Source of the DNA: Methanomicrobiales archaeon
GTDB taxonomy: Archaea > Halobacteriota > Methanomicrobia > Methanomicrobiales > Methanospirillaceae
DNA: 41,185 bases
Direction of reading: 5' to 3'
Assembly (NCBI GenBank): GCA_025350045.1
Contig: JANXYM010000017.1
Location: 1 to 41,185, forward strand
The position numbers and the translations under genes are program-made. Positions 1 through 41,185 of this stretch are shown in pieces (position 1 is the stretch's first letter; each line of letters opens with the position of its first letter). The notes beneath the pieces were generated by a model that was not told the DNA's origin, did not search any database, and saw only the letters and a list, made by a program, of their open reading frames with translations.

Positions 1-1
1 C

Positions 2-91
2 CAGCTGGTACGAATCCAAACGCTCGATTCATCGATCGGCTTCTTCTCGCTTTATTGCTTCACCGGCATTCTAATCTGGTTTTTTGTTTGA
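2..91 (+). CDS. C-terminal end of an unidentified membrane ORF (5' truncated)
   Basis: An open frame enters the window from the left and ends at TGA 89-91, giving 29 residues. The last 20 or so are strongly hydrophobic and aromatic (SSIGFFSLYCFTGILIWFFV), as expected for a final transmembrane helix. The family cannot be named from this fragment, and the frame may not be coding at all. It is separated by about 50 bases from a kinase remnant on the same strand. Confidence 0.3.
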   Translation, partial: QLVRIQTLDSSIGFFSLYCFTGILIWFFV

Positions 92-142
92 GCTATGACA
101 GAGGTCTCGCTTTTCAGACAACTTCAACCGCGTAAGTCCTAG

Positions 143-370
143 TTATTTATTGAGGATAACGGCACGGGAATTCCGGATGCGGACAAAGAGAAAATATTTG
201 AACGGGGTTCTGGTGAACGAAAAGGCATGGGACTGTTCCTTGCCCGGGAAATCCTTGGTATCACGGGTATTTCCATTCAGGAGACTGGTACCTACGGACA
301 GGGAGCCCGCTTCGAAATTACCGTACCGAAAGCAGCATACCGTTTTTCGGATGCGACAGGCCCCCGTTAA
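143..370 (+). pseudogene. Decayed histidine kinase, C-terminal ATPase tail only
   Basis: The frame is open from 143 (TAG just upstream at 140-142) to TAA 368-370. It encodes only the end of a HATPase_c domain: the G1 box EDNGTGIP, an FERG motif, the G2 box GMGLFLAREILGITG, and a final ARFEITVPK strand. No start codon, N and F boxes, dimerisation domain or sensor lies upstream, so only about 75 residues of a protein that should have several hundred remain. The tail closely matches the end of the intact kinase at 8625-11546 (DNGVGV, FERGYG, GLGLFFTREVLGITG, ARFEITVPEG), so it is probably the remnant of a paralogue. It has no visible promoter or ribosome site and is unlikely to be functional. 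Confidence 0.75.
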
Positions 371-705
371 GTCAGGGGACCGTCTTTTTTCTCTTTTTTT
401 GCTCCTTTTGGTTTTGGTGTTGCCGGTACAGAGATGTGAATTCTTATAGAAATGGTCCACTCTCTTTCTTTCAGAAGGATAGCGTACATTCCCCCAGAAA
501 TACCTGATATATCTTTCTTCTCTGTAATCAGGATCAGTCTCAAGCGGATTTTTGTTATAACCGTTCACCGTACATCCCCCCAACACAGAAAAAACACCCT
601 GCAGGGATTGGTAAAAGAAGTCCAGGGTTATGGGGGAATGGGGTCTTAAGGGACCCTTACATTTTTTTATTTATAGTGAAGGCAGGGTGGCCGGGGACAT
701 CGTTC

Positions 706-717
706 TTTTTATATATT
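706..717 (+). promoter_or_regulatory. Archaeal TATA box for the P-type ATPase operon
   Basis: The T-rich stretch TTTTTATATAT lies about 80 bases before the ATPase start and matches the archaeal TATA/BRE consensus. The 371-796 gap otherwise holds T-rich sequence and no convincing gene. A leader of about 55 bases would follow. Confidence 0.5.
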
Positions 718-796
718 GGGAGACGTGTAGTCTTGCTACAGGCAATACATCCATCCTGACAGCGATTCCACTCCCCTCTCCGGCCGAGAACCCGAT

Positions 797-3607
797 ATGT
801 CCGAAGATAATGATATTTCCCCAATAACAAACCTCACCCGGATCATCCATACCCTGCCGGTTGCCGATGTTTTTAAGGTTTTGGCCACCCGCCCAGAAGG
901 TCTTACGGCTACTGAAGCGTTTGAATACCAGAGCCGGTTCGGACCAAACGCATTGCAGAAGATCAAGGGAAAACCCCTGTACATAAAATTTTTAAAAAAT
1001 TTTACCCACCTCATGGCACTCCTGCTCTGGGCAGGAGGTATTGTTGCCTTTGTCGCCCAGATGCCCCAGCTGGGTATAGCGGTCTGGATGGTCAACGTGA
1101 TCAATGGTCTTTTTTCCTTCTGGCAGGAGTACCGCGCCGAGAAGGCCACCGAGGCCCTGCTCAGGTTCCTGCCGCACCAGGTCAGGGTAATCCGTGAGGG
1201 CAAAGAGCAGGTGATCCTCTCTGAAGGGCTGGTGCCGGGCGATATGCTGCTGCTCTCGGAAGGCGACCATATCTCGGCCGATGCCCGCCTGGTGCAGGAT
1301 GCTGACCTGAAAGCCGACCAGTCAACCCTGACCGGGGAATCCCGGCCCGTGCATAAGACCTCTGAGATCATAGTGCAGGCCGGTCTATCCCGGATTGAAC
1401 TTCCCAATCTTGTGTTTGCCGGTACCAATGTGGTCTCCGGCACCGGAAAAGCCGTAGTCTTTGCCACCGGCATGGAGAGCGAATTTGGCAAGATTGCCCA
1501 CCTGACCCAGTCGCTTGAAGAAGAACAGAGCCCGCTGCAGAAAGAGCTCAACCATGTGACCCGGGTGGTCACGTTTATTGCGATTGGTATCGGGCTGCTC
1601 TTCTTTGTACTGATGGTGACCCTGACCGGGGTGACCCTTGCCGAGAGTTTCATCTTTGCCCTGGGAATGATCGTTGCCTTTGTCCCGGAAGGATTGCTGC
1701 CGACCGTGACCCTTGCCCTTGCCAGCGGCTCGCAGCGGATGGCAGGGAGGCATGCCCTGATAAAGCGGCTCTCGGCAGTTGAGACCCTGGGATGCACTTC
1801 TGTCATCTGCACGGACAAGACCGGCACGCTCACCCAGAACGAGATGACGGTGAAGAATCTCTGGGTCGCGCACCGGAGTCTCACCGTGACCGGTGTCGGC
1901 TACGTCCCTGACGGAACGATCAGGGAAGACGAGCAGCCGGTCCCTCCCGCTGTTGCCCGCTATGTACATGCCCTGCTCATTGCAGCAGGTCTCTGCAACA
2001 ATGCCCGGCTGCTGCCGGCGGATGAGAAATCCTCATCCTGGAAGATCATCGGCGACCCTACTGAAGCTGCCCTGAAAGTGGTGGCCATGAAAGCAGGTAT
2101 CGATCCTGATGCAGAACTCTCTAAAACTCCTCGTGTGCGTGAACTCGCCTTTGATTCCCGGCGAAAACTGATGAGCACCATTCACCAGTCCGGTCCGGTG
2201 CGGATCGCGTATCTCAAAGGAGCTCCCAAAGAGGTGCTCGTGCTCTGCCGATCGTTTCAAGCTGGTGATATGGAGCAGCCAATGGATGACAATCTCCGGG
2301 CAGAGATTATGGGTATCAATGATGAGTATGCCCGGACCGGGCTGCGGGTGCTCGCGGTTGCCATGCGTATCCTTCCCGGCACGGTTACCACCTACACCTC
2401 CGGTACGGTGGAACGCGATCTGACCTTCCTCGGGCTTGTTGCCATGATGGATCCTCCCCGCCCGGAAGTGGCCGAGGCGATCGGGAAATGCCACCATGCC
2501 AGCATCCGGGTGATCATGATCACCGGGGATTATGGGCTGACTGCTGAAAGTATTGCACGGCGGATTGGGATCGTTACCGCTGACCGGCCCCGGATCATCA
2601 CCGGTGCAGACCTTGACGGGATGGAGGATGGGGAATTACAGGCAGTATTCAAAGGAGAGGTGATCTTTGCCCGTGTTGCCCCGGAACACAAACTCCGGGT
2701 GGTCAGTACCCTGCAGGAGATGGGACATGTGGTTGCCGTTACCGGTGACGGAGTGAATGACGCTCCTGCTCTCAAGAAAGCCGACATTGGCGTTGCCATG
2801 GGTATCGCAGGTACCGATGTGGCAAAGGAGGCGGCCGACATGGTGCTGACCGATGACAACTTTGCCTCCATTGTCAATGCTATCGAAGAAGGCCGGGCCG
2901 TCTATGCGAACATCAAAAAATTTACCACCTATATTTTTACCAGCAATACGCCCGAGGCAGTACCCTTCATTCTCTTTGCTTTCTCGCGGGGACAGATCCC
3001 CCTCGCCCTCAACGTGATGCAGATACTGTCCATTGACCTTGGCACGGACCTGGTGCCGGCCCTTGCCCTGGGTGCAGAGCGCCCTGAACCGGGCGTGATG
3101 GACAAACCTCCCCGCGACTTAAAAGAGCATGTGATTACGCCCGCCCTGCTCACCCGGGCGTACCTGTGGCTCGGCCCGATCCAGAGCCTTGCTGCCATGT
3201 CGGCTTTCTTCTTTGTGTACTGGACTAACGGGTACTGGGGCCGGTTCCTCGATCTCCCCGACAGCGGGACACTTTACCTGTCTGCAACGGCTATGGCACT
3301 CGCCGCAGTGGTGACAACACAGATCGGAAACGTCCTTGCCCAGAGGACTGAACGAAGGTCTGTCTTTGAGATTGGGCTTTTCTCAAACCGGTTCATCTGG
3401 GTGGGAATTGCAACAGAACTCGTAGTCATCTCGCTGATCGTGTACGTCCCGGTCCTGCAGGAAGTCTTTGGCACTGCGGCAATCCCGCCCGGATACTGGC
3501 TCTTCCTGCTGGCATGGGCGCCGGTGCTGCTAATAGCAGAAGAATTACGCAAGGGGTTCGTCCGATGGAAGGAAAGGAGAAGATCAAAAAAAAATGCAAG
3601 TGGGTGA
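797..3607 (+). CDS. P2-type cation-transporting ATPase
   Basis: This 936-residue integral membrane ion pump couples ATP hydrolysis to cation transport through an aspartyl-phosphate intermediate. All hallmark motifs are intact: the actuator TGES at about 179-182, PEGLL in TM4 at 297-301, the phosphorylation motif DKTGTLT with D340, KGAPKE in the nucleotide domain near 474, and the hinge GDGVNDAP at 650-657. A cytoplasmic N-terminal cation-ATPase domain and six C-terminal membrane segments complete a full-length P2 pump. PEGLL, rather than the PEGLP of SERCA-type pumps, is the Na+/K+- and H+/K+-ATPase-like form, so Na+, K+ or H+ are possible ions; the substrate is inferred only. It is followed after 6 bases by two TrkA/RCK proteins, which suggests nucleotide-linked control of ion balance. 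The C-terminus ends in a basic Lys/Arg-rich tail. Confidence 0.95.
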   Translation: MSEDNDISPITNLTRIIHTLPVADVFKVLATRPEGLTATEAFEYQSRFGPNALQKIKGKPLYIKFLKNFTHLMALLLWAGGIVAFVAQMPQLGIAVWMVNVINGLFSFWQEYRAEKATEALLRFLPHQVRVIREGKEQVILSEGLVPGDMLLLSEGDHISADARLVQDADLKADQSTLTGESRPVHKTSEIIVQAGLSRIELPNLVFAGTNVVSGTGKAVVFATGMESEFGKIAHLTQSLEEEQSPLQKELNHVTRVVTFIAIGIGLLFFVLMVTLTGVTLAESFIFALGMIVAFVPEGLLPTVTLALASGSQRMAGRHALIKRLSAVETLGCTSVICTDKTGTLTQNEMTVKNLWVAHRSLTVTGVGYVPDGTIREDEQPVPPAVARYVHALLIAAGLCNNARLLPADEKSSSWKIIGDPTEAALKVVAMKAGIDPDAELSKTPRVRELAFDSRRKLMSTIHQSGPVRIAYLKGAPKEVLVLCRSFQAGDMEQPMDDNLRAEIMGINDEYARTGLRVLAVAMRILPGTVTTYTSGTVERDLTFLGLVAMMDPPRPEVAEAIGKCHHASIRVIMITGDYGLTAESIARRIGIVTADRPRIITGADLDGMEDGELQAVFKGEVIFARVAPEHKLRVVSTLQEMGHVVAVTGDGVNDAPALKKADIGVAMGIAGTDVAKEAADMVLTDDNFASIVNAIEEGRAVYANIKKFTTYIFTSNTPEAVPFILFAFSRGQIPLALNVMQILSIDLGTDLVPALALGAERPEPGVMDKPPRDLKEHVITPALLTRAYLWLGPIQSLAAMSAFFFVYWTNGYWGRFLDLPDSGTLYLSATAMALAAVVTTQIGNVLAQRTERRSVFEIGLFSNRFIWVGIATELVVISLIVYVPVLQEVFGTAAIPPGYWLFLLAWAPVLLIAEELRKGFVRWKERRRSKKNASG

Positions 3608-3613
3608 TGGTGT

Positions 3614-4264
3614 ATGAAAATTATCATTATTGGCTGCGGACGGATGGGTGCAGGGCTTGCCCTGTACTTACAAACGTCCGATCATAGTGTAACGGTGATA
3701 GACAACGATCCGTCCGCGTTCGAACGCCTCGAACCTGCATTCCGGGGGGAGACCATACCCGGCGACGCCCTCGACCGGGACGTTCTCCTCCGGGCCGGGA
3801 TAGAACAGGCTGACTGCCTTGCTGCCCTGACCCCGAATGACAGCATCAACCTCGTGGTGGCACGGCTGGCAAAAGAGGTGTTTAAAGTCCCCAAGGTGGT
3901 TGCCCGCATGCATGATCCCCGGAAATCCGAGATCTACCGTCGACTGGGAGTCCAGACCGTCTCTACGGTCAGTCTTGGGATGCAGCGCTTTGCCGAACTC
4001 CTCACCTTCTCCCGGCTGGACATTGTTCACCTGCTGGGAAGCGGCGGTGTGGGGATTGTCGAGTCCGAGATCCCGCCCCTGCTTGCGGGAAGGATGGCAA
4101 ACGATCTTGCCGTGACCGGGGAGATCCTGGTGGTTGCTATCAGCCGGGGTGGGAGGACATTTGTCCCTGCCCCCGGCACGGTCTTCCAGCAGGGAGATAT
4201 GATCCATATAGCCGTCTCCTCTGCTTCTGTTGACCGCCTGAAAGCCTTAATGGGGCTGGCATGA
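3614..4264 (+). CDS. TrkA-like RCK potassium-uptake regulatory protein (first copy)
   Basis: This 216-residue cytoplasmic protein has an N-terminal Rossmann (TrkA-N/RCK) domain with the dinucleotide motif GCGRMG at 7-12 and an acidic residue, D30, ending the second strand, typical of NAD(H) binding. A C-terminal TrkA-C-like domain covers roughly 135-216. In known systems such proteins gate Trk/Ktr K+ channels by binding NAD(H) or ATP. No TrkH/KtrB channel gene is present here. It starts 6 bases after the ATPase stop, and its GGTGATGG ribosome site overlaps the end of the ATPase gene, so the two are co-transcribed. The partner could be the ATPase or a TrkH encoded elsewhere. Confidence 0.9.
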   Translation: MKIIIIGCGRMGAGLALYLQTSDHSVTVIDNDPSAFERLEPAFRGETIPGDALDRDVLLRAGIEQADCLAALTPNDSINLVVARLAKEVFKVPKVVARMHDPRKSEIYRRLGVQTVSTVSLGMQRFAELLTFSRLDIVHLLGSGGVGIVESEIPPLLAGRMANDLAVTGEILVVAISRGGRTFVPAPGTVFQQGDMIHIAVSSASVDRLKALMGLA

Positions 4265-4283
4265 TGCCGTGGGAGGGAGAATC

Positions 4284-4958
4284 ATGACCATGCACGTGAT
4301 GATTGTCGGAGGTGGCAAGGTCGGTACCTACCTTGCCCGGATACTGCTTGCTGACGGGCATACCGTGAAAGTGATCGAAGGTACCCGGGAAGAATATGAG
4401 AGGGCGGCAGACGAGCTGCCGGCAGAAGTTGTCGTGTTTGGCAGCGGCACGGATCCGAATGTGCTTGAAGCTGCCGGCATCCGTAATGTGGATGTGGTTG
4501 CGGCAGTGACCCGGACGGATGAGACAAACCTGGTGATCACCAGCCTCGCCCGCTTTGAGTTCAATGTCCGGCGCACCATTGCCCGGGTCAATATTCCGAA
4601 GAATGCCTGGCTGTTTACCCCGGCAATGGGGGTAGATGTGCCGCTGAACCAGGCAGACCTGATGGCTCACCTGATTGCCGAAGAGATGTCGCTCGGGGAC
4701 GTGATGACACTCCTGAAACTCCGGAGAGGGCAGTACTCACTGGTCGAAAACAAGGTTGATGCACGATCGGTTGCGGCGGGCAAGGCGGTAAAGGAGCTCA
4801 ACCTGCCCAAAGAATGCGTACTGACTGCGGTCATCCGTGACGGCAACCTGCTCATTCCGCGGGGGGGTACGGTACTTGAGCCGGACGATGAAGTGTTTGC
4901 ACTGGTGCATGTCTCGCAGCTGGACGCGTTGGCATCGATCCTCAAATCCCCGGAATGA
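4284..4958 (+). CDS. TrkA-like RCK potassium-uptake regulatory protein (second copy)
   Basis: This is a second stand-alone RCK protein, 224 residues from the chosen ATG. The dinucleotide-binding motif GGGKVG is at 9-14, with an acidic E32 after the second strand. A TrkA-C-like domain follows at about 140-224, containing RGGTVLEPDDEVF. A GTG at 4269 would add five residues, but ATG 4284 is preferred because GGGAGG sits 7 bases before it. It lies 19 bases after the first copy and is the last gene of the ATPase operon. The two copies share fold and motifs but differ clearly in sequence, so they may form a heteromeric RCK ring or serve different channels. Confidence 0.9.
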   Translation: MTMHVMIVGGGKVGTYLARILLADGHTVKVIEGTREEYERAADELPAEVVVFGSGTDPNVLEAAGIRNVDVVAAVTRTDETNLVITSLARFEFNVRRTIARVNIPKNAWLFTPAMGVDVPLNQADLMAHLIAEEMSLGDVMTLLKLRRGQYSLVENKVDARSVAAGKAVKELNLPKECVLTAVIRDGNLLIPRGGTVLEPDDEVFALVHVSQLDALASILKSPE

Positions 4959-5144
4959 TTCTCCTGCGATTGTTCCTGCCAGATCCCCGTATCATGCTAG
5001 GGCCGGTAGAAGTCAATCTATTTTATTTAAAAAAAATCTCATAGTTCTCCTTTTTTAAAATGAAGAGATCCGGAAAACATTTTACAAACTAAAACTCTGC
5101 AAAAAAGGAAAAATGACCATTAAACTCTTTTTTTTATATATCAT

Positions 5145-5334
5145 GATGGGGGCTGATGCCCCCACACCCCATAAGCGATGAACGCCGCCGCCCCCGAAGG
5201 GGCGCCCCCGCGACGGATCAAAATACCTGAAATTTGTCATCAGAAGGTCAATGAAAAACCATGGAAAAAAGGGGGTCAAGGGGGTGCTCCCCGCATTCTG
5301 CCTCCCCCTTTTGGGGAGAGAGGGGGTTACACTC
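5145..5334. repeat. Dispersed GC-rich intergenic repeat, copy A
   Basis: This copy fills most of the 4959-5399 gap between convergent genes. It begins with the hairpin GGGGGCTGATGCCCCC and continues with a GC-rich palindrome (CCCCCGAAGGGGCGCCCCCG). It ends with a G/C-run tail at about 5251-5334 (AAGGGGGTCAAGGGGG, then CTGCCTCCCCC and GAGAGAGGGGG). The head matches 23740-23818 and 13950-14035; the tail matches 14220-14309. No coding frame is supported in it. The remainder of the gap is AT-rich with poly-T and poly-A runs. Confidence 0.75.
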
Positions 5335-5399
5335 AAAATTCCCAGAATGCATGAACATACTATATGGTAGTATCAGGATTTCTCCAGAACCAAAAAAAA

Positions 5400-6122
5400 T
5401 TATGCTTCCGGTACAGCACTGTCGTACACCCGTGTCATGTACCGTGCCTGGAAGACGCTGATGAGCGGCATGATGATGAGCAGTACGAGTACTGCGATGG
5501 CAATAATGGCAAGGATTACCAGGTTGCCGAACCCGAGGAGGTATGCAGCAATGCCCCCCATGAGGATTAGGCCGAAGATGATGATGCAGACCGGTATACC
5601 GATGACAATCGCAATAAGGACGATTGCAACCAGGTAATTGATCCATCCGATCTTCTTTATGGTATCAACTATTGCACTGAAGTTGAAGGCTTCAGAGAAG
5701 CTGTTGGTCCGGGCAAAGCGTATGGATGCCACCGGCAGGATAATCCCGACGAAGATCTCGATCACGTTCATTACGAGCATCAGCCCGAGGTTCGGTGACC
5801 AGTGATTCATGGCAGAAGAATTCATACTCCCGGAAACGACTCCCAGGATCAGGCTGCCGTACGCGAGCAGCCAGACAATAAGGATGGGGATTGCGTAGAT
5901 AAACCCCACAATCATCAGCTTGAGGCCGTCAATGAACAGGGTTCCCCACTGGTCGACTTCTGGTGCGGGCAGTGTCCCCCGGTAGATCCGCATGACATAC
6001 CCGTTCATGGGAATACCCAGGCAGATGATCGCCACTATCAGCTTGATCCAGCGGCTGCCATTTGCAAAGATGCCCTCTTTTGTATAGTGCAGAGCATCAT
6101 CCAACACGTTCGCGTAATCCAT
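5400..6122 (-). CDS. DUF4013 family membrane protein
   Basis: This is a 240-residue polytopic membrane protein with about five or six hydrophobic segments separated by short loops. The early region reads MDYANVLDDALHYTKEG and then enters the first membrane helix. The overall pattern, including NGYVMRIYRG after helix 1 and long Ile/Val/Gly-rich helices near the end, fits the archaeal and bacterial DUF4013 family, whose function is not known. The ATG at 6122 is chosen over longer upstream options because GGTGA precedes it at good spacing and the family begins near this residue. It appears monocistronic and is followed by repeat copy A. Confidence 0.8.
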   Translation of the reverse strand: MDYANVLDDALHYTKEGIFANGSRWIKLIVAIICLGIPMNGYVMRIYRGTLPAPEVDQWGTLFIDGLKLMIVGFIYAIPILIVWLLAYGSLILGVVSGSMNSSAMNHWSPNLGLMLVMNVIEIFVGIILPVASIRFARTNSFSEAFNFSAIVDTIKKIGWINYLVAIVLIAIVIGIPVCIIIFGLILMGGIAAYLLGFGNLVILAIIAIAVLVLLIIMPLISVFQARYMTRVYDSAVPEA

Positions 6123-6318
6123 TGATTCACCGGAGTACCTGTTAGTCATGAGACAGGGATAAGAGTAACGTCTTTCCCCCGGTCTCTCCATAAAAAAAGG
6201 CTCCCGCTCACACACCGGGTTTTTACACAGTTTTGTACAGTCACCATCTTTAAATAATTCCCGCCACATGGTCTAGATGTAAGCATACTTTTATGCACAG
6301 ATCATCTGGTGAAATCTT

Positions 6319-7044
6319 ATGGCAGCAGATATGAAAATCCCGATAAACTACGCAGAAGCCTCCGAGACGCTGAAAAAATATCTCAAGCTCAGCGGTTCAC
6401 CGGTCGCGTTCCGGTTTGCTACGAAAAAGGAAGATATCCCGGCAGGTATGGAAGCGTTTGACAAGACGATCCGCCACTGCTCGATGATCGGACTTGCACG
6501 AAAGGAAGGGCGAATCTTCTATTCCACCGCAGAGAAACACGAATGCAATGGGGGCGCCTGGTCCTTAGGCCTCCGGGAGATCACCGAGAGTTTAAAGACG
6601 GGCGATTTCTATTACAAACTGGGAAAATTCGAGAGCTCCGCTTCCTGCAAGCGAACCATTGACCGGGTTGCGCACCTGCATACCGGTGATACGTACGCCA
6701 CCCTGTATGCCCCTCTCGAAAAGACCCCGTTCGATCCCCAGGTCGTCATCATTGTTGCAACCCCGTGGGCAATGCTGAAACTGGCCCAGAGTTCACTCTT
6801 CCGGCTGGGGGGAAGGATCCAGTCGGAATTTGCCGGCATCCAGTCGGTCTGTTCAGATGCCTGTGCCCAGACCTATCTCACCGGTCACGTGAACTTCTCG
6901 CTGGGTTGTGACGGATCAAGGAAGTTCTCCGGCATCGAAGATGGCGAGCTGGTCATCGGCATCCCGGCCGAGCTGCTTCCGGAGATGTGTGAATCGTTAA
7001 AAGTGGTGGCCGCTGCGCCGGGTTCAAAGCCCGGTGCAAAGTAA
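6319..7044 (+). CDS. DUF169 family protein
   Basis: This 241-residue soluble protein resembles the DUF169 family common in methanogens, whose biochemical role is unestablished. Recognisable features are the N-terminal LKLSGSPVAFRF segment, a conserved RHCSMIGLARKEG region with Cys, the HECNGGAWSLGL motif, a central PWAMLKLAQSSLFR stretch, and a Cys-containing QSVCSDACAQTYLTG motif near residue 180. The clustered cysteines suggest possible metal or cofactor binding, but this is inference. GGTGA at 6308-6312 precedes the ATG, and the AT-rich sequence around 6283-6294 (CATACTTTTATG) could be its TATA box. A poly-T run follows directly after the stop. Confidence 0.85.
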   Translation: MAADMKIPINYAEASETLKKYLKLSGSPVAFRFATKKEDIPAGMEAFDKTIRHCSMIGLARKEGRIFYSTAEKHECNGGAWSLGLREITESLKTGDFYYKLGKFESSASCKRTIDRVAHLHTGDTYATLYAPLEKTPFDPQVVIIVATPWAMLKLAQSSLFRLGGRIQSEFAGIQSVCSDACAQTYLTGHVNFSLGCDGSRKFSGIEDGELVIGIPAELLPEMCESLKVVAAAPGSKPGAK

Positions 7045-7045
7045 T

Positions 7046-7059
7046 GTTTTTTTTTTAAA
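7046..7059 (+). terminator. T-tract terminator after the DUF169 gene
   Basis: A run of ten T residues begins immediately after the TAA of the DUF169 gene and is followed by AAATTT. Intrinsic archaeal termination usually occurs at such T-tracts. Confidence 0.5.
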
Positions 7060-7470
7060 TTTGTGAAGTGTCGAGAGAGAAGAAAATAACGTTTTGGGAA
7101 TTAAAAATTTCAGATGTGATACGTTTTTTTTAATAAAATAACCCGGATCGCAATTCCGTGGCTATTATATCTCAATGGTGAACAGATGATGAAAGATTAG
7201 TTCACACCGCATTCTTCACATCCCGTTTAACCCGGTTGTGGTATCGTGAACCGGTCACATGAACCGGTCTGCGTGATCGCTCCCGACCGGCAAGCTGTGA
7301 TCCCATGTATGTCCATTCATGCTTACGATTGTGACAGGTATCAAGTCCTGATGTCTATTGATATTCTCTACCCTTAATGCAAAAATGAGGGTATGAACTC
7401 AATGGGGGTGATGGGTGAACGCGAGGGACAAAAAAAGAATACCCCCCTCTTCGACGTGTATGTTTTTGTA
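7060..7470. other. Gene-free convergent intergenic region with ACCGGT motifs
   Basis: No supported gene lies in these roughly 410 bases between converging genes. The first part is AT-rich with a TATA-like element at about 7162-7170 (CTATTATATC). The stretch 7225-7300 contains several CCGG-centred motifs, including two ACCGGT hexamers 7 bases apart with a GTGA(A)CCGG(T)CAC near-palindrome. An untranslated RNA reading rightward from the TATA-like element is possible but unproven. Confidence 0.35.
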
Positions 7471-7704
7471 CTAAATCCTATGCGCCTTGCATCCACAGCC
7501 GGATGGTCCTGAAAACGGGGAAAATTTGAATTGCTCGTTATTGTACATTGTACAATCTATTTTGATACTCTTGCACGCTACCGGATCCTGTGAAACAAAT
7601 TGTGTGCGGCCATTTGCCATTTCCTGGTCTCCTTGTGAATCACATCCCATACCGAAATACATACCCAGGAGGCAGAGAATCATCAGAATTGGTAAAAGTT
7701 TCAT
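7471..7704 (-). CDS. Small cysteine-rich lipoprotein
   Basis: This 77-residue protein starts with a Lys, a hydrophobic core (LLPILMILCLLGMYFG) and a lipobox-like end GMGC, so C21 is a likely lipidation site. The mature part is about 55 residues with five or more cysteines, ending in SGCGCKAHRI, which suggests disulfides or metal binding outside the membrane. AGGAG precedes the ATG at ideal spacing, supporting a real gene despite its size. No family is recognised. Its only close neighbours are convergent or divergent genes, so its function cannot be read from context. Confidence 0.7.
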   Translation of the reverse strand: MKLLPILMILCLLGMYFGMGCDSQGDQEMANGRTQFVSQDPVACKSIKIDCTMYNNEQFKFSPFSGPSGCGCKAHRI

Positions 7705-7934
7705 AATCTCCTATCCCTTCTGTACGATGATAAATTGTCGTATTTTTGTTTGAAGGCTGGAGCCGGGTCACAATAATTCGAACCCTGGCATAAGGCTGCA
7801 TCTATTGAACCTCAGGAATGTAAGCGCCGACCAATTTTTCATTTAAAAAAAATAATCCTCTGTCCCCCGTTGAAACGGAATAGCACAAGAAGCAGATGGC
7901 CGGAGAAATAGTTCCGGTTTTAAAAAAAAAGAGT

Positions 7935-8339
7935 TCAGAGAATCCTTGCACCGGCAGTAGGGCCGGGTTTGCATTCAAAGACTTCGGTGATCTTCACAAT
8001 GATAAGCGACCGGGCCGGCAGTGCGGGATTCTTGATGTTGATCTTTGCCTTCATGGCATCGTATTCCGGGCCGCTCGTCTTGATGGCAGCTACCCCCTTG
8101 ACCTGGAAGCATCCCTTGATCTCCGGTCCCCATACATAGAATGCGATCTTCGGGTTTGTCCTGATGTTCGAGAGCGACTTGTTCATGAAATTGTCCACGA
8201 ACCAGACGGTTTCATCGTCCACGAGCTCGGCAATACCCAGCGGGATCACATTGGGTGTACCGTCTTTTGTTGCCGTTGCAACCGGGAAGACCTTCATCTT
8301 TGCAAACGCTTCTTTCATCTCTGCGGTTAACTTTGCCAT
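7935..8339 (-). CDS. Pyridoxamine 5'-phosphate oxidase-like FMN-binding protein
   Basis: This 134-residue cytoplasmic protein has the split-barrel fold pattern of the PNPOx-like superfamily. It shows an FPVATATKDGTPNVIPLG opening strand pair, the DDETVWFVDNFMNKSLSNIR segment typical of flavin phosphate contacts, and NPKIAFYVWG followed by the KGVAAIKTSGPEYD helix. Relatives bind FMN or F420 and act as small oxidoreductases; the substrate cannot be assigned. Length is normal for single-domain members. It is expressed alone from a strong TATA box just upstream. Confidence 0.85.
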   Translation of the reverse strand: MAKLTAEMKEAFAKMKVFPVATATKDGTPNVIPLGIAELVDDETVWFVDNFMNKSLSNIRTNPKIAFYVWGPEIKGCFQVKGVAAIKTSGPEYDAMKAKINIKNPALPARSLIIVKITEVFECKPGPTAGARIL

Positions 8340-8377
8340 AATACCATCACTATCTTTTTCCTCATGATTTCATTGCG

Positions 8378-8387
8378 TATATATATT
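8378..8387 (-). promoter_or_regulatory. TATA box for the PNPOx-like gene
   Basis: On the minus strand the sequence reads CCAAATATATATACGC, a strong archaeal TATA element about 40-50 bases upstream of the ATG at 8339. Confidence 0.6.
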
Positions 8388-8624
8388 TGGTAATTTCCGG
8401 GAAAAACCGCTTTGTGAAAAAAAACAATCCCCTATTTTCGATCAAAACCTGATAACTCTCAGGATAATCAGTAAAAATCCAGAATATCGCTAAATTTTTG
8501 GCAAACCCTTCTGGTCCCGCTGGATATTTATGGTATAAATTCAAATATTGCGATAGTAAAATATGGGATATTTCGCTTCATTTATTTCCTGAGTGATGAA
8601 GGGAATAAAAAATGGTGGCTTGTA

Positions 8625-11546
8625 TTGATCTCCGTTCTGTATGTTGATGATGAGCCGGCCCTCCTTGATATTGGAAAGGCTTTTTTGGAAAAGAGCGGGT
8701 CTATCACCGTTGAAACGTCCTCTTCTGTTGCCGATGCAAAGGTACGGCTGGCCCAATGCACCTATGATGCGATCGTCTCTGACTACCAGATGCCCGCGAC
8801 CGATGGCATCGAGTTTCTCAAATACATACGTGTCCGTCATGGCGATCTCCCGTTCATCCTTTTTACCGGCAGGGGACGCGAGGAAGTGGTGATCGAGGCG
8901 CTCAATTTCGGTGCCGACTTCTATCTCCAGAAAGGTGGCAGCCCGGCACCCCAGTTTGCCGAGCTGGAGCACAAGATCCGGCAGGCTGTGTACCAGAAAC
9001 AGTCAGAGCGGTGCATCAATGAATCCGAAGAGCGGTACCGCACCCTGTTTGAGAATGCGAGCGACGCGATCTTCCTCATCGACCGGGATGTGTATATCGA
9101 TTGCAACAAGAAGGCGCTGGAGTTTTTTGGCTGCACCCGGGAAGAGCTGATCGGTTCGCGTCCCTGCGATCACTCTCCTCCCTTCCAGTCCGATGGCATA
9201 TCCTCTGCTGAAAAAAGCCGGGAACTCCTGCAGATAGCAGTCGGGGGAACACCCCGGCTGTTTGACTGGCGCCACAGCCGGCTGGATGGCAGGGAGTTTG
9301 ATGCCGAGATCAGTCTCACCCGCCTGGATGTCAAGGGCCGTAATCTCCTCTTAGCGATCATGCGTGACGTCCATGAGCGCAAAAAAGTAGAGTGTGCACT
9401 GCGGGAATCAGCCCAGCTGATGACGAACATCATCAGTTTCCTGCCTGATGCCACGTTTGCCATCAACAGTGACGGGCGGGTGATTGCCTGGAACCGGGCC
9501 ATGGAGAAGATGACCGGCATTTCAGCCGATGCCATGATCGGCCAGGGTGAGTATGCCCACTCACTCCCGTTCTATGGGGAGCGTCGCCCGGTATTGATCG
9601 ACCTGATCCTTTCCTGGGATGAGACGACAGCCTCTCACTACACCTCAATCCAGGAAGAGGGTACGAATCTTATCTCGGAGGCATTTGTACCCGGACTCCA
9701 TGCCGGAAGAGGGGCCCATCTCTGGTTTACGGCATCCCCGCTCATCGATACCCTGGGGAACGTCATCGGGGCGATCGAATCCATACGGGATATCACCCCC
9801 AGTAAAAACCGGCTGATCGAGCTTCAGGCTTCCTATCAGCAGGTTGCAGCAATGGAAGAGGAGCTGCGGAACAATTTTGAGGAACTCACGTCACGGGAGC
9901 GGGTCGTTGCCGAGAGTGAAGCCAATTACCGGGCTCTCTTTTCTGCAATGGTTGAGGGACATGCCGTCAGCGAGCTGGTGTATGACACCGACGGCAGCCC
10001 GGTCGAGTACCGGATCCTGCAGGCGAATCCTGCATTTGAAAAGATCTTCGGTATCCCTTCAGAAACTGCGACTGGCCAGACGAGCACTGTGGTATTTGGT
10101 GTGCATGAGCCCGGGGCGCTTGCCCTGTACTCTGATGTCGCCCGTACCGGGATCCCCCGAAGTTTTGAGATCTGGTATCCCCCGATGAAAAAGCATTTCG
10201 CGATCTCGGCGTATTCCCCCAGGCCGGGAACATTTGCCACGGTATTTGAAGATATTACTGATCGCAGGCAGAAAGAACAGGAACTTTTAGCCGCCTATGA
10301 GCAGATAGCCGCAATTGAAGAGGAGCTGCGGAACAATTTTGAGGAACTGGGGTCACGGGAACAGGCACTGCGTACCAGCGAGGAACACTACCGGCGGATC
10401 GTAGAGACGGCAAACGAGGGTATCTGGTCCATGGATGACGGGCTGAAAGCAACCTTTGTCAACCGCCGCCTTGCCGACATGCTCGGGTATTCCACTCATG
10501 AAATTCTCGGAAGATCGATCGAGGATTTCATGCATGCCGGAGAACTGCCGGATCATGCAGAAAAGGTCCGGCTCCGCCATTCAGGTGACAGTTCGGTGTA
10601 CGAGCGGCAGTTCTGCAGAAAAGACGGGACTCCTCTCTGGTGTCTCGTCTCGGCAACACCTCTCCGGGATGCGGGAGGTATGTTCCAGGGTTCGTTTGCC
10701 ATGCTCACGGATATCACGGCACGGAAGATCGCCCGGGATGAACTCGAGCAGAAGAACCTGGAGCTGAACGCGGCCAATGAACAGATGGCAGCCATGTTTG
10801 AAGAGCTAAAGGCAACCGAGGAGTCGCTGGTGGCCCGTAACCGGGAACTTGAGGAACAGCGAAAAGCCCTTCATAAGTCGGAGCTGGGCCTGCAGCACGC
10901 AAACCGGAAGCTCACCCTGCTCTCGGGTATTACGCGCCACGATGTGGTGAACCAGCTCATGGCCCTGAGCGGTTACGTTGAGTTGTCGGCTGACTGTTCG
11001 CAGGATGCAAAGTTTGTGCAGTTGCGGGAAAAGGAACAGAATCTGATCGAGATGATCCACCAGCAGATCCTCTTCATGCAGGAGTACGAGGATATGGGGG
11101 TGAACGCACCGGTATGGCAGAATGTGGACACAACGGTAAAGAACGCTGCAGCGGGACTGGATCTCTCCGGTGTCAACGTAACGGTGGTTTCCGGCACCCT
11201 GGAGATTTATGCTGATCCGCTGCTCATGAAGGTGTTCTATAACCTGATGGATAACACGCTGCGCTATGGAAAAACCGTGTCGGCAATCACGTTTTCCTGT
11301 GAGAAGAAGGAGAGCGGACTGGTGCTCACGTATACGGATAATGGCGTTGGCGTGGATGCGGATGCCCGTCCTCACCTCTTTGAACGGGGGTATGGGAAAC
11401 ACACCGGTCTTGGTCTCTTTTTTACCCGGGAAGTGCTCGGAATTACCGGTCTTTCCATAACAGAAACCGGTACCTCCGGCAAGGGGGCCCGGTTCGAGAT
11501 CACCGTGCCGGAGGGAGAGTACCGCTTCACGGGTACCCCCCAATAA
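8625..11546 (+). CDS. Receiver/multi-PAS sensor histidine kinase
   Basis: This 973-residue cytoplasmic signalling protein has an N-terminal receiver domain (1-120; acid pair D8/D9, phosphoacceptor D53 in SDYQMP), then four PAS domains starting near 133, 258, 429 and 582. A coiled-coil linker (about 700-765) leads to a histidine kinase core with H772 in GITRHDVVNQLMAL. The ATPase domain has NLMDNTLRYG, DNGVGV and GYGKHTGLGLFF. No membrane segment is present. The TTG start at 8625 is chosen because GGTGG lies 6 bases before it, no in-frame ATG is near, and the receiver begins at once. The linker EEELRNNFEEL occurs twice, after PAS2 and PAS3, in nearly identical DNA. With a receiver in front and a kinase behind, it probably relays between two-component proteins; the signal is unknown. 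Confidence 0.93.
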   Translation: MISVLYVDDEPALLDIGKAFLEKSGSITVETSSSVADAKVRLAQCTYDAIVSDYQMPATDGIEFLKYIRVRHGDLPFILFTGRGREEVVIEALNFGADFYLQKGGSPAPQFAELEHKIRQAVYQKQSERCINESEERYRTLFENASDAIFLIDRDVYIDCNKKALEFFGCTREELIGSRPCDHSPPFQSDGISSAEKSRELLQIAVGGTPRLFDWRHSRLDGREFDAEISLTRLDVKGRNLLLAIMRDVHERKKVECALRESAQLMTNIISFLPDATFAINSDGRVIAWNRAMEKMTGISADAMIGQGEYAHSLPFYGERRPVLIDLILSWDETTASHYTSIQEEGTNLISEAFVPGLHAGRGAHLWFTASPLIDTLGNVIGAIESIRDITPSKNRLIELQASYQQVAAMEEELRNNFEELTSRERVVAESEANYRALFSAMVEGHAVSELVYDTDGSPVEYRILQANPAFEKIFGIPSETATGQTSTVVFGVHEPGALALYSDVARTGIPRSFEIWYPPMKKHFAISAYSPRPGTFATVFEDITDRRQKEQELLAAYEQIAAIEEELRNNFEELGSREQALRTSEEHYRRIVETANEGIWSMDDGLKATFVNRRLADMLGYSTHEILGRSIEDFMHAGELPDHAEKVRLRHSGDSSVYERQFCRKDGTPLWCLVSATPLRDAGGMFQGSFAMLTDITARKIARDELEQKNLELNAANEQMAAMFEELKATEESLVARNRELEEQRKALHKSELGLQHANRKLTLLSGITRHDVVNQLMALSGYVELSADCSQDAKFVQLREKEQNLIEMIHQQILFMQEYEDMGVNAPVWQNVDTTVKNAAAGLDLSGVNVTVVSGTLEIYADPLLMKVFYNLMDNTLRYGKTVSAITFSCEKKESGLVLTYTDNGVGVDADARPHLFERGYGKHTGLGLFFTREVLGITGLSITETGTSGKGARFEITVPEGEYRFTGTPQ

Positions 11547-11697
11547 TCCCGATAATTTCTCTCCCTGAGTCCAGTATCGCCCTCTGTTGCCCTACCGCAT
11601 CCGCACGACCCTGCACCAATCCGAGGAAAACGGTGACTGATCTTGCAGGACGGATGCATGAATTCCCGGTTCCCGGGAAACCCGGGTATGGGACTCC

Positions 11698-12786
11698 TCA
11701 TTCCAGGGTACGCCGGTACGTGGCAATACCCAGCATCATAGCTGCTAACGAGAAGATGCACAGGGCAATGAGATCCACACCAATTACATCGAGCCCCTGT
11801 CCCCTCAGGACGATACTCCTGAGCGCGTGCACTGCATAATACTCCGGGTTGATGATCGTTATCCAGCGCAGCCAGTCCGGCATACCGATGACCGGGTAAA
11901 ATGCCCCGCTGGTCATGAACAGGATCAGGTTGAAAAAAGCCGACATGGAGGCGTACTCCTGCTGGTTGGAGAACCGGGACGCCATCGAGACCATGAAACT
12001 GGTGATGCCGATGCTGGTGATGAACAACACGAGCAGGACCATGAGGAAATTTTCCGTAGTCTGGATCATGATCCCGGTGATCAGGAGATCAACGACAAAG
12101 ATGACGAACCCGGAGAGAAATGCCCGCACCGTGCCGCTCGCGATCATGCCCATAATGATGCTCGAGCGCTTCACGGGTGTCACGAAGTACCCCTCGATGA
12201 TACCCATCTCCCGGTCCTTGATGAGCGCTATGCCCCCGCCCATCATGGTGGTCATGAAGATCGCCATGACAATAACGCCCACGCCAAAGAACTGGATATA
12301 TTTGATATCCCCGTAAATTTTGTTGATCTCAAGCTGACTGTGCGATCCCGATTTAACGAGCGCTGCATTCACCCCGGATACGATCACGGTGGGGGTGACC
12401 GAATCGGAACTGTCCACATAGAGCCGTATCGGGCGATTGGGTAAGAGTGGCGAGGGAATTACCAGGACCCCGCTCACACCACCGGTCTGTAACGCCCGTT
12501 TGGCTTTCAGTTCATCATTATAGACTGCAATGTCAAAAGTGGGAGGACTGTCCGGCTGCGCCATGTGTTTGAGTTCCCCCACAACCGGCGTGAACAGGGG
12601 GGTCTGATCGATGTACGGCTCTTCCTGCACAACCGCGATCGAAACATGGCTGATCGCCCCCCCCATTGCATTGCCGAAGATCACGAGGTACATGATCGGC
12701 ATCAGTAGGGTGAAGATGATCACGAACGGGTTGCCGAGGAACTTCTTGAAATCCCGTTTGAAGATCGCAATTGCACCCTTGATCAT
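11698..12786 (-). CDS. ABC-2 type transporter permease
   Basis: This 362-residue membrane subunit of an ABC exporter has ABC-2 topology. A first helix at about 22-42 (FVIIFTLLMPIMYLVIFGNA) is followed by a large external domain of about 130 residues. A cluster of five helices comes next, including the conserved region around KDREMGIIEGYFVTPVKRSS, the coupling segment before the second helix group. It is translated directly from the ATPase gene: the shared bases TGATG hold the ATPase stop and this start. Such permeases export drugs, lipids or polysaccharide; the substrate is unknown here. The CCCGGG-rich inverted repeats at about 11660-11690 beyond its stop may help termination. Confidence 0.92.
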   Translation of the reverse strand: MIKGAIAIFKRDFKKFLGNPFVIIFTLLMPIMYLVIFGNAMGGAISHVSIAVVQEEPYIDQTPLFTPVVGELKHMAQPDSPPTFDIAVYNDELKAKRALQTGGVSGVLVIPSPLLPNRPIRLYVDSSDSVTPTVIVSGVNAALVKSGSHSQLEINKIYGDIKYIQFFGVGVIVMAIFMTTMMGGGIALIKDREMGIIEGYFVTPVKRSSIIMGMIASGTVRAFLSGFVIFVVDLLITGIMIQTTENFLMVLLVLFITSIGITSFMVSMASRFSNQQEYASMSAFFNLILFMTSGAFYPVIGMPDWLRWITIINPEYYAVHALRSIVLRGQGLDVIGVDLIALCIFSLAAMMLGIATYRRTLE

Positions 12787-13853
12787 CAGGAGCGCCCCCC
12801 GCCCTGTGCCCCGTCGCTTCCCCCGCCATCGCTCAGTTTCTTACCGGTCAGGTAGATGAAGACGTCTTCGAGCGAGGGTGACCGGATCGAGATGGCGGTC
12901 ATGGTTACCGAATAGCGATCGAAGATTGCAAGAATTTCCGGCAGGACGGTGTTCCCGTTCTTTGCCGTGATAAAGAGCCTCTGCTCTTTTATTTCAGCGG
13001 ATATGACGAGTGAATGAGCACTGATTGCTACAAGGACCCGGTCGTCCATCCGGCCAAATCCAATCTCAATCAGGTCGCCAGCCGGGAGCAGCAGGCGCAG
13101 GTTATCCATGGTATCCAACGAGATGAGCCGGCCCTGGTTCACAAACGCTATCCTGCCGCAGAGTTTCTCTGCCTCGTCCATGTAGTGCGTGGTTAAGATG
13201 ATGGTGGTATTCTCAGCGTTCAGGGTCTCGATCTGATGCCAGACCTCGCGCCGGGATTCCGGGTCCAGACCAATCGTTGGTTCATCCAGGAACAGGATCA
13301 GGGGCCGGTGGATGAACGCCCGCACGATCTCGAGCTTCCTCTTCATCCCTCCTGAGAAGGTCTGCACTTTCATGTAGGCCCGGTCGGTAAGTCCGACCAT
13401 CGATAAGAGTTCCCAGATCCGGTCCGGCAGGATGCGGTCATCGACATCTTCCAACTTGCCGTAGAACTCGAGGTTGTCGTACGCGGTGAGTTCATTGTCC
13501 AGCGTGCTGTTCTGGGGGCAGACCCCGATGATGCCCCGGATCTTTTCCGGGTCTTTGGTGATCTCGTACTCTCCCACATAGGCTGTTCCCGATGAGGGAC
13601 TCAGCAGGGTGGTGAGGATACGGATTAAGGTACTTTTCCCCGCCCCGTTCGGGCCCAGCAGGCCGAAGATCTCACCGCGTTTTACATCGAACGTGACATC
13701 ATCGACCGCAGTGACTGTCCGCTGTTTGTCCTGGAAGGTCTTGGTGAGATGTTCGATGCGTATGACGCACTGTTCCGCAGAACAATGGCCGCTGCTTGCC
13801 GGATGCTGCAGTGTATCTTCCTCCTCATCAGGGGATGCAGCGGGGGGGGTCAT
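12786..13853 (-). CDS. ABC transporter ATP-binding protein (DrrA-like)
   Basis: This 355-residue cytoplasmic ATPase drives the adjacent permease. It has Walker A GPNGAGKS, the signature FSGGMKRKLEIVRA, Walker B LILFLDEPTIGLDP and the switch TTHYMDEAEKLCGR, followed by the C-terminal extension common in DrrA/CcmA-type exporters. The first 30 residues (acidic, Pro/Ser-rich, with two Cys) are unusual; a later start is possible, but no better one is evident. Its stop overlaps the permease start by one base, so the pair is coupled. The 350 bases upstream hold repeat copy B1 and no other gene. Confidence 0.93.
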   Translation of the reverse strand: MTPPAASPDEEEDTLQHPASSGHCSAEQCVIRIEHLTKTFQDKQRTVTAVDDVTFDVKRGEIFGLLGPNGAGKSTLIRILTTLLSPSSGTAYVGEYEITKDPEKIRGIIGVCPQNSTLDNELTAYDNLEFYGKLEDVDDRILPDRIWELLSMVGLTDRAYMKVQTFSGGMKRKLEIVRAFIHRPLILFLDEPTIGLDPESRREVWHQIETLNAENTTIILTTHYMDEAEKLCGRIAFVNQGRLISLDTMDNLRLLLPAGDLIEIGFGRMDDRVLVAISAHSLVISAEIKEQRLFITAKNGNTVLPEILAIFDRYSVTMTAISIRSPSLEDVFIYLTGKKLSDGGGSDGAQGGGRS

Positions 13854-13949
13854 AGGTTTGATAAAAAATACGTGGGATCTGGTAGCACTTAATGTGTGGG
13901 GAATGTACGTGGGTAATCGTTGCGTTTGTATTGTACAGCCCGGTCCAAA

Positions 13950-14035
13950 GATGGAGGCAGATGCCCCGTACCCCCGGTTACGATAGATTCCGCCGCCCCC
14001 GGCGGGGCGCCCCAGCGGCGGTTCAGGGACCGGTT
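13950..14035. repeat. Dispersed GC-rich intergenic repeat, copy B1
   Basis: Aligned with copy C, this copy shares GATG(G)GGC(A/T)GATGCCCC, then a TACC...CGG...CGAT stretch and the GC-rich palindrome CCGCCGCCCCCGGCGGGGCG, ending in GCGGCGGTTCAG and GAC. It is degenerate relative to copies A and C but in the same order throughout. It lies between the ABC ATPase start and copy B2. Confidence 0.65.
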
Positions 14036-14149
14036 ATCCTTTAATTACACAATTGATTCTCATTAAATTGAAAAAGGATTTTTGGATTATTCTTTTTGAA
14101 AATTTTGGCTCTGTAGAAATCATCGGGTTTTATCTATCATAGGCCGCTC

Positions 14150-14309
14150 TTGGGGGCTACGACATCTGATGCCTTCGCCCCCGCCGCTTCAGGCATCCCC
14201 CACACAGGGATAGACCCATAGAAGGTCAGTGAAAATTTCGCTAAAAGGGGGTCAAGGGGATGCTCCCCTTGGGCTGCCTCCCCCTATTTAGGTAGAGAGG
14301 GGTTCACTC
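14150..14309. repeat. Dispersed GC-rich intergenic repeat, copy B2 (tail type)
   Basis: This copy matches the second half of copy A: GAAGGTCAGTGAAAA, AAAAGGGGGTCAAGGGG(A)TGCTCCCC, CTGCCTCCCCCT and GAGAGGGGTTCACTC occur in the same order and spacing. It is preceded by a diverged TGGGGGCT...TGATGCC...GCCCCC hairpin. The AT-rich spacer 14036-14149 contains the IS-end-like 15-mer GGCTCTGTAGAAATC at 14107-14121. No gene is seen in 13854-14448. Confidence 0.7.
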
Positions 14310-14454
14310 TCCCCGCAACTGTTTGAGAATACATAAACCCTGAAAAAATGATTTTAATTGACCTTCACATAATTTTCGTTTGTAAAAAAACGATCCCCCC
14401 TCAACCCCCTCCCCAATCGCTTCTCTTATCTCCCTTCCCGTGTAATCAGTGTGT

Positions 14455-17148
14455 ATGATGCACGAGCCGCCGGTAAAAAAGGCCATCTTCTGGTGTGAGC
14501 AGTGCAATGTGCCGCTCGTGGCAAAGAGCTGTGCGTGCGGTGCTGAGGGCAAAAAGATCGAATTGCTCCAGCCATACGATGTCCGTCCGGCCCTGGCAGG
14601 AGATATGGCTCTGGTAAAAAAACTCGTGCAGGAGCGGTTTGGCAATGTCCCGCTTGCAAAGATCCTCCTCTTTAACAAGACCGGCGGGGTTGACCGGGCG
14701 GACCTGGTCATCATGAACGGCGAGCGGCTCGGCTGGCTGACCTTCGATCCCATGCTGCGGAAATTCAGTCTTGACCTTTCCCCTGAAGCGCTCCCGTTCA
14801 TTCTCCCGCATGCAACACAGGGAATTATCGATCTCGACACCCACACGAATGTCCGGCAGGAGCAGGGACGCGTTGGTGGCAAAAGGATTGCGCTCACGGT
14901 TCCCGTGCCGGACGGAACGGTCATCGTAAAATACAAAAACAAGTTCGGCACCGGCATGGTAAAGGAAGGGTCCATCAAGGTCAAGGAGCTCATCGCAGTA
15001 GTGCCCCGCACCCCGAAAAATCCCGGCTGGGAAGTGGCTGTCGAGAAGAACAAATTCCACTTAAAAAATCTTGAGCGCCACGCAATCCGGGCCATCAAGC
15101 AGCATATCGCGGATCGCCCTACTGCCAATGTCTCATTTTCCGGGGGAAAGGACAGCACTGCGGTGCTCCAGATCGCCCGGAAAGCCGGGGTGACGAAAGC
15201 GTTCTTCATCGATACCGGTCTTGAATTTCCCGAAACGATCGCGTTTGTCGAATCGCAGGACGTAGAGATCATACGAAAGGCCGGCGACTTCTGGCAGGCG
15301 GCAGAAAAGGCCGGGCCACCGGGCAAGGACAACCGCTGGTGCTGCAAACTCCAGAAACTCCACCCGCTCAAACTCTATCTCGCGGATGTCGGCCCCTGCG
15401 TCACGGTGCAGGGCAACCGCTGGTATGAGTCCTGGAACCGGGCAGGGCTTGACGAGACCAGCCAGAACCCGGCCAACCCGCTCCAGCTCAACATCTCACC
15501 CATCCGGCACTGGCGGGCGCTGGAAGTCTTCCTCTACCTCTGGTGGCAGAAGACTGCCATCAACCCGCTCTACGACAAGGGACTCGAACGCATAGGGTGT
15601 TATCTCTGCCCCGCGATGCTCGAGAGCGAGTACGAGGAACTCCGGACACTCCAGCCGGCATATGCACAGCGCTGGGATGCGTTTCTCGAACGGTGGGCGG
15701 CAAAGAAAGGATTCCCCGAAGTCTTCTTCCGCTGGGGACTCTGGCGGTGGCGGGCACTGCCCCCCAAGATGCGGGAACTCTGCAAACTCAAAGGGATCCC
15801 CTTCAATGAGGATTATACCCTGCGAACCGGGCCGGTACGGGCAATTTCGGAGGCAACGGTTGCCCGACAGGAAATGAAAAAAAATGCGGACACAAAGGAA
15901 GTAACCAAAGACGAAAAGGTCAAGGAAGAAAAGATCATGGAGCCGTCAATGGATGCACACGCGACTGAGGGATTCCCGGTAGCAGCGATACGGAAGGATT
16001 TCCCCATCTTAGGAGATCTCATCTATCTCGACAATGCCGCAACGAGTTTCTCGCCTGAACCGGTGATCGAAGCGATGGTGGAGTTCGAGCACAACTACCG
16101 GGCCAATGTCGGCCGGGGTGTGCACCGGCTCACCCAGATTGCCAGCCAGCGCTACTGGCATGCCCATGAGAAGGTGGCGGAGTTCATCGGCGGGAAGAAT
16201 GGCACCTGCGTGTTTACCAAAAATACCACCGAAGGTATCAATATGGTTGCCCACGGCGTTGCGTGGACCCGCGGGGATCGCGTCATTACCACGATTCTTG
16301 AGCATCACTCCAACCTGCTCCCGTGGCGGGCCCTGGATGCCCGGGGGGTGGAAGTTGATATACTCGGCCTTGGTGCGGATTACTCGCTTGACCTCGATGC
16401 TCTCGGGGAGATGATCACCCCGGCAACGCGCCTGGTTACCGTTACCCATGCCTCCAATGTGCTGGGGGTAGTTACGCCCGTCAGGGAGATTGCGAAGTGC
16501 TGCCATGATCACGGGGCCCGCCTGCTCGTGGATGGTGCCCAGACCGTACCGCACATGCCGGTGGATGTCGTTTCGCTCGGCTGCGATTATTTCGCGTTCT
16601 CCGGCCACAAGATGTGCGGTCCTACCGGCACCGGTGTCCTCTGGATGAAGGATGCGGATCTTGAACCGTTCATTCTCGGTGGTGGAATGGTCGAGACCGT
16701 TACCGGTACCGGCTTTACCCCTGCCGAAGGATACCAGAAGTACGAAGCCGGCACTCCCAACATTGCCGGAGGCATCGGGCTTGGCGTAGCGGCCGGGTAT
16801 CTTGCAGCGATCGGGATGGATAAGATCCAGCGCCATGAAGAGATGCTTACCACGCGGCTGATCAACGGACTTGCCCGGAACGGAAAGATCCATGTCTATG
16901 CTCCCCGGCGTTCCGGTTCCCGCATCGGTGTTGTGTCATTCACGGTTGACGGGTTCCACCCGCACGAAGTGGCCCAGCAGCTGGATGAAACAGCAGATAT
17001 CCTGGTGCGGTCCGGTCATCACTGCTGCCAGCCCCTGATGGAATTATTAGGCTTAAAAGACGGGACCGTCCGGGCAAGTCTTGCATTGTACAACACCGCA
17101 GAAGAGATCGATATGCTCATCGCTACGTTAGAGGAACTCACGCGATAG
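14455..17148 (+). CDS. PP-loop (PAPS-reductase-like)/SufS cysteine desulfurase fusion
   Basis: This bifunctional protein has about 897 residues; numbering here counts from the GTG at 14449. It opens with a zinc-ribbon-like set C16/C19/C28/C30, followed by a possible PUA-like region to about 190. A PP-loop ATPase domain of the PAPS-reductase family follows, with SGGKDS at 231-236 and paired cysteines C298/C299 and C384/C387, which could hold an Fe-S cluster or persulfide. A Lys/Glu-rich linker (about 475-515) joins it to a full SufS-type desulfurase: PLP lysine K721 in SGHKMCGPTGTG and active-site cysteine in RSGHHCCQPL (859-860). The desulfurase would make persulfide for the PP-loop domain, suggesting RNA or cofactor thiolation rather than sulfate reduction. 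ATG 14455 is preferred; TTCTCTTATC 25 bases upstream suggests a leaderless mRNA. thiM and thiE follow. Confidence 0.9.
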   Translation: MMHEPPVKKAIFWCEQCNVPLVAKSCACGAEGKKIELLQPYDVRPALAGDMALVKKLVQERFGNVPLAKILLFNKTGGVDRADLVIMNGERLGWLTFDPMLRKFSLDLSPEALPFILPHATQGIIDLDTHTNVRQEQGRVGGKRIALTVPVPDGTVIVKYKNKFGTGMVKEGSIKVKELIAVVPRTPKNPGWEVAVEKNKFHLKNLERHAIRAIKQHIADRPTANVSFSGGKDSTAVLQIARKAGVTKAFFIDTGLEFPETIAFVESQDVEIIRKAGDFWQAAEKAGPPGKDNRWCCKLQKLHPLKLYLADVGPCVTVQGNRWYESWNRAGLDETSQNPANPLQLNISPIRHWRALEVFLYLWWQKTAINPLYDKGLERIGCYLCPAMLESEYEELRTLQPAYAQRWDAFLERWAAKKGFPEVFFRWGLWRWRALPPKMRELCKLKGIPFNEDYTLRTGPVRAISEATVARQEMKKNADTKEVTKDEKVKEEKIMEPSMDAHATEGFPVAAIRKDFPILGDLIYLDNAATSFSPEPVIEAMVEFEHNYRANVGRGVHRLTQIASQRYWHAHEKVAEFIGGKNGTCVFTKNTTEGINMVAHGVAWTRGDRVITTILEHHSNLLPWRALDARGVEVDILGLGADYSLDLDALGEMITPATRLVTVTHASNVLGVVTPVREIAKCCHDHGARLLVDGAQTVPHMPVDVVSLGCDYFAFSGHKMCGPTGTGVLWMKDADLEPFILGGGMVETVTGTGFTPAEGYQKYEAGTPNIAGGIGLGVAAGYLAAIGMDKIQRHEEMLTTRLINGLARNGKIHVYAPRRSGSRIGVVSFTVDGFHPHEVAQQLDETADILVRSGHHCCQPLMELLGLKDGTVRASLALYNTAEEIDMLIATLEELTR

Positions 17149-17194
17149 GCACATTTTTAAAAAAATATCTGTCCGTTTCCTTCTCCCTGTCACG

Positions 17195-17203
17195 GTTTAA
17201 TAG
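17195..17203 (+). promoter_or_regulatory. Possible TATA box for thiME
   Basis: GTTTAATAG lies about 70 bases before the chosen thiM start, within the 120-base gap after the fusion gene. It resembles an archaeal TATA box. No TPP riboswitch could be recognised in the gap. Confidence 0.35.
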
Positions 17204-17268
17204 TCGTGCTGCACATAGTTGGGTATACAACTACCAGGAAAAAGTATCCCCCCTCTCCGGAGAACCCG

Positions 17269-18069
17269 ATGACACCTGTTCAACTATCTGACCTGTTTGC
17301 CCGCGTGCGGAAGAACCGCCCGCTTGTCCATCATATCACCAATTACGTCACGGTCAATGACTGCGCAAATATCACGATCTGTGCCGGGGGTGCACCGATC
17401 ATGGCAGATGCGATCGAAGAAGTGGCCGAGATGACGGGGATCGTCGGGGCGCTCGTGCTCAATATCGGGACGCTCAACAAGGTCCAGATCGCCTCAATGA
17501 TCGCAGCCGGCAGGAAAGCAAATGAACTGAAGATCCCCGTCATTCTCGATCCGGTTGGTGCTGGTGCAACCCGTTTCCGGACGGACACCGCCCGGCGCCT
17601 GCTTGCCGAACTGGAGATCACGATTCTCAAGGGAAATGCCGGGGAGATCGGCGTGCTTGCCGGTGCAGACGGGAAGGTGCGGGGCGTGGATTCCGCAGGA
17701 CTTACCGGTGATCCCGTGGCGGTTGCAAAGGAGTTTGCCTTGTCCGATGGCCTGACGGTTGTTGTGAGCGGGGCCACCGACATCGTGACCGATGGCAGGC
17801 GTGTCCTGCTCGTGGAGAACGGTCACCCGATGATGGGTGGCATATCGGGTACCGGGTGTATGGCGGCATCGGTGACCGGTGCATGTGCCGCGGAATCCAA
17901 AGATCCCGTTTTGGCAGCAGCTGCTGCCCTCGCCGCACTGGGCATCGCCGGGGAACGGGCAGCAACCGGGGCCCGGGGGCCGTACTCGTTCAAAGTCGCC
18001 CTCTTCGATGAACTTGCCGGACTGACGCCCGCAGTGCTTAAGTCCTCTGCAAAGATCAGATCCGTATGA
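17269..18069 (+). CDS. thiM: Hydroxyethylthiazole kinase
   Basis: ThiM phosphorylates 4-methyl-5-(2-hydroxyethyl)thiazole in thiamine salvage. The 266-residue product has the family layout: [15 protein letters not shown] near the start, GGAPIMAD, the NIGTL segment, [22 protein letters not shown], and the C-terminal anion hole and catalytic Cys region [16 protein letters not shown]. Length matches the family (about 260-270). The start at 17269 is preferred over an upstream in-frame TTG/CTG extension because GGAG lies 6 bases before it and the family begins here. It is followed after 10 bases by thiE, so the two steps joining the thiazole and pyrimidine halves are co-expressed. Confidence 0.93.
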
Positions 18070-18079
18070 AAGCTCCTCT

Positions 18080-18718
18080 ATGAACTTCGACCTGTACGTA
18101 ATCACCGATCCGGATCCCGGGCGGGGAAGAACACATGCGGAGATTGCAGAGCAGGCGATCACGGGGGGAGCCGATGCCATCCAGCTCCGGGACAAATCCT
18201 GCAGCCCCGGGGAACTGGTGCGGATCGGCAGGCCCCTTCGCGAGATAACCCGCAGGGGTTCCGCTCTCTTCATCATAAATGACCGTCTTGACGTGGCACT
18301 TGCCTGCGGGGCGGATGGTGTGCATCTCGGGCAGGGGGATATGCGGACCGATGTGGCCCGGCAGATTGCTCCCCCCGGGTTCATCATCGGGGTTTCTGTC
18401 AGTACTGTTGGCGAGGCTGTTCAGGCTGAACGGGAAGGGGCGGATTATATTGCGCTCAGTCCTGTGTTTTCCACGGGATCCAAACCGGATGCCGGCCCGG
18501 GCCACGGGCTTGCGGTGCTGCGGGAGATCCGGCAGAATGTATCGGTCCCGGTGATTGCAATCGGGGGGATAACCCGGGAAAATATATCCGAAGTGATCTC
18601 CGCAGGAGCAGATGGCGCAGCGGTGATATCAGCCGTTGTCGGGGCACCTGATATCACTGCTGCCGCCCGCGATCTCAAAAATCTTATACGGCAATGCAGA
18701 GCAGAAGGGAGGCCATGA
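18080..18718 (+). CDS. thiE: Thiamine-phosphate synthase
   Basis: ThiE couples HMP pyrophosphate with thiazole phosphate to give thiamine monophosphate. The 212-residue TIM barrel has the expected VITDP opening, QLRDKS phosphate motif, FIINDRLDVALACGADGVHLGQ, a GVSVSTVGEA segment, the flexible YIALSPVFSTGSK loop and the phosphate-binding end AIGGITREN with GADGAAVISA. It starts 10 bases after thiM. Its TGA overlaps the ATG of the next (broken) gene as ATGA, so that gene was once part of this operon. Confidence 0.93.
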   Translation: MNFDLYVITDPDPGRGRTHAEIAEQAITGGADAIQLRDKSCSPGELVRIGRPLREITRRGSALFIINDRLDVALACGADGVHLGQGDMRTDVARQIAPPGFIIGVSVSTVGEAVQAEREGADYIALSPVFSTGSKPDAGPGHGLAVLREIRQNVSVPVIAIGGITRENISEVISAGADGAAVISAVVGAPDITAAARDLKNLIRQCRAEGRP

Positions 18719-19115
18719 CCCCCGATCAGCAGCTGCGTTTCGTTCTTCACGAGCATTTCGCCAGCCATCACCATTTTTAATTTCAGGTTGGAGCAAGACG
18801 GGGTGCTGAATATCTGGGAGGTGCCCAAAGGCCTTTCTTGGAACCCCGGTGAAAGAAGGCCTGCCATTGCCGTGGAAGATCATCCCCTGGATTATGCCGG
18901 TTTTCAGGGCACCCTGCCGGAAGGGCAGTATGGGGCCGGCGAGGTGAAGATCAACGATGCCGGGTCCTTTGAGTTCCTGACCTGGCGGGATGACCGGATC
19001 GAAGTGCTCCTCCACGGACAAGACCTTTTCTGGTAACTACGTGCTGATACGTTTCAAAAAAGCGGGCGACAAGGAGTGGCTGGTATTTCAGGGCAAAGGA
19101 TGCCTAAATCGCTGT
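18715..19115 (+). pseudogene. Frameshifted LigD-type 3'-phosphoesterase
   Basis: Joined across frames, the product is a clear LigD PE domain, a stand-alone enzyme in some archaea that trims 3'-phosphate or 3'-ribonucleotide ends before ligation. Frame one (ATG 18715) gives RFVLHEHFASHHHF and then TAA at 18778-18780. Continuing one base later gives NFRLEQDG, IWEVPKGLSWNPGERR, VEDHPLDYAGFQG and LPEGQYGAGEV. A second +1 shift at about 19019 leads to KTFSGNYVLIRFKKAG and EWLVFQGKG. The first shift hits the HFDFRLE motif beside an active-site His, at a run of five T. The C-terminus beyond 19115 is not recognisable. Decay is the simple reading; sequencing indels or programmed shifting are alternatives. 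Confidence 0.8.
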
Positions 19116-19223
19116 CCTTGTACAGAGCATGGGCCGGCGCTCTCTCCTGCCTGGATGATGAGGCAGGACCGGTTTCATTCCTTTCGTATGCTGCAACAGC
19201 AGAGTTATTCGTACTTTTTTGCT

Positions 19224-19763
19224 CTACTGGATGCTGCTCATGATTCCTATCGATGCCCCCAATACGAGCAGTGACGAAAGGATCCAGCCTGCCATGATCA
19301 CACCCACTCCTTTTGCCCCCCGCCAGTGAAACAGCCACGCAAGAAGAGCGCAGCCGTAAAGCCCTACGCCGGGAATCCAGATGAACGGGATAAGGGTAAT
19401 TATCCCGTATCGCTGGAACGCTGCTGATTTCCCGGCAATTGCCTGGACTGAGTCGAGGTGTCTGCGGAGCCAGGCCGAGTGTTCTGCAAACGTATCACAG
19501 ACCGCAAACAACCCATAGATGACGGAGATCCCAAAGGATATCATGATGAGCATGATGGGAATTGGGGGAATACCCAGTCCAACCCCGACAACTACTGCCA
19601 CCGGCTGGAGAATGAGCACCGATCCCACGAGGCCGAGCATGTGCCAGAGGGAGATCTGGTACCATGATCCAATGGCTACCGGGATGAGCACGATACCGGT
19701 GAACAGGTAGAGGGGGGTTTTTACCAGATCCCGTATCCGGGCCTGCTGTACGCTTTTTATCAT
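19224..19763 (-). CDS. Putative small multidrug export family membrane protein
   Basis: This 179-residue membrane protein has about five hydrophobic segments. It resembles the small multi-drug export family (PF06695) in size and in its C-terminal region, with IPFIWIPGVGLYGCALLAW followed by a GVIMAGWILSSLLVLGA helix. Transport function in this family is poorly tested. The gene is on the minus strand and its 3' end faces the broken phosphoesterase gene. No ribosome site precedes the ATG; a TATTAATAG element about 30-40 bases upstream (19793-19803) suggests a leaderless transcript. Confidence 0.75.
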   Translation of the reverse strand: MIKSVQQARIRDLVKTPLYLFTGIVLIPVAIGSWYQISLWHMLGLVGSVLILQPVAVVVGVGLGIPPIPIMLIMISFGISVIYGLFAVCDTFAEHSAWLRRHLDSVQAIAGKSAAFQRYGIITLIPFIWIPGVGLYGCALLAWLFHWRGAKGVGVIMAGWILSSLLVLGASIGIMSSIQ

Positions 19764-19900
19764 TTTTATAGTAACTAGCAGTGGTGCTGAAGGCTATTAA
19801 TAGTCCCGGCATGGGAGATTTTAAATTCCGGTACAATGGTTTATGGTTTTTATCTCTAAAAAAAACATATTTTTCGCCGGATCGCCCGACCGGATAACAA

Positions 19901-19909
19901 CATATATTA
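19901..19909 (+). promoter_or_regulatory. TATA box for the membrane PAS protein
   Basis: CATATATTA lies about 55 bases before the ATG at 19963 in an AT-rich stretch and matches the archaeal TATA consensus. Confidence 0.55.
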
Positions 19910-19962
19910 CACTATTCGAGCAAAGTTCAACCTTGTACCAGCAGAATTGAGATGAAGTACCC

Positions 19963-21000
19963 ATGAAGACAATATCTCCGCAAAAAACCCTGTGGCTTTC
20001 GGTTACCCTGCTCCTCACGGTCGTCATAATCCTGATCTCGATCTATTCAATAAAAAGTGGTTATTTCGATATATTCCCCTATTTTTACATACTGCCTATC
20101 ATCCTCTTAGCGTACCTCTACCCCCGTTATGCGGTGTATTTTACCATCATTCTTGGCTGGATCTTTTTAGCCCTTGTTTACCTGTATGGTCCTGTGGACA
20201 TCCGGCTCTATGCGGCGAGCAGTGCGTTCTTCTATGTCTTTGTTACGATTGGCATCGTCATCTCGGCCTTTTCCGGGCAGCTGATGCAGGAGAGAAAATA
20301 CCGGGAGATCTTTGAGAATTCCCAGGCCGGGATGTTCACGTTCGCTATGGAATCCCAGAAGATCATCGAGGTCAACCAGCAGTCGGCAGATATCCTGGGC
20401 TATACGCTTGAAGAACTCAGAAACTATCTCTTCTCTTCCCTCTGGTTCGATGATGCCCAGGAAGCAAAGTTTACAAAAAGGATCCGGCTGGATGAAAAAA
20501 TTACCGATATGGAGGTTGCGCTCCGCAAAAAAGATCGGACTGTCATCTGGGTGCTCGCTACCGCATCCATGACCAAAGAGGGACTCGTCATCTGCTCTGT
20601 GGTGGATGTCACGGAAAGCAAACGGATCAAGGATGAACTTATCGAGTCCGAACTCCGTTACCGGACCCTTTTTGACGGTGCGAGCGATGCAATATTTCTC
20701 CACGATACCGATGGTTGGATCTTCGAGACCAATACGATCGCCTCACGACTCTTAGGGTATTCGAAAAAGGAGTTCATGCAGATGCGCCTGCATGATCTCG
20801 ATACTCATCCGGAGCTCCTGCTGACTCCCGAGAAGATCCAGCATTTCCAGTCCCGCGGGCACATGCTGTATGATACGGTGCAGAAGAAGAAGGACGGGAC
20901 GACAATTCCTGTTGAGATCAGCAGCAGGATCACCGAGTACTTCGGCATGTCCGCCGTCATGAGCACGGTGCGGGATATGTCGGAACGAGCGAATAAATAA
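19963..21000 (+). CDS. Membrane-anchored two-PAS sensor protein without kinase domain
   Basis: This 345-residue protein begins with about four membrane helices (residues 8-30, 36-50, 57-76 and 85-105). Two PAS domains follow, at about 110-220 (KYREIFENSQAGMF) and 228-342 (RYRTLFDGASDAIFLHDTDG), ending in a PAC-like VRDMSERANK. Normally such an arrangement continues into a histidine kinase, but here a TAA follows at once with no kinase remnant after it. It may be a truncated kinase or a PAS-only partner that binds another signalling protein. The second PAS resembles the first PAS of the 8625 kinase. A T-tract follows the stop. Confidence 0.88.
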   Translation: MKTISPQKTLWLSVTLLLTVVIILISIYSIKSGYFDIFPYFYILPIILLAYLYPRYAVYFTIILGWIFLALVYLYGPVDIRLYAASSAFFYVFVTIGIVISAFSGQLMQERKYREIFENSQAGMFTFAMESQKIIEVNQQSADILGYTLEELRNYLFSSLWFDDAQEAKFTKRIRLDEKITDMEVALRKKDRTVIWVLATASMTKEGLVICSVVDVTESKRIKDELIESELRYRTLFDGASDAIFLHDTDGWIFETNTIASRLLGYSKKEFMQMRLHDLDTHPELLLTPEKIQHFQSRGHMLYDTVQKKKDGTTIPVEISSRITEYFGMSAVMSTVRDMSERANK

Positions 21001-21017
21001 CCGATCCCGTATTATCT

Positions 21018-21026
21018 CTTTTTTTT
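21018..21026 (+). terminator. T-tract terminator after the PAS protein
   Basis: A run of eight or nine T residues about 20 bases after the stop codon fits archaeal intrinsic termination. The remaining 60 bases before the tRNA contain no gene. Confidence 0.4.
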
Positions 21027-21092
21027 ATCGGAAGTGTGCCTTCCCGGTTATGTAATCATGAAAAATGGGGGGGGTAACTCCCTGCATGCATA

Positions 21093-21164
21093 AGCCGCCG
21101 GAGGGAATTGAACCCTCGACCTGCTGATTACGAATCAGCCGCTATGCCGCTAAGCCACGGCGGC
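21093..21164 (-). tRNA. tRNA-Thr (anticodon CGT)
   Basis: The minus strand folds as a complete cloverleaf. The acceptor GCCGCCG pairs perfectly with CGGCGGC; the anticodon stem GCTGA/TCAGC encloses the loop TTCGTAA with anticodon CGT; and the T arm GAGGG/CCCTC encloses TTCAATT. The discriminator would be U, with no encoded CCA. It decodes ACG. No intron is present. Confidence 0.95.
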
Positions 21165-21192
21165 GCAATACCCCACAATATCGGCTTCGTGC

Positions 21193-21203
21193 GTTAATAA
21201 AAG
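21193..21203 (-). promoter_or_regulatory. TATA box for tRNA-Thr
   Basis: On the minus strand CTTTTATTAAC lies about 30-40 bases upstream of the mature tRNA 5' end, a usual distance for archaeal tRNA genes. Confidence 0.5.
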
Positions 21204-21267
21204 TAATGAATACCGGTTCGTATTCTTCCGGATGCATTGCGGTTTTCAATCACGAAGAAATCCGTTT

Positions 21268-21561
21268 TTATGAGTAGCCGCTCAAGGTCGTAACGCTCTG
21301 GGGCCCCTGCTGCTCCTTCGGGGCGATGGTGCCGAACTTTCCTTCGTAGTCAGCCATGGTCTTGGTGAGCACGGCGAGCAGGTTCTTGGCGTGGGTGGGG
21401 GTGATCGAGACAATTGCCTTTGCCCGCGCCTGGTTCACCTGCGGTAACTGGTGGAGGAAGAGGAACGTGAACTCGTCTTCCTTGTAGGCGATCTGGATCA
21501 TATTGCTGTACACGGGATCGAGCGTCTGCGGGATATTAACTGAAATTTCCTGTCCTGTCAT
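21268..21561 (-). CDS. DUF3467 family protein
   Basis: This 97-residue cytoplasmic protein matches the DUF3467 family. It shows a beta-rich N-terminal part with DPVYSNMIQIAYKEDEFTF, the QLPQVNQARAKAIVSITP core and the THAKNLLAVLTKTMADYE helix. The family is widespread but uncharacterised. It is encoded alone between tRNA-Thr and a divergent Cas4-like gene; the 80 bases between the two starts carry AT-rich promoter-like sequence (CAAATATTGG). Confidence 0.85.
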   Translation of the reverse strand: MTGQEISVNIPQTLDPVYSNMIQIAYKEDEFTFLFLHQLPQVNQARAKAIVSITPTHAKNLLAVLTKTMADYEGKFGTIAPKEQQGPQSVTTLSGYS

Positions 21562-21641
21562 GGTAATGAGGTTCGTCTTTTACCCCTATCAAATATTGGT
21601 TTTTGTTTTTTGACCGGGCATTCCTGAAGTTTGCATACTGT

Positions 21642-22388
21642 ATGGTACGCGGGAGAAAAGTTTCAAAAAGGTTAATCAGCCCGGTTCCCCACGTTTACAT
21701 ACGAGGAACTATCCTGACAGAACAGAGGCAGCATGTCACGGTCTCGGACCTGGTGCGGGTGCACGCGTGTCCGGTCCGGTTTTATTACGAAAAAAACGAC
21801 CCTGTTTTCGAATCGGAACGGTACGCAGTCTGCAAACAGCTCTCGTATCATCTGGGCACCCCCCTGGATAAGGAGGTGATCTGGCAGGAGATCCTCGCGG
21901 TATCCCCGGCACTGGATCCCATGCTCCGGGAGTTCCTGGCACTCTGCATCACGAAGTGCAACAAGAGCGAATGGAAACCTGCCGTCCAGACTGATGTGAA
22001 GGTGGTATCGGAAAAGCACGGCATTGTCGGGATGATCGACCGCATGGCAGCGGATGGCAGCTTCTCGATCGTCCGTGCTGCCGGGGCGATGCCGTTTGGC
22101 ACCTATGCCGCAGACCGGCTCCGCATTGCCTGCATTGCCTTCTGCCTGGAGGAGATGACCGGATCAGATGTGAAGGGGGGATCTATTGAGTATCTTCCGG
22201 ACGGTGTGTCACGTTTCCACGAGGTCCAGCCCCGGGACCGGCGGCAGGTGATCGCAACCCTGCACACGATCAAATCCATCCGTGACGGTGAAATGCCCCG
22301 GCACCCGCTCAATGCCCCGTGCAACCGGTGCAAGTACAGGGAGCGGTGCGAAAGCAGTGTCGGGAAGCGGCTTTCGGAGTTACTCTAG
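21642..22388 (+). CDS. Cas4-like PD-(D/E)XK family protein, catalytic residues not visible
   Basis: The protein has 248 residues from the chosen ATG. It has the Cas4/Dna2-type iron-sulfur cysteine set, one in HACPVRFYYEK (C43) and three in CNRCKYRERC (C227, C230, C236), plus an acidic residue in GMID (D133). Where active members have an E/D-X-K and a Q-rich motif, this one reads SIVRAAGAMP (around R145) and DRLRIACIAFCLEE, so the catalytic Lys and Gln are absent. It may bind DNA without cutting. No cas genes or CRISPR array are nearby. The start is uncertain: TTG 21603 is possible, and GAGGA at 21703 would suit a CTG at 21714, close to where relatives begin. Confidence 0.75.
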   Translation: MVRGRKVSKRLISPVPHVYIRGTILTEQRQHVTVSDLVRVHACPVRFYYEKNDPVFESERYAVCKQLSYHLGTPLDKEVIWQEILAVSPALDPMLREFLALCITKCNKSEWKPAVQTDVKVVSEKHGIVGMIDRMAADGSFSIVRAAGAMPFGTYAADRLRIACIAFCLEEMTGSDVKGGSIEYLPDGVSRFHEVQPRDRRQVIATLHTIKSIRDGEMPRHPLNAPCNRCKYRERCESSVGKRLSELL

Positions 22389-22429
22389 GGACAATAACCT
22401 TTTTGCCTTCAGGCTGCCATCTCATCAGT

Positions 22430-22924
22430 GTGGATTTATATATACTGAGGCATGGCAGGGCGGAGAAACGTGCCCCGTCAGTCCGTGGGGATGAAGGAAG
22501 GGCCTTAACCGGTGAGGGACGCACGGAAATTCTCGGTGTTGCGGAGTTTCTTGCATCGCGTGATGTGGTGTTCGGCTGCATAGCCACAAGCCCGTATGTC
22601 CGGGCAAAGGAGACCGCAGAGATTGTGGCAAGGGCACTTGGCAAACGCGGGATTCTTGCCGAGTGGCAGGAGCTGATGCCGGGTGCCAGTATTGAAGCGC
22701 TTGAATCGCGGATATCCAGCCGGCCGGAAGATGAGTCCCTGCTCATCGTAGGGCACGAGCCGCTCTTAGGCCAGTTCACCGGTTACATGATCACCGGAGG
22801 AGCTCAGGCAGCCATTGCGTTTGGAAAAGGCGGGCTGGCGAAGATCCGGAATGCCCAACTGGATCCGGTACGGGGCGAGCTGCAATGGCTGCTGACCGTC
22901 CGGCAGATTCTTAGTATGAAATAG
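22430..22924 (+). CDS. sixA: Phosphohistidine phosphatase SixA
   Basis: SixA-type enzymes of the histidine phosphatase superfamily remove phosphate from phosphohistidine in signalling proteins. The 164-residue product has the catalytic YILRHG (His8) at its N-terminus, the SPYVRAKETAEIVA motif with a phosphate-binding Arg, and the second His in LLIVGHEPLLGQ. The length is right when translation starts at GTG 22430; a longer in-frame ATG at 22319 overlaps the previous gene and adds unrelated sequence. It lies 41 bases after the Cas4-like gene. The window also has a large histidine kinase, a conceivable but unproven partner. Confidence 0.9.
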   Translation: MDLYILRHGRAEKRAPSVRGDEGRALTGEGRTEILGVAEFLASRDVVFGCIATSPYVRAKETAEIVARALGKRGILAEWQELMPGASIEALESRISSRPEDESLLIVGHEPLLGQFTGYMITGGAQAAIAFGKGGLAKIRNAQLDPVRGELQWLLTVRQILSMK

Positions 22925-22975
22925 GGGAGAGAATTACCAAAATTATAATCAAACTCTGCCCGGAATTTTTACCTC

Positions 22976-23222
22976 AAGATCCGGTTGAAAATCCAAAATC
23001 AAAGTCAGGTTGTAAATCTGAAATCGCAGTTTGATTGATCCGGTAACGGTTTTCAAACGCGATTGCGAATCGGGATCCGGTTGAAAAATCAAAATCAAGG
23101 TTCGATCGATCCGGATCAGGTTTTCAAACACGATCATGCTTGCGCTGAGAACTTTTCAATCAGGATCCGGTTGCAAATTCCAAATCAAAATCTGCTTAAA
23201 AAATTCAAATTAGGATCCAGTT
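22976..23222. repeat. Degenerate ~90-base tandem repeat with internal inverted arms
   Basis: Units begin at about 22977, 23071, 23162 and 23212, each with GGATCCGGTTG(A/C)AAA followed by (C)AAAATCAA. The first two units (94 and 91 bases) also share GATTGATCCGG or GATCGATCCGG and GGTTTTCAAAC(A/G)CGAT. Within them GGTTGAAAA and TTTTCAAAC are complementary, so each could form a hairpin. The third and fourth are shortened. There is no coding frame and the spacing is too irregular for CRISPR. Confidence 0.65.
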
Positions 23223-23249
23223 AAACCAGCCCGTTGCACGAATCCGGCT

Positions 23250-23648
23250 TTACTCACGCTCTTTCCCGCAGACCGAACACTCCTCATGGTGCACATCGAT
23301 TATCCCTCCACAGGCTGTGCAGGTCCAGCGTTCCCGCTCGGTTTTGACAAACGCCCGGATGCCATCTCTCCGGATTGCTTCAAGATTGTCGATCATACTC
23401 ATACCGTACTTCTTCCGGTACCGCTCGTCCAGATGGCGCAACCGTTTGCAGGGGAATTCAGTACAAGTATGATGATACCTGCCCTGTATCTTGTCGCAGG
23501 CAGAAATGGTTCAGCGCTGGTTGCACCTGCGGTCGGGGGCGTAACACCCGTTGCAGTGGTTTTTCTCGCGGAGGAACGCCATGCAGATAGCACAGTTCAT
23601 GCCATAGGGTGCAATCAGGGTTGTTTTGAAGGGGTTCTTCACCGCCAT
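23250..23648 (-). pseudogene. DUF3795-like zinc-binding protein interrupted by in-frame TGA
   Basis: Read from ATG 23648, the frame encodes LIAPYGMNCAICMAFLREKN, HCNGCYAPDRRCNQR and then TGA (23513-23511, codon 46). The same frame continues without shift through TISACDKIQG, HHTCTEFPCKRLRHLDERYRKKYGMSMIDNLE and the zinc ribbon CTACGG...CSVCG to TAA 23250. The whole 132-codon arrangement resembles the Cys-rich DUF3795 family. A single G-to-A change in a Trp codon (TGG to TGA) would explain it. Selenocysteine is unlikely, because most methanogens outside Methanococcales and Methanopyrus lack it and the position is not a conserved Cys as far as can be seen. Only the downstream 63-residue part has its own ATG. 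Confidence 0.75.
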
Positions 23649-23739
23649 GAATGAGGATGGGTGGTGGTTCTGTTAATAGATGTTGGAAAGTATCCGCATT
23701 GAGTTGAATGAGTGTCAGGTTGGAATCAAGGATTACAAA

Positions 23740-23818
23740 GATGGGGGCTGATGCCCCCATACCTACGGATGCGATGAACCCCGCCGCCCCCGAAGGGGCG
23801 CCCCCGCGGCGGTTTCAG
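23740..23818. repeat. Dispersed GC-rich intergenic repeat, copy C
   Basis: This is the cleanest copy of the repeat head: GATGGGGGCTGATGCCCCCA, a short spacer with GCGATGAAC, then CCGCCGCCCCCGAAGGGGCG and CCCCCGCGGCGG. The hairpin plus palindrome are almost identical to copy A 18 kb away. The following 23819-24009 is gene-free; it contains GGATACAAGATATCC, a short palindrome. Confidence 0.8.
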
Positions 23819-24009
23819 TGACTAAAAATATGAAACCTCATTGCCCCGCCGTGCCTCGGAATGTATACATGACCGTCGGGCCACAGGAACCCATGGATAC
23901 AAGATATCCATAGCAGCCCTGAGGCGGGTGAGCATCGTCAGTGAATTTTTGAGTGACCTATTTTACCTATTTTAAAAACTGCGAAAAACAGTCCTGGTAA
24001 TTATGGGAC

Positions 24010-24936
24010 TCACAACCCAAGCAGCGTCTTCGACACGATATACTCGCCCCGGGCCTCCCGGGTCGTCCCGACCACCAGCCAGCGCTCGTTCCCGTGCTGT
24101 TCCAGGACTCCGCATGCTTCGATCATCTCGCCCGCGAGCGCCTGCCCGCTGTACGTATGGGTGAACGAGAGCACCCGGCTCACCGATTCATGCTCTATCG
24201 AATATATTGCCGGGTTGTCAAACGAGAGGGAGGCATCGGTGACTTTTGCATCGATCGTCTGTTTTCCAATCACCGTGCCTTTCCCGAGATGGGCACTCTT
24301 CAGTTCATCATATGAGCGGGTGAAGAGGATATCAAAATACGTACCCTCGATCTGGCCCCGGTTCCATTTGCGCTGCTCATGGCGTACGAACTGGTCGTAG
24401 GGGATTTCAGGTTTGCGCTTGTCATAGACCTTTCTCCACATCTCTGCCGAGAGCCCTTCGACTTTCCCGTCAAGGATACCCTGCCGGACGAGTGCCTGCA
24501 CAGTAAACCAGTGCTGCCCGTACACCACCATGTCAATATCGGATTCCCCGTTCTCAAGCCCGCAGAGCAGCGAGCCCGTGCAGCCGATGGTACCGGTGGG
24601 AAGCGAGAAGAGATCGACGAGTTTCTGCACTCTCGGGTGCCTGCGGGCGATAGAGGGCAGTTCCTCATCCGGCTTCCATACCCGCTTCACATCCCCGTAG
24701 GGAATGCGCTGGAGGAGATCGGCATACTGCGGCTTGTGCCGGGCAATGAACGCGTAGGCGTCTTCAAAATCGTATTTCCTGTACCGGGTGCCGGAGGCAT
24801 GCATACGCTCGCCGTCAGGATCCGGGACATACCGGAGTACGCAGCCGATCTTGTCCGCATTGTCATACGTGGAGACCGCGTAGATCCAGCCCTCCCTGTC
24901 TTCAATAAAGTCGCGTAACCGGACAGGATGTGTCAT
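24010..24936 (-). CDS. Archaeal predicted nucleotidyltransferase (COG1665-like)
   Basis: This protein has about 308 residues. The centre carries a nucleotidyltransferase motif, GCTGSLLCGLENGESDIDMV, with the GS and paired DxD metal ligands of the polymerase-beta superfamily. The N-terminal HPVRLRDFIEDREGWIYAVSTY region and the C-terminal beta-rich domain (SRVLSFTHTYSGQALAGE) fit a conserved archaeal family (COG1665) of unknown substrate. ATG 24936 is chosen; a GTG at 24951 overlapping the Sua5 stop (GTGA) is an alternative that would couple the genes more tightly. It is the last gene of an operon with the ACT-domain protein and Sua5. Confidence 0.82.
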   Translation of the reverse strand: MTHPVRLRDFIEDREGWIYAVSTYDNADKIGCVLRYVPDPDGERMHASGTRYRKYDFEDAYAFIARHKPQYADLLQRIPYGDVKRVWKPDEELPSIARRHPRVQKLVDLFSLPTGTIGCTGSLLCGLENGESDIDMVVYGQHWFTVQALVRQGILDGKVEGLSAEMWRKVYDKRKPEIPYDQFVRHEQRKWNRGQIEGTYFDILFTRSYDELKSAHLGKGTVIGKQTIDAKVTDASLSFDNPAIYSIEHESVSRVLSFTHTYSGQALAGEMIEACGVLEQHGNERWLVVGTTREARGEYIVSKTLLGL

Positions 24937-24947
24937 AAAAGGCAGTC

Positions 24948-25520
24948 TCACAGGTTAACAAGGAACCGGGCGATCGCGTCAACCTCGGCACCTGCGCGAA
25001 GGATCGTGCGGGCGGGAAGGTCTACTACTGTGCTGGGCGTGCCGGGCAGTTTCCCGCCATCGATCAGGAACTCATGGTGCACCGTGCACTCCCCGGGAAC
25101 CTGCGGATCCTTTGCCCCGTGAAGGTTTGCACTCGTTGCGGTGATGGGGGAATCGAACCGCTCCACCAGCTGCTGGGCGAGCGGGTGGGCCGGCAGACGG
25201 ATGCCGATCATCCCCGTTCCGCCTGTCAGGATCTCGGGAACACAGTTCCGTGATTCCAGAACAATCGTCACCGGGCCCGGCAGGAACGTCTGGATGAATG
25301 TTTCCATCCACGGCTCGACATGTGCCACTGTCGCGAGCATATCAAAATCCGCTACTGCAATTGAGACCGGCATACCCAAGGGTCGGTGTTTTGCCTCGTA
25401 GAGATGATAGATCGCTTCATCCGAGAAGGCATCGGCCCCGAGCCCGTAGACGGTCTCGGTCGGGTAGACCACAAGACCGTCATGCATGAGGACAGAAACA
25501 GCTTTTTCTATGATATCCAT
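24948..25520 (-). CDS. L-threonylcarbamoyladenylate synthase (Sua5/YrdC/TsaC)
   Basis: This enzyme makes threonylcarbamoyl-AMP from threonine, bicarbonate and ATP, the first step of the universal t6A37 modification of ANN-decoding tRNAs. The 190-residue product has the YrdC fold motifs VYPTETVYGLGADA, YEAKHRPLGMPVS, LPGPVTIVL, the RLPAHPLAQQL strand and ITATSANLHG with the conserved Ser/Asn. It lacks the extra Sua5 C-terminal domain, so it is of the shorter TsaC type. Its start overlaps the preceding stop as TAATG. A tRNA-Thr, a t6A substrate class, lies 4 kb away, but this is probably chance. Confidence 0.93.
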   Translation of the reverse strand: MDIIEKAVSVLMHDGLVVYPTETVYGLGADAFSDEAIYHLYEAKHRPLGMPVSIAVADFDMLATVAHVEPWMETFIQTFLPGPVTIVLESRNCVPEILTGGTGMIGIRLPAHPLAQQLVERFDSPITATSANLHGAKDPQVPGECTVHHEFLIDGGKLPGTPSTVVDLPARTILRAGAEVDAIARFLVNL

Positions 25521-26203
25521 TAAAACTCCCGTCCACGCACGCGGTTGATATCGAAAACCGCTTTGCTGCTGACATGCATCACGGCAAAAACGCCTGCCTG
25601 GATCGGGTCCGTGACCACGAGATCTGCGTGTTCCGGTACAGTACCTGCCATCTTTAGGGAAATGACCGGGATACCGGCCTCCCTCACGCGGTCCACTGCT
25701 TTTGAGATGTCACCGCCCATGATCGAACCCGCAAGCACGAGGATCGCGGCACGGGGCAGGCGGGCAACGGCATCCACTGCGAGAGCGAGTGTCCGTTCCC
25801 CAACCAGCGGGATCGTGTCTACCGATATCCGTTCGCCCCGGATATTATGCCGGTCGGCCTCATTCACGGCCCCCATTGCCACCTGGGCCACCTGGGCCCC
25901 GCCACCAATAATGATCACCCGGGAACCGAATATATGGCCAAACGGCTTGTAGGCTTTCACATCCTTAACAGAGGTGATCGCATTGAGATCCTCTAAGAGC
26001 CGGTCATGGTCGTGGGCGTCAGCCGAGTCATATTCAAAATAGAGTTCTGCCATTCCTGTATAGGGTCCGGATTCGAATACTTCCTGGCTGATCATCACAA
26101 TGTTTGCGTCATGGGCGGCAACCACGGTGGCTATGTCACGTAAGACACCCCTGCGGTTCTCCGCAATGATCCGCATGGCCAGGCGTTCGGGTTCCGTCTC
26201 CAT
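25520..26203 (-). CDS. ACT domain-containing protein (DUF5612)
   Basis: This is a 227-residue cytoplasmic protein. An N-terminal ACT domain (about 8-85; RLAMRIIAENRRGVLRDIA) suggests amino-acid or small-ligand sensing. The remainder, with IIIGGGAQVAQVAMGAVNEAD, a glycine-rich loop, and IPVISLKMAG plus HADLVVTDPIQAGVFAVM, matches the methanogen DUF5612 type. No reaction is known. It is the first gene of the Sua5 operon and lies 10 bases from tRNA-Gly on the same strand, so both may be read from the tRNA promoter. Confidence 0.85.
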   Translation of the reverse strand: METEPERLAMRIIAENRRGVLRDIATVVAAHDANIVMISQEVFESGPYTGMAELYFEYDSADAHDHDRLLEDLNAITSVKDVKAYKPFGHIFGSRVIIIGGGAQVAQVAMGAVNEADRHNIRGERISVDTIPLVGERTLALAVDAVARLPRAAILVLAGSIMGGDISKAVDRVREAGIPVISLKMAGTVPEHADLVVTDPIQAGVFAVMHVSSKAVFDINRVRGREF

Positions 26204-26213
26204 TTTTTTCCTA

Positions 26214-26284
26214 TGCGATAACCGGGAATCGAACCCGGGCTAGAAGCTTGGGAAGCTCCTGTCCTACCGCTAGACTATTATCGC
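26214..26284 (-). tRNA. tRNA-Gly (anticodon CCC)
   Basis: On the minus strand the acceptor GCGATAA pairs with TTATCGC. The D arm is GTCTAGCGGTAGGAC, the anticodon stem GGAGC/GCTTC encloses TTCCCAA with anticodon CCC, and the T arm CCGGG/CCCGG encloses TTCGATT. The discriminator is A and CCA is not encoded. It decodes GGG. No intron is visible. Confidence 0.95.
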
Positions 26285-26322
26285 GCATTTCTCGTATGCT
26301 CTCTAATATTGCGCGAATCGGG

Positions 26323-26335
26323 AAATAAATATATC
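26323..26335 (-). promoter_or_regulatory. TATA box for tRNA-Gly
   Basis: GGGATATATTTATTTCC on the minus strand lies about 40-50 bases upstream of the tRNA-Gly 5' end and is a strong archaeal TATA element. The rest of 26285-26516 holds no gene; GCATACGTATATGG at 26382-26395 may be the promoter of the rightward secreted protein. Confidence 0.5.
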
Positions 26336-26516
26336 CCGCTTTCGGACTGTCCAATCAGTTATTTTTAAGAAATGGTTGACTGCATACGTATATGGAAAGA
26401 CAATCCCGCCAGCTTGTGTAGGCTGATCTTAACGAGAGATACCCAAAAAATCCGGTTCAAAAGGCCGGTCATCCGGTATTTTCTCCTGCGGGAAACGACA
26501 ACCCTGGAGAACTGTA

Positions 26517-27464
26517 ATGAATACTAAAAATATCGTCTTAACCCTTATCATTGCCGCATGCTGTCTTCTTGTACTACAGCCGGCTCTGGCGCAGGGCAGC
26601 GAAGGTCAGACTGTGATCTACCAGACTTCGTTTGCTTCCGATCCCCTCTGGAAAACCAACAACCCGTCAACAAATTACTGGGACCCGAACCTGGGGATGT
26701 ACCACTTCTCCATAGAGCCCAGCACGGGAAGCTACGTCTACACCCCGGTGGTGTTCGACTCGGGATCCTTCACCCTGGACTATGATTTTATCCTTAACAG
26801 GATTGACGACGGTGCAACTTTCCGCATGGGATTATCCGGTACTGAGATGGACTTCAACAAGGGTCCCAATGTTGTATCCCTGTTCACCAATGCAAAATAC
26901 GGCAAAATCATGTGGCTTCATATCGTCACTCCCGGAAGCAAGATGGTGGAGATGAACAGCCAGAACGCGGCAGTGGAGATGGGACCTGATGCCTACAAGG
27001 GCCCGACGGCAAAATACGATGTCAATAAAACCTACCATGTGACGGTCAACTATAATGATGAGACCCGGGTCACGACAATGAAAGTACGGGAATCGGAATC
27101 AGGAAATGAGATCTGGAGCTATTTCATCCAGGGCACCGAGAACATGAAGGAATTGAACCGTATCTTCCTCGGATCAAAGGGAGATTATGGCCCCACATTT
27201 ATCTACGCTCAGGGTTATCTCGATAACGTGCGTCTTACGGTCCCTTCCGCAGGAGCTGCCGTCATTGAAACACCTGTTGAAACCCAGCCCGTAGCCACAG
27301 AGCCGGTCCCTGTCACACCAACTAAAAAACCTACCCCGAAGATGACCGTCCCGACACCTTACCCGACAAGTACTCCCCAGTCCCCCTCATCAGGATTCCT
27401 TCCCGTAGTTGCGTTTGGCATCTGCGGTGCACTCTGTTACATCAGTGCCAGGAAAAATAACTAA
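26517..27464 (+). CDS. Secreted, membrane-tethered concanavalin-like surface protein
   Basis: This is a 315-residue surface protein. A signal peptide (about 1-25, ending in QPALAQ) is followed by a beta-rich domain of about 215 residues. Its opening, YQTSFASDPLWKTNNP, and end, YLDNVRLTVP, resemble LamG/concanavalin A-like jelly-roll folds. A Pro/Thr stalk of about 50 residues (VTPTKKPTPKMTVPTPYPTS) leads to a C-terminal membrane helix and short basic tail, the usual anchoring of methanogen surface proteins. Ligand and role are unknown; sugar binding is only suggested by the fold. GGAG stands 9-12 bases before the ATG. Confidence 0.8.
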   Translation: MNTKNIVLTLIIAACCLLVLQPALAQGSEGQTVIYQTSFASDPLWKTNNPSTNYWDPNLGMYHFSIEPSTGSYVYTPVVFDSGSFTLDYDFILNRIDDGATFRMGLSGTEMDFNKGPNVVSLFTNAKYGKIMWLHIVTPGSKMVEMNSQNAAVEMGPDAYKGPTAKYDVNKTYHVTVNYNDETRVTTMKVRESESGNEIWSYFIQGTENMKELNRIFLGSKGDYGPTFIYAQGYLDNVRLTVPSAGAAVIETPVETQPVATEPVPVTPTKKPTPKMTVPTPYPTSTPQSPSSGFLPVVAFGICGALCYISARKNN

Positions 27465-27497
27465 AGTAAATACCCCTCGGGGAAAACCTTTTTTTAA

Positions 27498-27719
27498 GGC
27501 TCTGTTGAAATCCCCGGTTACGGATAATTTCTCTCCGGCAGTTCTGAGTACCCCCTTACTCTCACGGTGGGGGAAACCGCATTCAGGCGATCTACCTTGT
27601 CCTCATCGCTGTTTTCAACCCCATACGGGGTATCTCTGAGCTGCGGGAGTGGGAAGACTACCCGGCAAAGGACTCCCCGGAGCGACTTCTTGTCTCATTT
27701 TTGAGGTTTCTACAATGCC
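27498..27719 (+). mobile_element. Collapsed IS-like/MITE-like remnant with imperfect terminal inverted repeats
   Basis: The 15-base end GGCTCTGTTGAAATC (27498-27512) is matched in inverted orientation by GGTTTCTACAATGCC (27705-27719), 11 of 15 positions. A related end, GGCTCTGTAGAAATC, occurs alone at 14107-14121. Between the ends a frame (27544 on) is open for about 70 codons and reads NRIQAIYLVLIAVFNPIRG and ISELREWEDY, transposase-like in character but not assignable. No target duplication could be recognised. The rest of 27720-27984 is gene-free; CCCCCCGAGGGGGG at 27907 could be a terminator hairpin for the leftward gene. Confidence 0.4.
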
Positions 27720-27984
27720 CTTATTCATGCATTGCGAAAATATCCCTATATTTCAGGATTTTTTTATTAAAAAAGTATTGAATGGCTTTTCGATGTATGA
27801 TTCCCAAAACGGTGAGGACTCCATTTTTGGGATCTCTGTGATGAGAGATGGCCGGTTTTTGCCCGTTTTTGTTGATGTGCCGGGTGTTCTGGCCATCATT
27901 CCAATGGCCCCCCGAGGGGGGATGGGGAAGTGCTGATGTGCATGGGGTATTCATCGTTCGTACTGATGTGTGGCATGGGGGAGA

Positions 27985-28224
27985 TCACCTCGGTGGATAC
28001 GGCATCGTTCCCGGGATGATAGCGGGGCCGGCAGGCATCGCGGAATCTGCGGTATATTCCGGATCCAGCACTGGACCGCCGGCACTCACGCAATGGGTAG
28101 TGAAGATAATCCCGCTTCCAACAGAGCCGGAATTATCACACCCGGCTGCATTGGCGGGATTAATCACCATGGCAACCGAAAAAGCGATGAGCGCAAACCC
28201 CAGAAAAATTTTGCCGGTATCCAT
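27985..28224 (-). CDS. Small secreted protein of unknown function
   Basis: This is a 79-residue product from ATG 28224, preceded by GGAGA at good spacing. Residues 1-26 form a signal peptide (MDTGKIFLGFALIAFSVAMV, then a site after ANAA), leaving about 53 mature residues with only two cysteines (CDNSG and THC), a possible disulfide, and a Pro/Gly-rich end. The longer upstream in-frame extension lacks protein character and overlaps the promoter. No family is recognised. A TATA element lies about 90 bases upstream. Confidence 0.6.
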   Translation of the reverse strand: MDTGKIFLGFALIAFSVAMVINPANAAGCDNSGSVGSGIIFTTHCVSAGGPVLDPEYTADSAMPAGPAIIPGTMPYPPR

Positions 28225-28311
28225 TTGGTTCTCCTTTCCTTTGTTCTGCATGGGTCGGTGACACGCCGAATCCGTATCGTGTATCACCTGGTTATAGTGT
28301 CTGGGGTTGAG

Positions 28312-28323
28312 CTTATATATTCC
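28312..28323 (-). promoter_or_regulatory. TATA box for the small secreted protein
   Basis: The minus strand reads GGAATATATAAG here, a good archaeal BRE/TATA element. It sits about 90 bases from the gene start, implying a leader of roughly 60 bases. Confidence 0.45.
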
Positions 28324-28398
28324 CCAAATTCTTACGGTTCGAGCATCGAACCCCCGGGTTACAGTAATGAACCTACGGGATAGCAGGGAGGGAGAGAG

Positions 28399-28406
28399 AA
28401 TATAAA
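28399..28406 (+). promoter_or_regulatory. TATA box for the HTH-FHA regulator
   Basis: AATATAAA follows a GGGAGGGAGAG purine run. It lies about 72 bases before the preferred ATG 28478 but only 6 before the ATG at 28412, which argues against the upstream start. Confidence 0.5.
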
Positions 28407-28477
28407 CCGTCATGCCCTTATCTACCGGTTACCTAATGGTTGGTAGAAAAAAACAGAAATTTTTTGGTGAAGTACCC

Positions 28478-29263
28478 ATGAACCCTGCGGACAAATCCCC
28501 GACAATAATTATTCACGAAGAGTCTGATTCTCTTGTGGAACTATCAGAGTACCTTGATGTTCTGTCGAGCAGCGCACGGCTCAGGATAGTAAAATTTTTA
28601 GAAAAAAAACCCCGGGATGCCCGGGCGATCTCAAAAGAGATCGAAACCAGCTACGAGAACACCAAAAAGCACCTCGATAAACTGCTGGGTATTGGTGTGA
28701 TCAAGAAGGAGGCGGGTCTCGGTGCCCCGACCTCAAAAGGCATTCACCCTGTCTGGGAATATTCTGTCGTTCCGGGGGGGCTCGAAGCGATCATCAGGAA
28801 CCTGGGACTCTTCTCCAATGCCCGGGTCCAGATCGTTGGCGGGGAGATCTCCCGCAGGTTAGAAGAAGTAAAAGGCACCCTTTCAAAAGAGGTACTCGGT
28901 AACTATCCTGCTGCGATTGTGCTTGGGGGTCCTGATGACGGGAAGGCGTTCATATTAAAAACAGATACCGTTGCTATCGGCAGGACCGATCCGGATCACC
29001 CGACCTCCTTCGATCCGGCCAGGGATATTGTTCTTGCGGATGGTTATACCGCGGTTACCCGGGTATCAAAACCCCATGCACACATCTGCCGCGAACACGG
29101 CATCTGGTATATAGAGGACTGCGGAAGTACCGGAGGAACCCAGCTGAACAACAAGAAACTCGAGGATCGTGCGCGTGTACCGGTCCATGACGGGGATCTT
29201 GTTGAGCTTTCAAAAGGAATATCCGGTGTAAAACTTGTCCTGATCATCCCCCACGGTGCTTGA
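28478..29263 (+). CDS. HTH-FHA transcriptional regulator
   Basis: This is a 261-residue cytoplasmic protein. Residues about 18-85 form an ArsR-like winged helix (SSSARLRIVKFLEKKPRDAR, AISKEIETSYENTKKHLDKL), a DNA-binding domain. After a spacer helix, a forkhead-associated domain spans about 145-258, with the fold's key GRTD, SKPHAHI, and GSTGGTQLNNKKL motifs (FHA GR, SxxH and NG positions; here N is kept in LNN). FHA domains bind phosphothreonine peptides. The adjacent gene, 91 bases downstream on the same strand, encodes a transmembrane Ser/Thr kinase, so phospho-dependent control is likely. ATG 28478 is preferred for its GGTGA site and TATA spacing over ATG 28412. Confidence 0.9.
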   Translation: MNPADKSPTIIIHEESDSLVELSEYLDVLSSSARLRIVKFLEKKPRDARAISKEIETSYENTKKHLDKLLGIGVIKKEAGLGAPTSKGIHPVWEYSVVPGGLEAIIRNLGLFSNARVQIVGGEISRRLEEVKGTLSKEVLGNYPAAIVLGGPDDGKAFILKTDTVAIGRTDPDHPTSFDPARDIVLADGYTAVTRVSKPHAHICREHGIWYIEDCGSTGGTQLNNKKLEDRARVPVHDGDLVELSKGISGVKLVLIIPHGA

Positions 29264-29354
29264 TGGAGAAACGATCAGGGTTTTTATGATAATAAAAAAC
29301 AAATAATGATGACCTTATCATAATAGTACACAAAGAAAAACGTTCACCGTATCC

Positions 29355-31490
29355 ATGACCCCCATCTTTCAATCTGGCCGGTTAATCCTTCTCATAGTCC
29401 TCCTGTTCTGTACGGCGGGTTTTGCAACCGTAGCCGCTGCCGAACACACGGTAGCCCCCTCAGGAGCCGAGTTTACCAGCATAGAGGCTGCGATTGACTG
29501 GGCCTCCTCCGGGGATACGATTACGGTTGAGAGCGGTATCTATCCGGAAAGCGTCCGCATGGAAAAGAAAATTCTGCTCATCGGCATTGACAGTGGCAAT
29601 GGTGCGCCGGTAATTGATCCGGGTAAAAAAGGAAATGCCGTGGATATTCGTACAGATGGATGCACGGTGGAAGGGTTTGTCCTCAGGAACAGTGAGCTGC
29701 TCAGTGGTATCCGTATCTCCTCCAGCCAGAATACTGTCAGGAAAAATACGATAAGTAATAATTCCCAGGGAATCACCCTGGCCTCTGCTGAGAAAAACAC
29801 CCTTTCGGGAAACAATATCAACAACAACCGGCGAACCGGCATTGTACTTGAGGGTTCGAATGGTAACCTGATTGAAGACAATATCATCAGCGCAAATACC
29901 CTTGGTATTAACCTCGATGAATTCTCGCTCTCGAACCGGATCTTCCGGAACAATTTTTTCAACACCCAGAATGTGGTCTCAAAGAGCGCGACTTCGATCT
30001 GGAGCACAACAACCCCCCTGACCTACACCTACCTGGGGAAGAAAGAGCAGAGCCGTATGGGGAACTACTGGAGTGATTACCGCGGCAGGGATAAAAATGG
30101 TGACGGGATCGGGGACTCCCCCTACTCAATTGATTTGGGTGGTAACCCAAAAGCGATCCTGGAATCAGCCCAGAATATCATCGATGCGTTCCCCCTCATG
30201 GATCCAAAGGAGTATTTCACGGGAATCCTGCCGGTCCCGGTCAAAGCTCTGTCCCTGACCCCGACCCCGTTAGTTCCTGAAGCCACTGGTTCGTCGACAC
30301 CGGCATCCCTCAACACGTCCCTGCCCGTGCCCGTTGTCTCCGAAATTGCTCCCAATATTGTATCAGCGATAGATCCCGGGGACAGACTACCCGCGGGAAC
30401 TGTCCTCCCGGTACTGGGAGTCATCATCCTTGCCGTGCTTGCAGGAGCGATCTTCCTGGTATACCGGAAACAAAAAACACCCGTGACAGCAGATACTCCC
30501 GAGGCACCCAAAGATGTACCTCAAAATGTACCTGCAGCTGTACCCGCAGATCTCCCCCCGGCAAAAGCAACCGTGATCTCCCGCAGCACCCGGGCCCCGG
30601 TGACAAGCTCCAGTAAGGATACCGCACTTCCTAAAGAGAGTATCCCGGAGGGATATTACCCGACAACCTCTGAGCAGAAATACTACTTCCCCCGGGAACT
30701 GGAGAACAAGTATACCGACATTGCTTTTATCGGGCGGGGGGGCATAGCATGGGTCTTTTCTGCGGTCCGGAAGACCGATGGCTTAAAAGTGGCAGTCAAG
30801 ATCCCGATCAGTTTTGACGAGATGACGGGCAGGTCGTTCTTAAACGAGATCAAGGCCTGGGAAACCCTGCAGCACGCGAATATTGTAGAGGTTTTTGGTG
30901 TCAATATTTTACCCGTCCCGTATGTCGAGATGGAATTTGTGCCCGGCTCGCTGGAGGAATTGAAAAAACCCCTGGCCGTCTGGAAGGCGGTGCATATTAT
31001 CCGGGGGATCACGGATGGTATGAGCTACGCCCATACGCATGGGTTCATCCATCGCGATATCAAGCCGCACAATATCCTGATGACTGAAGATCTTGTACCG
31101 AAGATCACGGACTGGGGGATGAGCAAGGTGCTTGCTGCAGATGTGAAAAAATCCAGCATTGCCGGTTTCTCTCTCTCGTATGCAGCCCCGGAACAGGTCT
31201 CTCCTTCGGAGTTTGGCAGGACCGATGAACGCACCGATATCTACCAGCTCGGGGTAGTTTTCTATGAAATGGTCACCGGCTCAATCCCGTTTGGCGGCGA
31301 AAGTATCGTTGAAGTGGGAAATGCCATACTGCGGGAAAAACCCATCCCCCCGTCAGAGTACACTGCAGATGTCGGGCCTGTTGAAAAGATCATCTTAAAA
31401 TGCCTGGAAAAACTTCCCGCCGACCGTTACCAGTCATCGGCCGAACTGCTGGATGCGCTCTCCCGGTACCTGGACGAGGATGATGAGTGA
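29355..31490 (+). CDS. Transmembrane Ser/Thr protein kinase with extracellular beta-helix sensor
   Basis: This is a 711-residue receptor-like kinase. A signal peptide (1-29) precedes an extracellular right-handed beta-helix of NosD/PbH1 type (about 30-285), with repeated N(T/L)(I/V)...NN and GI turns such as NTISNNSQGITL and NNINNNRRTGIVL. A Pro/Ser/Thr stalk leads to one membrane helix at about 351-373. The cytoplasmic part has a Pro-rich linker and a Hanks-type kinase (about 452-708): GRGGIAWVF, catalytic Lys K482 in VAVKIP, HRDIKPHN with D568, DWG at 586-588 (as in CK2, instead of DFG) and AAPEQ. All catalytic residues are present. It probably senses a surface polysaccharide or wall component; the upstream HTH-FHA protein is the obvious candidate substrate. 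Confidence 0.92.
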   Translation: MTPIFQSGRLILLIVLLFCTAGFATVAAAEHTVAPSGAEFTSIEAAIDWASSGDTITVESGIYPESVRMEKKILLIGIDSGNGAPVIDPGKKGNAVDIRTDGCTVEGFVLRNSELLSGIRISSSQNTVRKNTISNNSQGITLASAEKNTLSGNNINNNRRTGIVLEGSNGNLIEDNIISANTLGINLDEFSLSNRIFRNNFFNTQNVVSKSATSIWSTTTPLTYTYLGKKEQSRMGNYWSDYRGRDKNGDGIGDSPYSIDLGGNPKAILESAQNIIDAFPLMDPKEYFTGILPVPVKALSLTPTPLVPEATGSSTPASLNTSLPVPVVSEIAPNIVSAIDPGDRLPAGTVLPVLGVIILAVLAGAIFLVYRKQKTPVTADTPEAPKDVPQNVPAAVPADLPPAKATVISRSTRAPVTSSSKDTALPKESIPEGYYPTTSEQKYYFPRELENKYTDIAFIGRGGIAWVFSAVRKTDGLKVAVKIPISFDEMTGRSFLNEIKAWETLQHANIVEVFGVNILPVPYVEMEFVPGSLEELKKPLAVWKAVHIIRGITDGMSYAHTHGFIHRDIKPHNILMTEDLVPKITDWGMSKVLAADVKKSSIAGFSLSYAAPEQVSPSEFGRTDERTDIYQLGVVFYEMVTGSIPFGGESIVEVGNAILREKPIPPSEYTADVGPVEKIILKCLEKLPADRYQSSAELLDALSRYLDEDDE

Positions 31491-31544
31491 ATCCCTGCAC
31501 ATGTTCCCTTTTGTGCGCAATATGCCGTTTTACCGGGTGATCTG

Positions 31545-31736
31545 ATGAGTGACGGGAAAAAAACGTACGAACCTGCAGTATGTGCTTCATGCGAGGGATT
31601 CGGGTGCACGGTCTGCAGTAAAACCGGTACTGTACTGGTTACTGCGCCCAAGCGGCAGTGTCCGCACTGCGAGGGTGCCGGGTGTATTTACTGCGGATTC
31701 ACCGGATGGGCAGGACCTAAGGGCAAGTACGACTGA
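31545..31736 (+). CDS. Small DnaJ-like zinc-finger protein
   Basis: This is a 63-residue protein with two CxxCxGxGCxxC-type repeats, CASCEGFGCTVC and CPHCEGAGCIYC, each followed by a (K/F)TG(T/W) turn. This is the zinc-binding pattern of DnaJ central domains, but without J or peptide-binding domains. GGGTGAT lies 5 bases before the ATG, and the gene begins 54 bases after the kinase stop on the same strand, so it may be the third gene of that operon. Possible roles are thiol redox or protein binding; none is established. Confidence 0.8.
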   Translation: MSDGKKTYEPAVCASCEGFGCTVCSKTGTVLVTAPKRQCPHCEGAGCIYCGFTGWAGPKGKYD

Positions 31737-31749
31737 TCCTTAACTTGGA

Positions 31750-32937
31750 TCAGGAGAATTTTGCATCTGTCCTTGCCGGGATTACGCACTCTTCAAACCG
31801 CCTGGCAAAATACCTGTCCGTCATGCCGGCAATAAAGTCCCGCACGAGTTCGGCGTCCGTTGCCGTCTCCAGGTATCGCGGACTGATCCAGCCGGTTTCT
31901 ATGAAATCTGATACGATTTTTGTGTTCCTGCGCCCGGATTCCAGATCCTCCAGGTATGTGCCAAACAGGGTGGCATACATTCGTTCAATTTTTCGCCGTT
32001 CTTTCGTGAGTTTTTCGTTATTGTAGATGTTCTTCCTGCTGAACTTACGGAGCCCGATAAGAGCCATTTCGACCGTAGGGCTGTATGCGATGTATCCTTC
32101 ATCTTCGCTCTCGCTGTTTTCCAGCAGATCGTAGATCAGGGTATTGATAATCACGCGGTTGGAACTCCCCAGAACTGCGGTACATTCTTCCGGTAAGGGA
32201 ACAGAATCATCGATCAGCCCGATCTCTTTTGCATCCTGGATATCCCGCCCGATATAGGCAATCGTGTCGGCAAACTTGACCACGCAGCCTTCAAGGGTCA
32301 TGGCAGCTCCTGTGCGTCTTCCATCGGCATTGTCCTGCACTTTCTTGTCAAACGCAGCCCAGCTCCCGCAGGGTACGGGGGCGATACGGCAGTCATCTGC
32401 CTCACCGTTGTGGCAGAGGATGCCGTCAAGTACCTGCATGCTCAGATCGCAGTCTTCGATCCGGTCGAGGAACTGCACACTCTGGACATTGTGGAAAAAT
32501 TTCCCTATGCAGTACTGCTCGCAGAGGGTGGAAAGACAGGTTTCGCCAAAGTGGCCGTACGGGATGTGGCCTATGTCATGCCCGAGCGCTATCGCTTCAA
32601 TGAGATCTTCGTTCAGCCGGAGGCAGCGCCCGATCGTCCGGGCGATCTTCGATACCAGCTGGACGTGAATGACGCGGTGGGTGATATGATCGTTTTCGAC
32701 CAGGTAAAAGACCTGCGTCTTGTCGATGTAGCGTGTATACGCCCGGGTATGGATGATCCGATCAGCATCCCGGGAATACGGGGTGCGGATATCTTCTGCT
32801 ATCCGGTTGTGGCGGCGTATGGCATCTGCGCTGGTCGCGGCAAGAGGGGAGAGGAGGGATTCCCGCTTACCCGTCATGGTGCGAATCGCGGATTCAATCC
32901 CCCTGTCCAGGGACCGCAATGTATCCCGTTTTTTCAT
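31750..32937 (-). CDS. HD-domain deoxynucleoside triphosphate triphosphohydrolase (dGTPase-like)
   Basis: This is a 395-residue soluble metal-dependent phosphohydrolase. The HD fold is clear: RVIHVQLVSKIARTIG with the first His, ALGHDIGHIPYGHFGE with the HD pair, and a later VKFADTIAYIGRD with the metal-binding Asp. The N-terminal SRDADRIIHTRAYTRYIDKTQVF resembles the dGTPase/SAMHD1-like group. These enzymes cleave dNTPs into deoxynucleoside and triphosphate, controlling nucleotide pools and sometimes phage growth. It faces the zinc-protein gene 13 bases away, end to end. TATA-like TTAATACATC lies just upstream on its strand. The 230 bases upstream hold nothing recognisable. Confidence 0.9.
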   Translation of the reverse strand: MKKRDTLRSLDRGIESAIRTMTGKRESLLSPLAATSADAIRRHNRIAEDIRTPYSRDADRIIHTRAYTRYIDKTQVFYLVENDHITHRVIHVQLVSKIARTIGRCLRLNEDLIEAIALGHDIGHIPYGHFGETCLSTLCEQYCIGKFFHNVQSVQFLDRIEDCDLSMQVLDGILCHNGEADDCRIAPVPCGSWAAFDKKVQDNADGRRTGAAMTLEGCVVKFADTIAYIGRDIQDAKEIGLIDDSVPLPEECTAVLGSSNRVIINTLIYDLLENSESEDEGYIAYSPTVEMALIGLRKFSRKNIYNNEKLTKERRKIERMYATLFGTYLEDLESGRRNTKIVSDFIETGWISPRYLETATDAELVRDFIAGMTDRYFARRFEECVIPARTDAKFS

Positions 32938-33165
32938 GTTGCACGTCTATCTGTGCCGGGATGTATTAATCCTGACGCACAGGGAAATGTGAACCGTGAT
33001 CTGGTTGAACTGGCCCTCCGCATATAAGGAAATGGAGCGAACTGACGGGGGGACTGAGTGGTTGAATGACGGGAACTTCTGTATAAAAATACCCCCCTCC
33101 CGTAACCCGCTGTTACCCTGGATTTTTCCCGTAAAAAAGATAAAACCAGCCCGCCGGAAAAACCA

Positions 33166-33710
33166 TTACGTGGAGGCGGACCGGGGGAATGCCCCGGTGT
33201 AATGCAGCTGGCCGTTCTGGATCTCGAGCGTGTCGATCCTCATGCCGGGCATGCTGCCAAGCGGGTGATTTATCTGCTGTTCAACCCCGTCTCCTGCCTG
33301 CTGTAATATATTTCCTGGTACAGGAATTAAGTCCCGGACTTCTTTCTTTACCTATGACATTTACTGAGCCGGAACCGGGTTTCCCAAAGGTGCCTTTCAG
33401 GCAGACTGGACCTTTGACCGGATTACCGAATCTCTGGAGATCGGCATCCGCAGACATCTCCATCTTGTTGTTATTCCCGGGTTTGACCTGCATGTTTTTC
33501 AGCGGTCCTTGGTCGCCTGCATCATTAACGTCAGTTCTTCACGGGAGACCGTGGCATCCGTGGGCTGGGCCTGTCCATATCGTATGTCTGCGGTCAGGTC
33601 ATAGTCTGAGGCTGGTCCGGCGAGTTTCACATTTTCCCGGGCAAGAAGGGCATTAAATTTAGTATACGTAAAGGATGGTAAAATAAGAAATGCCTGGTCC
33701 CCTGCCCGGG
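33166..33710 (-). pseudogene. Disrupted gene of unknown function with two compensating frameshifts
   Basis: The minus strand carries a broken frame. It reads FLILPSFTYTKFNALLAR, ENVKLAGPASDYDLTADIRY and SREELTLMMQATKD up to TGA at 33501-33499. Continuing in a second frame gives KNMQVKPGNNNKMEMSADAD, LQRFGNPVKGPV and SGSVNVIGKE. The first frame then resumes with VRDLIPVPGNILQQAGDG and IDTLEIQNGQLHYTGAFP, ending at TAA 33166. The protein-like quality in all three parts shows former coding. Its end resembles small lipid-binding or DUF2140/DUF2993-like proteins, but this is a weak impression. No start codon is evident; its upstream part overlaps the end of the next gene. Decay or two base-call errors are possible. 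Confidence 0.6.
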
Positions 33711-33730
33711 TACGCAGGGGTTGAAAGGGT

Positions 33731-34438
33731 TTACTTGTATTCCTGGCCGGTCAACAGCCGGTCGAGTCCATGGCGCCGGTGAAGATGATCGGCGATATGC
33801 ACCTTCTCCATAAGCAGGGGCCGGAGTATGCCAAAGAGGAACGGCCCCTGGGAATACATCAGGTCAAACGTGTGATGGCGACCCCCCTCCGTGATTGAGA
33901 GAGTGTCCTGCGTGGAGTTCCTTGTCTCGCAGATGATGCTCACTTCGGAAATGCCGGCCACAGGTATCGTGATGGAACCCGGGGCGCCGGCAGCTATGGT
34001 ATCGATGGGCATGGACAGGTACCGCTGCCATGGGCCGGTTGCCCAGTCCTTTGCCCGGAAATGGGTGATCTCATCGCAGGTCTCTGCAATGTTGCAGGAT
34101 TCCTGCGTCACTTCATCGTTCGCATCGGACATTGCCTCATCGGTGCCCGGGTTCCATGTGCAGAAGATGAGATGCTGTGGTGTGACAAGCAGGGTATAGT
34201 GGATCACCGAGAGGAGGCCCTGTTCCACGAAGGGGACGATACCGAGGATCTGCCCCGGGCCGGCGTGCATGGTGGTTGCCTGTGCAAAGGAGTGCTGTTG
34301 CGGGGATACAACTCCTGTGGTTGCGGGAGGGTTTGCGGGAATCCGCTCTTCAACCGGGCGGCCGCACTGCCCGCAGAACCTGTTGCCGGTTATCAGCAGT
34401 GCACCGCACTCTGTACAGAATCTCTGGCCTGGTGTCAT
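33731..34438 (-). CDS. Zinc-ribbon protein with C-terminal beta domain
   Basis: This is a 235-residue protein with an N-terminal double-CxxC zinc ribbon (FCTECGALLITGNRFCGQCG, residues 7-26). A Pro/Gln linker leads to a domain of about 170 residues containing HYTLLVTPQHLIFCTW, a helical DEAMSDANDEVTQES part, and beta strands such as ISEVSIICETRN and GRHHTFDLMY. The second domain resembles membrane-proximal PH-like modules found in similar zinc-ribbon proteins, but no family is assigned. It is divergent from the Mrp gene, with 174 bases between the starts. Its end overlaps the disrupted gene remnant. Confidence 0.75.
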   Translation of the reverse strand: MTPGQRFCTECGALLITGNRFCGQCGRPVEERIPANPPATTGVVSPQQHSFAQATTMHAGPGQILGIVPFVEQGLLSVIHYTLLVTPQHLIFCTWNPGTDEAMSDANDEVTQESCNIAETCDEITHFRAKDWATGPWQRYLSMPIDTIAAGAPGSITIPVAGISEVSIICETRNSTQDTLSITEGGRHHTFDLMYSQGPFLFGILRPLLMEKVHIADHLHRRHGLDRLLTGQEYK

Positions 34439-34612
34439 TTATGACCGGTGAGCATGCAGGTTATAAAAAGATGCAGTTTTCTCCTGTGCCGGTACCGGGC
34501 CGGAAGGAAGAAGGTCCTTCCTGCAGCAGGGAGGGGTGATTTCCACATCTTTATTTGTCTCAGGGTGACAACTGGTACGAGTAAACGATCAGAATTTATC
34601 AAAAGGGATACC

Positions 34613-35512
34613 ATGGCAAAGAACAATACCCAGTCAAAAAAAGCAGAGGAAGAGTGCAAGAGCGAATGCTCCAGCTGTGCGACAGCTTCTTCCTGCTCAT
34701 CGGAAAAGAAGGGACAGGCCGGCCTGCCGCCAAAAGCAGTAATGGATGTCAAGCATGTCATCATGGTGCTGAGCGGGAAAGGCGGCGTGGGAAAATCAAC
34801 GGTTTCGGTGAATCTTGCCTACGCTCTCTCGAACCATGGCAAAAAAGTAGGTCTTCTCGATCTCGATATGCACGGCCCCAATATCCCCAAGATGCTGGGC
34901 ATCGAAGACCACAAGCTCGCAATTTCCGGAGACCGGATCGAGCCGGTGCACGTCACGGGCATGTTATCTGTTCTGTCCATGGCATTCCTGCTGCCCGATA
35001 CCAGCACACCCATTATCTGGCGCGGGCCAATGAAGATGGCGGCGATCCAGCAGTTTCTCGGTGAAGTGAACTGGGGCTCTCTGGACTACCTTGTCGTTGA
35101 TCTCCCCCCGGGCACCGGCGACGAAGCACTCACCATCGCCCAACTGGCGCCGAATGTCCGTGGAGCGGTTATTGTGACAACCCCGCAGGATGTCGCCACC
35201 ATGGATGCAAGGAAATCGGCAAAGTTTATCGAGAAACTCGGACTTCCGGTCATCGGGGTCATCGAGAACATGAGCGGCATGCTCTGCCCCCACTGCGGTG
35301 AGGAGATCGAACTCTTCGGGAAGGGTGGCGGGAAAAAGATCGCCGAGGAACTCAAGGTGCCGTTCCTCGGGGCAATCCCGATTGATATCGAGATGCGCAA
35401 GGCCGGCGATGAGGGTCGCCCGTTCATCATCAAACGCGGTACCGGCAACAGCCCTACCTGGACTGCTGTTGACCAGGTAATGGAATCACTCATCAAAGTT
35501 GTTGAGGGATAA
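34613..35512 (+). CDS. Mrp/NBP35 family iron-sulfur cluster carrier ATPase
   Basis: This is a 299-residue cytoplasmic P-loop ATPase that binds and transfers Fe-S clusters to apoproteins. It has the deviant Walker A SGKGGVGKST, the LDLDMHGPNIPKMLG switch, IIWRGPMKM, DYLVVDLPPGTGDEALT and the bridging CPHCGEEIELFGKGGG, whose CxxC holds a cluster shared across the dimer. The N-terminal Cys-rich tail (ECKSECSSCATASSC) is the extra NBP35-type cluster region. ATG 34613 is chosen since the family starts here and AAAAGGGA precedes it; an upstream in-frame extension has no support. A small conserved gene follows 3 bases later. Confidence 0.95.
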   Translation: MAKNNTQSKKAEEECKSECSSCATASSCSSEKKGQAGLPPKAVMDVKHVIMVLSGKGGVGKSTVSVNLAYALSNHGKKVGLLDLDMHGPNIPKMLGIEDHKLAISGDRIEPVHVTGMLSVLSMAFLLPDTSTPIIWRGPMKMAAIQQFLGEVNWGSLDYLVVDLPPGTGDEALTIAQLAPNVRGAVIVTTPQDVATMDARKSAKFIEKLGLPVIGVIENMSGMLCPHCGEEIELFGKGGGKKIAEELKVPFLGAIPIDIEMRKAGDEGRPFIIKRGTGNSPTWTAVDQVMESLIKVVEG

Positions 35513-35515
35513 GCA

Positions 35516-35824
35516 ATGGACTACCTGCGGATTCTCACCGGGAAGGAAAAACCGCTTCCCATTTACACGGGGATCATCGCCTGTCTTGAGAATCCGCTGG
35601 TCTTTCCCGATATGGTCGAACCGATCTACCGCGAAGCGATGACCATGGATGATGAGACCCTTGACCGGTTCCGGTTCTCTCTCATACGACTCCAGCTGTA
35701 TTCAGATATTCACCGGAACGAGGATATGGAAAAGGCAATGCACATCAAGTATGTTGCGCAGGTGCTCGAAAAAGTGGTCTATGGTACGCTCGTCATGGAG
35801 CGCGAAGACCTGTCCGCTGAGTGA
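35516..35824 (+). CDS. Conserved hypothetical protein downstream of Mrp
   Basis: This is a 102-residue, mostly alpha-helical protein with acidic character (MDDETLDRFRFSLIRLQLYS, DMEKAMHIKYVAQVLEKVVY). It starts 3 bases after the Mrp stop, and its ribosome site (GAGGGA) lies inside the end of that gene, so it is surely co-translated. No domain or family with a known role is recognised. The tight coupling suggests it helps the Mrp ATPase, but nothing in the sequence proves it: it has no cysteines except one in IIACLENP. Confidence 0.8.
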   Translation: MDYLRILTGKEKPLPIYTGIIACLENPLVFPDMVEPIYREAMTMDDETLDRFRFSLIRLQLYSDIHRNEDMEKAMHIKYVAQVLEKVVYGTLVMEREDLSAE

Positions 35825-35986
35825 TTTTTTCAGCCTGACCACAACACTCTTATCGGGGTGCATGTGCACTGGTGATACCTATATGTGCACTCCCGCGAAA
35901 CACTAATCATACTACTCATTTGTTGCAAAGGTTTTTCCTCCCCCGTACATATGAATATGAATAATTTTGACCTTAGGTGAATACGA

Positions 35987-36442
35987 ATGACATCACGCAT
36001 GCAATCCCCGCACACGACCTGTCCGGGGTGCCAGGAAGAGGTTTTTCTCGACGAGCTCGTAGGAGGCAAATGCCCGCTCTGCGGCTGCTCCTTAGAAGAA
36101 TTCGACGAGGCATTCGGGGAGTATGAAGGCATCCTCGATCGCTCGGATCTCTCGTGGCTTATCTTCAATTACTTTGTCTTCAAAAAATTCGTTGACTTAG
36201 GGGTGCCACCCCACCAGATCATGGAGTTTGTCGCAGTCTACGAGCAGAACGCGGAAAAACCCCCCGAAGAGTGGAACCGGACCGGTTTTACCCTCGAGAT
36301 CCCCATGAACCTGCTGGACCGTATCCGGCCCAAATACTGTGCCAGCTGTAAAAAACTGTTCTTCCGTGGCGGGAAAAAACAGATCAAAGGCGATATGCGC
36401 AAGGCAGCAATCGCAGTCGAGTACGTCTGCGACAAGTGCTGA
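35987..36442 (+). CDS. Zinc-ribbon protein of unknown function
   Basis: This is a 151-residue protein with four CxxC pairs: CPGC and CPLC near the N-terminus (about 12-35), and CASC and the terminal CDKC (about 119-151). They would give two zinc sites, one at each end, around a helical middle (SWLIFNYFVFKKFVDLGVPP, FVAVYEQNAEKPPEEWNR). The two-ended layout suggests a nucleic-acid or protein adaptor; no family is named. GGTGA precedes the ATG. It is 160 bases from the previous gene and seems separately transcribed. Confidence 0.75.
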   Translation: MTSRMQSPHTTCPGCQEEVFLDELVGGKCPLCGCSLEEFDEAFGEYEGILDRSDLSWLIFNYFVFKKFVDLGVPPHQIMEFVAVYEQNAEKPPEEWNRTGFTLEIPMNLLDRIRPKYCASCKKLFFRGGKKQIKGDMRKAAIAVEYVCDKC

Positions 36443-36774
36443 ACAACCTTTATTATTAACTATTTCTATTCATACATTGCACTCTTACAGGGATAGTATA
36501 TTTCAGTGCTTTTTTTTGTTTAAAAACTCTGCAGAAACGCACATGAACGGGAGTTCACACCTGTACAACGAAAATCGGATCCCCCCTCTTATAGTTTTTT
36601 TTAAAGTCTTTCACCCCCCATCGGGGTCGCTCGGCCGACTCGTCGTGGTTTTGCCGGGCAGATTCGGTTTAAAGGGCGCAAAAGTTTCCTGAACGCCCTT
36701 TCGGGGATATGCAGGCATGACCAAAAAGAGCATCGGGAAAAACGGATGAAGTCTCCTGAGCAAAAAATGTCAGA
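36443..36774. other. Gene-free convergent intergenic region
   Basis: These 332 bases between the end of the zinc-ribbon gene and the end of the PepSY-like gene hold no supported gene. T-tracts at about 36510-36520 and 36594-36603 probably terminate rightward transcription. A CCCCCCATCGGGGTCGC hairpin and the nearby GGTCGCTCGGCCGACTCG inverted repeat at about 36616-36645 could be structured. AACTCTGCAGAAA at 36525 weakly resembles the IS-like end seen at 27498. Confidence 0.4.
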
Positions 36775-38088
36775 TTAGTGCCGGTACTCAAAATCAATGA
36801 TACTACCGGTCTGCGCATCCACCCACGCAACTGCAGGTTGTGCAGAACGGTTCGCCCGGATGCTATCATCATCAAAGGTAACTTTCCATGCAAGGGGAAT
36901 ACTGCCCAGCCGGGGAGTAACCCCGTACGCGTGCTGGTCCTTCCACCGGATATCTGCCGATACAATACGCAGTCCGCTCACCGATTCGGGATAGGTCTCC
37001 TTTGCCCGCAGGAGGGCAGAAAAGGTAGCTTCACGCTTCAGCACAAGCGGTTCCGAGGTGACGGAAAAGGCATTATCCGGTGAATCCCAGTGGCGTTCAT
37101 AGGCCGTAATCTCACCTTTTACTGCATCGACACCCACGAGAAACCCGTCCTTATCGCAGGGGATATCGTTTACTACCCGGCTGAAGATAAAAAGATACTG
37201 CCCGGCCACAGGATCGGAAGGTGAACCCAACGGGGAATAACGGCCGGTACTCATATTGACCGCTACCGGGCCGTTCTGGTCGGAGATATACCGTTTTGCA
37301 ATCTTCTGTGCGGCTGGCATGTCGAGCACCGGGTTCGCCGGCCTTCCCATTTTCTGGATTGTATAGGCAAAGGATGGGATCAGCCCGGTATCGGCATCCA
37401 TGCTACCGGTAAGTAACGGGCTGGTACCTTTTACAAACATAAAATTCCAGGCTCTGACGGTATCGGGGCTGGTACTATACCTTACCCTCACCAGTTCCGG
37501 CTGAATTTCAGGAAATGCTTTCCTTGCAAGATCCTGTGCCTGTTTCTGGGTGATACGGGCGCTCTCCTGTCCCCGGGTAAAGGGATCGCCGGTCACGGCA
37601 TCTTCAAAGACGGTGAACGGGGTTTCAGCGGATGAACGATCCCCCGGCAGGATAACAAACTCGTATAATGTGCGGCCGGAATACCTGTCCGTCAGGTTTA
37701 CGCTGACCAGCGTCCAGGTGTCTGCAGGATACTCTTCCCGAATGAATGACACGGCCGTATCAAGCGGGAGCACCTCCTTTGAGTGCAGGGCAGAAATACC
37801 CGATCCGATACTATAACCCGGTGTGACTGCAGCAGTCACATTCGCTCCCGGAGCCGGTGTCTGTACCCCCATGGCCGGAATCGGGGTTACCGGGTTTGCA
37901 GGTGGAGGGGATGACAGGGGAGCCAGCAGCATCCCGCTGATCAGGAGATACCCGACAATGAAGAGCACAATCACCCCTACGGCTGTCCCCAGTTTTTTGT
38001 ACAGGCGGCGCTGCTTCTTTGCCTTTACCTGCTGCCGGTAACGCTCCGGAAGATAGGTCGCTTCGGGGTCATCTGGACTGGTGCTCAC
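36775..38088 (-). CDS. Membrane-anchored PepSY-like extracellular protein
   Basis: This is a 437-residue protein. A short basic cytoplasmic tail (KAKKQRRLYKKLG) precedes one membrane helix at about 33-58 (GVIVLFIVGYLLISGMLL) and a Pro-rich stalk. The large outer part has PepSY/YcdB-like repeats: AVSFIREEYPADTWTLVSVN, a KQAQDLARKAFPEIQPELVR helix-strand unit, KGEITAYERHWDSP and a final WVDAQTGSIIDFEYRH strand, each about 70-100 residues long. PepSY proteins often inhibit or chaperone secreted peptidases. The start is GTG 38088 with GAGG 10-13 bases upstream. It is expressed separately from the proS group on the same strand. Confidence 0.75.
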   Translation of the reverse strand: MSTSPDDPEATYLPERYRQQVKAKKQRRLYKKLGTAVGVIVLFIVGYLLISGMLLAPLSSPPPANPVTPIPAMGVQTPAPGANVTAAVTPGYSIGSGISALHSKEVLPLDTAVSFIREEYPADTWTLVSVNLTDRYSGRTLYEFVILPGDRSSAETPFTVFEDAVTGDPFTRGQESARITQKQAQDLARKAFPEIQPELVRVRYSTSPDTVRAWNFMFVKGTSPLLTGSMDADTGLIPSFAYTIQKMGRPANPVLDMPAAQKIAKRYISDQNGPVAVNMSTGRYSPLGSPSDPVAGQYLFIFSRVVNDIPCDKDGFLVGVDAVKGEITAYERHWDSPDNAFSVTSEPLVLKREATFSALLRAKETYPESVSGLRIVSADIRWKDQHAYGVTPRLGSIPLAWKVTFDDDSIRANRSAQPAVAWVDAQTGSIIDFEYRH

Positions 38089-38224
38089 TGCTGCCGCCTC
38101 GTGTGATAATCTGTTACTATATAATCTGCAACGGGTAAAAAGCCAGACGGTTGATACGATAATGGTACAAAAAAAGTGGGTTTTAGTGTATGATTGTAGT
38201 GGGAAGGGCGAAATCCGAGAAAAA

Positions 38225-39661
38225 TTAATACGTCCTGCCTACCAGCGTTGCCTTGCCCGGCTTGCCGCAGACTATGCATACGCTGTCTGTTGCAGAGACG
38301 TACTGCGACCGTGCATTGGTGCCGAGGATGCTTGCATTGGTCTTCTCTTCGATGACATCCCCGCATCCTTTATGCTGGCACCATGAAACAACTGCCACTT
38401 TTCCCTCGTTGAGGGCTGCAACCAGTGTGTCCAAGGAAGCGACGGTACAGAGGTGTGACTGCGTGTGCTCCTCGGCACGGGTGTGGATCGCTGCGGTGAT
38501 CTCGCCGAGCACCCGGGTGACTTCATCGGTCACGGTCGCGAGTTCGATCTGGGTCTTTTCGCCGGTTCGTTTCACTGCCATAACCTTGCCGGCATCGAGG
38601 TCTCTGGGTCCGAGCTCAAGCCGGAGCGGGACCCCGCGGAGTTCCCACCAGTAGTACTTCGCGCCCGGGCGCATGTCCCGGGTATCGATCTTCACCCGGA
38701 ACCCGGCAGCGGTCAGGTCGTTTTTCAGTTTCTCTGCCGCTGCGAGCACATCTTCGTGGCGTTTTCCTATGGTGATCGGGACGATCACTGCCTGCACCGG
38801 TGCGGTGACGGGGGGAAGGATAAGCCCCTTGTCATCGCCATGCATGCTGATGAGGGCGGCGATGCACCGTTCCGAGATGCCATAACAGGTCTGGCTGCCA
38901 AGCTTCTGTTCCCCGTTCTTGTCCTCAAACGTGATCGAGAACGTCTTGGAGAAATGCTCGCCGAGATGATGGACGGTGCCTATCTGGAGGGTCTTGCCAT
39001 TGGGCATAATCGCATCGATCGCCATCGTGTAGTCCGCACCGGGGAACTTGTCCCAGTCGGGACGCTTCGAGATGATGATGGGAATACAGAGCCCATCATA
39101 GAACTCGCGGCTGAGAGCGAGCTCGTATTCCACCTGCGCTTCTGCCTCATCCCATGTCGCATGGACCGTGTGCGACTCCATGAAGGAGGTTATCTCGCGG
39201 AGACGGATCAACGGGCGGGTCTGCTTGGTCTCGTACCGGAACGTGTTGACGATCTGGTAGTATTTCATCGGCAGATCGGCGTGCGAGCGGAGCCAGAGGG
39301 CATACATCGGGTAGATGGCAGTCTCGCTGGTCGGGCGGAGTGCCAGCTTGACGTCAAGGGGTGTTGTGCCCCCGTGGGTGACCCAGTAGACCTCATCTTC
39401 GAATCCCTTGATGTGCTCAGCCTCTTTCATGAACTCCTGTTCGGGGATGAGGAGGGGAAAGAGGGTCTCTTCATGATCCCGGTCGAGCAGGGTGCGCAGC
39501 CGGGCATACACGTGCTTGCGGATCGCAAACCCGTACGGGTACCAGACGTAAAGTCCCTTGACCGGGTAGCGGACGTCCATGATCTCCGCCCGCCACAGGA
39601 TATCATTATACCATGCAGAAAAGTCCCCTTTTTGCGGCAGGGTGCCGAGGTCGTCGTCCAT
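38225..39661 (-). CDS. proS: Prolyl-tRNA synthetase, archaeal type
   Basis: ProRS charges tRNA-Pro with proline. The 478-residue class II enzyme has [16 protein letters not shown], motif 2 [20 protein letters not shown] preceded by [19 protein letters not shown], motif 3 near [20 protein letters not shown], and the anticodon domain [16 protein letters not shown]. The C-terminal zinc-like domain with CQHKGCGD and CIVCGKPG, ending in GRTY, is the archaeal/eukaryal-type arrangement, with no INS editing domain. It is the third gene of a leftward group; the SpoIIM-family gene ends 12 bases upstream of its start. Confidence 0.97.
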
Positions 39662-39673
39662 GATGCTGATCCT

Positions 39674-40240
39674 TTAAGATACTAAATGTATGATTACCGG
39701 CGTAATAAAAGCCTCGACACATGCTGCGACCACTACGAGCGGGAGGACATAGAGGAGGAAGATGCGGGCCAGTTTCTGTGCCTCCCCTGCAGTATCCGCC
39801 CCGCCGTACCATTCTGATATGAGTGACTGGGCGAGCAGGATGCCAAGAGCCCCCGAGATAATGAAGGCCGGGATCTCAAAGATGCCGTGCGGGAGGAGTG
39901 CTGCGGCAATGAATACCCATGAATGATCCTTGTGGATGATCTCCATGATTGCGCCAATCACAATCCCATTCAGGCTCATGATGAATATCGTCAGGATGCC
40001 AAAGGACGCACCTCCTAAAAAGAGCAGGAGGCATGCGCCAAAATTGTTGATAAAGAGCTTGACGGACATGTCAAACGGTTTGTCGATATTCATCTGGCCT
40101 GCTACCTCTTTTTCAAAGAGCTGCATCAGGTTTGTGCCCATCTCCGGATGATAAATGGATCCAACCCAGCCAACGGTTATGGTTGAAAAAAAGAGGAGGA
40201 AGGTGATGATGATTGCATTGGTGAGCGGGGAGTTAGACAT
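39674..40240 (-). CDS. Stage II sporulation protein M family membrane protein
   Basis: This is a 188-residue membrane protein with about five helices, of the SpoIIM/COG1300 family, widespread in archaea that do not sporulate. Typical marks are the long loop after helix 1 (ending QMNIDKPFDMSVKLFINN), the NNFGACLLLFLGGASFGIL helix, NGIVIGAIM and the conserved LLPHGIFEIPAFIISGALG segment. Function outside Firmicutes is unknown; a role in membrane remodelling is a guess. It overlaps the upstream DUF63 gene by 8 bases, showing coupling, and is followed by proS. Confidence 0.9.
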   Translation of the reverse strand: MSNSPLTNAIIITFLLFFSTITVGWVGSIYHPEMGTNLMQLFEKEVAGQMNIDKPFDMSVKLFINNFGACLLLFLGGASFGILTIFIMSLNGIVIGAIMEIIHKDHSWVFIAAALLPHGIFEIPAFIISGALGILLAQSLISEWYGGADTAGEAQKLARIFLLYVLPLVVVAACVEAFITPVIIHLVS

Positions 40241-41081
40241 ACAGGACCATCCGCGTCATATCCCGGATCCCCGGCGCTAAGCCGACCGTGATCATGGCGA
40301 GCAGGACAAGGTGCCAGAATGCGGGATTTGCCTCTTTGCGGTATTGCTCCATAATGTAGACTGCGGGAAAGAGCACGACTAATTTTAACGGAAACATCAC
40401 AAATGCCGTGCCCGTCCAGTCAATTAAGAAGGATCCGACCACGTGCTGTTCGATATATTTGATTGAGGGATGAAGATCGATGCCATAACTGGTGGCACTG
40501 GCATCCAGCAGCTGGCCAAAGAGGAGCGTCATATAGAGCGGATCGGTCACATACTCCCATTTCAGCACATAGCGCATGCAAGCAAAGACCAGTGCAGTTG
40601 CGACGATGGCCATGAGCGGGATGATGGCGAGCACGAAGAGATCGATGCGGGTGTGGGTCATCCCCCACGAGGTCAGGAGCAGCACAACACAGAACGACGT
40701 GAAGAGGCCGGCACCTGCGTAGAGTTTCAGGTAGTCCTTGCAGAGTCCCAGTCTCTCAAGGTATTTTGAGAAGAAGAGGATAAACACCCCGTAAAAAAAG
40801 AGCAGGATATATATCGGGGGGGTGACGAGCAGGAACTGGAGATCGGAGGTGATCATATGGGTGTCCTGGACTACCCGGAGTACTCCGCCGAGTATTACGT
40901 ACGGAAGGGTCGCAATAACGAAAGGACCGTCAATGACGATATTGGATCGTTTGAACCAGTGGTAGATGAGATAGAGGGCTGCGATGAGGATGAGGGCGTA
41001 GGTGATGGTCTCAACAGCATTATAGGGTTGTTCGTACCGTACGGGATCGATGTAATATTTGTAGAAGAAATCACTAATCAT
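40233..41081 (-). CDS. DUF63 family membrane protein
   Basis: This is a 282-residue polytopic membrane protein with seven to eight predicted helices. It matches the archaeal DUF63 family by the N-terminal DFFYKYYIDPVRYEQPYNAVE, the FVIATLPYVILGGVLRVVQD segment, LLFGQLLDASATSYGIDLHP and a C-terminal MVLYV after a charged GIRDMTRM turn. Function is unknown; the family is found almost only in archaea. It overlaps SpoIIM by 8 bases. Its ATG is only 12 bases from the divergent egsA ATG; the AT-rich element at 41105-41119 probably serves as its TATA box. Confidence 0.88.
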   Translation of the reverse strand: MISDFFYKYYIDPVRYEQPYNAVETITYALILIAALYLIYHWFKRSNIVIDGPFVIATLPYVILGGVLRVVQDTHMITSDLQFLLVTPPIYILLFFYGVFILFFSKYLERLGLCKDYLKLYAGAGLFTSFCVVLLLTSWGMTHTRIDLFVLAIIPLMAIVATALVFACMRYVLKWEYVTDPLYMTLLFGQLLDASATSYGIDLHPSIKYIEQHVVGSFLIDWTGTAFVMFPLKLVVLFPAVYIMEQYRKEANPAFWHLVLLAMITVGLAPGIRDMTRMVLYV

Positions 41082-41093
41082 CCATGATCTAGA

Positions 41094-41185
41094 ATGAGCG
41101 CGGATGCAATAAAATTACTTAAACCCAAAGGCTTTGACAAGTCCAAGTGGATGCAGCTTCCGAGGGACGTGGTGATTGGCCATGA
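41094..41185 (+). CDS. egsA: Glycerol-1-phosphate dehydrogenase, 5' part only
   Basis: The 30 readable residues end in KSKWMQLPRDVVIGH, which resembles the N-terminus of archaeal sn-glycerol-1-phosphate dehydrogenase (EgsA/AraM family). That enzyme makes the G1P backbone of archaeal ether lipids from dihydroxyacetone phosphate with NAD(P)H. The gene runs out of the window, so no catalytic residue can be checked. ATG 41094 gives a 19-residue lead; ATG 41151 (MQLPRD) is also possible and would put the AATAAAATTACTTAAA stretch at TATA distance. Confidence 0.7.
   Translation, partial: MSADAIKLLKPKGFDKSKWMQLPRDVVIGH

Follow-up and report, generated by a model that had tools for sequence, protein, structure and literature searches.

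To our knowledge, Ser/Thr signalling in archaea has been connected to few defined transcription factors and signals. The closest described arrangement is bacterial: in Mycobacterium tuberculosis, a single operon contains embR and, downstream of it, pknH, and EmbR combines a winged helix-turn-helix (wHTH) with an FHA domain (PMC9239209, PMC4601284). In this system phosphorylation was not detected in vivo under standard growth (PMC9239209), which calls for caution with respect to the relay considered below. The FHA domains of DgcB, OdhI, GarA and EmbR bind a phosphorylated tail or act as kinase targets (PMC6733907, PMC4601284). For Sulfolobus, links between kinases, FHA domains and transcription have been described for ArnA (Duan and He, 2011, as cited in PMC10470591).

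The locus that we compare with these systems lies in a window of 41,185 bp, a contig of a Methanomicrobiales archaeon. Pfam, an AlphaFold model and a fold search identify a transcription regulator of 261 aa, HTH-FHA (28478..29263, plus strand), followed after 91 bp by the gene for a receptor-like Hanks kinase of 711 aa (29355..31490, plus strand) with a signal peptide, beta-helix ectodomain, Pro/Thr linker, transmembrane helix and kinase domain. The first-pass annotation had placed a winged-helix plus FHA protein 91 bases upstream of a kinase, and the presence and coordinates of both were confirmed; it knew of no described system with this exact layout, but embR-pknH has it (PMC9239209, PMC4601284). 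Within the 2.53 Mb assembly, this adjacent pair comprises the sole FHA match and the sole strong Pkinase match, and the two genes are neighbours order-wide. Their adjacency is therefore far beyond chance.

HTH-FHA consists of a disordered tail, an ArsR-like wHTH (about residues 17-97), linker helices and the FHA domain (residues 142-258; 28901..29251, plus strand). Pfam matches were obtained for HTH_5/ArsR (residues 32-77, E 6.5e-05, 23.2 bits against a cut-off of 22) and FHA (PF00498, residues 167-244, E 1e-11). Profile comparison matches the wHTH to ArsR structures such as SmtB and CzrA, and its recognition helix hardly varies within the Methanomicrobiales. With an ArsR-like wHTH and no Pfam match to a BTAD, HTH-FHA falls outside the EmbR/SARP family. 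The best fold match of the FHA domain is 6hc1 (Z 16.4), the FHA domain of DgcB with its phosphorylated N-terminal peptide; OdhI, GarA and EmbR (Z 14.9) are further top matches, and 5a8i, from the Arn regulators of Sulfolobales, also matches (Z 14.5).

Residue 9 of HTH-FHA (codon 28502..28504, plus strand) is Thr in 79 of 79 sequences amid variable neighbouring residues; column identity reached at most 34% in a shuffled control. Residues 1-15 have a pLDDT below 50 in the AlphaFold model, and Ile, Leu or Val follows Thr9 at +1 to +3, with a hydrophobic residue at +2 in 61/80 and at +3 in 55/80 sequences. HTH-FHA thus has what characterizes a tail switch: its N-terminal tail is flexible and holds a conserved Thr with hydrophobic residues at +2/+3. 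By analogy, Thr9 is most likely the phospho-acceptor, predicted to create a phospho-tail like those that DgcB, GarA and OdhI bind through their FHA domains. We consider it likely that the two proteins form a dedicated phospho-Thr relay. The exchangeable N-terminal region of the kinase would sense a cue from outside or from the membrane, leading to autophosphorylation; the kinase would then phosphorylate the co-encoded HTH-FHA, most likely at Thr9 of the flexible tail, and the FHA domain would bind pThr9, either within the same chain or, as we think more probable, across a winged-helix dimer. We infer that this contact alters DNA binding by HTH-FHA.

In the kinase, Pfam matches Pkinase (2.7e-39, residues 453-693), NosD (6.1e-28) and Beta_helix (1.4e-14), and hydrophobic segments are centred at residues 19 and 359. 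The NosD-like right-handed beta-helix ectodomain (about residues 30-260; 29442..30134, plus strand) appears as a high-confidence strand ladder in the structure model, and hydropathy and a modelled helix place the transmembrane helix at residues 347-373 (30393..30473, plus strand). The signal peptide, NosD-like beta-helix and membrane helix claimed earlier were thus borne out by Pfam, hydropathy and the model. The kinase domain (residues 441-711; 30675..31487, plus strand), of which the nearest solved fold is PknB (31% identity), contains the full Hanks catalytic set (VAIK Lys, K482; alphaC Glu, E498; HRD Asp, D568; Asn, N573; DFG Asp, D586; and APE, as APEQ), and is predicted to be a Ser/Thr protein kinase of the Hanks type. 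K482, E498, D568, N573 and D586 are invariant in 77/77 aligned paired kinases, and APEQ is nearly so. The complete Hanks core previously noted, with its K482 and D568, therefore stands for the catalytic set, but DFG reads DWG, here and in all relatives. The catalytic set is complete in all aligned kinases, while the ectodomains differ between pairs. The idea that the beta-helix senses a surface glycan is unsupported; other pairs carry other ectodomains.

Activation-loop positions 600/601 of the kinases are mostly Thr/Ser, and phosphorylation of EmbR by PknH requires the EmbR FHA domain (PMC4601284). Both would fit an arrangement as proposed for EmbR-PknH, possible but unlikely in our view, in which the FHA domain binds phosphothreonines in the activation loop of the autophosphorylated kinase, so that the regulator is tethered at the membrane or other Thr residues are presented for phosphorylation, with a structural or other role for Thr9. 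However, the loop positions vary among Thr, Ser and other residues, whereas Thr9 is invariant, and no conserved Thr was found in the juxtamembrane linker of the 77 aligned kinases; a linker Thr was accordingly dropped as FHA docking site.

A dedicated relay between kinase and HTH-FHA is also consistent with the distribution of the pair. Among 150 Methanomicrobiales genomes, 99 contain HTH-FHA; 97 have both HTH-FHA and a strong kinase, 47 have neither and 6 have one only (2 HTH-FHA, 4 kinase; p=1.2e-31). A codirectional kinase is located within 1 kb downstream of 80 of the 83 HTH-FHA ORFs (median gap 25.5 bp). The gene for an FHA-containing DNA-binding protein directly upstream of that for a membrane Ser/Thr kinase is thus kept in relatives; the first-pass annotation had named loss of this neighbourhood as what would refute its proposal, and the pair withstands that check. 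On the contigs of named genomes, with kinases detected by phmmer, the kinase has this position in 69/80; 5 more are too near a contig end and 2 have a convergent kinase. Apart from opposite-strand shadow ORFs, no other family occurs in more than 17 of 79 HTH-FHA loci. The HTH-FHA family was not found outside the Methanomicrobiales in a 295-genome sample of the phylum, which leaves room for unsampled or very remote relatives. Up to four copies of the pair occur per genome, and cognate partners agree in their nearest neighbour in 46/49 cases; the distance correlation between partners (r=0.633) exceeds the maximum from 500 within-genome partner swaps (0.592). The pair duplicates as one unit. Since the two genes are encoded side by side in most sampled genomes of the order, they probably form a one-kinase/one-regulator signalling unit, a compact and testable combination of writer, reader and regulator that is conserved across the Methanomicrobiales; some relatives also encode an eraser close by.

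Pleiotropy is the rule among bacterial Hanks kinases (PMC4601284), and genomes of the genus encode more kinases than HTH-FHA genes, as would be expected if a stress kinase with many substrates were encoded next to an autoregulating transcription factor and binding by HTH-FHA were a minor output. We regard this as improbable, given that a single strong Hanks kinase and a single FHA protein are encoded in the window genome, that paralogous pairs keep their cognate partners, and that co-occurrence is near-perfect.

The residues of the FHA domain bear on the reading step of the relay. From the phosphopeptide-contact set, Arg169, Ser/Thr197 (Ser in the window), Lys/Arg198 and Thr218 are kept; the canonical Asn is Gly219 in 76/81 sequences. 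The Asn of the FHA 'NGT' motif is thus Gly in nearly all members of the family, whereas Arg169, Ser/Thr197, His200, Ser217 and Asn224 show little or no variation within the order. Phosphopeptide binding by this domain is likely from its sequence, and the Gly may lower affinity or indicate an unusual ligand. That the same Gly marks a loss of phospho-binding, the FHA domain being a phospho-independent dimerization or kinase-binding module and regulation occurring by membrane sequestration, is highly improbable in view of the order-wide retention of those five residues.

Upstream of HTH-FHA, a phylogenetic footprint points to a tandem palindrome with a period of 21 bp, two copies of GGTT-N9-AACC (28336..28373), which in Methanoregula lies between the operon and a divergent gene for a secreted peptide. 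Searching 10 genomes for the exact 21-bp doublet gave matches in 7, the window genome included, all upstream of HTH-FHA. We consider it a candidate HTH-FHA operator. This assignment is provisional, because the doublet is confined to Methanoregula and close kin although the recognition helix is nearly invariant order-wide. In Methanoculleus the doublet was not seen, apart from one single-site case, and no one operator for the whole order was found. A putative TATA-like box of the operon coincides with a conserved ATATAAACCG block (28400..28407, plus strand); an earlier in-frame ATG is present at 28412, just 3' of this box, and the start was taken at the ATG at 28478. The divergent ORF (27985..28224, minus strand) encodes 79 aa with signal peptide MDTGKIFLGFALIAFSVAMVINPANAA, and sequence and alignment suggest a TATA-like box for it at 28312..28319 (minus strand). 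An inverted repeat, GGTGACAC...GTGTATCACC (28257..28288), probably lies within its 5' leader; both arms are preserved in almost every one of 27 loci, with a paired change (GGCGA/TCGCC) in one. Across 16 Methanoregula loci the signal-peptide region is conserved and the codon-position entropy (0.93/0.36/1.42) is of the coding type; the mature part is poorly conserved. With the likely operator between the two transcription units, the first targets would be the HTH-FHA/kinase system itself and the peptide, a candidate target gene. The proposal singles out Thr9 and offers a candidate for the operator as well as one for a target gene, which makes it testable with a few purified proteins.

Two further neighbours were considered. 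The small CXXC zinc peptide 3' of the kinase (31545..31736, plus strand) is present as described earlier, but its DnaJ-CXXCXGXG match is sub-threshold (E 0.0053; 17.4 bits, where the cut-off is 32.7). The 13 loci at which it neighbours the pair all belong to Methanoregula or a sister genus, and it was rejected as part of the conserved unit; as a genus-level neighbour it is probably outside the core. A PP2C phosphatase gene occurs near the pair in 13/79 loci and might reset the relay in those relatives. None is near the pair in the window genome, whose sole PP2C match is in a vWA-PP2C-kinase cassette, and genome-wide the occurrence of PP2C does not follow that of the pair, leaving PP2C unsupported as obligate partner. 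The Thr9 tail, tandem palindrome, divergent peptide gene and PP2C of relatives were absent from the first-pass annotation.

Like two-component systems, the pair combines a modular membrane sensor kinase with a dedicated DNA-binding partner in a gene pair that co-duplicates with partner fidelity. In contrast to their His kinase and receiver, it uses a Ser/Thr kinase and an FHA reader, which are not homologous to these; no histidine kinase or receiver was found in the pair (Pfam: Pkinase and FHA), which is thus not a two-component system. The earlier suggestion of a one-kinase/one-transcription-factor analogue fits the co-occurrence, adjacency, partner fidelity and swappable sensor, but its layout already exists in bacteria. 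It is quite doubtful that the pairs amount to an order-wide archaeal signalling class that parallels two-component systems in function, made up of insulated co-duplicating pairs whose ectodomains can be exchanged and whose switch is a phospho-tail. In this view, the beta-helix kinase of Methanoregula would have the divergent peptide, controlled from the shared operator, as its ligand or output, which would close an autocrine loop.

No description of the methanogen pair was found in an open-access search, most subscription papers lying outside it. Hanks kinases and an FHA protein also act on transcription in Sulfolobales (ArnA/ArnB-ArnC and ST0829, in archaellum and DNA-damage contexts; PMC12852372, PMC5300886, PMC10470591). 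The FHA fold match 5a8i belongs to this group, but ArnA is not known to have the HTH-FHA architecture, its partner is a vWA protein and the phylum is different. GarA, OdhI and Bdellovibrio DgcB, the closest FHA folds, have a similar N-terminal tail, flexible and with a single conserved Thr ahead of hydrophobic residues (PMC6733907). Output there is through metabolic enzymes or a diguanylate cyclase, whereas in HTH-FHA it is through a DNA-binding domain; unlike these proteins, HTH-FHA has Gly for the canonical Asn, and its kinase is encoded next door, whereas that of DgcB is not known. EmbR-PknH (Rv1267c-Rv1266c) shares the layout of a gene for a winged DNA-binding and FHA regulator upstream of that for a membrane receptor Ser/Thr kinase, as well as the FHA fold, and the kinase described here is nearest to the PknB type. 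The two systems differ in DNA-binding domain, in the predicted switch, in lineage and in scale: EmbR is a SARP (OmpR-type DNA-binding domain and BTAD, with C-terminal FHA), whereas HTH-FHA has an ArsR-like wHTH and helical linker without BTAD, and the methanogen pair, from another domain of life, has an invariant tail Thr, ectodomains of many types and paralogous copies with cognate partners. If the relay is correct, a two-component-like architecture would have arisen in archaea from eukaryotic-type parts, convergent with bacterial EmbR-PknH.

The one FHA match and the one strong kinase match (E under 1e-20) in the window's assembly adjoin each other, in a host genome that is Methanoregula-like and belongs to the order Methanomicrobiales. 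The three open reading frames (ORFs) proposed in the first-pass annotation are present: a putative HTH-FHA regulator (28478-29263, + strand), a kinase (29355-31490, + strand) and a small zinc peptide (31545-31736, + strand), with the expected 91 bp between regulator and kinase. The predicted domains were recovered in Pfam, ArsR-type HTH and FHA in the first ORF and NosD/Beta_helix and Pkinase in the second. In the AlphaFold models, HTH-FHA begins with a disordered tail (residues 1-15), followed by a winged helix, linker helices and an FHA domain modelled with confidence, and the kinase has a confident beta-strand ladder, a disordered linker, a single TM helix and a kinase domain that is closest to M. 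tuberculosis PknB in a fold search (31% identity). The zinc peptide (63 aa, CXXC zinc-knuckle) is kept solely in 13 Methanoregula-type loci; it had been called DnaJ-like, but its DnaJ-CXXCXGXG match falls below the Pfam threshold. ORF 26517-27464 (+ strand), a neighbour conserved across 8 Methanoregula-type loci, encodes a secreted protein with a signal peptide, a Thr/Pro-rich stalk, a C-terminal hydrophobic anchor and a weak sialidase-like CBM match.

In a sample of 150 genomes of the order, which includes many incomplete MAGs, HTH-FHA occurs together with a strong kinase in 97 and both are missing from 47, with HTH-FHA alone in 2 (both loci at contig ends) and the kinase alone in 4 (Fisher p = 1.2e-31, inflated by the relatedness of the genomes). 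The genomes that lack both belong to several different families and genera, a scatter that favours joint loss. The regulator and membrane kinase are conserved as neighbours in relatives, the test set by the first-pass annotation: a codirectional kinase lies at most 1 kb downstream of 80/83 HTH-FHA ORFs (81 fetched stretches; median gap 25.5 bp), and within 1 kb at 69/80 named loci of a second collection, which overlaps the first in part (some of the same genomes). Among the exceptions in the latter are five whose stretch ends too close to the gene and two where the kinase is convergent. With opposite-strand shadow ORFs set aside, no further neighbour is common to more than 17/79 loci, and HTH-FHA was not found outside the order in a genome sample of the phylum. 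Two to four pairs are carried by 22 genomes, in which the distance correlation of cognate partners was 0.633, versus a maximum of 0.592 in 500 within-genome partner shuffles, and nearest-neighbour checks agreed in 46/49. Co-occurrence, adjacency and partner tracking are what dedicated signalling pairs would be expected to show.

A different arrangement occurs in one genome (G047; L061, L220), where HTH-FHA is present twice and one copy is divergent (27% identity). A PP2C phosphatase gene separates the copies, and a single kinase, which they might share, follows the second. A separate case is a genome of the family (G006; L245 on C34, and C42) in which HTH-FHA is missing and very long ORFs encode several strong Hanks kinases, one beside a PP2C gene; it is a kinase system without the regulator.

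In nearly all kinase partners, the C-terminal kinase domain is preceded by a hydrophobic segment at the N-terminus and by additional TM segments; the few exceptions are either fragmentary or have a doubtful ORF start. The Hanks core is complete, as anticipated, with catalytic residues invariant in 77/77 paired kinases, and the DFG motif reads DWG in all. The ectodomains differ (NosD/beta-helix in 9/37, PEGA in 2/37, others without a Pfam match), so that glycan reading by the beta-helix is a guess concerning just one ectodomain type.

The first 14 residues of 81 HTH-FHA proteins are variable save Thr9 (codon 28502-28504), which is Thr in 79/79 sequences covering the position and is followed by Ile, Leu, Val, Met or Phe at +1 in 78/80, +2 in 61/80 and +3 in 55/80; in within-row residue shuffles no column exceeded 34%. 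The structures closest to the FHA domain include those of OdhI, GarA and DgcB, the last (6hc1, Z 16.4) showing the FHA domain together with its phosphorylated N-terminal peptide. In these proteins the FHA domain binds the protein's own phosphorylated tail, and a hydrophobic residue at +3 is a key feature of recognition (PMC6733907). The conserved Thr9 and this fold similarity together suggest a tail switch, in which the kinase would phosphorylate Thr9 and the FHA domain would read pThr9, in cis or within a dimer. A reservation about this reading is that the 'NGT' Asn, the peptide-contacting residue N97 of DgcB, is Gly219 in 76/81; Arg169, Ser/Thr197, His200, Ser217, Thr218 and Asn224 are retained. 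For the pair as a whole, we infer phosphorylation, tail binding, DNA binding and signal from sequence.

An alignment of 27 Methanoregula upstream regions revealed a conserved tandem palindrome, GGTT-N9-AACC, in two copies with a 21-bp period (28336-28373), between two TATA-like elements. Exact matches to this doublet all lie just upstream of HTH-FHA (ten genomes searched, seven with a match, the window's own included). It is absent from most loci beyond Methanoregula and close kin, and is therefore only a candidate HTH-FHA operator. Lying upstream of each of the two TATA-like boxes, it would be well placed for activation in both directions. Divergent from the operon, a small ORF (27985-28224, - strand, 79 aa) encodes a secreted peptide with a conserved signal peptide under coding constraint (codon-position entropies 0.93/0.36/1.42, 16 loci); the mature part is poorly conserved, with an ATYPYER-like C-terminal end in several relatives. 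The peptide is a possible target, pheromone or ligand. Upstream of its gene, a conserved inverted repeat (GGTGACAC...GTGTATCACC, 28257-28288), with a paired change GGCGA/TCGCC at one locus, might form a hairpin in the leader or serve as another operator.

A gene for PP2C, the putative eraser of the system, lies near the pair at 13/79 loci, in several families, where about one would be estimated by chance for genomes that each carry between one and a few PP2C genes. It is upstream of HTH-FHA at eight loci (directly in some) and downstream of the kinase at four; L061 is the remaining one. The window's genome has no PP2C near the pair, and its PP2C match lies in a minus-strand cassette on contig C42 (L243:1791-5266) with a vWA protein and an atypical kinase (672 aa), which resembles known vWA-PP2C-kinase triads and is separate from the pair.

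The first-pass annotation knew of no described system with this layout; the embR-pknH operon of M. tuberculosis is a precedent. There, embR, whose product combines an FHA domain with a winged DNA-binding domain, lies upstream of pknH, and PknH phosphorylates EmbR in vitro, with in vivo phosphorylation undetected in standard growth (PMC9239209, PMC4601284). In Sulfolobales, kinases act with the FHA protein ArnA in the transcriptional control of surface structures (PMC12852372, PMC5300886, PMC10470591). No description of the methanogen pair was found in the open-access literature searched. The likeness to EmbR-PknH is that of a DNA-binding/FHA gene upstream of a Ser/Thr kinase gene; the methanogen HTH-FHA, with no BTAD and an ArsR-like HTH, is not a SARP/EmbR member, and the pair looks like an independent version of the layout, specific to its lineage and present as multiple paralogous pairs.
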